Shown here one piece after another: positions 1-43,616 of a DNA stretch of 43,616 nucleotides. The translations under genes were made by a program, and so were the position numbers. The stretch comes from Calditrichia bacterium (lineage in GTDB: Bacteria > Calditrichota > Calditrichia > RBG-13-44-9 > J075): positions 1-43,616 of the forward strand of contig JANQQU010000006.1 in NCBI GenBank assembly GCA_028284905.1, given 5' to 3'. Each line of letters begins with the position of its first letter. The first letter of the stretch is position 1. The notes under the pieces were generated by a model. The model was not told the DNA's origin, did no database searches, and saw nothing but the letters and a program-made list of their open reading frames with translations.

Positions 1-52
1 GCAAATGGGCCAGTAGAGGAAATTCATGAATTTCCTCTACTGGCCCATTTGC
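1..52. repeat. Perfect 52-bp palindrome
   Basis: Bases 1-26 are the exact reverse complement of bases 27-52, with no loop. The outer ten bases (GCAAATGGGC) are the word found in other intergenic repeats of this window. The palindrome lies just upstream of the first gene. It could be a real repeat element or an artefact at a contig edge; the sequence alone cannot decide. Confidence 0.9.
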
Positions 53-82
53 TCGTTTGCTCATTTGCAGTTAAATTCTCTC

Positions 83-856
83 ATGAACGCTTACCTTACC
101 AGCGCACTAATCGTCTTTATTTGCGTCACCTTATTGTGGCTACTTAGCCTCCGTCTACGCGATGCAAGTATCGCCGATATCTTTTGGGGCAGCGGTTTTG
201 CAATCTGTGCCTGGAGCTATTTTCTCTTAATTCCCGGTGAAGCGCATCCCCGGCAATGGCTGATCTGTGTATTGGTAACCATTTGGGCATTGCGTTTATC
301 GGCTTACATTTTCTGGCGGAACCACGGCAAACCGGAAGATTATCGCTACCAGCAGTGGAGAGAAGAAAATGGAACTCAGTGGTGGTGGCGCAGCTATCTC
401 AAAGTTTTTACTCTACAGGGGATGTTGCTCTGGATTATTGCCGCTCCGTTATACGCTGCGCAAATTAATTCACCTGCCCCGGCGCTGGGTTGGATTGATT
501 TGGGTGGCTTGCTGGTTTGGCTGGTTGGTTTTTATTTTGAGGCAGCCGGGGACTGGCAGCTCTCCAAATTTAAGGCAAATCCGGATAATCGCGGCAAACT
601 ATTTACCGAAGGTGTTTGGCGCTACACCCGCCACCCGAATTACTTTGGCGATGCGGCGCAATGGTGGGGATTTTACCTGATCGCCGTTGCAGCCGGCGGT
701 GCCTGGACGATCTTCAGTCCGCTGCTAATGACCTATCTTCTCCTGAAGGTCTCCGGCGTGGCGATGCTGGAGCGGGGGATGAAAAAAAACAAACCGGGTT
801 ATGAGGAGTACATCCGCCGAACTAATGCGTTTTTTCCCTGGTTTCCGCGGGGATGA
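83..856 (+). CDS. DUF1295 family integral membrane protein
   Basis: This is a 257-residue polytopic membrane protein of the DUF1295 / steroid 5-alpha-reductase C-terminal-like family. The first 50 residues contain two hydrophobic helices, and further helices follow around 110-200. The family signature is in the C-terminal third: an RYTRHPNYFGD motif followed by a WWGFYL helix, then a LERGMKKNKPGYEEY segment ending in FFPWFP. Family members are predicted NAD(P)H-dependent lipid or steroid reductases or methyltransferase-like membrane enzymes, but the substrate of this subgroup is not known. The reading frame is open back to an ATG at 26 inside the palindrome; I prefer the ATG at 83 because translation from 26 would read through the repeat. 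Neither start has a convincing ribosome binding site. The gene converges on the cyclase gene with a gap of only 7 bases. Confidence 0.85.
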   Translation: MNAYLTSALIVFICVTLLWLLSLRLRDASIADIFWGSGFAICAWSYFLLIPGEAHPRQWLICVLVTIWALRLSAYIFWRNHGKPEDYRYQQWREENGTQWWWRSYLKVFTLQGMLLWIIAAPLYAAQINSPAPALGWIDLGGLLVWLVGFYFEAAGDWQLSKFKANPDNRGKLFTEGVWRYTRHPNYFGDAAQWWGFYLIAVAAGGAWTIFSPLLMTYLLLKVSGVAMLERGMKKNKPGYEEYIRRTNAFFPWFPRG

Positions 857-863
857 TTGTTGG

Positions 864-1682
864 TTATGACGGGATAACCGGATAAATCAACACCCGGGAA
901 GGGGCGGCATCAAGATTGAAATTGGGGATTTGGATATTGACAATATACTGCCCATCAGGGATATTATTGGGAATATAGAGCATTTCCGTAATCGTTTTAT
1001 GAAAATGGGTATCCGCTGTTTGCAGATGGCTCCCTGCCGGTACATTCCAAAATAAATGATGCCCACTCAAACGTCCCTCGTCAAACATGCGGTCGATGGA
1101 GGGAATATCCACCAGCAGATGCTCCAGGGGAAGTTCGCTTAAATATCCCATCGCATCCAGCGAAAAAAATGGCGGTGCTTCATCGATATAGCGGCGGGAC
1201 TTTTTCGCGGCACCATTCGGCAAAGATCTTACAATTAGCCCTTTTTGAAAAGTTGATGGGCTGTTTTCGAGATGCCTTTCCAGAGAGCTGCGGGTAATCA
1301 TCCGATCTTCGGATTCTTTTTCCGGCTGGTAATTGTCGCTGGTTTGCGCCGCTTTTTCCGGCTGAACGGAAATGAGTGTCGAAGGAATCAGTAACGATTT
1401 TAGCGTGCGGGGAATGGCAATACGTTCATCAAGAATATGGCCGACGCACTCGGTATGAGTGCCATTACAATGCGGCGTCATCACAATTGTATCGACGTTA
1501 CAGCTGCCCCCCCGCCGGGTATCACCGATAAACTGCCCGCTTTCCATACTCGCTGCCCCGGCGCGTTCCGCATCAAAATGATTCGGCTGATCACCATTAA
1601 AATTAAGCGGTATGGAGATATCCTGCGGTTGAGAAAGATCCACAGTATATAACTGATCATCTAATTCTATTTTTACAATCAT
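864..1682 (-). CDS. Cyclase-family metal-dependent hydrolase (kynurenine formamidase-like fold)
   Basis: This 272-residue protein belongs to the cyclase / kynurenine formamidase-like superfamily of metal-dependent hydrolases. The metal site is visible as His71, His76, Glu78 and His82 in HCNGTHTECVGH, with further conserved His residues near the C-terminus (HLFWN and HFHKT). It is the last gene of a minus-strand group: it starts 3 bases after the stop of the ACMSD gene, so the two are almost certainly co-transcribed. That setting makes a role in tryptophan/kynurenine breakdown likely, for example N-formylkynurenine hydrolysis. However, it is longer than typical KynB (about 210 residues) and the metal motif carries Glu where KynB usually has Asp, so the substrate is open. 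A weak AAGAG element precedes the ATG at 1682. Confidence 0.85.
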   Translation of the reverse strand: MIVKIELDDQLYTVDLSQPQDISIPLNFNGDQPNHFDAERAGAASMESGQFIGDTRRGGSCNVDTIVMTPHCNGTHTECVGHILDERIAIPRTLKSLLIPSTLISVQPEKAAQTSDNYQPEKESEDRMITRSSLERHLENSPSTFQKGLIVRSLPNGAAKKSRRYIDEAPPFFSLDAMGYLSELPLEHLLVDIPSIDRMFDEGRLSGHHLFWNVPAGSHLQTADTHFHKTITEMLYIPNNIPDGQYIVNIQIPNFNLDAAPSRVLIYPVIPS

Positions 1683-1685
1683 CTC

Positions 1686-2702
1686 TTATTCTTGAAACTT
1701 ATCCTTGCCAAGATTCAGCCACTCCAGCGCTGCACCACTAAGGAGCATTTCACGGGTTGCCTCATCGATATTACTCATAGATTCTATTAATTTACCCGGT
1801 TCAAGTTCCCCTAATGGAAAAGGATAATCGGTTCCCAGGGCAATTCGGTTCGCACCAATAAGATCAATCAGGTATGATAACACTTGCGGATCGTGCACCA
1901 GAGAGTCGATAAAAAACTTGCCGAGATACTCCCGTGGATTCACGTCATTATCAACTGCGCATAAATCCGGACGAACATTATATCCATGTTCGATGCGGCC
2001 AATCGTTGCGGGAAAAGAACCGCCGCCATGGGCAAAGGCGACCCGCAACTTGGGCAGACGTTCAAACACGCCACTAAAGATCATCGAACATATTGCCAGG
2101 GAAGTTTCTGCAGGCATCCCCACTAACCAGGGCAGCCAGTATTTCTCCATTTTGCTTTTTCCCATCATATCCCAGGGATGGACAAAAATTGCCGCGCCAA
2201 TTTCTTCCGCCGCCTGAAAAAAAGGAAACAGCGCCGGATCGCTTAAATTCCAGTCGTTGATATGGCTGCCGATTTCCACCCCGGCCAGACCAAGTTCCTT
2301 CACGCAGCGCTCCATTTCCCGAATGGCTAAATCCGGCGCTTGCATAGGAAGGGTGCCCAAACCGATAAAGCGCTGCGGATAGTCGGCCACAATTCCGGCA
2401 ATATGGTCATTGAGAAAGCGGGACAGTTGCAGTGTATCTGCCGGTTTTGCCCAATAGCTGAACATCACCGGAATTGTAGAGAGCACCTGCACATCCACCG
2501 AAAAGTGATTGCATTCTTCCATTCGCCTTTCCGGAGACCAGCAGTTGTCCTGAATTTCCCGAAAGAAGTGGTCATCCATCATCATACGCGCGCAACAAGG
2601 CTTATGATGATCCAGATGAATAAATCCCCCGTAACCGAATTTATCTTTCCAGCGAGGCATTTTTTCCGGAATGATATGAGTATGGATATCAATTTTCAGC
2701 AT
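1686..2702 (-). CDS. nbaD: 2-amino-3-carboxymuconate-6-semialdehyde decarboxylase (ACMSD)
   Basis: This 338-residue amidohydrolase-superfamily enzyme decarboxylates 2-amino-3-carboxymuconate semialdehyde, the ring-opening product of 3-hydroxyanthranilate, to 2-aminomuconate semialdehyde. This diverts carbon from quinolinate/NAD synthesis to catabolism. The zinc site is visible: His7 and His9 in DIHTH, the FVHPWDMMG histidine, HGGGSFP and the Asp of GTDYPFPLGE. From memory, long stretches are nearly identical to animal ACMSD (NCWSPE, VPVMFSYWAKP-like, YWLPWLVGMPAET, LGTDYPFPLGELEPGKLIES), so the call is strong. I chose the ATG at 2702; an in-frame GTG lies two codons upstream. It sits between the 3-hydroxyanthranilate dioxygenase gene, whose product feeds it, and the cyclase gene. 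A short GCCCATTTG repeat separates it from the dioxygenase gene. Confidence 0.96.
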   Translation of the reverse strand: MLKIDIHTHIIPEKMPRWKDKFGYGGFIHLDHHKPCCARMMMDDHFFREIQDNCWSPERRMEECNHFSVDVQVLSTIPVMFSYWAKPADTLQLSRFLNDHIAGIVADYPQRFIGLGTLPMQAPDLAIREMERCVKELGLAGVEIGSHINDWNLSDPALFPFFQAAEEIGAAIFVHPWDMMGKSKMEKYWLPWLVGMPAETSLAICSMIFSGVFERLPKLRVAFAHGGGSFPATIGRIEHGYNVRPDLCAVDNDVNPREYLGKFFIDSLVHDPQVLSYLIDLIGANRIALGTDYPFPLGELEPGKLIESMSNIDEATREMLLSGAALEWLNLGKDKFQE

Positions 2703-2777
2703 AGTCACTATTCAGTATTTGGAAAACCCTAATCAATCTAAATTGTTCATTCTTAAAATGATAAAAAAACAGCATCT

Positions 2778-2799
2778 TTGCCCATTTGCCCATTTGCAA
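2778..2799. repeat. Short GCCCATTTG direct repeat
   Basis: The word CCCATTTG occurs twice in a row here. The same word occurs in the elements at 1-70, 7551-7586 and 26093-26130. It lies in the 99-base gap between the dioxygenase and ACMSD genes, so it would be part of the operon transcript. Confidence 0.75.
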
Positions 2800-2801
2800 T
2801 A

Positions 2802-3320
2802 TCACTTCGGCGCTGCCATCACTGCACCGCAGCTTTTACAAGTGCGATGCTCAGTGCTTTCGAAAAAGCGATTCATTACCGGTGGTAATTGGGTAACTAT
2901 ATTCTTTAACTCAAAATATTCATCATATAATTTATCGCCACATTTTTCGCAGTACCACTGGAAGCCATCCTGTTCTCCCTTATTTCTCTTTCGCTCAATC
3001 ACCAAACCAACAGTATTGGCAGGGCGTTGCGGCGAATGCGGCACTTTTGGCGGCAACAGATAAATATCACCTTCCCGGATGGGAATATCGACGACCTCAT
3101 TGCCATCCATTACTTTCAGGGTAATATCGCCTTCAATCTGATAGAAAAATTCCTCGCCCTCATTATAATGAAAATCCTTCCGGGCATTCGGTCCGCCGAC
3201 AACCATCACGATAAAATCTTCGGCTTCTTCGTAAACCATTTTATTGCCAACCGGTGGTTTTAACAAGTCGCGATGATCTTCAATCCATTGCTTGAAGTTA
3301 AATGCCGTAAACTTACTCAT
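2802..3320 (-). CDS. nbaC: 3-hydroxyanthranilate 3,4-dioxygenase
   Basis: This 172-residue cupin opens the ring of 3-hydroxyanthranilate with O2 to give 2-amino-3-carboxymuconate semialdehyde. The iron ligands are His51, Glu57 and His95 (HYNEGEEFFYQ and VPHSPQRP), and the substrate-binding arginines match at Arg47 and Arg99. The C-terminus carries the rubredoxin-like second metal site of bacterial enzymes, Cys124/Cys127 and Cys161/Cys164. The frame stays open upstream to 3509, but the true start is the ATG at 3320. It is preceded by a strong GGAGG at the right distance, and the family begins MxKFxAFNFxxW. It is the first gene of the minus-strand kynurenine-type operon and lies about 150 nt downstream of a perfect sigma70 promoter. 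Confidence 0.96.
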   Translation of the reverse strand: MSKFTAFNFKQWIEDHRDLLKPPVGNKMVYEEAEDFIVMVVGGPNARKDFHYNEGEEFFYQIEGDITLKVMDGNEVVDIPIREGDIYLLPPKVPHSPQRPANTVGLVIERKRNKGEQDGFQWYCEKCGDKLYDEYFELKNIVTQLPPVMNRFFESTEHRTCKSCGAVMAAPK

Positions 3321-3480
3321 TGTAGCCTCCATTGTTGAATATCTGACGAAGCAAAAATTGGGGTGAAAACAGTTTATCCAAGAATTCTGATTGTTGGATG
3401 ATTCTGATATCGTAGAAAAAATATGGTAGTGTAAAGGACGGAAAGGTTTATCCCACCTGCACGCTTTCACATCCTCTATT

Positions 3481-3509
3481 ATTATACAGGTTTTCGGGGA
3501 AGCTGTCAA
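3481..3509 (-). promoter_or_regulatory. Perfect-consensus sigma70 promoter of the 3-hydroxyanthranilate operon
   Basis: On the minus strand, TTGACA (3509-3504) and TATAAT (3486-3481) are separated by exactly 17 bases. Both hexamers match the textbook consensus at all positions. The predicted start near 3474 leaves a leader of about 150 nt before the dioxygenase ATG. The leader contains a 6-bp stem (ATCCAA/TTGGAT) close to the gene, which might be regulatory. Confidence 0.85.
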
Positions 3510-3515
3510 CAGCTA

Positions 3516-3638
3516 AATGGAATGCGGAATGTCGAATGCGGAAGTTTGAATGCGGAATTACAAATGCGGAAGTTTGAATGCGGAATGCGGAAGTTTAAAT
3601 TCCTAATTCTCAATTCCGCATTCGAACTTCCGCATTTC
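3516..3638. repeat. AATGCGGAA short-word repeat array with inverted copies
   Basis: The word AATGCGGAA/T recurs about five times in direct orientation from 3520 to 3592. Two inverted copies (TTCCGCATT) follow at about 3613-3638. The array can fold into a long hairpin. It ends at the stop codon of the FtsX permease gene and so could act as its transcription end. The word is unrelated to that of the other intergenic repeats, though the architecture is similar. Confidence 0.85.
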
Positions 3639-3640
3639 CA

Positions 3641-6064
3641 TCATTCGTATTTCAGGGCATCGACTGGATTTGCAAGGGCTGCTTTAATCGACTGATAGCT
3701 GACGGTTAGTAAGGCGATTAGCAATGCTGCGCCACCGGCGAGTAAGAACGTGCCGACACCGGGGTTAATCCGGTAGGCAAACTCCTGTAACCAATAATCC
3801 ATTCCCAGCCAGGCGAGCGGCCAGGCAATCAGATTTGCGAAGAGCACTAATAGCAGGAAGTCCCGGGCTATCAAGGTCACCACACTGCCCACTGATGCAC
3901 CGAGTACTTTCCGGACACCGATTTCTTTCGAGCGTTGCCGGGCACTAAAAGCCGTGAGTCCGAACAATCCCAGACAAGCGACAACTATGGCAATAATTGC
4001 GAAGTTCAGGAATACTTTGCTCAGCCGGCTTTCTGCTTCATACTGAGAGGCAAAATCGTCGTTAACAAACGTATACTCGAAGGGATAATTGGGATATATT
4101 TGCTGCCATTGCTTTTCCAGCGCGGACAATGTTCCGGCAAGATTCCCTTCGCCGATTTTAATCGCCAGGTTATCAAGGTTATCTTGATCGATAACGATCA
4201 TCATCGGATCAATCGCCACTTGCAGAGAAACATGATGATAATCGCGCACGACACCGATAACTGTCCGCGAGCGGTTTTCCGATCCCCAGTAAATCTTTTT
4301 CCCCAACGCGTCCTCATTCCAGCCAACCATCTTTGCGAGGGTCTCGTTGATAATGACAGCCTCGCTGGAATCGCTCGCCAGTGCCGGCGAAAAATTCCGC
4401 CCAGCAGTTAGCCCAATATCAAAAGTATTCAGAAAGTCTTCGTCAACCGCATTTACCTGCACTGTCACAAACTCTTCCGGTGGTGTATCTTCGGGACGAA
4501 TCGAGTTCAGGCGCTTGTCATTTTTTCCTGGCGCTTCGGACATCGCCGCCACGTTCACGACGCCCGCCACCCGGGAGAGCTCTTTTTTCACCAATTCGTA
4601 TTTAGCGCTAAAACCGGCTTCCCGAATTGGCACCGTAATAATTTGCTCGCTGTTCAACCCCAGCTCTTTTTCCTGAAAATATTGCATTTGCTGCCAAACC
4701 ACCAAAGTCGCAATAATCAGCATAATTGAAATGGAGAACTGAAAAACAACCAACGTTTTCCGAACACCGAGCATGGAAAACAACTGTTTTCCGGTGGCTT
4801 TTGCAGCGGCCATTTTGCTGCTACCTTTTAGCGTGTCCACCGGTTGAAAGCTGGATAGCGCCAGTGCCGGATAAATACCGGCAATTCCCCCGACCAGCAA
4901 TGTTATTCCCAGGAGGCCGAGCCAGATTTGCGGGTCGCCAATATAATTGAGCGACAGTTCTTTTTCCGCCAGAGCATTGAAATAAGGCAAAATTAATTCT
5001 ACCAAAACGATGGTTAAAACCAGAGACAGTGCTGTCATCACAAAGGCTTCCCCAAGGAACTGACGGATCAACTGCCAGCGGACAGCCCCAAGCACTTTCC
5101 GAATACCGACTTCCCGGGCCCGGTCCATGGAACGGGCAGTGGCCAGATTCATGAAATTAATGCAGGCGATTACCAGGATAAAAAAGGCGATACTGAGGAA
5201 AATATAGATGTAGGTAATATTACCTTTCTCGGCAATCTCATTGGCGAGATCGTTATAGAGGTGAATTTTCCCCATTGGCTCCAGGGATAATTGAAAAAAG
5301 GAGGTAGCCTGATCGCCAAGCGCAGTCATATGGGTGGCAATCAGATTCGGGAATTGTGCCTGTAATGCATCTGCCCGGGATGGATCGCTGAGCAGCAGGT
5401 AAGTGACCGCGCCGGAAATATCCATGATTTGCTCAAAATTTCCACCGGCCATTGCATTTAAGCTATTGTAGGAAGCGAGGCAATCGAATTTCAGATGGGA
5501 ATTCCCCGGTATCTTCGCCAGAATCCCGGTAATTTTATAATCATGGGTATTCTCATAGCGCAGCACTTTCCCGATGGGATCCTCCCCGGGAAAATAACGG
5601 GCGGCCGCCGCTTCGGTCATCACCAGCGAGTATGGTTCTGCCAAAGCCGTTTCCGGATTCCCCCGTTGTAAGGTAAAATCGAACATATCGAACAGGGCGG
5701 CATCTGCGAAAAAGAAACGCTCTTCGTATAACTGCAAATCACCATCGCTCAACAGGGTTTTTTCCGCCTCTTTCAAGCGAACATATTCGGTAACTTCCGG
5801 ATAGGTTTCCTCCATAATCGGACCGATGAGCGGAGAGGTTGTCGCAACATCCATCGCTCCGGTATCCAGGTTGATTGTGAGATTCACCCGAAAGATATTA
5901 TCCTTCTGTTTATGGAAGTCATCAAAACTTAATTCATCACGAATAAAGAGGAGAATCAACACGCAGCAGGCCATGCCAATAGCCAGTCCAGCCACGTTAA
6001 TAAAGGCGTAGCCCTTGTATTTCATTAATACTCTCAGGGCAATTTTCAGGTAATTTTTCAGCAT
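3641..6064 (-). CDS. FtsX/MacB-type ABC transporter permease (two FtsX units)
   Basis: This 807-residue permease belongs to the large double-FtsX family. It has an N-terminal membrane helix (about 20-41), a MacB-like periplasmic domain to about 285, a first FtsX block of helices (about 287-420, with the RSMDRAREVGIRKVLGA motif), a further helix at about 445, a second periplasmic domain to about 680, and a second FtsX block (RQRSKEIGVRKVLGAS then three helices). The paired EVGIRKVLGA-like motifs are the cytoplasmic coupling segments that contact the ATPase. Such proteins act in mechanotransmission-type export or lipoprotein and antimicrobial efflux. No ATPase gene is adjacent, so its partner must be elsewhere. 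The start at 6064 has only a weak GGTG upstream. Confidence 0.93.
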   Translation of the reverse strand: MLKNYLKIALRVLMKYKGYAFINVAGLAIGMACCVLILLFIRDELSFDDFHKQKDNIFRVNLTINLDTGAMDVATTSPLIGPIMEETYPEVTEYVRLKEAEKTLLSDGDLQLYEERFFFADAALFDMFDFTLQRGNPETALAEPYSLVMTEAAAARYFPGEDPIGKVLRYENTHDYKITGILAKIPGNSHLKFDCLASYNSLNAMAGGNFEQIMDISGAVTYLLLSDPSRADALQAQFPNLIATHMTALGDQATSFFQLSLEPMGKIHLYNDLANEIAEKGNITYIYIFLSIAFFILVIACINFMNLATARSMDRAREVGIRKVLGAVRWQLIRQFLGEAFVMTALSLVLTIVLVELILPYFNALAEKELSLNYIGDPQIWLGLLGITLLVGGIAGIYPALALSSFQPVDTLKGSSKMAAAKATGKQLFSMLGVRKTLVVFQFSISIMLIIATLVVWQQMQYFQEKELGLNSEQIITVPIREAGFSAKYELVKKELSRVAGVVNVAAMSEAPGKNDKRLNSIRPEDTPPEEFVTVQVNAVDEDFLNTFDIGLTAGRNFSPALASDSSEAVIINETLAKMVGWNEDALGKKIYWGSENRSRTVIGVVRDYHHVSLQVAIDPMMIVIDQDNLDNLAIKIGEGNLAGTLSALEKQWQQIYPNYPFEYTFVNDDFASQYEAESRLSKVFLNFAIIAIVVACLGLFGLTAFSARQRSKEIGVRKVLGASVGSVVTLIARDFLLLVLFANLIAWPLAWLGMDYWLQEFAYRINPGVGTFLLAGGAALLIALLTVSYQSIKAALANPVDALKYE

Positions 6065-6254
6065 AATTGTTCACCATTGAATTTTAGTAATATTTTTCTA
6101 CTCGCACGGTGCCTGACCATTTTTCATTTGCCTGATCCGGCATATTAATCGGCTGTAGCAAATATTCCGTTTTTGAGAGAATATTAAATAAATCAACTTC
6201 AACAATTATACCAATCGCCAAAGATGCATAACATCGCCTTTTTTATACCATTCA

Positions 6255-6293
6255 TTGTCCGCTAACAGGTCAATACTGATCGCTGGCGGACAA
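6255..6293 (-). other. Inverted repeat (8-bp stem) downstream of the dehydrogenase gene
   Basis: TTGTCCGC at 6255-6262 pairs with GCGGACAA at 6286-6293 around a 23-base loop. It lies 10 bases beyond the stop of the dehydrogenase lipoprotein gene and upstream of the FtsX gene. There is no adjacent U-run on the minus strand, so it is a weak terminator candidate or an operator-like site. Confidence 0.4.
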
Positions 6294-6303
6294 CATATAT
6301 TCA

Positions 6304-7461
6304 TTACTCTCCGTGATAACTGATGCGATAAATTTTATGCGCAAAATCATCGGATACCAGTAATGCGCCATCGGGCATTACCAGTACATCTACCGGCCGA
6401 CCGCTAACTTCCTCGCCATTTAACCAGCCTTCGGCGAAGACATTATAGCTTTGCGCCTCGCTGCCATCATGACGTACCAGCGTAATACGATAACCGATCG
6501 GCGTCGAACGATTCCAGGAACCATGCTCAGCTATAAAGATTTGGTTCCGGTAACTTTCCGGAAACATACTACCGGTATAAAAGCGCATTCCCAGTGCAGC
6601 GACATGCGGGCCGAGCGGCATTACCGGCGGTGTAAAATCGCTGCAGGGACGGCTGTTAAATTCCGGATCGGCAACTGTGCCGCCATGGCAATAGGGATAG
6701 CCAAAGTGCATATCTGCGGACGGTGCCCGATTTAACTCATCCGGCGGAGAATCGTCTCCGAGATGATCACGGCCATTGTCGGTAAACCACAATTCATTAT
6801 TTTGCGGATGCCAGTCGAAACCAACCGTATTGCGCACGCCATGGGCAAAGACTTCATAGTCGCTGCCATCGGGATTCATCCGGGTGATGGATGCGTAACG
6901 CTCATCGGTGTTGCTGTTGTCGCAAATATTGCAGGGCGCGCCAACCGGCACGTACAATTTACCATCAGGGCCAAAACGAATGAATTTCCAACCGTGATGC
7001 GTATCGGAAGGAAAATTGTCGCTGATCAGCACCGGCTCTCCGGGATTTTCCAGATTCGCTTCGATATTATCATAACGCCAAACTTTGTTTACTTCTGCGA
7101 CATAGAGGGAACCATCGCGAAAGGCAACACCGTTGGGCATATTTAAACCACTGGCAATCGTTAGTACCCGATCGGCCCGTTGATCAGCGTCATCATCCAA
7201 TACAGCATAGACATTTCCACCGCTGCGATTCCCAACGAAGATTGTCCCGTTATCTCCCCGGGCCAGTGAGCGGGCATTGGGAACATCTTCCGCGTAAACC
7301 GTGATGGAAAAACCGGGTGGTAGAGAGATGTCTCCCAGGGAAGGATCGCTGCCGTTATCGCCAGAGTTGCTACTACTGGAACAACTGCTAAACAGCATTG
7401 CCAGGAACAGCAACGCCGTAATAAGCGTATACCAGCTGCGCAAAACTTTATTCTGTTGCAT
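6304..7461 (-). CDS. PQQ-type sugar (sorbosone) dehydrogenase-like lipoprotein
   Basis: This 385-residue lipoprotein has a signal sequence with lipobox LFSSC (lipidated Cys27), followed by a Ser/Asn/Gly-rich linker and a six-bladed propeller of the glucose/sorbosone dehydrogenase family. Visible signatures include LPPGFSITVYAEDVPNARSL near the start of the propeller, NGVAFRDGSLYVAE, HHGWKFIRFGPDGKLYV, the PPDELNR segment, and a C-terminal GRPVDVLVMPDGALLVSDD repeat. Members oxidise sugars or related alcohols with PQQ in the periplasm, but many homologues have unknown substrates and unproven cofactor use. A GGAGATA ribosome binding site precedes the ATG at 7461. It is transcribed divergently from the PorV-like gene. 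Confidence 0.88.
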   Translation of the reverse strand: MQQNKVLRSWYTLITALLFLAMLFSSCSSSSNSGDNGSDPSLGDISLPPGFSITVYAEDVPNARSLARGDNGTIFVGNRSGGNVYAVLDDDADQRADRVLTIASGLNMPNGVAFRDGSLYVAEVNKVWRYDNIEANLENPGEPVLISDNFPSDTHHGWKFIRFGPDGKLYVPVGAPCNICDNSNTDERYASITRMNPDGSDYEVFAHGVRNTVGFDWHPQNNELWFTDNGRDHLGDDSPPDELNRAPSADMHFGYPYCHGGTVADPEFNSRPCSDFTPPVMPLGPHVAALGMRFYTGSMFPESYRNQIFIAEHGSWNRSTPIGYRITLVRHDGSEAQSYNVFAEGWLNGEEVSGRPVDVLVMPDGALLVSDDFAHKIYRISYHGE

Positions 7462-7550
7462 ATTATCTCCGTAATTACTTTTGTAAGAGTTTTCTAGTAT
7501 GCTGCCATATTTTGATAATAAGGATTATTTTTCATACCGACAAAATTACT

Positions 7551-7586
7551 GCCCATTTGTAAATTTGCAAATGGGCAAATGGGCAA
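7551..7586. repeat. GCCCATTTG inverted/direct repeat element
   Basis: GCCCATTTG at 7551-7559 pairs with CAAATGGGC at 7568-7576, and a further direct AAATGGGC copy follows. It lies in the 336-base divergent region between the dehydrogenase and PorV-like genes. The rest of this region is AT-rich and probably holds both promoters: a TTGACT-N17-TTTATT candidate for the plus strand starts near 7665. Confidence 0.8.
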
Positions 7587-7797
7587 CGAAGTCATCACAC
7601 ATCAGTTGAGAATGCGTCAATAAACCTTTTTGCGAATTATTTGATACTTCATTCAGTAGTTCTTGACTATATCTGATTTTATTTTTTTATTGATGTGTTA
7701 TTTTGTGCGACAGATGTGTAGAACAAATAACGGAATTTTGTATATCCTGATGATATATAGTAGTTAACGCCATTAACGGATTTATCCTGAGGAATTT

Positions 7798-8754
7798 ATG
7801 AGCACGCCCAGAAAAACGTTATTCACAATATTATTGTTCTGTTTCACCCTGCCGCTGTGGGGGCAGTCTGCCGGTACTACAGTTTTCGAATTTTTAAAAA
7901 CGCAGTATAGTGCCCGCGGTGCAGCGATGGCCAATAATATGGTCGCTATTCGCGGCGACATTAATGCCATGTTTTATAATCCTGCCGTGCTCTCCGGATT
8001 AACCGAAGGCCAGTGGACAGCCAATTATGTGGATCATTTACTGGACCTGCAAGCCGGGCAGATACTATACGGACGTAAATCCGGAAAATTCGGCACGCTG
8101 GGCATTGGTCTGCTCTATTTCAACTATGGCAGTTTCGATGAGACCGATGAATTCGGCGAAGCCACCGGCCGCGATTTTGGCGCGACGGAAATGGCGCTGG
8201 GCGCCTCCGTTTCCAATGAGCTTGGGGAAGGGTTTGAGTATGGCTTTAATGCCAAGTTAATTTACTCTTCTTTGGACGACTACAGCTCCAGCGGCCTCGC
8301 CTTCGACGGTGGTATTATTTATTCACCGGACTTTATTAACGATTTTCATTTTGGTGTGTCCGTTACCAATCTCGGATTCATTCTGAGCAGCTATACTGAT
8401 GCCAAGCAGAAAATGCCCCTGTTTGTCCGATTGGGATTTTCCAAGAAGCTGGAGCATCTTCCGTTGCTATTCACCGCTTCTCTGAATGACCTCACTCTCA
8501 ATACCGGTGAAACTGCAGATATCATCAAGCGCTTTAGCCTGGGTGGCGAGTTTGACATTAGTAAAGTGATTCGTTTCCGCCTTGGATATGACAATGGCAT
8601 TAATCAGAGTGTTAAGCCGCTGAGCGGCCGCAGCTTTGGTGGTGTGTCTGCCGGTTTAGGGATTCTCTGGAAGAAATTTCGTATCGACTACGCCTACTCG
8701 GAATTTGGTGACCTCGGTGCGCAGAATCGCTTTGGCATTACTGGAAGATTTTAG
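7798..8754 (+). CDS. PorV/PorQ family outer-membrane protein
   Basis: This 318-residue protein has a signal peptide cleaved after about residue 23 (LPLWGQ). It then has the PorV/PorQ (UPF0164) start: a TVFEFLKTQYSARGAAMANN-like segment and the DINAMFYNPAVLSG motif. The rest is beta-strand-rich with alternating aromatic residues and a C-terminal aromatic (GITGRF), as expected for an FadL-like outer-membrane barrel. PorV homologues serve type IX secretion in Bacteroidota, but in other FCB phyla many copies occur without a proven link to it. No other secretion gene is nearby. A GAGGA ribosome binding site lies just upstream of the ATG. Confidence 0.88.
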   Translation: MSTPRKTLFTILLFCFTLPLWGQSAGTTVFEFLKTQYSARGAAMANNMVAIRGDINAMFYNPAVLSGLTEGQWTANYVDHLLDLQAGQILYGRKSGKFGTLGIGLLYFNYGSFDETDEFGEATGRDFGATEMALGASVSNELGEGFEYGFNAKLIYSSLDDYSSSGLAFDGGIIYSPDFINDFHFGVSVTNLGFILSSYTDAKQKMPLFVRLGFSKKLEHLPLLFTASLNDLTLNTGETADIIKRFSLGGEFDISKVIRFRLGYDNGINQSVKPLSGRSFGGVSAGLGILWKKFRIDYAYSEFGDLGAQNRFGITGRF

Positions 8755-8793
8755 AGATAGGCCTAGGGCCTTAGACCTAAAGCCTTAGGCAAA
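8755..8793. repeat. AGGCCTAAGG-type inverted repeat
   Basis: A short palindromic stretch of GGCCTAGG/CCTTAGG words follows directly on the stop codon of the PorV-like gene. The words match the larger duplicated element at 31559-31739. It may act as a transcription end between the two convergent genes. Confidence 0.6.
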
Positions 8794-8816
8794 GACATGA
8801 CTTAATACCGCGCCTC

Positions 8817-9752
8817 CTATTTTTTTTCATTAGTTAAACTTACCGCGCGGACAATTGCTTCGCTGACCAATTGTGCCGCTGTTTCTCCCACAACATTAAT
8901 ATCCGCTGTTTGCCGGGCGGCAGTGCTCAGGGCAAAAACTGCGTCGCCATCATACATTGTATGGGCTGGGCGGGTGGCGCGGGCGATACCATTTTGCGCC
9001 ATTTGGGCAATTTTATTTACTTCCTCTTTGCTAAATGCGGCATTTGTAGCGACGACTGCCAGGGTAGTATTTCCCCCATCGTAGGAGACGCTGCTGAAGG
9101 GGTTATCGGTCATCATCACGCGATAGCTATCAGCGAAACTGCCATTTTCCGGATGCCGGGCCCCGGCTATAATTTCTCCAATTCCCGGATCAACAACATC
9201 TCCCAAGGCATTTACAACAATCAATACGGCCACTGCAGTGCCATCCGGTAAGTGCCGGGCGGTGCTGGCTAATCCGCCACGCATGCTATTCTCCAGGCCA
9301 AGAATCTTACCCACTCTTGCACCGGTGCCTGCACCGACCAATCCTTCCGTAAAATTTTTGCCAACATTTTTACAAGCCATGTATCCCATGTTAACATCCG
9401 GCAGTGCCGTATTCCGCTCTCCATAAAGATCATAAATTACCGCGCCGGGGATAATAGGTATAATATGACTTTCCGCCTGAAAGCCAATCCCTTCTTCGGT
9501 GCAGTACTGCATCGCCCCATCAACAGTGCGCAGCCCAAATGCGCTGCCGCCAGTAAGCATAATACCGTGGATTTTTCGAATCATAAATGTCGGATTGAGC
9601 AGCGCCACCTCCCGGGTGCCGGGCGCGGAGCCGCGAATATCGACACCAGCGATAGCGCCTTCCCGGCAGAGGATCATCGTGCAACCGGTACCTTCCGCTG
9701 CATCATGGGAATGCCCCACTTCAATGCCATCAATGTCTGCAATATTTTTCAT
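8817..9752 (-). CDS. P1 family (S58, DmpA/NylC-like) peptidase
   Basis: This is a 311-residue protein of the P1 / DmpA-NylC N-terminal-nucleophile family: aminopeptidases and amidases that cut themselves to form the active enzyme. Visible family features are the start IADIDGIEVGHSHD, GCTMILCREGAIAGVDIRGSAPGTRE, LTGGSAFGL, and GGNTTLAVVATNAAF near residue 225-240. In the NylC branch the self-cleavage falls between the Asn and Thr of a comparable motif, so the first Thr after GGN is the likely nucleophile. The frame extends upstream to 10034 across the start of comEC, but that extension is low-complexity and shows no homology. The start is therefore 9752, or 9764 four codons upstream; neither has a clear ribosome binding site. 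It is divergent from comEC. Confidence 0.88.
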   Translation of the reverse strand: MKNIADIDGIEVGHSHDAAEGTGCTMILCREGAIAGVDIRGSAPGTREVALLNPTFMIRKIHGIMLTGGSAFGLRTVDGAMQYCTEEGIGFQAESHIIPIIPGAVIYDLYGERNTALPDVNMGYMACKNVGKNFTEGLVGAGTGARVGKILGLENSMRGGLASTARHLPDGTAVAVLIVVNALGDVVDPGIGEIIAGARHPENGSFADSYRVMMTDNPFSSVSYDGGNTTLAVVATNAAFSKEEVNKIAQMAQNGIARATRPAHTMYDGDAVFALSTAARQTADINVVGETAAQLVSEAIVRAVSLTNEKK

Positions 9753-9954
9753 CTGAATATCCATTCGATTTTTGGGAAATGTCGGAAAAAAAAACAGCGC
9801 TTTCCAGCGAAAAGGAAATCCTTCCATCGGCCATCTGCAAAAAATTCTAAAATTTCTTTCTACCGGGTAATTGAGATACAGAAGAAAGCTTTTTCGATGA
9901 AAGGGAAAATCCGCACTGGAAAAAAAGCATCGCCATTTACCCGGGAAATGATAC

Positions 9955-12378
9955 ATGCAAACTAGTATTATGAAATCAAACATACTCAATTTGATGCCAA
10001 TGCTGCCGGTAAGCGCCTCATTCAGCTGCGGCATTCTTTTAGCGAAATACTGGCAAGCGCATACAGTAACTATTTTAATTTGCGCATTGATAATTTTTCT
10101 ATTGCTCTTTCTGGCTCATCGCAACAACAATCGGCTCAGCTTTATACTCATCCTGCTGGTTTGCACATTTATACTTGGCAATATTCGCTACGCCATTTGG
10201 CAAAAGGATCATCTTGCGCACCAGCATCTCGCACACCTCCCATTGGCGCTGGATCAGTTTCGCGGGGAAGTGCTTTCTGTTCGGGAAGGGCAAAATCATC
10301 GCGCGGTCATTGCGTTGGATTCCCTGAGATGCCGGGGGGAAGTGCTTCCGGCATCCGGAAAAGTGTTACTGTATTTGCCGGACGAATATTCCCAACGTTT
10401 GCGCCCGGGCGCAGTTCTCATTTGCCGGAATACTGTGTTGGAAAAATTACCGGCGCTTCGGAATCCGGGGCAATTCGATTATGGCAATTTTCTAAGCCAA
10501 CAGGGCATCTCTGCACGCGCCTTTCTCCGGAGAGAAACTGATATTAGCCTCCTGACCTATCAAAAGAGTTTTTCACTGGAAGCAGCGTTGTTTTACCCGC
10601 TTCGTAAATACCTGGAAAGAACAATTGAACAATACCTTCCGGCAAGTAGCAGTGGTTTTTTGCAGGCGCTGCTACTGGGCATCCGGGATGATCTCTCACA
10701 AGCGACCATCAACAACTTCCAGAAAGCCGGGGTTATTCATGCGCTGGCGATCAGTGGATTGCACGTCGGATTTATCGCATTCATTTGCCACACGCTTCTT
10801 TCCTTTTTTCCCCTCTTTTTCAAAACGCGTAATCTTATTACGATTATTTGCCTGATCTTTTACATGGCCCTTACCGGTGGCCATCCCCCGGTAGTGCGAG
10901 CAACTATTATGGCCGGGTTTTTCCTGATAGCCATCAACCTGGAACGGCAGCAGTCCGGCTATAACTATCTCTACGCGGCGGGATTTATCATTCTGCTTTA
11001 TCAGCCCGCCCAGCTTTTCCGGATCGGCTTTCAATTTTCTTTTGCTGCTGTTTTATCGATCCTTTATTTCTACCATCGGCTCTCCCCATTGAGCGCTGCT
11101 TTTCTTAATCGTTTTTTTCGGGAGAAGTATCATCATCGACTAAACAAATGGCTGATAACCCCTTTTCTGGTTTCCCTGGCGGCACAAATCGGCACCGCGC
11201 CATTGGTGCTTTATTATTTCAACATTTTTTCCCCGGTAGCTTTTTTTCTCAATCTGCTGGTCATTCCCTGGGTAGGATTATTAACCGCCGGCGGTTTCCT
11301 CTTTTTGGCGTTGTCGTCGATTAGCGAAACATTCGCGATGCTTCTCGGCGATCTTCTGACGCTGTATATTAATACTCTGGATAGTTTGGTACATTTTGCT
11401 GCAGCGATTCCAGGCGCCTATTTTTACATCCCCGGCCTTAGCATCCCGGGGATGCTGGCATATCTTTTTTTCATCCTTGCGCTGTTCCATTTCCAGCATA
11501 CTCGCCTGCGATTTCTTTACACGATAAGCTTCCTGCTAATTCTGGGATTTATTTTAATTCAGGAGACCATGACAGTAAAAGCGCTGGATTTAATCGCCAT
11601 TGATGTCGGCCAGGGAGATGCCCTGTTGCTTACCACACCCGCTGGGAAAACGATAATGATCGACACTGGCCCGGCCGGCAAAGATTTCAACAGCGCGGAC
11701 CGGGCGATCATTCCGTTGATGCAGCATCTCGGTATAAAAAAAATCGATTATCTTTTCCTCAGCCACCCTCACCTTGATCATATCGGCGGACTGTTTCACT
11801 TAAGCGATTATGCCGAGATCGACAGTGTCTATCTCCCGCCATTACGCGGTACGGATTATTACTGGCAGGATAGTCTTTGCACAATGCTCGATGCATCCGG
11901 CATTCCCCGCCGTTTCCTCTCCGCTGGAGAGATTATTCCCATTGATGATGCCACCCGGGTTTATACCCTCGGTCCATTTCCGCTGCAATCCAGGCTTTCT
12001 GAAATCAACGGCGAGAACATCAACAATAATTCGTTGACATTCCTCCTTCGCCATCGGGCACATTCCTTATTATTTACCGGGGACGCGGAAGCAGAGGCGG
12101 AGAACTATCTGCTTCACTGGAGAACACTACTAAAAAGTGAAATTCTAAAAGTAGGGCACCATGGTAGTGAAACATCCACCGGGGAAGATTTTCTGGCAGA
12201 AGTCGCACCCAAATTCGCTCTGATATCGGCAGGACGAAATAATCGTTATGGCCATCCGGACCGCTCCGTCTTACAAAAACTACGGGGATATAACGTCAGG
12301 ATTTTACGCACCGATTTACAGGGTGCTATTTGGCTGCGCCTAAGCAGGGGAAACTGGCGGGTCATCGATTGGCGATGA
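9955..12378 (+). CDS. comEC: ComEC/Rec2 DNA-uptake channel protein
   Basis: This is a full-length, 807-residue inner-membrane channel for uptake of single-stranded DNA during natural transformation. Domain order: N-terminal membrane segments and an OB-like soluble domain (DUF4131, about 60-210), the competence membrane domain (about 215-520, with the HALAISGLHVGF signature), and a C-terminal metallo-beta-lactamase domain. The last contains DVGQGDALLL, the metal motif Ser603-His-Pro-His-Leu-Asp-His609, FTGDAE and KVGHHGS. The metal ligands are intact, which suggests a nuclease-competent form; many ComEC proteins need this domain to degrade the non-transported strand. ATGs occur at 9955 and 9970; I use the first. 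No other competence gene is near. Confidence 0.96.
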   Translation: MQTSIMKSNILNLMPMLPVSASFSCGILLAKYWQAHTVTILICALIIFLLLFLAHRNNNRLSFILILLVCTFILGNIRYAIWQKDHLAHQHLAHLPLALDQFRGEVLSVREGQNHRAVIALDSLRCRGEVLPASGKVLLYLPDEYSQRLRPGAVLICRNTVLEKLPALRNPGQFDYGNFLSQQGISARAFLRRETDISLLTYQKSFSLEAALFYPLRKYLERTIEQYLPASSSGFLQALLLGIRDDLSQATINNFQKAGVIHALAISGLHVGFIAFICHTLLSFFPLFFKTRNLITIICLIFYMALTGGHPPVVRATIMAGFFLIAINLERQQSGYNYLYAAGFIILLYQPAQLFRIGFQFSFAAVLSILYFYHRLSPLSAAFLNRFFREKYHHRLNKWLITPFLVSLAAQIGTAPLVLYYFNIFSPVAFFLNLLVIPWVGLLTAGGFLFLALSSISETFAMLLGDLLTLYINTLDSLVHFAAAIPGAYFYIPGLSIPGMLAYLFFILALFHFQHTRLRFLYTISFLLILGFILIQETMTVKALDLIAIDVGQGDALLLTTPAGKTIMIDTGPAGKDFNSADRAIIPLMQHLGIKKIDYLFLSHPHLDHIGGLFHLSDYAEIDSVYLPPLRGTDYYWQDSLCTMLDASGIPRRFLSAGEIIPIDDATRVYTLGPFPLQSRLSEINGENINNNSLTFLLRHRAHSLLFTGDAEAEAENYLLHWRTLLKSEILKVGHHGSETSTGEDFLAEVAPKFALISAGRNNRYGHPDRSVLQKLRGYNVRILRTDLQGAIWLRLSRGNWRVIDWR

Positions 12379-12494
12379 TAGTGTCTCAATTTTATACTAT
12401 CTGACGAAATTTACGACAGTTATGAATGCTAAAACCAACTTCAAAAAACCGATAAGCCAATGTTAATAAACAACATAAAAGCATCGCCGTAAAG

Positions 12495-12523
12495 TTGGCA
12501 TTTAACTTGTAATTAAGTATAGC
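12495..12523 (+). promoter_or_regulatory. Candidate promoter in the comEC 3' region
   Basis: TTGGCA (12495-12500) and TATAGC (12518-12523) are 17 bases apart, a fair sigma70 match. The same bases also give TGGCAT-N5-TTGT (12496-12510), one base away from the sigma54 GG/GC pattern with correct spacing. Either would start a transcript of about 60-70 nt that ends at the terminator at 12551-12591. Confidence 0.4.
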
Positions 12524-12550
12524 AGCGCAATTATGCGTACCTCCATCAAG

Positions 12551-12591
12551 GAAAGGCAGATTCTCTGGCCGGTGAATCTGCCTTTTATTTT
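12551..12591 (+). terminator. Rho-independent terminator
   Basis: AAAGGCAGATTC (12552-12563) pairs perfectly with GAATCTGCCTTT (12574-12585) around a 10-base loop, followed by a T-rich run. It would end comEC transcription 170 nt after the stop, or end a short RNA from the promoter at 12495-12523. Confidence 0.85.
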
Positions 12592-12612
12592 TTCAGGGAT
12601 TTCAGACAATAA

Positions 12613-13236
12613 TTAATGTGTGGGTTTGTAGTCTTTTTCTCCGGCAGTAACTGCAAACTGCAGGCGATTCTCCCGCGAGGGTATGGCGCAGGAAAAGGTC
12701 GGATTGTAAACGCAGAAAGGATTGTAAGCGTTGTTGAAATCGACAATGTAATTGTTTTCCTCGGGATTCTCCGGCAGATCGATATAGCGCCCTCCACCAT
12801 ATGTTTCTTCCCCACTCGTGGCATCAGTAAACCCCAGGAAAAAGTAATCTTTGCTGCCCAATCCATTTCGCAGCATTCGATAGACTTGTAACTGATGCTT
12901 GCTTCCCTGGTATTCAAATTCGAAGTAACCGTATTTTATCGCGGGCCGCTTATCTCCCCGGGTGCCCAGAATAGTATCTGCAATTAGCGTATCGTAAGGA
13001 GTTATCGGGCCCTCAAAACGAAAGTCGAGATCCACGGGATAATAATTCAGTCCGCGAAAAACATCGCGCTCCCGCGGTTTTAGCGGTGAGCTAGGATTCT
13101 CCTTAAAGGCCAGATCCTTTTCCTGCCGGGCTGTTTCGATCTGATGTGTCAGCGAAATTTCTACCGGGGAACGATTATCACAACTGCTCAAAGCTGCAAT
13201 TGTCAACAGAAGAATGATGTGGTGGATAATTTTCAT
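12613..13236 (-). CDS. DUF1684 lipoprotein
   Basis: This 207-residue predicted lipoprotein has a signal sequence ending LSSC, with the lipidated Cys at 19. It carries a DUF1684 domain, seen from FKENPSSPLKPRERDVFRGLNYYPVD through GGGRYIDLP, the DFNNAYNPFCVYNPTFSCAIPSRENRL block and the AGEKDY end. The function of DUF1684 is not established; the conserved Cys and Tyr/Asn-Pro block suggest a binding or structural role in the envelope. It starts 27 bases after the stop of the HAD phosphatase gene and is probably in the same operon. Confidence 0.85.
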   Translation of the reverse strand: MKIIHHIILLLTIAALSSCDNRSPVEISLTHQIETARQEKDLAFKENPSSPLKPRERDVFRGLNYYPVDLDFRFEGPITPYDTLIADTILGTRGDKRPAIKYGYFEFEYQGSKHQLQVYRMLRNGLGSKDYFFLGFTDATSGEETYGGGRYIDLPENPEENNYIVDFNNAYNPFCVYNPTFSCAIPSRENRLQFAVTAGEKDYKPTH

Positions 13237-13263
13237 ATTGATCTAAAAAGAAATAATAGTTGC

Positions 13264-14073
13264 TCAGGAAATGCTCTCCAGCCAGGCGGGTAACGCAGCA
13301 ATCGAGGGCATGATGTGATGAGGCAGTTTGCTGTTCCGGCGCGGCCGCATTTCCGGGAACTTTCCGGTTTCCACGGCGATGGTGTACATGCCGGCAGCCG
13401 CCCCGCCGGTAATGTCACTCTCCATATCATCACCAATAATCGCGACATTTTCCGCCGGTAAATCGAGCTGCTTCAAAGCCTGCTCGAAAAACTCTTTGCT
13501 CGGTTTGCCGATAATTGTCGCTTCTTTTTCAGTTGCATACTCCAGGGCGGCAACAATTGCGCCGGCGTCCAGCGAAAGACCGGTATTGCGTTTCCAAAAA
13601 CGATTTTTCTGCAACGCAAGCATTTTAGCGCCGTTCATTACCTGTCGAAATACCTGGTTCAGATTGTTATAAGTGAGATCTTCACCGATATCCCCGATCA
13701 CCATATATTCCGGTTTATTTGTTGTAATACGAAAGTCGCTAAATTCCCGGTAGGTATCGCCCCGCATAAACAGATTTATAGACTTGATGTTTTTTTCTTT
13801 CAGCCAGCAGGCGGCGGCATAAGGGGCAGTGAATAACTGGTTCCGGTCTATCTTATACCCCATTCGCTTCAGGTTATTCAGTAATGAAAAGCGGCTGCGA
13901 CGGGTCGTATTGGTTACCAGTAAAAAAGGGACTTCCTTTTTTTGCAGGTATTCAATCGCTTCAACAGCCCCCCGAACAACCTGTTTTTCGATATAAAGCA
14001 CCCCGTCAATATCAATCAAAAACCCCCGTATTTCGACAGATTTACCAGTTCTTGACTGCGGATTTGTACTCAT
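13264..14073 (-). CDS. HAD-IIA family phosphatase (LHPP/NagD-like)
   Basis: This 269-residue HAD-superfamily hydrolase is of subclass IIA. Motif I is DIDGVLY with the nucleophile Asp21 and acid/base Asp23. Motif II is LLVTNTTRRSR, motif III is the Lys of IIGKPSKEFF, and motif IV is IIGDDMESDITGG. The cap lies between motifs II and III, as in NagD and LHPP. The NTTRRS motif II, rather than NNS, is typical of the LHPP-like (TIGR01458) branch, which hydrolyses small phosphate esters, pyrophosphate or phospho-amino acids. The exact substrate cannot be read from sequence. It is the first gene of a pair with the DUF1684 lipoprotein. Confidence 0.9.
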   Translation of the reverse strand: MSTNPQSRTGKSVEIRGFLIDIDGVLYIEKQVVRGAVEAIEYLQKKEVPFLLVTNTTRRSRFSLLNNLKRMGYKIDRNQLFTAPYAAACWLKEKNIKSINLFMRGDTYREFSDFRITTNKPEYMVIGDIGEDLTYNNLNQVFRQVMNGAKMLALQKNRFWKRNTGLSLDAGAIVAALEYATEKEATIIGKPSKEFFEQALKQLDLPAENVAIIGDDMESDITGGAAAGMYTIAVETGKFPEMRPRRNSKLPHHIMPSIAALPAWLESIS

Positions 14074-14131
14074 ATTTTTTCGGAAACCGTTTCGGGATAA
14101 ATATTATTAACGGAATTTATTCAATTTAAAA

Positions 14132-14160
14132 ATATTACCATATTATGCGGAATTACTCAA
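14132..14160 (-). promoter_or_regulatory. Candidate sigma70 promoter of the HAD-DUF1684 pair
   Basis: On the minus strand TTGAGT (14160-14155) and TAATAT (14137-14132) are 17 bases apart. The expected start lies about 50 nt upstream of the HAD gene ATG. Confidence 0.5.
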
Positions 14161-14407
14161 GTGGTTTTCCAACTTTTTTATTACTTTTTGGATTGTCAGA
14201 AAAGACTATACAACAAAAAGGACGTATTTCATGCCTTTTTGAACATATTTAACCACCAGGGAAGCCAAAATGTCGTTTTGACGGGCAGGCAGAAAAAAAA
14301 TCATACGACATTCAATAATTAAAATCACATAAAGATTTAACACTTTTTGCCGATATTTAAGACGCTGAATATTCCTTTCAGGGGCTTTTAAACGGCAATA
14401 TGTCAGC
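14161..14407. other. Intergenic region between divergent promoters, no gene seen
   Basis: This stretch separates the HAD gene promoter from that of the giant Ig-repeat gene. It is AT-rich. A 77-codon frame on the minus strand shows no family features and no ribosome binding site, so I do not call it. Confidence 0.5.
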
Positions 14408-14436
14408 TTGATTTGCTGAGTTACATGTACTATATT
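14408..14436 (+). promoter_or_regulatory. Candidate sigma70 promoter of the Ig-repeat protein
   Basis: TTGATT (14408-14413) and TATATT (14431-14436) are 17 bases apart. The predicted start is about 38 nt before the ATG at 14481, and a GGGAG ribosome binding site lies in between. Confidence 0.6.
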
Positions 14437-14480
14437 CATTGGGAACTACATAGGAATTCTAAATACACCGGGAGATTGAG

Positions 14481-17400
14481 ATGAAACATCTCACTGCACT
14501 TTTTTTTACTATTCTGATACTTCTTTCGTCGACTCTCAACCTTTTTGCCCAACGTTCGGCTGCAGAACTAATTTCCAGCATGGCACCTCCGCAAGGAAAA
14601 ATTCAATATAAGGATGGTGTCCGTCAGATTAATATTGTGGACGATTATCTGTTCATCACTAATTTCTGGGCCGGTTTACAAGTCGTCGATATTTCTGACA
14701 TTAAAAATCCCCGCGAAACTGCATATTTCCAAAGCGATGATGAGTCCTATTACACTCACATTGATGGTAATTACGCTTACATGTCCAATCATGCGGCCGG
14801 CGTTCAGGTGTTTGATATCAGCGATCGCGCCTCAATTCGTCAGGCGGCAACTGTTGTCACACCGGGTAATGCGCTTTGGGCGATTGCTGAAGACACCCGC
14901 CTGTACGTTGCTCTGGGCAACAAAGGCTTTACGATTATGGATATTGCGAATCTCGATAACCCGTCAACGCTTCATACCGAGGCATCGGGGCAGTGGATTC
15001 AGCAAATCGCCAAGAACGGGAATTACCTTTATGCTGCAGCCAAAAAGAATGGCTTGCTGATTTATGATATTTCCGAGCCGACCGCACCGAAGATGGTCGC
15101 CCGCTTTCGCACCGCTTTTAATACAATGATGGTGCAAATAATCGACGATATTGCCTACGTGGCAGATGGTCCCGGTGGTCTGGTTATTCTTGATGTCAGC
15201 CAGCCGGATGATCCTAAACTGCTTAACCGTTTCTCCAACGTCGGTTTTGTAACGAATCTGTATAAAACCGGTACTTATGTTTATCTGGCAAATCGGGATG
15301 TTGGTTTGCAAATCGTTAATGTATCCGATCCGGCAAATCCTTTCCTGGAAAGCTACTATAGCACTGCAGACATTAGTTATGGCGTTTACAAGCGGGATAT
15401 TTACGTTTTCCTCGCAGCAAATGCGGCAACGCTAATAATGCGTCATAACAATGCGCCGATTCTTACTGATATCGATGATCAGCGTCTCGATGAAAATGTG
15501 CCGTTCTCCCTGCAACTGCAGGCCGAAGAGCCGGACGGCGATTTTATTGCCTATGAAGCACTGAATCTTCCTGAAGGAGCAACTTTTGACAAAGCCAGCG
15601 GTTTTCTCTCCTGGACGCCAACATATGAGCAATCCGGGACCTACAATAACATCATTCTAAAGGTTATAGAGCAAACCGGTACCGGCCTGACCGATCAGGA
15701 TACAATTTCCCTGATTGTCAAACACATCAATCGACTGCCGGATTTACCCGGTCTGGAAAACACAACCGTTGCAGAAAGCGCTCCCTTAACGATTACACTG
15801 CCGGAAGGTAGCGATCCGGACGCGGAAGATCAGCAGCGCCTCGCTTACCGGGCTGAGAACTTGCCGGAAGGAGCGACTTTTGATCCGCTGAATCGCACTT
15901 TGAACTGGACGCCGACATTTGAGCAATCCGGCACTTATGTTGTCGATTTTCTCATCGACGACGGCGCGGATGGACTGGATCGCGAACCGGTCACAATTAC
16001 TGTCGGTCACGTCGATCGTCCGCCGGTGATCAACGGTCTGGCTGCCCGCCAGGTGAATGAAGCCGCAGAAATCAGTTTCCAGATTAGCGGTGAAGAACCG
16101 GATGATGAGGATCAGAATAAAATCTCATTTGAGCTTAAGAATCTCCCGGCCGGCGCCACTTTCGATGCAGCAACCCAAACGTTCAATTGGGTACCCGGTT
16201 ACGATCAATCCGGTGTTTACAATAACCTGCTCGCGATTATGAATGCCGGCGATCTTAGCGACTCGACTTACGTCACTGTCGCTGTCGATCACGTCAATCG
16301 CTCTCCGGTGCTCGATGCCGTTGCCAATCAAACCGTGCTGGAAAATCAATTGCTCACCTTCACCATTTCCGGCAGCGACCCGGATGTTGAAGATACCGGC
16401 AAGCTCGTATTTACTGCCAGCAACTTACCGGAAGGGGCAACTTTCGATGCAGCAACCCAAACGTTTAGCTGGATGCCGTCCTTCGAGCAATCTGGCGAGT
16501 TTCCCAATGTTAGTTTTACCATCACCGATCCATCCGGGTTGAGCGACAGTAAAAGTATTGTAATCAGCAGTAATCATGTTAATCGCCCGCCGCAAATTTT
16601 AGCAGTAGACGCGCAAACCATCGCAGAAGATGCAGCACTAACGGTTCAACTCAGCGCTTCCGATCCGGATCAGGAAGACAGCGGCAAGCTGGTATTTTCC
16701 GCGGAAGGTCTTCCCAGCGGAGCTACTCTCGATGCACAAAGCGGTCTGTTGAACTGGACGCCGACTTACGATCAGTCCGGCGAATATCCGGTCACTTTCA
16801 TTATTTCCGACGGGGAATTCAATGAGCGCACTGCCACGACGATTACAGTGAATCATGTCAATCGCTCCCCCAGTCTCGATGCAGTCGTTGCGCAATCCGT
16901 GGATGAATCCGCAGAATTACGTTTTACTGTTAGCGGAAGCGACAATGATACAGAGGACAGTGGATTGCTGATCTACAGCGCCACGAACCTTCCGGAAGGG
17001 GCGGCTTTCGACCCGGCCACGCGTGTATTTAGCTGGACGCCGACCTTCGAACAATCCGGGGAATTCGCACCTGTTTTCACCATCAGTGATCCCTCCGGAT
17101 TAACCAATCAGCAAACGGCAGCAATTACCGTAAATCATGTCAACCGTGCCCCGGCCCTGGCCACAATCGCGCCGCAAACCGTTGATGAAAATCAGCTGTT
17201 AAGCGTTCAGCTGGTTGGTGCGGATCTGGACCGGGAAGATACCGGAAAACTCAATTATACCGGCATAGACCTTCCCGCTGGTGCTGTAGTTGACTTAACC
17301 ACTGGCGTCTTTTCCTGGACGCCGACCTTCGAGCAATCCGGCAGCTATACCATTTCTGCCCAGGTGAGTGATCCTGCGGGGCTGGTTCATCAGGAATCCT

Positions 17401-19442
17401 TTACCGTTGCCGTCAACCATGTTAACCGTTCGCCGGAATTTACTGCACTGGCGGCGCAGGGTGGTCCGGAAAACGCCCTCTTACAATTTACCCTGACTGC
17501 CACCGATGCAGACGCAGAAGACAGCGGCAAGCTTACTTTTCAGGCACCATCGCTACCGGAAGGCGCTACACTCGATCCTGTCAGCGGCCTCTTTTCCTGG
17601 ACGCCAACCTTCGAGCAGTCCGGCGATTACACCGTTCGCTTTGAAGTTTCCGACAGCTACAACGCAACTGCGGTAATGGATATTCCGGTTGCTATCGCCC
17701 ACGTCAATCGGGAGCCGTCCCTGCCGGTAGTTACCAATGCACAATTCTCGGAAAATGCTCCCGGCACGGTCGTAATTGCTGCCGGCAGCGACCTCGATGT
17801 TGAAGACGACGGCAAGTTGACCTATAGCGTTAGTGGACTGCCGGACGGCGCAACTTTTGACCCGGCGACCCTGACCTTCGCCTGGACGCCGACCTTTGAA
17901 CAATCGGGCGATTATGCCTTAACCGCAACCGTTCAGGATCCCGATGGATTATCGGCATCTCAGGCATTTACGATCTCCGTCGATCACGTTAACCGTCCGC
18001 CCTACTTTGGTGACCTCCCGACGTTAACCGTTGCCGAGAACAGCGAACTTGTTTTCAATTTACCGGGTATGGATGACGATAAAGAGGATGCCGGGCAGCT
18101 GACCTATAACGCGGTCAATTTTCCGGAAGGCGCTTCAATGGATGCAACGACTGGCCGCATCAGCTGGACACCAACCTACGACCAAAGCGGGTCCTATACC
18201 GTTACCGTATCCGTCCACGATATGAATAACGAGAACAGCGTTGCCGCACTGGATATCGAAGTAGCCCATGTCAATCGTCCCCCGGTGCTCGCTGAAATTC
18301 CTACTTTTACTTTTAGCGAAAATGCCGCTGGCACTGCCACCATTCCTGCCGGTAGCGATCCGGATACGGAAGACGCCGGGAAACTGATCTATGCTGTTGA
18401 CGGTCTGCCCAATGGTGCCACATTTGACCCGGCAACCCGCACCATTTCCTGGACGCCGACTTTTGAACAATCGGGCAACTTCCAGCCATCCGTCACGCTT
18501 GCCGATCCTTCCGGACTTACATCGGTCAACACATTCACCTTAACAGTTGAGAATGTGAATCGTGCGCCTGGTTTTGCCGTGCAGCCTGCTCAGAATGGTA
18601 AAGAGAACAGCGAATTGCAATTTTCTCTGACTGCCGACGATCCTGACCGGGAAGACAATGGCAAACTTCGTTACAGCGCAGAGAATCTGCCAGCCGGTGC
18701 TTCATTGAGTGAAAATGGCCAGTTCCGCTGGACGCCCGGATTTGATCAAAGTGGTGATTATACCCTCAACATCACCGTTCAGGATAGCTACGGCGCTACA
18801 GCCGGGACAACTGTGCCGGTGAGCATCGCTCATGTTAACCGGGCACCGGTGCTCAGTGAAGCGCGCTTCAATTTTACCGAGGATGCCGATGGCCGCGTCG
18901 CCCTGCCGCCGGGGAACGATCCCGACCAGGAAGATAACGGTGTGCTGACCTACAAAGTAGACAATCTGCCGGATGGCGCCACCTTCGATGCGAATTCCCG
19001 GGAAGTTAGCTGGCACCCGGATTTTGATCAGTCCGGCAGCTATCAAATTTCTTACAGCGCCAGTGATGGCAACCTGGAAACCCGTCAAACTATCACACTG
19101 CAGGTCGCGAATGTGAATCGTTCTCCGCAAATCAACAATCCTGGCAACCAGTCGGTTAAAGAGGGAGAAACCCTGCGCTTCAAGGTCTCGGCATCGGATC
19201 CTGATAAAGAAGACCGCAATAACCTGCAGTTTAGCGTTAACAATGCGCCTTCCCGCGCCGTATTCAATAGCGGCAACGGCGAGTTTACCTGGACGCCGGA
19301 CAATACCCAGCAAGGCAGTTACACCATCGCTTTTACCGTTACCGATAAGGAAGGATTGTCCGACAATGTTTCCGTTACCGTCGATGTAGAAGATGTTCCG
19401 GAAACACCGAATCCTCCCGGCGATGGCGCCAGCGACGAATAA
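14481..19442 (+). CDS. Giant secreted protein: LVIVD propeller plus 14 Ig-like repeats
   Basis: This 1653-residue exported protein has a signal peptide cleaved after about residue 24 (LNLFAQ). Residues about 50-320 hold six or seven LVIVD repeats (for example YLFITNFWAGLQVVDISD and IAYVADGPGGLVILDVSQPD), expected to form a seven-bladed propeller. From about residue 323 to 1640 there are 14 tandem repeats of 92-95 residues. Each has a DPDxED acidic loop, a LPEGATFD turn, a SWTPTFEQSG core and a VNHVNR linker. They match the putative-Ig / cadherin-like domains of adhesins, and the acidic loops may bind calcium. The protein ends in a short Pro/Gly/Asp tail with no visible anchor, LPxTG or type IX sorting domain. 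I infer a surface adhesin or matrix protein. Confidence 0.9.
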   Translation: MKHLTALFFTILILLSSTLNLFAQRSAAELISSMAPPQGKIQYKDGVRQINIVDDYLFITNFWAGLQVVDISDIKNPRETAYFQSDDESYYTHIDGNYAYMSNHAAGVQVFDISDRASIRQAATVVTPGNALWAIAEDTRLYVALGNKGFTIMDIANLDNPSTLHTEASGQWIQQIAKNGNYLYAAAKKNGLLIYDISEPTAPKMVARFRTAFNTMMVQIIDDIAYVADGPGGLVILDVSQPDDPKLLNRFSNVGFVTNLYKTGTYVYLANRDVGLQIVNVSDPANPFLESYYSTADISYGVYKRDIYVFLAANAATLIMRHNNAPILTDIDDQRLDENVPFSLQLQAEEPDGDFIAYEALNLPEGATFDKASGFLSWTPTYEQSGTYNNIILKVIEQTGTGLTDQDTISLIVKHINRLPDLPGLENTTVAESAPLTITLPEGSDPDAEDQQRLAYRAENLPEGATFDPLNRTLNWTPTFEQSGTYVVDFLIDDGADGLDREPVTITVGHVDRPPVINGLAARQVNEAAEISFQISGEEPDDEDQNKISFELKNLPAGATFDAATQTFNWVPGYDQSGVYNNLLAIMNAGDLSDSTYVTVAVDHVNRSPVLDAVANQTVLENQLLTFTISGSDPDVEDTGKLVFTASNLPEGATFDAATQTFSWMPSFEQSGEFPNVSFTITDPSGLSDSKSIVISSNHVNRPPQILAVDAQTIAEDAALTVQLSASDPDQEDSGKLVFSAEGLPSGATLDAQSGLLNWTPTYDQSGEYPVTFIISDGEFNERTATTITVNHVNRSPSLDAVVAQSVDESAELRFTVSGSDNDTEDSGLLIYSATNLPEGAAFDPATRVFSWTPTFEQSGEFAPVFTISDPSGLTNQQTAAITVNHVNRAPALATIAPQTVDENQLLSVQLVGADLDREDTGKLNYTGIDLPAGAVVDLTTGVFSWTPTFEQSGSYTISAQVSDPAGLVHQESFTVAVNHVNRSPEFTALAAQGGPENALLQFTLTATDADAEDSGKLTFQAPSLPEGATLDPVSGLFSWTPTFEQSGDYTVRFEVSDSYNATAVMDIPVAIAHVNREPSLPVVTNAQFSENAPGTVVIAAGSDLDVEDDGKLTYSVSGLPDGATFDPATLTFAWTPTFEQSGDYALTATVQDPDGLSASQAFTISVDHVNRPPYFGDLPTLTVAENSELVFNLPGMDDDKEDAGQLTYNAVNFPEGASMDATTGRISWTPTYDQSGSYTVTVSVHDMNNENSVAALDIEVAHVNRPPVLAEIPTFTFSENAAGTATIPAGSDPDTEDAGKLIYAVDGLPNGATFDPATRTISWTPTFEQSGNFQPSVTLADPSGLTSVNTFTLTVENVNRAPGFAVQPAQNGKENSELQFSLTADDPDREDNGKLRYSAENLPAGASLSENGQFRWTPGFDQSGDYTLNITVQDSYGATAGTTVPVSIAHVNRAPVLSEARFNFTEDADGRVALPPGNDPDQEDNGVLTYKVDNLPDGATFDANSREVSWHPDFDQSGSYQISYSASDGNLETRQTITLQVANVNRSPQINNPGNQSVKEGETLRFKVSASDPDKEDRNNLQFSVNNAPSRAVFNSGNGEFTWTPDNTQQGSYTIAFTVTDKEGLSDNVSVTVDVEDVPETPNPPGDGASDE

Positions 19443-19452
19443 TCAAATTTCT

Positions 19453-19490
19453 CGATGAGCAGATGCGGGCTAACAAGCACCTGCTCATCG
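19453..19490 (+). terminator. Hairpin terminator after the Ig-repeat gene
   Basis: CGATGAGCAG (19453-19462) pairs with CTGCTCATCG (19481-19490), and the stem continues through TGC/GCA past one mismatch. It lies 10 bases after the stop codon. The T-run is short, so termination strength is uncertain. Confidence 0.55.
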
Positions 19491-19637
19491 ATTATCTTTC
19501 CCGATTACAATCACCACTCTAACTGCGAAAAACCTGCGGATAATTATCTCCGCTAATTCCTCTTTCATGCATTACAATTTCTCAATAATGAAAAATTACA
19601 ACTGAAAAATACCGTCCAGATCAATTTTAATTCATTT

Positions 19638-19667
19638 TTGCCACCTATCTTATCTCTGCATTATAAC
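19638..19667 (+). promoter_or_regulatory. Candidate sigma70 promoter of the thiolase operon
   Basis: TTGCCA (19638-19643) and TATAAC (19662-19667) are 18 bases apart; each differs from consensus by one base. The leader to the ATG at 19807 would be about 130 nt. I see nothing else in this 364-base gap apart from the terminator at its start. Confidence 0.6.
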
Positions 19668-19806
19668 CACAACAGAAATGCCGTATTAGCACCATTCGTA
19701 CCAGGATATCGCTGGCGGATGGAAAAACAACCTTCCGGTTCAGAAACAATCGGATCGTTACTATTTCGGCTTGTTGGAAAATCTGTCACACAATACGGAG
19801 AGTTGC

Positions 19807-20961
19807 ATGAGTGCAGGAAAGGAAAGCAGTGTAATTATTGATGCGGTGCGCAGCCCGATCGGTCTGGATAAAGGCAAAATGACCGGCATGCGTCCCGACA
19901 ACCTATTATCCCAGGTGCTACTTGGTCTGTTAACCAGAAACCAGAACATGCCCTTTGAGAATATTGAAGATGTGATTGTCGGATGCGCATTTCCCGAGGG
20001 ACCGCAGGGGATGCTTATCGCTCGCTCGGCCGCTTTGTTGGCAGGTATACCGCAAACCGCTGGTGCAAAAGTCGTCAACCGCTTTTGTGGCGCCTCCATG
20101 GAAGCAGTGCATCAGGCAGATGCCGCGATTCGCTTGTCGGACTGTGAGGTGGTTATCGCCGGGGGCGTAGAGGATATGCTTTCGATACCTGCAGATGGTT
20201 TCAATCCCAGCTTTCACCCGGATCTCGCCGAACAAAACTATTATGTGCCGATGGGCGAGTTGGCAGAACATCTCGCCGGGAACAGCGGCATTGGCCGCGA
20301 CGTTCAGGAAGAATATGCGGTAAACTCCCACAACAAAGCACTGGACGCCTGGGACAATGGTTACTTCAACAACGAAATTATTCCGGTGCAATACAACAAT
20401 CAGATTATTGCCCGCGATGAAGGCCCCCGTGAACCGGATCGCGATTATTTTTCCGGTGCATCCCCCTCTTTTCTGATTGACGGCACTATCACCAGTGCGA
20501 CCAGCAGTCCCTCTGCCATGGGCGCTGCCGCGTTGTTACTGACCAGCGAAAGTTTTGCCGAGGCAAATAATCTGAAGCCACGCGCCCGGATTTTGTCCCG
20601 GGCGATAGCCGGGGTAGAGCGGGACAGCGAAGGCGATACGCCGCTGCCCGCAATCAGCAAAGCACTACAGCGTGCCGGGCTTTCACTGGATGATATCGAC
20701 GTCATCGAGCTAAACGAAGCGTACGCCGCGCAGGCACTCTACTTCATCATGAATGGGGAATTTCCTTTCAACAAGATCAATCTTAATGGCGGTTCCATTG
20801 CATTGGGCAATCCACTGGGCGCATCCGGTGCACGCATCATGACCACCTTACTGAATGTGATGGATCAACAGCAGGCCCGCTACGGACTGGCAGCAATGGC
20901 CATCCGCGGTGGTCAGGGGATCGCAACAATTATCGAACGGATGAGTGAGGAAGGGGAATAA
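19807..20961 (+). CDS. FadA-like thiolase homologue lacking the catalytic His and second Cys
   Basis: This 384-residue protein of the thiolase family lines up along its length with FadA-type acetyl-CoA acyltransferases, which cleave 3-ketoacyl-CoA in beta-oxidation. The nucleophile is kept (Cys94 in VNRFCGASM), as is the NEAY motif for the oxyanion hole. Two normally invariant residues are changed: the GHP histidine is Asn335 (IALGNPLGASG), and the catalytic cysteine of the MCIG motif is Ala365 (GLAAMAIRGGQG). Surrounding residues are conserved, so this is not a frameshift or poor alignment. The frame is open from 19771, but the ATG at 19807 has ACGGAG at the right distance. It is followed after 3 bases by a FadN-like gene with similar losses. 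It may be a pseudoenzyme, or may catalyse only acyl transfer or binding. Confidence 0.9.
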   Translation: MSAGKESSVIIDAVRSPIGLDKGKMTGMRPDNLLSQVLLGLLTRNQNMPFENIEDVIVGCAFPEGPQGMLIARSAALLAGIPQTAGAKVVNRFCGASMEAVHQADAAIRLSDCEVVIAGGVEDMLSIPADGFNPSFHPDLAEQNYYVPMGELAEHLAGNSGIGRDVQEEYAVNSHNKALDAWDNGYFNNEIIPVQYNNQIIARDEGPREPDRDYFSGASPSFLIDGTITSATSSPSAMGAAALLLTSESFAEANNLKPRARILSRAIAGVERDSEGDTPLPAISKALQRAGLSLDDIDVIELNEAYAAQALYFIMNGEFPFNKINLNGGSIALGNPLGASGARIMTTLLNVMDQQQARYGLAAMAIRGGQGIATIIERMSEEGE

Positions 20962-20964
20962 TCC

Positions 20965-23310
20965 ATGGCATTCGAGATCAAGCAGGTTGCAGTCCTGGGC
21001 GCAAATTCGCTCGGTGGACATATCGCGGCAATGTTTGCCAATGCCGGCATCCATACGCTGCTTTTTGCCAATAACCAATCGCGCTCGGAAAGGCGCTTTC
21101 GCCGCCTGAAGCTTGCGCGGGTATCTCCGTTTTATGCGGCATCCCAGACGCGCTTCATCACCCCCTGCAATTACCAGGAAGATCTGGAAATCCTTGCTGA
21201 TGCCGATTGGGTGATTATCGCCGGCAATTATCCCCCGGAAGATCTGGCCACCCTGCTGGAGAAGGCGAAGCCCTTTCTAAAATCGACAGTGTTGATTAGC
21301 GCTGCTGCTCCCGGGCGCTCACTTGAAGAATACCGGGAGATTTTAGGAGAAGATTTTCAGGAGAATTTTCTCCTCACATATTTCTTCTTTCCTCCCCGGG
21401 AAATGCCCTTGCTGGAATTTATTTGCCCGGCGGATAAAACGGAATATTTTCTCGAGTCCTTATCACCATTCTGCGAGGATCGCCTGGGCCACCAACCGGT
21501 TTTCGTTAAAGATACGCCTGCCGGTGTCGCAAATCGCATCGGCATATTCAGCCTCGCCAGCGTATTGCATATTGCCCGGGAAATGGGATTATCGGTAGAA
21601 GCAATCGACCTGTTGACCGGCCCATTAATTGGCCGCAGCAAAAATGCCACCTGCCGCTTGCTAGACAAATTTGGCCTGGACAACTTTGCCTTTTTAAACC
21701 AGCACATATACAACACATGCAGCGATGATGAACAACGGGATCGCTTCCTCCTTCCGGAGTATCTGGAAAAACTGATCGCCGAAAAACACACCGGCCAACA
21801 GAATGGTAAGGGGTTTTATAAAAAGGAGCAGCAGGAGATAATGGCTCTGAACATCCCGGACGGTAGTTATCGCTCGCTGACCCGGGAAACTTTCGAGAGT
21901 GTTCGCTTAGCCAAATCCGAGCAAACCCTGCCGGGGAAATTGCGTGCACTGGTTGCCTGTCAGGACGTCGCCGGCAAATTTATTTGGGAAACGCTATCCG
22001 CCTGCCTTATCTATGCAGCAAACCGTATCCCGGAGATCGCCGATGATGTTGCAACGATCGATACTGCCATGCGCGATGGCTTCGGTTGGCAGCTCGGCCC
22101 CTTTCAGATCTGGGACGCCCTGGGCTTTGAAGAAACCGCGGTGCGCATGAAAAATGACGGCAAGAAGCTCCCCCTTTGGGTAGAAGCAATGCTGCTGACC
22201 GGTGGCAAATCTTTCTATGCCCGCGAAGAAGGGCACCAGCAAATGTATGATATTCTTTCCGGGAAAATGACCTTGCTGCCAATGGCACCGGGCAGAATCG
22301 ATTTAGCGCAGGAGAAAGCCCAGCGCACGGCCCTGCGGGAAAATTGGAGTGCCAGCTTACTCGATATCGGCGATGAAGTGCTTTGCGTTGAGTTTCATAG
22401 CATTCATCAACCGGCAAAGAACCTGATTGACCCCGGCGTTTTCGAGATTATGGAGTCAGCATTATCAACGGTGGCGGAAAATGGCTACCGGGGACTAATT
22501 ATCGCCAATCAGGGCGAGAATTTTTCCGGGGGAATGAACCTAAAGATTCTTTACAAGCTGATTGAGCAGGAAAATTGGGATGCACTCTCTTCCCTCTCCC
22601 GCCGGGCACAGGACATTAACCTGAAGCTTATGCAAGCGCCATTTCCGGTCATCAGCGTTCCGTTTAATACGACAAGGGGCGTCGGCCTTTCCCTGGCAAT
22701 GGCGACAACCCGGATGATCGCTTCGGCAAATCTAAAGTGTGGCCTGACAGAATCGCAACTGGGATTGATTCCCTTTGGCGGCGGCACTTCTTTTTTTCTG
22801 GCAAACTGGATTGCGAGAAAATCATCGCAGACCAGCGGCCCTTTTCCACCGGTTCGGGAAGCTTTCGAAACGATCTTTCATGGGAAAACTGCCGCATCCG
22901 GCCTGGAAGCCTTACAAATGGGATTTCTCCGGCCATCGGACAAAGTGCTGGCCAATCATCAACAATTGCTCTATTCAGCAAAACAGAGTGTTTTGGAGAT
23001 GACCGAGAACTACACGCCGACCGAAATTCCCAGTGAATTTTATCTGCCGGGCGAAGGCGGTAGAATTGCGCTGGAAATACAGCTGGACAGTTTGCAGAAA
23101 CGTGGCGCAATCAGCGAATATGACCATCTGGTTGGTAAGCATCTCGCCCATGTGCTCACCGGAGGACCGGACGCTTCGCCAACCCACCCGATCCATATGG
23201 AAACTTTGCTGACGCTGGAGCGGGACACTTTTATCTCACTCTGCCAGGCGCCAAAAACCCGGGAACGGATTGCCCATTTTCTCAATAGCGGCAAATATTT
23301 GAAGAATTGA
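20965..23310 (+). CDS. FadN-like dehydrogenase/hydratase fusion with altered active sites
   Basis: This 781-residue protein has the FadN order: 3-hydroxyacyl-CoA dehydrogenase first (about 1-400), then an enoyl-CoA hydratase/crotonase domain (about 455-700). In active enzymes these perform the middle steps of beta-oxidation. Key sites here are changed. The Rossmann loop is G12-A-N14-S-L-G17 rather than GxGxxG. The catalytic His of the HFFNP motif is Tyr139 (TYFFFPP), with the motif Asn changed to Phe142, although Glu151 is kept. In the crotonase half, the first catalytic Glu (GGGCE position) is Ser576, while the second (Glu596 in LTESQLG) remains. The fold motifs (DTPAGVANRIG and IPFGGGTSFF) are intact and the frame is unbroken. 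It starts 3 bases after the thiolase stop, so the two are co-transcribed. Confidence 0.88.
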   Translation: MAFEIKQVAVLGANSLGGHIAAMFANAGIHTLLFANNQSRSERRFRRLKLARVSPFYAASQTRFITPCNYQEDLEILADADWVIIAGNYPPEDLATLLEKAKPFLKSTVLISAAAPGRSLEEYREILGEDFQENFLLTYFFFPPREMPLLEFICPADKTEYFLESLSPFCEDRLGHQPVFVKDTPAGVANRIGIFSLASVLHIAREMGLSVEAIDLLTGPLIGRSKNATCRLLDKFGLDNFAFLNQHIYNTCSDDEQRDRFLLPEYLEKLIAEKHTGQQNGKGFYKKEQQEIMALNIPDGSYRSLTRETFESVRLAKSEQTLPGKLRALVACQDVAGKFIWETLSACLIYAANRIPEIADDVATIDTAMRDGFGWQLGPFQIWDALGFEETAVRMKNDGKKLPLWVEAMLLTGGKSFYAREEGHQQMYDILSGKMTLLPMAPGRIDLAQEKAQRTALRENWSASLLDIGDEVLCVEFHSIHQPAKNLIDPGVFEIMESALSTVAENGYRGLIIANQGENFSGGMNLKILYKLIEQENWDALSSLSRRAQDINLKLMQAPFPVISVPFNTTRGVGLSLAMATTRMIASANLKCGLTESQLGLIPFGGGTSFFLANWIARKSSQTSGPFPPVREAFETIFHGKTAASGLEALQMGFLRPSDKVLANHQQLLYSAKQSVLEMTENYTPTEIPSEFYLPGEGGRIALEIQLDSLQKRGAISEYDHLVGKHLAHVLTGGPDASPTHPIHMETLLTLERDTFISLCQAPKTRERIAHFLNSGKYLKN

Positions 23311-23363
23311 CTTTCTTTCATGCATTTTCCGCCCATAATACCAGAGAAAATCTAATTTGCAAT

Positions 23364-23392
23364 TTGATTTCCGAAAAAGATTTTTATATCTT
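23364..23392 (+). promoter_or_regulatory. Candidate sigma70 promoter of rpoZ
   Basis: TTGATT (23364-23369) and TATCTT (23387-23392) are 17 bases apart. The predicted start is about 30 nt before the omega gene ATG. Confidence 0.6.
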
Positions 23393-23429
23393 TGATGCTG
23401 TTCTTTTATTCAATGAAAAGGAGAAGTAA

Positions 23430-23726
23430 ATGCCTGCAAAAACTCAGGACATCAACAAGTTACTGGAAATTGCCGACAATCTCTACGAAGTAGCCATGGT
23501 TGTAGCAAGAAGATCCCGTCAGATTAACGAAGAACATTATCAGAAAAAGCGGGACCGGCAGATTTTGGAAGAACTGGAAGGTGGATTCGAAGAAGATTTC
23601 CTCAATGAGGAAGAAGAAGCATCCAGCAAAGCCAACGCAGAGCCGGAAGAAAATCCGATCAATCATGCTCTCGACGATTTCAAAGCGACCCGCCTCGAGT
23701 TCCAATTTGAGACGCTGCGCCGCTAA
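23430..23726 (+). CDS. rpoZ: RNA polymerase omega subunit (RpoZ-like)
   Basis: This 98-residue acidic protein matches the omega subunit in its N-terminal core: ADNLYEVAMVVARRSRQINEE corresponds to the conserved DNxYExxxVxARRARQIN helix that binds beta-prime and helps polymerase assembly. A charged region (EELEGGFEEDFLNEEEEA) and a C-terminal NPINHALDDF segment follow, longer than in E. coli but similar in style to FCB-group omegas. A strong AAGGAGAAG site precedes the ATG. The gene has its own promoter and a strong terminator, so it is probably monocistronic. The main uncertainty is that the family is short and divergent. Confidence 0.8.
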   Translation: MPAKTQDINKLLEIADNLYEVAMVVARRSRQINEEHYQKKRDRQILEELEGGFEEDFLNEEEEASSKANAEPEENPINHALDDFKATRLEFQFETLRR

Positions 23727-23752
23727 TCTATAGATCTTCAAGCGTTTTTTTA

Positions 23753-23781
23753 AAAGCCCCGTATCACTGCGGGGCTTTCCT
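23753..23781 (+). terminator. Rho-independent terminator after rpoZ
   Basis: AAAGCCCCG (23753-23761) pairs with CGGGGCTTT (23770-23778) around an 8-base loop, followed by a short pyrimidine run. It separates rpoZ from the amidohydrolase gene. Confidence 0.85.
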
Positions 23782-23813
23782 GTTTAACACCCCTAACAGA
23801 ATAGAAAAGTGCT

Positions 23814-25418
23814 ATGAATCGACCATCTTCGCCCCGTTTAATTTTACATAACTGTCGAATATTTGATACCGCAACGGCTGCTCCTTCCCAGGCAACAGCG
23901 CTTGCTGTCGAGGGAGATCGCATTACCGCCATGGGCAGTGATGCTGATATTCTTCCCCTTGCCGGCCCGGCGACCGAAATTATCACCGGTGATAATCGTT
24001 GGCTCTTGCCGGCCCTTACCGATGCGCACACGCATCTTTCCGCCTATGCCGCCCGTAAACTGCAAATCGATTTTAATGATTGTCATTCCCTGGCAGAAGG
24101 GCTGCAGAAAATCCGCCGCACCGTGGAAAAATCCCGGGAAGGCAGCTGGGTAATCGGAGGCGGATGGGATAAGAACGCCTGGGGAATGGATGGCTTTCCC
24201 ACCAAAACGATGCTGGACGAAATTTCCACTCAGCACTTTATGTCATTCCAAAGCAAAGACTGGCATAGCTTATGGGTAAACAGTCCCACTTTACAGATTT
24301 GCGAAATCGATGAAACCACTGCAGATCCGGCCGGAGGGTGGATCCTTCGTATGCCCGGCAGCCAGTCACCATCCGGCGTTCTTCAGGAAACCGCCTGCGA
24401 GATCGTGCAACGCTCAGTCGCACCACCGCCATTAGAAAAACTTTACCCTGCGCTGCAGGAAACCTTTGCCGAATTCCATCGATTCGGGATAACAGCCGTG
24501 CATAGCGTCGAAACTCCCTATGATTTTGCCAATTATCAATCGTTATATGGGCGGGGCGACCTTGGCCTGCGCATCTTCTGGTACTTCCCGGTAAAATATC
24601 TTCAGGATAGCAAAGAGAAGGGATATATTGCCCGCTCCGGCAACAGCTTCCTGAAAATCTGCGGAGTCAAAATGTTTATGGATGGTGCGCTCGGCTCCCA
24701 AACCGCCGATATGCTCTCCCCTTACGATGGCCTGGATCATACTGGTGTGGAAGTATTAACCATGGATGATCTTAGCGACAAAGTTGGGCGCTGTGTGGAA
24801 CTTGGGCTTTCCTGTGCCATTCATGCCATCGGAGATCGCGCTAACCGGAAAGTTCTCCAGGCTTTTGCAGCTGTGCGCGATGCCAGTATTGCTACGAATT
24901 TACGTCATCGGGTGGAACATGCGCAACTGCTTCATCCGGATGATATCGAAAAATTTGCCGCCAATGGCGTCATCGCCAGTGCGCAGCCGATTCATTTAGC
25001 GGCGGACATTCCGATGATTGATCGCTATTGGGGAAAGCGCGGTCGCTACGCCTATGCATTCGCCAGCCTGCATAAAGGCGGCACCAGACTCATTTTCGGC
25101 TCCGACACCCCAATCGAATCCTTCGATCCCTGGCGGGGAATGTACAGCGCGGTGGCCAGAAAACAGGATTGCAATCCGGATCTGGAAAGTTATTATCCGG
25201 AAGAAAAAATTTCCCTGGTAAATGCGGTTCGTGCTTATACGTCGGAATGTGCCTGGACGGTTTGGGAAGAAGAACAGCAAGGCGCTGTTGAGGCAGGAAA
25301 GTTAGCGGATTTCATCTTAATCGATCAGGATATCTTTCATTCCCCGGATACCGCTTTACTGGAGAACAAAGTGCTGCTGACCGTTCAGGCCGGGAATATT
25401 CTTTATCGGGATTTCTAA
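23814..25418 (+). CDS. YtcJ-like amidohydrolase
   Basis: This 534-residue metal-dependent hydrolase belongs to the amidohydrolase-3 / YtcJ family. Motifs in order: the N-terminal beta-sandwich strand LILHNCRIFDT, the metal-binding LPALTDAHTHLS, GVKMFMDGALGSQTA in the barrel, HAIGDRANRKV, RVEHAQLLHPDD, FGSDTPIESFDPW with the metal Asp, and a C-terminal sandwich segment EAGKLADFILIDQDIF. Members hydrolyse amides, cyclic ureas or formamides; the natural substrate is not predictable here. No signal peptide is present, so it is cytoplasmic. It follows the rpoZ terminator and converges on a minus-strand gene after 9 bases. Confidence 0.92.
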   Translation: MNRPSSPRLILHNCRIFDTATAAPSQATALAVEGDRITAMGSDADILPLAGPATEIITGDNRWLLPALTDAHTHLSAYAARKLQIDFNDCHSLAEGLQKIRRTVEKSREGSWVIGGGWDKNAWGMDGFPTKTMLDEISTQHFMSFQSKDWHSLWVNSPTLQICEIDETTADPAGGWILRMPGSQSPSGVLQETACEIVQRSVAPPPLEKLYPALQETFAEFHRFGITAVHSVETPYDFANYQSLYGRGDLGLRIFWYFPVKYLQDSKEKGYIARSGNSFLKICGVKMFMDGALGSQTADMLSPYDGLDHTGVEVLTMDDLSDKVGRCVELGLSCAIHAIGDRANRKVLQAFAAVRDASIATNLRHRVEHAQLLHPDDIEKFAANGVIASAQPIHLAADIPMIDRYWGKRGRYAYAFASLHKGGTRLIFGSDTPIESFDPWRGMYSAVARKQDCNPDLESYYPEEKISLVNAVRAYTSECAWTVWEEEQQGAVEAGKLADFILIDQDIFHSPDTALLENKVLLTVQAGNILYRDF

Positions 25419-25427
25419 AGAATGATG

Positions 25428-26006
25428 CTATTCGGCTTTCAAACGAAGCGGCTCGATGCGCACGCTTGTTCCTTTTAGTAAAAATCCAAACTGGCGAATT
25501 TCAGAAAAATCCTTATCCAATTCACTTTCCATCGGTACGCCATTTACTTCGAAAGTAATTCGCTTGCTATTTGCCCAGACAATCAGGCGAAAAACATATT
25601 TCTCCCGGGTATCGCGAATTTCCACGGATTTCTCATCCAGCATTTCCAGATGAATGCCAAGGCTATCCTGCCTCACCGCCGCCAGTAAGATCCGTTCATT
25701 TACCAGCGAGTAACCGGCAGCATATTCGGGTAGTGCGCCGCTTGAATCTTCCCCAAACCAGTAAAATACTTCATTATCTTCCGGAGAGCCTCCCAGCCAG
25801 AAGTCCGCATCAATCAACAAGCGCCGTTGAAAATCTGCGGTTTGAAAACGCTGCCAGGCGCCGCCGATATTCGCGGCCGTTTCCAGGTGAATGTCGTCGG
25901 TATCATCCGTCGTCATCTTTCTCAGATTTATCTCGTTCCAGTCCTGTCCCCATAAAACCGTTGAAAAAAGAAGCAGGATAAAGCAACACAATGTTTTGAA
26001 TGTCAT
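25428..26006 (-). CDS. Secreted protein of unknown function
   Basis: I do not recognise this 192-residue protein. It has a clear signal peptide (cleavage after about residue 21, STVLWGQ) and a mature part predicted to be mostly beta-strand. Conserved-looking stretches are FWLGGSPEDNEVFYWFGEDSSG, YVFRLIVWANSKRITFEVNGVPM and a C-terminal LLKGTSVRIEPLRLK. The layout resembles a single lectin-like or concanavalin-like sandwich domain (an ITFEVNG strand and a SVRIEPLRL end strand recall laminin-G/DUF1080 folds), but this is a guess from texture. It is a lone gene convergent with the amidohydrolase. Confidence 0.7.
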   Translation of the reverse strand: MTFKTLCCFILLLFSTVLWGQDWNEINLRKMTTDDTDDIHLETAANIGGAWQRFQTADFQRRLLIDADFWLGGSPEDNEVFYWFGEDSSGALPEYAAGYSLVNERILLAAVRQDSLGIHLEMLDEKSVEIRDTREKYVFRLIVWANSKRITFEVNGVPMESELDKDFSEIRQFGFLLKGTSVRIEPLRLKAE

Positions 26007-26092
26007 TTCAATTTCCAGTTAAGTAAGTGGAAAAAAAAATTTGATAAAAAAATGAACTAAAAAGATTAATAACACCGCCCAATCCGGCATTG

Positions 26093-26130
26093 TTGCCCAT
26101 TTGCAAATTTGCAAATCTACAAATGGGCAA
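26093..26130. repeat. TTGCCCATTTG inverted repeat element
   Basis: TTGCCCATTTG (26093-26103) pairs with the inverted copy ending at 26130, with extra AAATTTGCAAAT copies between. It is the fourth copy of this word family in the window, and lies in a 557-base gap. I see no gene between 26131 and 26410; this stretch is AT-rich with scattered stop codons. Confidence 0.8.
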
Positions 26131-26410
26131 AAAACCCGAAGAGATATAGGCTGTCCGGTTATCACCTATATATCTTTGTCTCATTACATATGAGATCACT
26201 TCAACAAAACCAACTACAAATGTTTAAAGCCGGCTGGCAATGCAGCTTCTCAAGTCTTCAAAATAATAGTTCCAAAAGCACAAGACAAATTATAGCTGTA
26301 ATATCTTTTCGGATTTTTCGTCAGCTGGTTTAAATTTATAGACACCGACTGTTTAAATTCCCGACATTTTTTCATATTTTTACTATCAATCCGGCAATAT
26401 CGTGCTTACA

Positions 26411-26439
26411 TTGCAACGTGGATAATTAGACTTCATAAT
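26411..26439 (+). promoter_or_regulatory. Candidate sigma70 promoter of the response regulator gene
   Basis: TTGCAA (26411-26416) and CATAAT (26434-26439) are 17 bases apart. The leader to the TTG start at 26564 would be about 118 nt. Confidence 0.5.
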
Positions 26440-26563
26440 TATTTCTAAAACAACAAATTAGCGATATAGTAATATTAATCTTGGTTTTCCGGAATATGCG
26501 AAGGGATTCACTCTATACTATTATCAGACAATGTGGGCAGATGATCTCCCGGGAGGTCGTTAA

Positions 26564-27919
26564 TTGAAACCACATATTATGATCGTGGATGACGAAGCGG
26601 ATGCGCGGGACCTGATGGATTCCCTCTTTCGCAAAAATGGCTATCGCACAACCACGGCTGCGAATGGCCATCGGGCGCTGACGGCGATTGAAAAGGATGT
26701 TCCGGATATTATGATTTCCGATATCTACATGCCCGGCATGGATGGTATGACGCTCCTGGAAAGAGTGACAGAAAATTATCCGGATATCGCCACAATTATG
26801 GTTACCGCCCATGGCACGGTGGAGATGGCCGTCCAGGCGATTAAAAAGGGCGCCAAGGATTATATCCTTAAACCCCTTCAGCTAGACGAAGTTGTTGCAA
26901 AAGTAGAAAACATATCCCGCCTGAAATCCCTGCTATTGGAAAATGCCGCACTTAAAGAAGCCCTTTCCAGCCAAAACCAAATTGACAATTTTATCGGAAA
27001 AAGCCATCAGATGCTGGCGATTTTCGAGTTGATCAAATCAATCGCCCCAATTAATACCACCACACTTATTCGCGGCGAAAACGGCACCGGCAAGGAACTA
27101 GTTGCCCGGGCGATTCATCAGATCTCCGACCGGCGGGAGGCGCCTTTTATTGCCGTAAACTGTACCGCCATCCCGGAAACCCTGATCGAGAGCGAACTTT
27201 TTGGACACGAGCCCGGCGCTTTTACTGGCGCCCAGAAACGAAAGATCGGCAAGTTTGAACGGGCCAATACCGGCACAATCTTTCTCGATGAAATTGGCGA
27301 CATTTCTCCGGCCATGCAATTGAAGCTACTTCGCGTTATTCAGGAGAAAGAATTTGAGCGGGTTGGCGGCACGGAAATCGTTAAAGTGAACGTGCGCATT
27401 ATTGCTGCTACCAATCGTGATCTGGAAGAAGCGATGGAGAAGGGCGACTTCCGTCCGGATCTCTATTACCGCCTCAATGTTATTCCGGTAGAAATGCCTG
27501 CTTTGCGGGACCGCCCGGACGATATCCCCCTGCTGGTTGAGCACTTTCTCCAGAAGTATAATCAGCAGCATGGGAAGCAAATCAAAGGGGTGGAAACGGA
27601 AACCATGCTGAAACTGCAGGGATTTGAATGGCCCGGCAACATTCGTCAATTGGAGAACTATATCGAGCGCGCGGTCATCCTCAGTAAATCGGAAATATTG
27701 ATGACGGAAAACTTTCCTTATCATATCGCCGACAGCCAACCGGGGGCACCGGGATTAAATGATGAACAATCATTAACGGAATTAGTCAACAATTACGAGA
27801 AGAACATACTTCTCAGAGCCCTGAAGCACAATAAAAACAACAAGCTGAAAACCGCTCAAAAGCTTGGTATACATCGCAGCACACTAATGTCCAAACTAAG
27901 CAAATATGGGATTTCCTAA
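26564..27919 (+). CDS. NtrC-family sigma54-dependent response regulator
   Basis: This 451-residue transcription activator has three domains. The receiver (1-120) carries the acidic pocket Asp9/Asp10, phosphoacceptor Asp53 (MISDIYMPG), Thr81 and Lys103. The AAA+ domain (about 140-375) has Walker A GENGTGKE, the sigma54-contact loop GAFTGA, and FLDEIGD. A Fis-type helix-turn-helix (AQKLGIHRSTLMSKLSKYGI) closes the C-terminus. After phosphorylation it should drive ATP-dependent open-complex formation by sigma54 polymerase. The start is TTG at 26564: it has GGGAGGT 7 bases upstream, and the next ATG (five codons in) would cut into the first receiver strand. No histidine kinase gene is adjacent, so it is an orphan regulator. 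Confidence 0.95.
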   Translation: MKPHIMIVDDEADARDLMDSLFRKNGYRTTTAANGHRALTAIEKDVPDIMISDIYMPGMDGMTLLERVTENYPDIATIMVTAHGTVEMAVQAIKKGAKDYILKPLQLDEVVAKVENISRLKSLLLENAALKEALSSQNQIDNFIGKSHQMLAIFELIKSIAPINTTTLIRGENGTGKELVARAIHQISDRREAPFIAVNCTAIPETLIESELFGHEPGAFTGAQKRKIGKFERANTGTIFLDEIGDISPAMQLKLLRVIQEKEFERVGGTEIVKVNVRIIAATNRDLEEAMEKGDFRPDLYYRLNVIPVEMPALRDRPDDIPLLVEHFLQKYNQQHGKQIKGVETETMLKLQGFEWPGNIRQLENYIERAVILSKSEILMTENFPYHIADSQPGAPGLNDEQSLTELVNNYEKNILLRALKHNKNNKLKTAQKLGIHRSTLMSKLSKYGIS

Positions 27920-27989
27920 GAAAATTACGCAGCAATTTTCCGGAAGCATTTTATCATTGACGGAAATATGATTTTTCGAAAAAAAATTC

Positions 27990-28018
27990 TTGCATTCAAT
28001 AATTAGCGATGATATATT
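27990..28018 (+). promoter_or_regulatory. Candidate sigma70 promoter of tRNA-Asp
   Basis: TTGCAT (27990-27995) and TATATT (28013-28018) are 17 bases apart, with the expected start near 28025, about 22 nt before the mature tRNA. Confidence 0.7.
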
Positions 28019-28046
28019 TAGCCCGCTTTTATAAAACAGCAACACT

Positions 28047-28121
28047 GGGATCGTAGTTCAGTTTGGTTAGAACGCCGGCCTGTCACGCCGGAGGTCGCGA
28101 GTTCGAGTCTCGTCGGTCCCG
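28047..28121 (+). tRNA. tRNA-Asp (GTC)
   Basis: The cloverleaf is complete. The acceptor stem GGGATCG pairs with CGGTCCC (one G-U pair), and the anticodon stem CCGGC/GCCGG encloses the loop CTGTCAC with anticodon GTC at 28082-28084. The T-arm shows GTTCGAG. The discriminator base is G at 28121. CCA is not encoded. A strong terminator follows within 10 bases, so it is transcribed alone. Confidence 0.97.
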
Positions 28122-28127
28122 CAAAAA

Positions 28128-28153
28128 GGGAAGCAAAATGCTTCCCTTTTTTT
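28128..28153 (+). terminator. Rho-independent terminator after tRNA-Asp
   Basis: GGGAAGCA (28128-28135) pairs perfectly with TGCTTCCC (28139-28146) around a 3-base loop, followed by seven T residues. Confidence 0.93.
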
Positions 28154-28235
28154 ATTTCCCCACACTCGGAAATTTTTCCCCTGCCTGAACACTGCTTTTC
28201 CATTACCAGCGCATCGCTCAACCGGCAATAATCCC

Positions 28236-28263
28236 TTGCATATTATTATTTGTACCGTATCTT
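28236..28263 (+). promoter_or_regulatory. Candidate sigma70 promoter of the phospho-signalling cluster
   Basis: TTGCAT (28236-28241) and TATCTT (28258-28263) are 16 bases apart. The leader to the first phosphatase ATG would be about 225 nt. I see no other clear promoter between the tRNA terminator and 28495, so this may drive the whole co-directional cluster. Confidence 0.5.
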
Positions 28264-28494
28264 ACCAATATCTTCGTTAGTTATTCATCCTAAGCATAAA
28301 TTTACGATGAACTTACCCGAAAAACATTTTCAAGCAGGCAGCGGTTGGCGCTTGCGACAGTTATAACTATTTGAAGGTTTCTAACTACCGCTTCTGCCGC
28401 CGGAATGATCGATTTTTTCGCAAGTGCGACAGACGCATGATGAATGCCCGTTTTCAGCAAAGTAGCACCGAGAAGAATATTGGATGGAGAGAAA

Positions 28495-29703
28495 ATGGAC
28501 CAGCAGAATCTGAGAGGCGAATGGGGAAAGGCAATTACGATTGGTGGCCGGGAAGAACAACAGGATAGTGTAGAAATACTCTCTTCGAATCAATCCACCC
28601 TGCTAATTGTTGCAGATGGTATGGGCGGTCACCAGGGTGGCAGAAAAGCGTCTTCCCTGCTAACCGAAACCGCTGCGGAGATTTTCCGCAACACCGCTCG
28701 TATCGATGATAGCGAACATTTTTTTAATGCCATTATTCAAACAGCTTACCAGCGCATTCGGGAATATGCCAGTCAAACCGGCAGCAATCCTCACGCGACC
28801 GTCGTTATGCTTCTGCTGCAAAACCAGCAGGCATTTTGGGCACATATAGGGGATAGCCGCCTGATTCGTTTTAAACGCGGTCAATTTCATGAACGTACCC
28901 GCGATCATTCGGTGGTCGAGCTGCTGGTGCATGACGGAGAAATTGACGAATCGGAAATGGCTGATCATCCGGACCAAAATAAACTACTGCGTAGTATCGG
29001 GGGCGAAGCCACTCCGAAAGCATCATTCGGCAAAGCAGCGCTGGAAGCCGGTGATGCCTTTTTACTTTGCTCTGATGGGCTTTGGGAAACTGTCAATAAT
29101 CAGGAAATGGCCCGGCATATTTACAACAAATCCCCCCAGGAGGCAGCCGATTTTCTCGTCGGTACTGCCCAGGATCGCGGTGGAAAAACCGGCGATAATG
29201 TATCTTGTGCGCTTTGGAAAAGCAGCGCGGCGTATCAAGCAGCTGCAGTGGCGCCGGCCGAAAACACCAATCAGCGTACACCAACCGGCGAACGCCGGGA
29301 ACAATTGGATGTCGATCGTTACGAGAAATCTCCCGGTAACCCCTGGAAACCAATAGCACTCTTACTTTTTGGGATTATTATTGGCTTTATCATTGTCTAC
29401 TACGGGTCAAATATAAAACAGACGTTCAATAGCATTTTTGCCCCGGCACCAACAGATTCCAGCGTTGTTGTTAGCGATAGCAGTCAGCAGTCAAACCCGG
29501 CCAGCCCGGCTCTCGGCGATAGCACTTCCCGGGACAGTACATTACAGCAGCCCGGTGCGCCCATGGATAGCAGTCTTCAACAGGAGAACAGTCAGCCGGA
29601 CGTTCAATCGCCGGGAACTGCCCCGTCGCAGCCGAAGAAAATCCCCGGTGGCGATCCCGGACCAACCGGAAACGACATTGAAAGAAAAGGGAACGAAGAG
29701 TAA
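28495..29703 (+). CDS. PP2C-type Ser/Thr phosphatase with membrane anchor (first of two)
   Basis: This 402-residue protein has a cytoplasmic PP2C (PPM) domain at about 10-245. Its metal-binding motifs are intact: EEQQDSV, VADGMGGHQGG, HIGDSRL, LLCSDGLWE and GDNVSCALW. A linker leads to one membrane helix (about 285-302, IALLLFGIIIGFIIVYY), then a periplasmic tail rich in Asp, Ser, Gln and Pro (DSSQQS, DSTSRDST, DSSLQQ). It should remove phosphate from targets of the two kinases encoded downstream. The frame opens at 28444, but the ATG at 28495 has GGAGA at the right distance and starts just before the domain. It is the first gene of an 11-gene co-directional cluster; a second anchored PP2C with a similar tail closes it. 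Confidence 0.93.
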   Translation: MDQQNLRGEWGKAITIGGREEQQDSVEILSSNQSTLLIVADGMGGHQGGRKASSLLTETAAEIFRNTARIDDSEHFFNAIIQTAYQRIREYASQTGSNPHATVVMLLLQNQQAFWAHIGDSRLIRFKRGQFHERTRDHSVVELLVHDGEIDESEMADHPDQNKLLRSIGGEATPKASFGKAALEAGDAFLLCSDGLWETVNNQEMARHIYNKSPQEAADFLVGTAQDRGGKTGDNVSCALWKSSAAYQAAAVAPAENTNQRTPTGERREQLDVDRYEKSPGNPWKPIALLLFGIIIGFIIVYYGSNIKQTFNSIFAPAPTDSSVVVSDSSQQSNPASPALGDSTSRDSTLQQPGAPMDSSLQQENSQPDVQSPGTAPSQPKKIPGGDPGPTGNDIERKGNEE

Positions 29704-29819
29704 ATTTTATTTATAAGCTGTGAATTTTAGAGGTAGTTGCGGAGGGGGAAATCAATAAGACCAAATACGGTTTGAGCCGTTTGTATTCTTTTGGTTTTGT
29801 CACAATTTTGGAGCGAAAT

Positions 29820-31559
29820 ATGGTACAATCAAAACTGTCATCTTTTTCAGCAATTATTCTGCTACTGCTTTGCACTACGCTTTCCCCATTGTTCGGGATT
29901 GATTCCGAGACGCGCCAGCGGATGGAAAAAAGCACCGTTCGCATGGAAGCAAAAGTGCGTTTTACCGGGGATGTCGTCGTCGGGCAACAATTGCTACTGC
30001 CCCAACAGGCAACGCTGCAACTGCCCAACCCGCATGGTTCCGGATTTGTTATTTCCGAACGTCACGTGGTTACCAACAGCCATGTCGCTTTCGAAAAAGA
30101 ATTTTTCGCCCAGCAGCTCGCCAGGGAATTTGCCACGGCAGCCGGTGTAACGGAACAAAGCCAGTTCCAGCTTATCTACAATGCCTTTCTCAGTAAGATC
30201 GACAGCCGTATCGAATATTTTATCGTATTGGACTCCGATAGCAAGATCGCCGGGCAGGTCGTCTGGCGGAATCACCCCATGGACATTGCCATTGTCGAGG
30301 CCGCCGAGCCGCTGGGTCGTCCCATTGTCACTTTTGCCCCCTCCAATGTTGTCGAAGAGCTTCAGGACGTCTATGTGCTTGGTTTTCCCGGATCAGCGGA
30401 CTATGTCGGATCAACGGAAAGTCCTTACATCGTCAATCGCACCCGTGGTGTTTTAAGTAAACGCTTCCGGGACGATCAGAATCAGCGGGATTTGTATGCA
30501 ACCGATGCGGCAATTAACCCGGGCAACTCCGGTGGACCGCTCTTTACCGCCTGCGGCGAAGTAATGGGCGTAAACGTGGAGAAGGCCGCCGCTTTGGATG
30601 CGGAAGGTGCCGGATTCGCGATTCAGGTTGACAATATTTTCCCCGCGCTGGAAGAACTCGGCATCGATTATGGCACCTCATCCTTTCAATGCATCCCTGG
30701 GGATGCGACCGCTTCCATGCGAAACTGGCTGATTGGCGGTGGTTTGCTATTGACAGCATTTCTCGTCATCGGATTTCTCTGGTTGAAACGCTCCGGCGGT
30801 AATCGCATCAGCGAGCGGGATTTAAGCATGCTCATCAATCAAAAGCTGCAAAGCATTGGTGGCAAATCCCGTCGCCGGAAGTCCGCCCGGGTAGATGCCG
30901 AGGAAGTTGTCGGCAGCGGCACGCAGAACCTTGAAGCAGTGCTCTACTCTGAAAGTGGCAATGCACCACCGATTTACCTTACCGGAAATACCATCATTAA
31001 ACTGGGCGCCGGCGCCAGCTGTGATGTGGTCATCGATAACTCTTACATCTCCGGGGAGCATGCATCGCTGCAATCAGTCGGTGGTAAGGTGATTGTTACT
31101 GATCTGAACTCAACCAACGGCACATACATCAATGGCCGCAAGCTTACCGCCGGCAGTGCCACTGAATTACGCTCGAGTGAGCGCCTGATATTTGGCACGG
31201 AAAAAGTGGTTTATCGACTGGGCGATCCGAATACTTCCCCATCGGCTGCAGTTTCCGATCGTTTTATTACACTCGCTGCCAGAACCAATGGCATTCCTGA
31301 CATTAAAGTCGGTTCGCACCGGCTGGTGATCGGTCGCGAGGAAGGTCAGGTAATTATCGACAAGACTTATATCTCCGGGCGTCATGCCGCGGTATGGGTT
31401 GAAGGTGGTAAGCTGATGCTGCAGGATCTCAATTCCTATAACGGCACTTTTTTGAACAACAGCAATCATCAGTTGAAAGCGCATCAAACTGTTGCGGTGA
31501 AAAATGGCGACTGGATCATTCTCGGATCGAAAGACGTAGTTTATGAAGTTAAATATTAG
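29820..31559 (+). CDS. Periplasmic trypsin-like protease fused to two cytoplasmic FHA domains
   Basis: This is a 579-residue protein. After a signal peptide (about 1-24), a trypsin-like/HtrA-type protease domain spans about 30-285 with the full triad: His88 (VVTNSHVAF), Asp155 (MDIAIVE) and Ser237 (NPGNSGGPL). A membrane helix at about 303-322 (GGGLLLTAFLVIGFLWL) leads to a basic linker. Two FHA domains follow: about 385-450 (SYISGEHASL, DLNSTNGTYING) and about 495-560 (GREEGQVIIDKTYISGRHA, DLNSYNGTFLNN). FHA domains bind phosphothreonine, so the protease may be controlled across the membrane by the cluster's kinases. No PDZ domain is visible, unlike DegP. The ATG at 29820 follows GGAG; the in-frame TTG at 29772 is unlikely because it would spoil the signal peptide. 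Confidence 0.92.
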   Translation: MVQSKLSSFSAIILLLLCTTLSPLFGIDSETRQRMEKSTVRMEAKVRFTGDVVVGQQLLLPQQATLQLPNPHGSGFVISERHVVTNSHVAFEKEFFAQQLAREFATAAGVTEQSQFQLIYNAFLSKIDSRIEYFIVLDSDSKIAGQVVWRNHPMDIAIVEAAEPLGRPIVTFAPSNVVEELQDVYVLGFPGSADYVGSTESPYIVNRTRGVLSKRFRDDQNQRDLYATDAAINPGNSGGPLFTACGEVMGVNVEKAAALDAEGAGFAIQVDNIFPALEELGIDYGTSSFQCIPGDATASMRNWLIGGGLLLTAFLVIGFLWLKRSGGNRISERDLSMLINQKLQSIGGKSRRRKSARVDAEEVVGSGTQNLEAVLYSESGNAPPIYLTGNTIIKLGAGASCDVVIDNSYISGEHASLQSVGGKVIVTDLNSTNGTYINGRKLTAGSATELRSSERLIFGTEKVVYRLGDPNTSPSAAVSDRFITLAARTNGIPDIKVGSHRLVIGREEGQVIIDKTYISGRHAAVWVEGGKLMLQDLNSYNGTFLNNSNHQLKAHQTVAVKNGDWIILGSKDVVYEVKY

Positions 31560-31739
31560 GAGATAGGCGGTAGGCTATAGGCTGAAGGCCTAAGGTACTG
31601 ATTTTGAACAGCCTGATAGCCTATAGCCTTTTGTCTGAGCTATGAAGTTAAATATTAGGAGATAGGCGGTAGGCATTAGGCTGAAGGCCTAAGGTACTGA
31701 TTTTGAACAGCCTGATAGCCTATGGCCTTTTGTCTAAGC
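31542..31739. repeat. 2 x 99-bp tandem duplication including the end of the protease-FHA gene
   Basis: Unit 1 (31542-31640) and unit 2 (31641-31739) are nearly identical, differing at only a few bases. Each begins with the last codons and stop of the protease-FHA gene and continues with AGGCCTAAGG-type palindromic words related to the element at 8755-8793. The second unit thus carries a copy of the last few codons and stop without a gene. More words of the same family occur at about 31770-31840. Confidence 0.92.
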
Positions 31740-31848
31740 AATGTAGCACAATAAAAACAAGCAACAGGCTAACGGCCAGCGGCGACACGCTTTTTCTTTA
31801 ACCTAATAGTCCCGGGCCTAACGCCTTCAGCCGAACTAAGGATGCATC

Positions 31849-32625
31849 ATGAAACGCAAAAATCGCGAGATTAATATTTTCAGCATTTCCGCGCTGGATT
31901 TATTCGCTTCCGGGATGGGCGCCTTTGTCCTGATCGCGGTGATTGCCATGCCTTATTACCTGAAAACCGATCGCTCCATGGCAGCTGAGATTGCGGAATT
32001 GCGACAGCAGATCGAACAACTCAGCCAGCAGTTGCAGGCCAGCAACGACCGGGTAGCGCAGCTGGAACAGCAAAATCAGGATCTACAGGCAGAAAACCAG
32101 CAAATGCAGGCGGAAAATCAAAACCTGCAGGCAGAGAATCAACAACTACAAGCCCAGCTGGCGCAATCACAGGATCAAAGTCAGAGTGTCCAGGCAATGC
32201 AGGTACAAAATCAACAGTTGCAGGAACGCCTGAAAAGCTGCGAAGAGCAATTGGAAGTCACCTTCCTGGCCATCGTCATTAAATGGATAAAGGATGTCGA
32301 TGTGGACTTGCATGTTGTTGATCCCCGCGGCAACGAATTTTACTTTGAGAAGAAAACCCACACCGGCAGCGCGGCAATTCTTTCGATTGACGCCGTCAAA
32401 GGTCCGGGCATAGAAATCTGGGAATATTCCAATGCGATTCCGGGCGTTTACAAAGTGATGTATAATCTCTATAAAGGTGAAGTTGCTCCCACCGTAAAGG
32501 GCTCCTTATACTATCGCGGCGGCAGCAAACAATTTCCGGAGCATACATTACGCTACGTCGGACGCAAGGTGCAGGTCGCAACTATTCGCGTCACCGATGA
32601 CGGGCAAGTTAATATCAGTTTTTAA
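31849..32625 (+). CDS. Single-TM coiled-coil protein with Asp-bearing helix (motor-partner-like) and DUF2135-like domain
   Basis: This is a 258-residue protein. A short basic N-terminus is followed by one membrane helix (about 12-34, FSISALDLFASGMGAFVLIA) with Asp17 near its cytoplasmic start and Pro35 at its end. Residues about 45-136 form a Gln/Asn-rich coiled coil with the 7-residue repeat LQAENQQ. The C-terminal periplasmic domain (about 138-258) begins VIKWIKDVDVDLHVVDPRGNEFYF, which resembles the DUF2135 type of calcium-like acidic strand. An Asp in a lone N-terminal helix is the hallmark of ExbD, TolR, MotB and ZorB, partners of ExbB/MotA channels, and one such channel is encoded in this cluster at 38549-39313. 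The pairing is inference; sequence identity to ExbD is not evident. A start at 31849 is supported by AAGGA. Confidence 0.8.
   Translation: MKRKNREINIFSISALDLFASGMGAFVLIAVIAMPYYLKTDRSMAAEIAELRQQIEQLSQQLQASNDRVAQLEQQNQDLQAENQQMQAENQNLQAENQQLQAQLAQSQDQSQSVQAMQVQNQQLQERLKSCEEQLEVTFLAIVIKWIKDVDVDLHVVDPRGNEFYFEKKTHTGSAAILSIDAVKGPGIEIWEYSNAIPGVYKVMYNLYKGEVAPTVKGSLYYRGGSKQFPEHTLRYVGRKVQVATIRVTDDGQVNISF
32083..32157 (+). repeat. 21-bp in-gene repeat encoding LQAENQQ heptads
   Basis: About three and a half copies of a 21-base unit encode the coiled-coil heptad (L/M)QAENQ(Q/N). Unit number could vary by slippage and would change the coil length in steps of one heptad. Confidence 0.7.
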
Positions 32626-32677
32626 TGAATCATTTTCGCATTTAGCATAAGAGAAAACAAGGGCAGGGCAAATCACG

Positions 32678-34255
32678 ATGCAAAATGAAGCAAAACATTC
32701 CTTACCGGCGAATTCAATGCTGCGCGAGTTCCGGATTACCCGAGTGCTCGGCGCCGGCGGTTTTGGTATTACCTACCTGGCGGAAGACACTCACCTGAAG
32801 CGCAATGTCGCGATCAAGGAATACTTCCCTACTGAACTGGCCTGGCGGGAAGCCAGCACCAAGGTCGTTCCCCGCACTACACAAAACGAAGCGCCCTTTG
32901 TTAAAGGTGTGGAAAGCTTCATGAATGAAGCGCAGAAACTCGCCCGCTTCAAACATGCGAATATTGTGACGATCCATAACTTTTTTCCTGCCAATGGCAC
33001 CGCCTATTTTGTAATGCCCTATTACGAAGGAGAAAGCCTCGAGGAATATCTCCACCGGAAAAAGAAGCCCTTAAATGAAGCGGAAATTCTGAAGTTCGTC
33101 CGCCCAATCCTGAATGGCCTGGAAGCGGTTCATAAAGAGAAAATTCTTCATCGGGATATTACCCCGGGTAATATCTACCTGAGAAATTCCGGTGATCCGC
33201 TGTTAATAGACTTTGGCGCAGCACGGGTGGCGGTCGGTAAAGCCAGCCGTAGCCTGACGATGGTACTGACCCAGGGATATGCCCCTATGGAGCAGTACAA
33301 TGAGAAGGGAGAGCGGCAGGGGCCCTGGAGCGACCTTTACGCACTTGGGGCGGTTATGTATCACTGTATTTCCGGAAACCCGCCTCCACCGGCGCCGGAA
33401 CGTCTGGTGGAAATTTATGGCGAAAATGACCCTTATAAAAAAGCGATAGATATCGGCAAAGGGAAATATAGCGAGGATTTCCTCAATGCTATTGACCGTG
33501 CCCTGGAAGTAAAGACCGTTGCGCCCCGCCCACAGAATGTTGCGGAAATGCGTAAGCTCATCGGAAAAGAAAAAACCGCCGTTACACCTCCGGTCGCGCC
33601 TCCGCCCCCGGAGCCAGTGAAAGCCGCTGGCGGCAAAATCTGGAAGGTCGCAACTATCCTCTTTGCCATCATGGCAGCAATCCTTGGCGTTACGACCTAC
33701 GAAGGATATGATGAAGCAGAGCGCTGGGAAAGTAACTACTGGAGCGCTAATTACGAGAAGCGGGAGCTTACCAACAACGTCAGTTCGTTGAATGATGAGC
33801 TGGAGAAGATCAAGGAAGAGAATCAAAACTTACAGGGGCGGAAAATTTCCTATCCACGAATAACGACTTATCCGTTAACCCTGACCAAAATCGAATTTGC
33901 CAGCTGGGACGGCAACAATCTGGTCAATAGCTATGGGAATACGCTTTACTCTAATAATCTGAATTACATTTCACCAAGAATTCATTATTCGACCAATATT
34001 TTCTTTAGCGCCGGCAACAAGGATATCTATGTGAAACTTTATCTTCCCAACGGCACACTTTCTACCGGCAGTACCTCTCCAGCCGGATATAGCTACAAGT
34101 CGTCTTTATATATCGGCACTAACAGCACAAATAAAATGCTCGAATTAACCCGCTGGGGCACCGATAGCGGCGGCTATTTTGATCGTGGCTGGTATCGCTT
34201 TGAAGTATGGTATAACGGCGGTTGCATCGGCACCGCATCCTTTTTTGTCAATTAG
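32678..34255 (+). CDS. Membrane Ser/Thr protein kinase with periplasmic beta-rich domain (kinase 1)
   Basis: This is a 525-residue Hanks-type kinase. The kinase domain covers about 15-285: glycine loop GAGGFG (25-30), Lys47 in VAIKEYF, HRDITPGN (158-165), IDFGAAR (Asp178) and GYAPMEQY. Thr162 replaces the usual catalytic-loop Lys; HRDxS/T variants are known in active bacterial kinases, so I do not call it dead. A Pro-rich linker leads to a membrane helix (about 321-341), a short coiled coil (LNDELEKIKEENQNLQ) and a periplasmic beta-rich domain (about 390-525) of a type I do not recognise. This part could sense an envelope signal. It lies directly upstream of a second, related kinase. Confidence 0.93.
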   Translation: MQNEAKHSLPANSMLREFRITRVLGAGGFGITYLAEDTHLKRNVAIKEYFPTELAWREASTKVVPRTTQNEAPFVKGVESFMNEAQKLARFKHANIVTIHNFFPANGTAYFVMPYYEGESLEEYLHRKKKPLNEAEILKFVRPILNGLEAVHKEKILHRDITPGNIYLRNSGDPLLIDFGAARVAVGKASRSLTMVLTQGYAPMEQYNEKGERQGPWSDLYALGAVMYHCISGNPPPPAPERLVEIYGENDPYKKAIDIGKGKYSEDFLNAIDRALEVKTVAPRPQNVAEMRKLIGKEKTAVTPPVAPPPPEPVKAAGGKIWKVATILFAIMAAILGVTTYEGYDEAERWESNYWSANYEKRELTNNVSSLNDELEKIKEENQNLQGRKISYPRITTYPLTLTKIEFASWDGNNLVNSYGNTLYSNNLNYISPRIHYSTNIFFSAGNKDIYVKLYLPNGTLSTGSTSPAGYSYKSSLYIGTNSTNKMLELTRWGTDSGGYFDRGWYRFEVWYNGGCIGTASFFVN

Positions 34256-34308
34256 CAAGGTCCGGATCGGACAATATTTTATGTTCGCAAAAAGAACGAA
34301 CGATTTTT

Positions 34309-35967
34309 ATGCCAGATAATCATATACATGCACTCCCGGTCGGCAGTCGGCTGCGGGAGTATGAAATTCTTCGGGTGCTCGGCGTCGGTGGCTTTGGCAT
34401 CACTTACCAGGCCAGGGATACCAATCTGCAGCGCAACGTCGCCATCAAGGAATATTTCCCCAGTGAACTGGCCGGCAGAGATGGCGCCAGCAGTCGTATT
34501 GTTCCCCGCTCAGAAAAACAGGAATCGCTGTTCGTAGAAGGTGTGACCGGTTTTATCGAAGAAGCACGGGCCATTGCCCGCTTTAGCCACCCGAATATTG
34601 TGCGCGTGCTGAACTTTTTTTCGGCCAATGGCACCGCCTATTTTGTAATGGAGTTTATCGAAGGGGAAAGCCTGCAGCAGTTGATCAACTGTCAGGGCAC
34701 CCCAATGCCGGAAGCGCAGCTGGAAGAGATACTGCGCGCCGTGCTGGAAGGCCTGAAAGTTGTTCACGAACAAGGGATGCTTCATCGGGACATCAAGCCG
34801 GACAACATCTATTTACCAAAGCACGGACCGGCGATATTAATTGATTTTGGGGCAGCACGTTACGCTGTCGGAAAGGCAACCAAAAGTCTTTCTCTTGTTC
34901 TCACGGAAGGATATGCGCCTTATGAGCAGTATCAAAGCGATGGCCGCCGCCAAGGTCCCTGGACCGATCTCTACGCACTGGCCGGCACGCTTTACACTTG
35001 TATCACCGGGAAAGTGCCGCCGAAAGCACCGGACCGGGCAGGCTTCGATGATGCTCCCGATCCCTTCCAGCCAGTCAGTAAATTAGCAGCCGGGCAATAT
35101 AAAACCAGTCTGCTGGCAGCGATTGATGCAGCGATGACTTTTTCTTTCCGAAAGCGCCCGAAAACCATCGAAGCCTTTGAAACGCTGATTGAAAAAGTGC
35201 ACCAACCCTCTCCACCGCCAGCAACGCCACCGGCAGAAACAACTGCGACTGAGGAAAGTTATTACGAAGAAGCATTTAGCGCGGATGACTTTATCGAGTT
35301 TTCCGCACCTCCGGCGCCTCCGGAGTATATGCTTCAACAGGAAGAGAGTGTGCCGCCTCCCCCGCCAAAACCGAAAGAGAAGGCAATGCCGAAGCGGGTA
35401 AAGGAAAAAGTGGCGAAGCAAAAACCTCCTCTTTCAGCGCCGAATGCGCGCCTGAAAAATATTGCCATCGTTTTTGGTGCTATCATACTTATTGCGGCAA
35501 TTTGGAATATTTCCCGGCAACCGGCAACATCATCTGCGGGAAATGTAACTTCCCCACCGGCGGAAAATCGGGCGTCTTTATCCAATGCAGATGTGCGGGA
35601 TTTCGTGGAGCGATATGTTTCCGTCGCCAATGCCGGTAATATTTTCTTTATGCTGAATATGTATCATGATCGGGTGAAGTTCTATGACAAAGGATTTGTC
35701 AGTAAAACCTATATTGAGAAAGATAAACTGAATTATTACAAACGCTGGCCAATCGTCAACTATCGTTTGGATGGCGGCATAGATGTTCGTTCGGGTAGCT
35801 CTCAGGATAGCCGGCGGGCAGTTTTCAAAATTAATTTTTTAGTGCGCAATGACGCCGAGAACCGCCAGGTTCGCGGACAGGCGGAAAGTCAGCTGGAAGT
35901 TCGCCTGATTAATGGCGAGCTGAAAATTGTGGCAGAATCGCAAAAAGTACTGAAACGGGTTCAATAA
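34309..35967 (+). CDS. Membrane Ser/Thr protein kinase with periplasmic NTF2-like domain (kinase 2)
   Basis: This 552-residue Hanks-type kinase closely resembles kinase 1 in its N-terminal lobe (GFGITYQARD, VAIKEYFPSELAGR, FFSANGTAYFVM). Catalytic motifs are standard: GVGGFG, Lys47, HRDIKPDN (159-166), IDFGAAR and GYAPYEQY. A long Pro/Glu-rich and then basic linker (about 300-380) precedes one membrane helix (about 384-402). The periplasmic part (about 430-552, DVRDFVERYVSVANAGN, FYDKGFVSKTY) has the look of an NTF2/SnoaL-like alpha+beta barrel. The frame opens upstream at 34222, but the ATG at 34309 gives the same N-terminus as kinase 1. The ribosome binding site is weak. The two kinases probably arose by tandem duplication with new sensor domains. 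Confidence 0.93.
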   Translation: MPDNHIHALPVGSRLREYEILRVLGVGGFGITYQARDTNLQRNVAIKEYFPSELAGRDGASSRIVPRSEKQESLFVEGVTGFIEEARAIARFSHPNIVRVLNFFSANGTAYFVMEFIEGESLQQLINCQGTPMPEAQLEEILRAVLEGLKVVHEQGMLHRDIKPDNIYLPKHGPAILIDFGAARYAVGKATKSLSLVLTEGYAPYEQYQSDGRRQGPWTDLYALAGTLYTCITGKVPPKAPDRAGFDDAPDPFQPVSKLAAGQYKTSLLAAIDAAMTFSFRKRPKTIEAFETLIEKVHQPSPPPATPPAETTATEESYYEEAFSADDFIEFSAPPAPPEYMLQQEESVPPPPPKPKEKAMPKRVKEKVAKQKPPLSAPNARLKNIAIVFGAIILIAAIWNISRQPATSSAGNVTSPPAENRASLSNADVRDFVERYVSVANAGNIFFMLNMYHDRVKFYDKGFVSKTYIEKDKLNYYKRWPIVNYRLDGGIDVRSGSSQDSRRAVFKINFLVRNDAENRQVRGQAESQLEVRLINGELKIVAESQKVLKRVQ

Positions 35968-35969
35968 AC

Positions 35970-36704
35970 TTGCGCCGGATAATTGTATTAATCAGTTTTA
36001 TTTGTTTATTTTGGGTTGATATCTCCGGAGATGCGGCACTTCCGGAAAAGCCTTTTCTGATCGCGATCGACGTCGGTCATACCCAATCGAGTCGCGGCGC
36101 CATTAGCGCCAGAGGAAAGGGAGAATTTGATTTTAACCGGACGTTTGCCAGGGAGTTGCAAGCAGTATTGACGGACAGCGGTGGTATTGAGACTGTCCTC
36201 ATCAACGCAAACGGAAAAATTGGCAGCCTGCAGCAACGGACTGCCGATGCCGGGAAAGCCGGGGCGGATTTCTTTCTTTCCATCCACCATGATTCCGCCC
36301 AGCCGAAATATTTTTCCAGCTGGAAATATAACGGCAAACAACATCGCTATAGCGACAATTTTCAGGGCTATTCTATCTTTTATTCGGAAAAGAATATTGC
36401 CCCGCAAAAGAGTTTCAGATTTGGGCAGTTGCTGGGAGGCCATTTACAAGAGAACGGTTTTAGCTATACCGATCATCATGCGGAAGCCATTGCCGGAGAA
36501 AACCGGCCATTGGTAGATGCAGAAAAAGGCGTTTACCGCTTCGATGACCTGATTGTGCTGAAAACCGCGCAAACCCCTGCAATACTGCTGGAATGCGGGG
36601 TTATCGTTAACCGGGATGAGGAACTGCTTCTTTCCGACCCGGCGTATCGTCGAAAAATGCAGCTGGCTGTTCTCGCTGCTTTTCAGCAGTATTTAGAGAA
36701 ATAA
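35970..36704 (+). CDS. Secreted N-acetylmuramoyl-L-alanine amidase (Amidase_3)
   Basis: This 244-residue zinc amidase cuts the bond between MurNAc and the stem peptide of peptidoglycan. A short signal peptide (MRRIIVLISFICLFWVDISG) is followed directly by the catalytic domain. Zinc ligands are His37 (DVGHTQ), Glu52 (GKGEFDFN) and His106 (FLSIHHDS), and the catalytic Glu is Glu208 (LLECGVIVN). There is no AMIN or SPOR targeting domain and no visible autoinhibitory helix, so control must come from elsewhere. The start is TTG at 35970, 2 bases after the kinase 2 stop; no better start preserves the signal peptide. This tight coupling ties cell-wall hydrolysis to the kinase module. Confidence 0.92.
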   Translation: MRRIIVLISFICLFWVDISGDAALPEKPFLIAIDVGHTQSSRGAISARGKGEFDFNRTFARELQAVLTDSGGIETVLINANGKIGSLQQRTADAGKAGADFFLSIHHDSAQPKYFSSWKYNGKQHRYSDNFQGYSIFYSEKNIAPQKSFRFGQLLGGHLQENGFSYTDHHAEAIAGENRPLVDAEKGVYRFDDLIVLKTAQTPAILLECGVIVNRDEELLLSDPAYRRKMQLAVLAAFQQYLEK

Positions 36705-36719
36705 TCCGAGGAGTTTTTA

Positions 36720-38096
36720 ATGAGAAGTTATCTGCTGATTATAATCTTGTCTTTCTTACCTTTCTCCCTGTTGGCCCAGGAAGCTACCATAGAGATGCGC
36801 CTTAGCGATGCGGGTAATCTGGCGTTCACCTGGCAATCCAATGGCGCTGCACCGGACGCTGTAAAGATATCCGCGGGCAATACCGTATTATTCGAGGATT
36901 CCATCCATAATGCAACACAGCTGGAAAACTATATCCTCTTTCTGCTCGATACCAGCAATTCGATGAATCGGCCTTTCCGCCAGGGTATTAAAGCGTATCT
37001 CAAGAATACTTTGCAGCAATTACCGACCGGCTACCAGGTAGCGCTGGCTACTTTCGATGACAGTCTGCGGGTAATCAACAGTTTTACCGATAGCGACTCC
37101 CTGCTTTCGTCCCAGGTAGATGAGATCACCACCGGCAGGAAGCGCACCGAGCTTTTTGGCTGGCTGGTAAAAAGCATCGATCATTTTCCGGCGCGGACGG
37201 ATATCAATAAAATTGTCGTGGTATTTTCCGACGGCAAAACCACCGATATCGCCTACGACCATGCTGCTGTCGTGGCAAAGGCGAAAGCGGCTCAGGTCAG
37301 TATTTTTTCCGCAGCATATCTGAATCTGCCGGAAGACCAGTATCTCCGCCGCCTGTCCGATGATACCGGCGGCTATTTTGAGCGGGCGAGCAGCAGCCAC
37401 GCGCTGGCAGATCGTTTTAATGAACAGTTATTTGCCTCCGCGCGATACCAGGGCAGCAGCTCCGTCGATCTCACCAAAACAGATGGCAGTCTGGACGGCG
37501 AGCAAACCATCACCTATGCGCTGACTTTCCCGGATGGCAGCGTTCAAAGCGAAAATTTCACCCATACTTTTGAGGCTGCACAACCACCGGCCTGGCTGGG
37601 AATCGGTGGCGGCGCACTTTTACTGGCGCTACTGCTGCTTTTCTGGTTTATGCGTAAACGCAAACAAACAGAAGCCCCGGCAAGTGATGGCGAAGAAGCG
37701 CCGGCAGTCGATTTTTCCTGCCCGGCCTGTGATGCGACACTGCCGCCGAATGCCACTCAATGCCCGAAATGCGGTAGTCCTATCGATGCAGACTTATCCG
37801 CCCTCGCCTGGCTGGAAGAAGCGAAGGGAAACACCCATCCGATCAAAACAACTTCCTGCAAAATTGGCGCTTTGGGAAACAACGAAATTGTTTTAAATTA
37901 TGAGAAAATCAGCCGTAATCATGCGATTATCGATTTCAAGGACGGCCGCTTTATTTTAACCGACCGTAACTCTGCGAATGGCACTTTTGTGAATGATAAA
38001 CGGGTAAACAGCACAGAGTTGAATCATGAAGATATCGTTCGATTCGCCAATCTTCATTTTCAATTTCTGATTAATCCGTTGATAAAACGCTCCTGA
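36720..38096 (+). CDS. Periplasmic vWA protein with membrane helix, zinc ribbon and FHA domain
   Basis: This is a 458-residue protein. A signal peptide (about 1-19) is followed by a vWA domain (about 70-250) with an intact metal-ion-dependent adhesion site: Asp77-Thr-Ser79-Asn-Ser81 (DTSNS), and a later VVVFSDGKTTD motif. One membrane helix (about 292-312, WLGIGGGALLLALLLLFWFM) leads to the cytoplasm. A zinc ribbon (Cys334, Cys337, Cys348, Cys351) and an FHA domain (about 380-445, EKISRNHAII, DRNSANGTFVND) follow. It could couple a periplasmic protein ligand to a phosphothreonine partner inside the cell. A GAGGAG site precedes the ATG, 15 bases after the amidase stop. Confidence 0.92.
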   Translation: MRSYLLIIILSFLPFSLLAQEATIEMRLSDAGNLAFTWQSNGAAPDAVKISAGNTVLFEDSIHNATQLENYILFLLDTSNSMNRPFRQGIKAYLKNTLQQLPTGYQVALATFDDSLRVINSFTDSDSLLSSQVDEITTGRKRTELFGWLVKSIDHFPARTDINKIVVVFSDGKTTDIAYDHAAVVAKAKAAQVSIFSAAYLNLPEDQYLRRLSDDTGGYFERASSSHALADRFNEQLFASARYQGSSSVDLTKTDGSLDGEQTITYALTFPDGSVQSENFTHTFEAAQPPAWLGIGGGALLLALLLLFWFMRKRKQTEAPASDGEEAPAVDFSCPACDATLPPNATQCPKCGSPIDADLSALAWLEEAKGNTHPIKTTSCKIGALGNNEIVLNYEKISRNHAIIDFKDGRFILTDRNSANGTFVNDKRVNSTELNHEDIVRFANLHFQFLINPLIKRS

Positions 38097-38125
38097 TAAA
38101 CAGGACGATAGCAAAGGAGGGCATC

Positions 38126-38536
38126 ATGAGTTATTGTACTATCGGCCGCCGGGATGTCGGCACTGCAGCAATATTGATAGACGACAGTACCGTCTCTTCC
38201 CGCCATGCGGTGATCTACCGAAATGCGAATGGGAATGCCTGCATCCGCGACGAAGGCAGCCGGAACGGCACGCTGATCCGCCGCGGACAACAATATCTGC
38301 CGGTGAAGAGCGAAGAAGAAATTTTTCCCGGAGACCAGGTTTATTTTGGCAAAGCAATGCTCAGCTATGATTATCTGGTAAATGGATTAAAAGAGTGGCA
38401 AAGCGGCCGAAAAGTGGCGCCGTATGAGCCTCAGACGCCGGAAGAAAAGAACATGATCCGCTGTTTTAATTGTGCGAAACCGGTTTCAAACATGCAGAAA
38501 CGCTGCCCCCATTGTGGCGAAGATTTGACACTTTAA
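38126..38536 (+). CDS. Small FHA-zinc ribbon protein
   Basis: This 136-residue soluble protein has an FHA domain filling residues 1-90 (CTIGRRDVG, TVSSRHAVIY, DEGSRNGTLI) and a C-terminal zinc ribbon (CFNCAKPVSNMQKRCPHCGEDL). It has the same two modules as the cytoplasmic end of the vWA protein, in reverse order. It is probably a phosphothreonine-reading adaptor. A strong AAAGGAGGG site supports the start, and the stop is 12 bases from the start of the channel gene. Confidence 0.92.
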   Translation: MSYCTIGRRDVGTAAILIDDSTVSSRHAVIYRNANGNACIRDEGSRNGTLIRRGQQYLPVKSEEEIFPGDQVYFGKAMLSYDYLVNGLKEWQSGRKVAPYEPQTPEEKNMIRCFNCAKPVSNMQKRCPHCGEDLTL

Positions 38537-38548
38537 GAGGAAATGAAA

Positions 38549-39313
38549 ATGAAGAACAAACAATTGAGCCGCGGCATGATTGCCTGGATCATGATCGGTG
38601 TGGCAATTGCCTTTCTGGTTGTCTCCCACTTTCTCCCTTTAGGCGATAATCTGAAAATGATTATCTTCGATTATGGCGGTGATACTTATCCCTTTTCGAT
38701 TCAGAACATTATGTGGGTCGTCTTTTTTATCGGATTTGGCGAATTGTGGTATCGGGTGCAGTTGACCAACGCCCTCGGTGATGAGCTCAGCAACAAGCTG
38801 CTGCCGGAAGATGACCATGCCGTACTGACCCCGAAAGACCTGGGAGAATACTTCCGGAAGGTGAAGGACAAAGACGATAGCGGCCTGGCCGGCTTGATTA
38901 AAAGTTTGATTATGCAATTCCAGACATCTCACTCTATCGAGCAGACGCATTCCATGCTCAATTCTCAAATTGAACTGAAGAACTCCCTGATGGATGTTCG
39001 CTACAGCTTCATCCGTTACATCGTCTGGCTGATTCCCACCCTTGGTTTTATCGGTACGGTGATTGGTATTGCCCTGGCGCTTGCTTATGCCGGTGATCCA
39101 TCCACCGACCCCAGTGCGCCGGAATTCCTCGGGGTATTGACCCAAAAACTTGGTGTCGCCTTCTACACCACCCTGGTCGCCCTGGTGATGAGCGGTATTC
39201 TGGTATTTGTAATGCACATTGTGCAGGCAAAGGAAGAAGAGCAGATTTTAAAAGAAGGGAAATATTGCCTGGATAATTTTATTAATCGTTTATATGTAGA
39301 TCGTAGCAAGTAA
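38549..39313 (+). CDS. MotA/TolQ/ExbB-family ion channel protein
   Basis: This 254-residue membrane protein has four helices: about 10-28, 46-64, 149-173 and 196-222. The last two hold the family core: the signature IPTLGFIGTVIGIALALAYA followed by TQKLGVAFYTTLVALVMSGIL, and then a cytoplasmic amphipathic tail. In ExbB, TolQ, MotA and ZorA these helices line the proton or sodium pathway of a pentamer around a dimer of a single-helix partner. The large loop between helices 2 and 3 (about 85 residues) is cytoplasmic. I chose the ATG at 38549 because GAGG lies 8 bases before it; the ATG at 38543 is too close. The likely partner is encoded at 31849-32625 in the same cluster. Confidence 0.9.
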   Translation: MKNKQLSRGMIAWIMIGVAIAFLVVSHFLPLGDNLKMIIFDYGGDTYPFSIQNIMWVVFFIGFGELWYRVQLTNALGDELSNKLLPEDDHAVLTPKDLGEYFRKVKDKDDSGLAGLIKSLIMQFQTSHSIEQTHSMLNSQIELKNSLMDVRYSFIRYIVWLIPTLGFIGTVIGIALALAYAGDPSTDPSAPEFLGVLTQKLGVAFYTTLVALVMSGILVFVMHIVQAKEEEQILKEGKYCLDNFINRLYVDRSK

Positions 39314-39382
39314 GCGATGGCCAATTGGTTATATCTTGCCTCGAATACTAAAACATTTTACGCTTCCCAGGTTTAATGGAAC

Positions 39383-39443
39383 CGTTGTTCGTTGTCCGTT
39401 CTTCGAATTTCGAACAACGAGCAACGATCAACGATCAACGATC
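39383..39443. repeat. CAACGAT/CGTTGTTCG short-word inverted repeat
   Basis: CGTTGTTCG words (39383-39407) are followed by inverted CGAACAACG and three direct copies of CAACGAT. It lies in the 201-base gap between the channel gene and the next FHA gene and can fold into a hairpin. The word differs from all other repeats in the window. Confidence 0.75.
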
Positions 39444-39514
39444 AGAAATGATAATTTTCCGATATTGAATCAACGAATTACAAGTTTATTAATGTTTTCA
39501 GAAAGGAGTTTCTC

Positions 39515-40174
39515 ATGCCGATGGTACGATGCCCAGCCGGTGAACATTTTTATGATAACGAGCTTCACAAGGAATGCCCATATTGCCTGGATGAGAATTA
39601 TGTGCCGTCTCAATCCGGCGGTGGCGGTGGCCGCAAAACCGAGTTAAATCCCGGCATGGGCGAAAGCACTCCCCAGGGCGCGCAGCCAGGGAGAAAAACA
39701 GAGATTATTCCCGGTGGCAGTAGCGCCGGTAGCAGCGCCGCAGGCAAACCTTCCGGCGCGAAAACAGTGATGATTTCTCCCTCTTCCGGTAAATCCGATG
39801 AAGGCAGTGCGCCTGCTGATAGCGGCGGCCAGGAATTTAATCCGATGGTCGGTTGGCTGGTGATCGTCGAAGGTCCCGGTACAGGCAACGATCTGAAGAT
39901 CTACAATGGCTTCAATACGATTGGCCGTGGCAGCGGTAATCGCATCGTTCTCAACTTCGGTGATATGACTGTTACCGAAAATAAACATGCCAGCTTGTTA
40001 TACGATCATGAAGAGAACAAATTCTTCGTTGCCCATAACGAAGGAAAAGCGCTGACCAAGGTAAATGGCAAGCTCGTTGCCGGATTAACTGAATTAGCGG
40101 CATACGACAGAATCAAAATTGGTGAGACGATTGCAATGTTCGTCCCGCTTTGTGGCGATAACTTTACCTGGTAA
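39515..40174 (+). CDS. Cys-motif protein with repeated KTE sites and divergent FHA domain
   Basis: This is a 219-residue soluble protein. The N-terminus has a half zinc-ribbon-like motif (Cys6, Cys21, Cys24). A Gly/Ser-rich linker contains three evenly spaced threonine sites: GRKTEL (Thr42), GRKTEI (Thr62) and GAKTVM (Thr84). The C-terminal domain (about 108-215) has FHA texture (NTIGRGSGNRIVL, TVTENKHASLL, VNGKLVAG), but the usual SRxH and NGT are altered to TENKH and TKVNGK, so ligand binding may differ. The threonine sites are plausible kinase targets and FHA ligands, making it a switch protein; this is inference. A GAAAGGAG ribosome binding site supports the start. Confidence 0.82.
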   Translation: MPMVRCPAGEHFYDNELHKECPYCLDENYVPSQSGGGGGRKTELNPGMGESTPQGAQPGRKTEIIPGGSSAGSSAAGKPSGAKTVMISPSSGKSDEGSAPADSGGQEFNPMVGWLVIVEGPGTGNDLKIYNGFNTIGRGSGNRIVLNFGDMTVTENKHASLLYDHEENKFFVAHNEGKALTKVNGKLVAGLTELAAYDRIKIGETIAMFVPLCGDNFTW

Positions 40175-40178
40175 AAAC

Positions 40179-41162
40179 ATGATGCGCATCGGAAACGAAC
40201 AAAGTAAAGGCGCCCGGGAATTGCAGGAAGATTATTTTGCAATTCCCGAAGTTCCCGGCGGCACGCTGGTTGTCGTCGCGGACGGGATGGGCGGATATGC
40301 TGGCGGTAATATCGCCAGCTCATCGGCGGTGAAAACGTTTACCCGGGTCTTTAAGGAGCAGTTTAACCCGGAGAATATTCCCGCCTGCCTGGAGAATGCC
40401 CTTTACAAAGCAAACAATCAAATTCGGCAACTCAAGGCTGAGAAGAGTGAATTGCAGCAAATGGGCACCACCATCGTCGCCGCTTTTTTCAATGAAGAAC
40501 AAGTGTTCTGGATTAGCGCCGGCGATAGCCCCTTTTACCGTTGGCGAAATGGAAAGCTGGCCCGCCTGAATGCCAATCACTCTTTCGCGGCAGAGGTAGA
40601 CCGCAATGCTGCTATGGGATTGATCAGTGAAAACGAAGCGCGGAATCATCCGCAGCGCCATGTCGTCACCAGTGGCCTCGCCGGGGAAGAAATTCATTTG
40701 GTCGATAAAAGCACAGTGGGCCTAGAAGTACGCAGCGGCGACCGTTTTATCCTTGCCTCCGATGGTATTCACACCTTACCAGATATGGAAATCCGCGATG
40801 TCATCGCCGCCAGCGATGATCCGCAAAGCGTTGCCCGGGAGCTGCTGCAAAAAGTTAGCGCTGCAAACCTGCCCGATCAGGACAATTGTACAATTGTCGC
40901 TATAAATCCACCGGAAGCTGCACCACGTAATAAGCTGGCAATTGCCGGTGTATTGCTGTTTGTGATTGTAACTATTCTCGGGTATTATATCATTTCCGGA
41001 CCGGGCACTACAACGACCAACAATAATCAGCAGTCGCTACCAGCGGTAGTTGCGGACAGCACTGATTCCCTGCAGCAAATCTCCGACAGCCTGGTTACAG
41101 ATAGCCTGCAAACCGACAGTCTTGCCACAGACAGCAGCGCCAGCGACACCACCCGCCCATAA
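40179..41162 (+). CDS. PP2C-type Ser/Thr phosphatase with membrane anchor (second)
   Basis: This 327-residue protein has a PP2C domain at about 1-240 with motifs ELQEDYF, VADGMGGYAGG, SAGDSPF, LASDGIHT and DQDNCTIV. The metal-binding aspartates are present. One membrane helix (about 251-271, LAIAGVLLFVIVTILGYYI) is followed by an acidic periplasmic tail built from DSL/TDS repeats. The same plan is seen in the phosphatase that opens the cluster. ATGs lie at 40179 and 40182; the ribosome binding site is weak, and the gene begins 4 bases after the preceding stop, so translation may be coupled. It is the last gene of the cluster and converges on the GH57 gene. Confidence 0.92.
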   Translation: MMRIGNEQSKGARELQEDYFAIPEVPGGTLVVVADGMGGYAGGNIASSSAVKTFTRVFKEQFNPENIPACLENALYKANNQIRQLKAEKSELQQMGTTIVAAFFNEEQVFWISAGDSPFYRWRNGKLARLNANHSFAAEVDRNAAMGLISENEARNHPQRHVVTSGLAGEEIHLVDKSTVGLEVRSGDRFILASDGIHTLPDMEIRDVIAASDDPQSVARELLQKVSAANLPDQDNCTIVAINPPEAAPRNKLAIAGVLLFVIVTILGYYIISGPGTTTTNNNQQSLPAVVADSTDSLQQISDSLVTDSLQTDSLATDSSASDTTRP

Positions 41163-41176
41163 GCCCCCTGCTGGCG

Positions 41177-43357
41177 TCAGACCAGCCATTCCCGGGTTTC
41201 GTAGTCTTCGTCGGGCACTTCTACTTCAATAATTTTCGTATGGGGAAAAGTCTCCACCGACTGCCCGTTTTGCTTGATGATCAGCTGGAAACCAAACAGG
41301 TCGCCGGGCTTTAGTCCCAAACTTTCAAAGGTAATCGCTCCTTCAAAAATCTGCCGGACACGAAACGTCGGGGTCAGCAGTATTTTCTTTACCGGCAAAG
41401 CATGAGATTCGAATTTCTCCAGCACGCCACGCAGCGGAGAATACACCAGGGTTACCTGACGGGGTGTTTTTGCCGCGATGACAAATTCATACAACAAATC
41501 CGGCTGACGGGCAAAGTCGATGCGAAAGTAAAATTGCTTCTCATCGAAGCCGAGATGGAATTTGTCAATAATCCGCGAGATACGATGCATGGCAGTCTGC
41601 GGAGACTTCCGGCCTTCATACACTGCTGCACCAGTCCACTCGTAGAAGTGCGTCTGTTCGCCATCCATTGTGGGATAAATAAAATTCTGCGGACGAATAC
41701 TGGCAAATCGGTCAAAATGGGTTTGTTTAATCGTTTGATACAATGCCGCCGGAATTTCTCCATTGGCCAGCTCGTAGACTTTCATAAGGTGCTCCCGGAA
41801 AAGCTGATCGAACTCCACATCCTGCACGGATGAATGCTCGTCTCCATACCACCAGCACCATTCGGAATCCTGGGCGATGTATATCTGCCGCCAGGCCTCT
41901 TCACTGACTTCATTGCTGAGCACGCCGCGGTTTTCCTGCTTTACCAGAAAGTCGCGGGTATTTTTCAGTAGCGTCCAGGCCCGATTATCTTCTTCCGAGC
42001 CAATCCAGATATCAAAATTATTGTTTATCCAGCTCCCCGGATAAAGCTCATAAAGATTTGGGGTTTCTCGCTCCGTTTCCAGAAACTGCCCGAAAGTGGT
42101 CGTTTGAAACATTTCTGCTTTCGCCAGGCGGCTAAAGAGGGCATGGAGAAAATCCCGCCCGTTGTTCGGATATTTTTCCCAGCAGGTCTCTCCATCGATA
42201 ATAATCGGGACAATATGTTCCCTCAGCGCTTTTGCAGAATACTTTTTCATCAAACGTTGCCGAATATTACGTAAATGACTGATGAAATCATCAGCGGCTT
42301 TCTCTGCATCCCAGCTGCTATACACGTGGGCAATAGCTTTCGAAAGCTGCTGATCCCGGAAGAACATATGAATCGAACGACTTTTTCCATGAAAGAGATG
42401 CGGCTGATAAATTTGATGGGAATCGAATTTTCGCTTCAGACTTTGCGAGAGAATATTCTCATCGGCGGCGGTCCAGCGTACCCGCGTACGGGCAATCAGA
42501 TCTGCCGTCGCCGTGGAAACGCCTCCTTCTGGTGGCCAGATGCCTTCCGGACGTCGTCCAAAAACATCTTCGAAGAAATCCAGCCCGCGCTTTAACTGGG
42601 CTTCTGCATCTTCCGGATGGCGGTATGGCGGCTTCGGATAAGGATTATCTGGACTGGCAACCGCGGCAATATCGCTGTCTATCAACAAGGGAAGGATTGG
42701 ATGATAAAAAGGCGATGTCACTAATTCAATATTTCCCTCTTCCCACATTTTCCGATGGCGGGGAATAATATCGCCGAGAACTTTTTCAGTCTCTTTAAAG
42801 AGCAACTGCTTATCAGTTTCGCTGAAGTCCCGCCCCTTCTCAAAAAGCATCTGAAAGGGCTCCTCACGACGACTTTCCTGGCCAATCCAGATCAGATTAT
42901 ACCACACCTGCAAGTCCCGATAGTCCTGAGTATCAAAACGTTCGACCTGCTCCCGTAACGATTCATAGGGCGATTGGTATTCATATTTCTCATATAATTC
43001 AAAATAACGGGGATAAGGGCGGATCATCGTGTCGACATTCGCCAGGAAAAAATTCTCCAGAATATTATGTTGTTCATCGCGGGTTAAAGTCTCTGCAGAA
43101 CGACTGCTCAGCAACCAGATATTATCCCGTGCATGATGTTCGCTATAATCCTGCAGCTGTCGCACCAGGGAAGGCACCAGGTTGATGGTATGCCGCAACT
43201 CCGGATAAGCCTCAAACAACAGAAGCATATCCCGGTAATCCTTTGTGCCATGAAAACGGATCCAGGGCATATGATAGAATCCGCTGGCATTCTTATAGAA
43301 TGGCTGATGATAGTGCCAGAGAAATGCAATATTAAGGGGATTTTTCTTTTGCGGCAT
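41177..43357 (-). CDS. Glycoside hydrolase family 57 (alpha-amylase/alpha-mannosidase type)
   Basis: This 726-residue cytoplasmic protein has the GH57 (COG1449) motifs: IAFLWHYHQPFY near the start (residues about 9-20), EGIWPPEGGVST with the nucleophile Glu, and IIIDGETCWEKYP with the acid/base Asp. The GH57 barrel fills about the first 420 residues; a helical region and a C-terminal beta domain (FYFRIDFARQPD, LLTPTFRVRQIFEGAITFE) follow. Enzymes of this group cleave or transfer alpha-1,4-glucan chains with retention, often on glycogen-like polymers; no signal peptide is present, which fits an intracellular glucan. I chose the ATG at 43357, preceded by GAGG; an in-frame TTG at 43387 is possible but less likely. 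Confidence 0.93.
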   Translation of the reverse strand: MPQKKNPLNIAFLWHYHQPFYKNASGFYHMPWIRFHGTKDYRDMLLLFEAYPELRHTINLVPSLVRQLQDYSEHHARDNIWLLSSRSAETLTRDEQHNILENFFLANVDTMIRPYPRYFELYEKYEYQSPYESLREQVERFDTQDYRDLQVWYNLIWIGQESRREEPFQMLFEKGRDFSETDKQLLFKETEKVLGDIIPRHRKMWEEGNIELVTSPFYHPILPLLIDSDIAAVASPDNPYPKPPYRHPEDAEAQLKRGLDFFEDVFGRRPEGIWPPEGGVSTATADLIARTRVRWTAADENILSQSLKRKFDSHQIYQPHLFHGKSRSIHMFFRDQQLSKAIAHVYSSWDAEKAADDFISHLRNIRQRLMKKYSAKALREHIVPIIIDGETCWEKYPNNGRDFLHALFSRLAKAEMFQTTTFGQFLETERETPNLYELYPGSWINNNFDIWIGSEEDNRAWTLLKNTRDFLVKQENRGVLSNEVSEEAWRQIYIAQDSEWCWWYGDEHSSVQDVEFDQLFREHLMKVYELANGEIPAALYQTIKQTHFDRFASIRPQNFIYPTMDGEQTHFYEWTGAAVYEGRKSPQTAMHRISRIIDKFHLGFDEKQFYFRIDFARQPDLLYEFVIAAKTPRQVTLVYSPLRGVLEKFESHALPVKKILLTPTFRVRQIFEGAITFESLGLKPGDLFGFQLIIKQNGQSVETFPHTKIIEVEVPDEDYETREWLV

Positions 43358-43436
43358 ATGTTTTTCCTCAGGATCCTCCGTTTTCAAAGATAATCAATTT
43401 GTCTGAGAATTAAAATCCACTGAAGCGCGGATTTTA

Positions 43437-43523
43437 AATGTCCAATGTCCAATATTTAATTTCCTATGTAGAAGTAATTATTTTCCTGCACCTTCGAAAT
43501 TGGAAATTGATTATTGAACATTG
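43437..43523. repeat. AATGTCC/GGAAATTG short-word inverted repeat
   Basis: Two direct AATGTCC copies run into ATTTAATTTCC (43437-43464). Inverted words GAAATTGGAAATTG and GAACATT lie at about 43495-43523. It has the same architecture as the other intergenic elements with another word. Confidence 0.65.
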
Positions 43524-43535
43524 TTATGTGTTGTT

Positions 43536-43571
43536 AAGTCGTACCCCCAAAGTATCATAAAGTCGTACCCC
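43536..43571. repeat. Doubled AAGTCGTACCCC 12-mer at the window end
   Basis: AAGTCGTACCCC occurs at 43536-43547 and again at 43560-43571, a spacing of 24 bases. Repeated short sites like this occur at the ends of some insertion sequences or as binding sites, but no transposase is in the window. What lies beyond the edge would decide. Confidence 0.6.
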
Positions 43572-43616
43572 TCTTAGCAGGTGTAATAATTTGTAATTTT
43601 CTCCAATCATTATAAG

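Follow-up and report, generated by a model that had tools for sequence, protein, structure and literature searches.

The locus considered here raises the question of whether two genes lying some distance apart in a cluster of Ser/Thr kinases, which an earlier note had proposed to be a new ExbBD/MotAB-like pair, indeed encode the two parts of a membrane motor, and, if so, what their neighbors might be doing. The window, i.e., the whole stretch of DNA that was analyzed, spans 43,616 nucleotides of a Calditrichia bacterium contig. Very probably, one of the two genes encodes the ring-forming channel subunit of a membrane motor powered by protons and the other its drive shaft, with the ion flow being inferred. 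The fuller reading, namely that of an ion-driven inner-membrane motor switched by phosphorylation, is held with a probability of about 0.78; its 5:2 architecture and the flow of ions, like its movement, its regulation and its target, are all inferences. The features on which the argument draws are as follows:

28444..29703, + strand: PP2C phosphatase with a membrane helix (Pfam PP2C, motif intact)
29772..31559, + strand: trypsin-like protease with a membrane helix and two FHA domains
31849..32625, + strand: putative shaft (B-type) subunit, 258 aa, intact ORF for an N-in membrane helix bearing Asp17, followed by a coiled coil and then a DUF2135-like output domain
31849..31965, + strand: conserved motor signature, shaft residues 1-39 (MKRKNREINIFSISALDLFASGMGAFVLIAVIAMPYYLK), the best-conserved part of the family
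31972..32250, + strand: shaft coiled coil, residues ~42-134, from the heptad count
32260..32622, + strand: predicted periplasmic output domain, a DUF2135-like beta-sandwich, residues 138-258 (Pfam of relatives, tblastn, AlphaFold)
32678..34255, + strand: Ser/Thr protein kinase with a membrane helix (Pfam Pkinase 3e-35; HRD and DFG intact)
34309..35967, + strand: Ser/Thr protein kinase with a membrane helix (Pfam Pkinase 3e-35; HRD and DFG intact; ORF open from TTG 34222)
35970..36704, + strand: N-acetylmuramoyl-L-alanine amidase with a signal-type N-terminus (Pfam Amidase_3 2e-29)
36720..38096, + strand: protein with a VWA domain, membrane helix, zinc ribbon and FHA domain
38126..38536, + strand: short FHA and zinc-ribbon protein, directly upstream of the ring gene (Pfam FHA 3e-13)
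38549..39313, + strand: putative channel ring (A-type) subunit of the MotA/TolQ/ExbB family (Pfam MotA_ExbB; ORF also open from 38543)
39515..40174, + strand: FHA protein with a cysteine-rich N-terminus, directly downstream of the ring gene
40179..41162, + strand: PP2C phosphatase with a C-terminal membrane helix (motif DGMGG; ORF listed from TTG 40119)

The putative ring and shaft proteins

The ExbB/MotA-type core that the earlier note had seen in the 38549-39313 protein is borne out by a match to MotA_ExbB (PF01618) over residues 121-235, with an E-value of 1e-12 that lies above the curated cut-off. The start at 38549 is preferred over the automatic one at 38543 because of its better spacing from the GAGGAA at 38536, while the residue numbers given here count from 38543. 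Two threonines on pore-lining helices, T172 (39056-39058) and T210 (39170-39172), are invariant in 28/28 ring relatives, all of which also retain the helix with the motif GFIGTVxGI (28/28). By sequence, the best match of the ring in the PDB has an E-value of 0.22. A fold search with the modeled ring of a relative (L017) recovered ExbB, TolQ, ZorA, PomA and MotA chains as the top PDB matches, the best with a TM-score of 0.66 (TolQ 8vlw) and a probability near 1, with E-values of only 0.01-0.2; that model was a single chain, in which ring and shaft were joined by an artificial stop-codon read-through, and its ring part alone was used.

The architecture claimed for the 31849-32625 protein likewise stands: the ORF is intact, residues 16-34 form its sole strongly hydrophobic stretch, and heptads follow. 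The positive charge of the N-terminus, MKRKNRE, places it on the cytoplasmic side by the positive-inside rule. Asp17 (GAT, 31897-31899), the lack of whose conservation among homologs would have refuted the earlier proposal, is invariant across the 41/41 aligned N-termini of the family, and a separate scan that permitted E or N at this position returned D in 42/42; G24 is kept in 41/41 relatives. No other membrane helix of the cluster carries an acidic residue at the equivalent position near the cytoplasmic end. The signature of residues 1-39 is retained even in relatives in which the C-terminal domain has been replaced, and the coiled coil differs strongly in length between them. In the window copy most d positions are occupied by Leu or Met, and four a positions in a row by Asn, a pattern that, as far as sequence can tell, suggests a parallel dimer.

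The output domain is the more variable part. No Pfam family rises above noise against the window's copy, and PF09906 (DUF2135), which leaves that copy unmatched, matches 3/8 aligned members with a best E-value of 0.0022, under the curated cut-off. In tblastn, E. coli YfaP/DUF2135 proteins show ~37% identity over 70 aa (E 0.02), and AlphaFold predicts a confident beta-sandwich (pLDDT 95). Across relatives the heads are swapped, being DUF2135-like, von Willebrand A (VWA) or others. Many loci, L014, L015 and L059 among them, have two shaft paralogs in tandem, which suggests that the shafts are heterodimeric there. Thus, the coiled coil and DUF2135-like domain put forward as the motor's output describe the window protein but are too narrow for the family, with its exchangeable heads and often paired shafts. 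No article on DUF2135-like proteins was found in the open-licence literature.

Co-occurrence of the two families

Were the coiled-coil family usually found without an ExbB/MotA-type gene, the proposed pairing would fail. A single-sequence search of the genome contigs with the shaft protein found no relatives, and the first ones came from tblastn on plasmids. Among 385 Alphaproteobacteria, the ring and shaft families have 17 and 17 carriers, of which 16 genomes are shared (hypergeometric P ~4e-26), and among 277 genomes of a second phylum seven carry both, with the shaft in seven and the ring in eight. The pairing thus survives in 16/17 alphaproteobacterial and 7/7 second-phylum genomes carrying the shaft. 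In one genome (G435), the shaft gene is accompanied only by an ordinary MotA-type channel gene, perhaps owing to an incomplete assembly. In the window's own phylum both families occur only in this genome, with weak ring matches in two others.

The distance of 6 kb between the genes, as stated earlier, holds for the window but not as a general rule: in co-carrying genomes they usually lie within a few kb, and they are adjacent in several loci (L011, L017, L048, L049, L061 and L062). Mirror-tree comparison of 25 ring/shaft pairs gives r=0.89, and 0.71 inside the kinase-linked class, a correlation that in part reflects shared descent. In the window genome, each of the three other ExbB-type genes adjoins ExbD, while the 38549-39313 gene has no neighboring ExbD.

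Known systems and alternative readings

The shaft cannot be placed in any of the established partner families. In line with the earlier note, Pfam scans find neither an OmpA nor an ExbD domain: PF02472 (ExbD/TolR) does not match the shaft, and no OmpA-type peptidoglycan-binding domain is found in the whole protein or its C-terminal domain, so that membership in MotB/ZorB is not supported. When helix profiles of the shaft and of ExbD were compared, the score was 10.3, against a mean of 10.8 and a maximum of 20.4 for shuffled sequences, and an identity as ExbD/TolR was likewise rejected. Since this is no better than the shuffled controls, no shared ancestry with ExbD is asserted, and the role of the shaft rests instead on its position and on its pattern of residues.

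Set beside ExbB-ExbD/TolQ-TolR, the pair shares the ring's Pfam family and fold, as well as a shaft with a short N-in single helix, an Asp near its cytoplasmic end and a periplasmic domain; however, the window shaft lacks an ExbD/TolR domain or detectable homology to it, the family has a long coiled coil with a DUF2135-like or VWA head, and the cluster shows FHA, PP2C and kinase genes but no TonB/TolA-like third subunit. With MotA-MotB/PomA-PomB it has in common the GFIGTVxGI motif with its channel Thr and a ring subunit of the four-helix type whose helices 2 and 3 are separated by a cytoplasmic segment, whereas the ring is divergent and the cluster has neither an OmpA-type peptidoglycan domain nor flagellar genes. 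The Myxococcus gliding motor, AglR-AglQ-AglS with GltG (PMC3169522), offers a parallel in its one ring protein, two different shaft paralogs and FHA-bearing membrane partner, yet AglQ and AglS are of the ExbD/TolR family without a DUF2135 or VWA head, and PP2C and kinase genes do not belong to that module. ZorA-ZorB, too, pairs a MotA-family ring with a shaft of its own and belongs neither to flagella nor to uptake systems, but ZorB has an OmpA-type domain and Zorya effector genes are absent from the window cluster. In type VI secretion, PpkA-PppA-Fha, i.e., a Ser/Thr kinase, a PP2C phosphatase and an FHA protein, switch an envelope machine. The window cluster has the same set of kinase, phosphatase and FHA protein, but no type VI secretion genes were seen in it, and here it is an ion motor that would be switched.

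Two alternatives concerning the identity of the parts can be largely set aside. That the ring is partnered by an ExbD from elsewhere in the genome, with the coiled-coil protein as a separate periplasmic scaffold, could draw on the six ExbD genes present and the 6 kb between the two window genes, but it is very unlikely given that all six adjoin the three other ExbB-type genes, that the ring and coiled-coil families co-occur tightly, with adjacent genes in relatives, and that Asp17 is invariant. Even slimmer is the case for a Zorya-type anti-phage system (ZorAB plus effectors), which was rejected: in PADLOC the ring weakly matches ZorA2 (2e-8), as the cluster kinases do defence kinases, which would favor it, but the kinase matches are generic to the kinase fold, ZorC, ZorD and ZorE are unmatched in PADLOC, no nuclease or helicase occurs among the scanned cluster proteins, and the shaft lacks an OmpA/peptidoglycan domain.

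The neighborhood bears on a more serious alternative. FHA, PP2C and Ser/Thr-kinase genes recur beside the ring/shaft pair across unrelated phyla. An FHA gene lies at the upstream position of the ring gene in L011, L014, L015, L016, L018, L048 and L064, and at the downstream position in L014, L015, L016, L018, L020, L058, L059 and L064; blastp matches to the 40179..41162 phosphatase were also found in relatives. In a few relatives (L017, L062), the part of the locus that was read contains no match to a kinase or phosphatase. By itself, the recurrent setting suggests a bacterial motor of this kind under the control of kinases, phosphatases and phosphopeptide readers. It also speaks for a reading of the pair as an ion-gated signaling device, in which the DUF2135 or VWA head would sense the state of the periplasm or envelope, the shaft shifts, and the ring passes the signal inward to the kinases via FHA proteins. 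The ligand-binding type of these heads, varying between relatives as sensors do, and the lack of any cargo-transport or motility gene constant at the loci speak for such a device, which remains possible but less likely; against it stands the ion conduction implied by the invariant Asp and Thr residues, which known relatives put to mechanical work (PMC9389320).

The proposed motor and its significance

In the preferred reading of a phosphorylation-switched motor, five copies of the 38549-39313 protein would form a ring around a shaft of two copies of the 31849-32625 protein, a stoichiometry that, like the location of Asp17 inside the ring, is inferred from family membership. Asp17 would carry the ions, lying opposite the ring helices lined with threonines (T172, T210), and the ion flow would turn or otherwise move the shaft; the parallel coiled coil may then transmit this movement into the periplasm, where the beta-sandwich would touch the wall, the envelope or a protein target. 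The surrounding kinases, PP2C phosphatases and FHA proteins would most likely turn the motor on and off via Thr phosphorylation on the cytoplasmic side.

The pair can be seen, on sequence grounds, as a variant of the 5:2 kind of ion motor (the stoichiometry being inferred), with a shaft that is not detectably ExbD, TolR, MotB or ZorB. No description of the pair or of the shaft family was found in the literature, though only open-licence papers were covered and absence there is no proof. A wider proposition can be entertained only tentatively, at somewhat less than even odds: that of a widespread, undescribed ion-motor superfamily with a modular Asp-helix/coiled-coil shaft, exchangeable heads, often a 5:1:1 heterodimeric build, and a kinase/PP2C/FHA circuit acting by Thr phosphorylation.

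Known 5:2 motors drive flagella, gliding, uptake, outer-membrane stability and phage defence. If the present reading is true, a further family would join them, in which the shaft is of its own type, the heads can be exchanged, a kinase/phosphatase/FHA circuit is built in, and the same engine is coupled to phosphorylation signaling. It would also give DUF2135-like proteins a role and provide a system for direct tests of motor regulation and of heterodimeric shafts.

The proposed ring–shaft pair and its gene cluster

Both proteins of the putative motor are encoded in a single same-strand gene run of an 8.55 Mb genome:

28444-41162, same strand: two PP2C phosphatases, two Ser/Thr kinases and several FHA proteins
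28444-41162, same strand, further members: a VWA-FHA membrane protein, an amidase and a trypsin-FHA protein
31849-32625 (+): coiled-coil protein, the shaft
38549-39313 (+; frame open from 38543, whence residues are numbered): channel protein, the ring

The HRD and DFG motifs of the kinases and the DGMGG motif of the phosphatases are intact. Three of the genome's four MotA_ExbB genes are directly adjoined by ExbD genes; the fourth, that of the window, has none immediately beside it, and of the cluster's proteins only the shaft has a single N-terminal helix bearing an acidic residue close to the cytoplasmic end. The 29772-31559 product unites a trypsin-like domain with a membrane helix and a pair of FHA domains; its domains match proteins near motor genes in several relatives (L057, L059, L064 and L048). 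Upstream of the shaft gene, 31560-31740 holds a duplicated, near-identical intergenic stretch of ~80 bases with a GCCTATAGCCTTTTGTCT-like sequence at its end.

The ring was assigned to the MotA/TolQ/ExbB-type channel subunits (E 1e-12), upholding the ExbB/MotA core proposed in the earlier note, and T172, T210, R158, W162, P165 and a GFIGTVxGI helix are invariant across 28 ring proteins. At its C-terminal end (38543-39313 product, residues 239-252) lies a conserved cytoplasmic tail, YCLDNLINRLY, with Tyr241 and Arg249 invariant in 28/28 relatives; we know of no comparable tail in ExbB, and it may be a docking site.

The shaft has, as had been read earlier, a lone membrane helix (16-34) and a long coiled coil (42-134); the domain at its C-terminus is a beta-sandwich. 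The coil carries Asn at a and Leu at d positions, a pattern that fits a parallel dimer under coiled-coil rules. Asp17, whose conservation the earlier note had made a test, is invariant in 41/41 shaft N-termini, a distinction shared only with Gly24; the count is somewhat biased, the sequences having been picked with a profile that itself contains Asp, and a pattern scan also admitting Glu or Asn likewise found Asp alone. Kinship of the shaft to ExbD, TolR, MotB or ZorB has not been demonstrated; it most likely functions like them. In three loci of the window's own phylum (L092, L094, L096), ExbD-type proteins with the N-terminus FSFSSLTDIVLLLLIFFLL superficially resemble the shaft motif FSxSxLD, a resemblance in sequence that is not enough to indicate homology.

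A model built from the relative L017 joins the ring to the shaft's first 90 residues by reading through one stop, an artificial linker (mean pLDDT 82). Its top PDB matches were ExbB, TolQ, MotA, ZorA and PomA chains, with weak E-values (0.01-0.2), probability near 1 for most and TM-scores up to 0.66.

Co-occurrence and classes of the probable motor

On a Rhizobium leguminosarum plasmid, neighbouring genes encode both proteins (47% and 38% identity) among PP2C, FHA and kinase genes. A two-sequence ring profile recovered eight more loci, which belong to Alphaproteobacteria, Binatota, Desulfococcaceae and Bradymonadales. Seven of these eight genomes have the shaft gene: in six it lies no more than 10 kb from the ring gene, and in one (G042) a different contig carries it. 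In the exception, L021, there is no shaft gene and the ring gene is truncated. Class-wide searches added about two dozen loci. That the two genes should co-occur is borne out in 385 alphaproteobacterial genomes, where the shaft helix profile matches 17, the ring profile 17, and both 16 (P ~4e-26). In the ring-only genome, G626, the ring gene is directly followed by two weaker shaft genes, so that no alphaproteobacterial ring gene was found without a shaft; the sole shaft-only genome, G435, offers nothing but an ordinary MotA-type gene. Among 277 genomes of a second phylum, all 7 with a shaft have a ring, and one additional ring genome, G195, encodes a variant of 494 aa and, next after it, a small membrane protein with a shaft-like pattern that lacks the Asp. 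Within the window's phylum neither gene occurs outside this genome, save for weak ring matches in two others. Ring and shaft distance matrices correlate (r=0.89, 25 pairs; 0.71 inside the kinase-linked class), part of which is explained by the organisms' shared ancestry.

Two classes can be distinguished. Class A, that of the window, has the shaft motif S-A-L-D-L-F-A-S and, in most loci, FHA, PP2C and kinase neighbours; its gene order short FHA–ring–FHA–PP2C, as in window 38126-41162, recurs across unrelated phyla. In class B (S-F-L-D-V-I-S-C-G-F-G) the ring is more distant, the shafts are mostly two and of VWA type, and the neighbours, where looked at (L052, L063, L065), are PEGA/FGE-sulfatase and TPR proteins instead of kinases; a ring gene accompanied by a tandem pair of VWA-type shaft genes occurs in L050, L051, L063, L065, L066, L070, L071 and L076. 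Two cyanobacterial plasmids (L012:9551-12130, L013:7551-10151) encode a ~470-aa MotA-like protein and then two small helix proteins, the first without Asp (ELFPFLSVLACTIG), the second with it (SFLDILTNTVG), in regions containing CRISPR Cmr, viperin or methylase/helicase genes; these are possibly a third, defence-linked class in which each shaft pair has only one Asp. Similar to these plasmid pairs is L102:2866-5056, where a MotA-like protein of 494 aa precedes a small helix protein that lacks the Asp (PMFQFLSVLVCLIG).

Exchangeable heads and a proposed mechanism

The first ~39 shaft residues are retained where the remainder of the protein changes, and sequence clustering separates DUF2135-like heads (11 copies), VWA-type heads (24) and small groups of others. 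The periplasmic output proposed earlier, a coiled coil plus DUF2135-like domain, is not a constant of the family. The window head is predicted as a beta-sandwich (pLDDT 95), its fold bearing merely distant likeness to Ig, MmpS and collagen-binding domains. Many loci (L014, L015, L056, L058, L059, L061 and most of the second class) have two tandem shaft paralogues, and in the VWA-headed pair at L014:18674-20580 one head keeps the DxSxS metal site (DLSGS) that its neighbour has lost; together these suggest heterodimeric shafts, likewise an open question for AglQ and AglS (PMC9389320).

No published description of the ring–shaft pair was found in a literature search limited to open-licence papers. 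The genes, residues, co-occurrence, exchangeable heads and signalling neighbourhood are direct observations; by inference from the known family (PMC9389320), a ring pentamer would surround a shaft dimer, ions would pass via Asp17, and shaft movement would be passed on to the periplasmic head. The amidase gene of the window's cluster hints at the cell wall as target, but no amidase matches were seen in the relatives compared. From gene neighbourhood only, it may be supposed that phosphorylation, read by the FHA proteins, controls the motor, and that the motor would act on the envelope.
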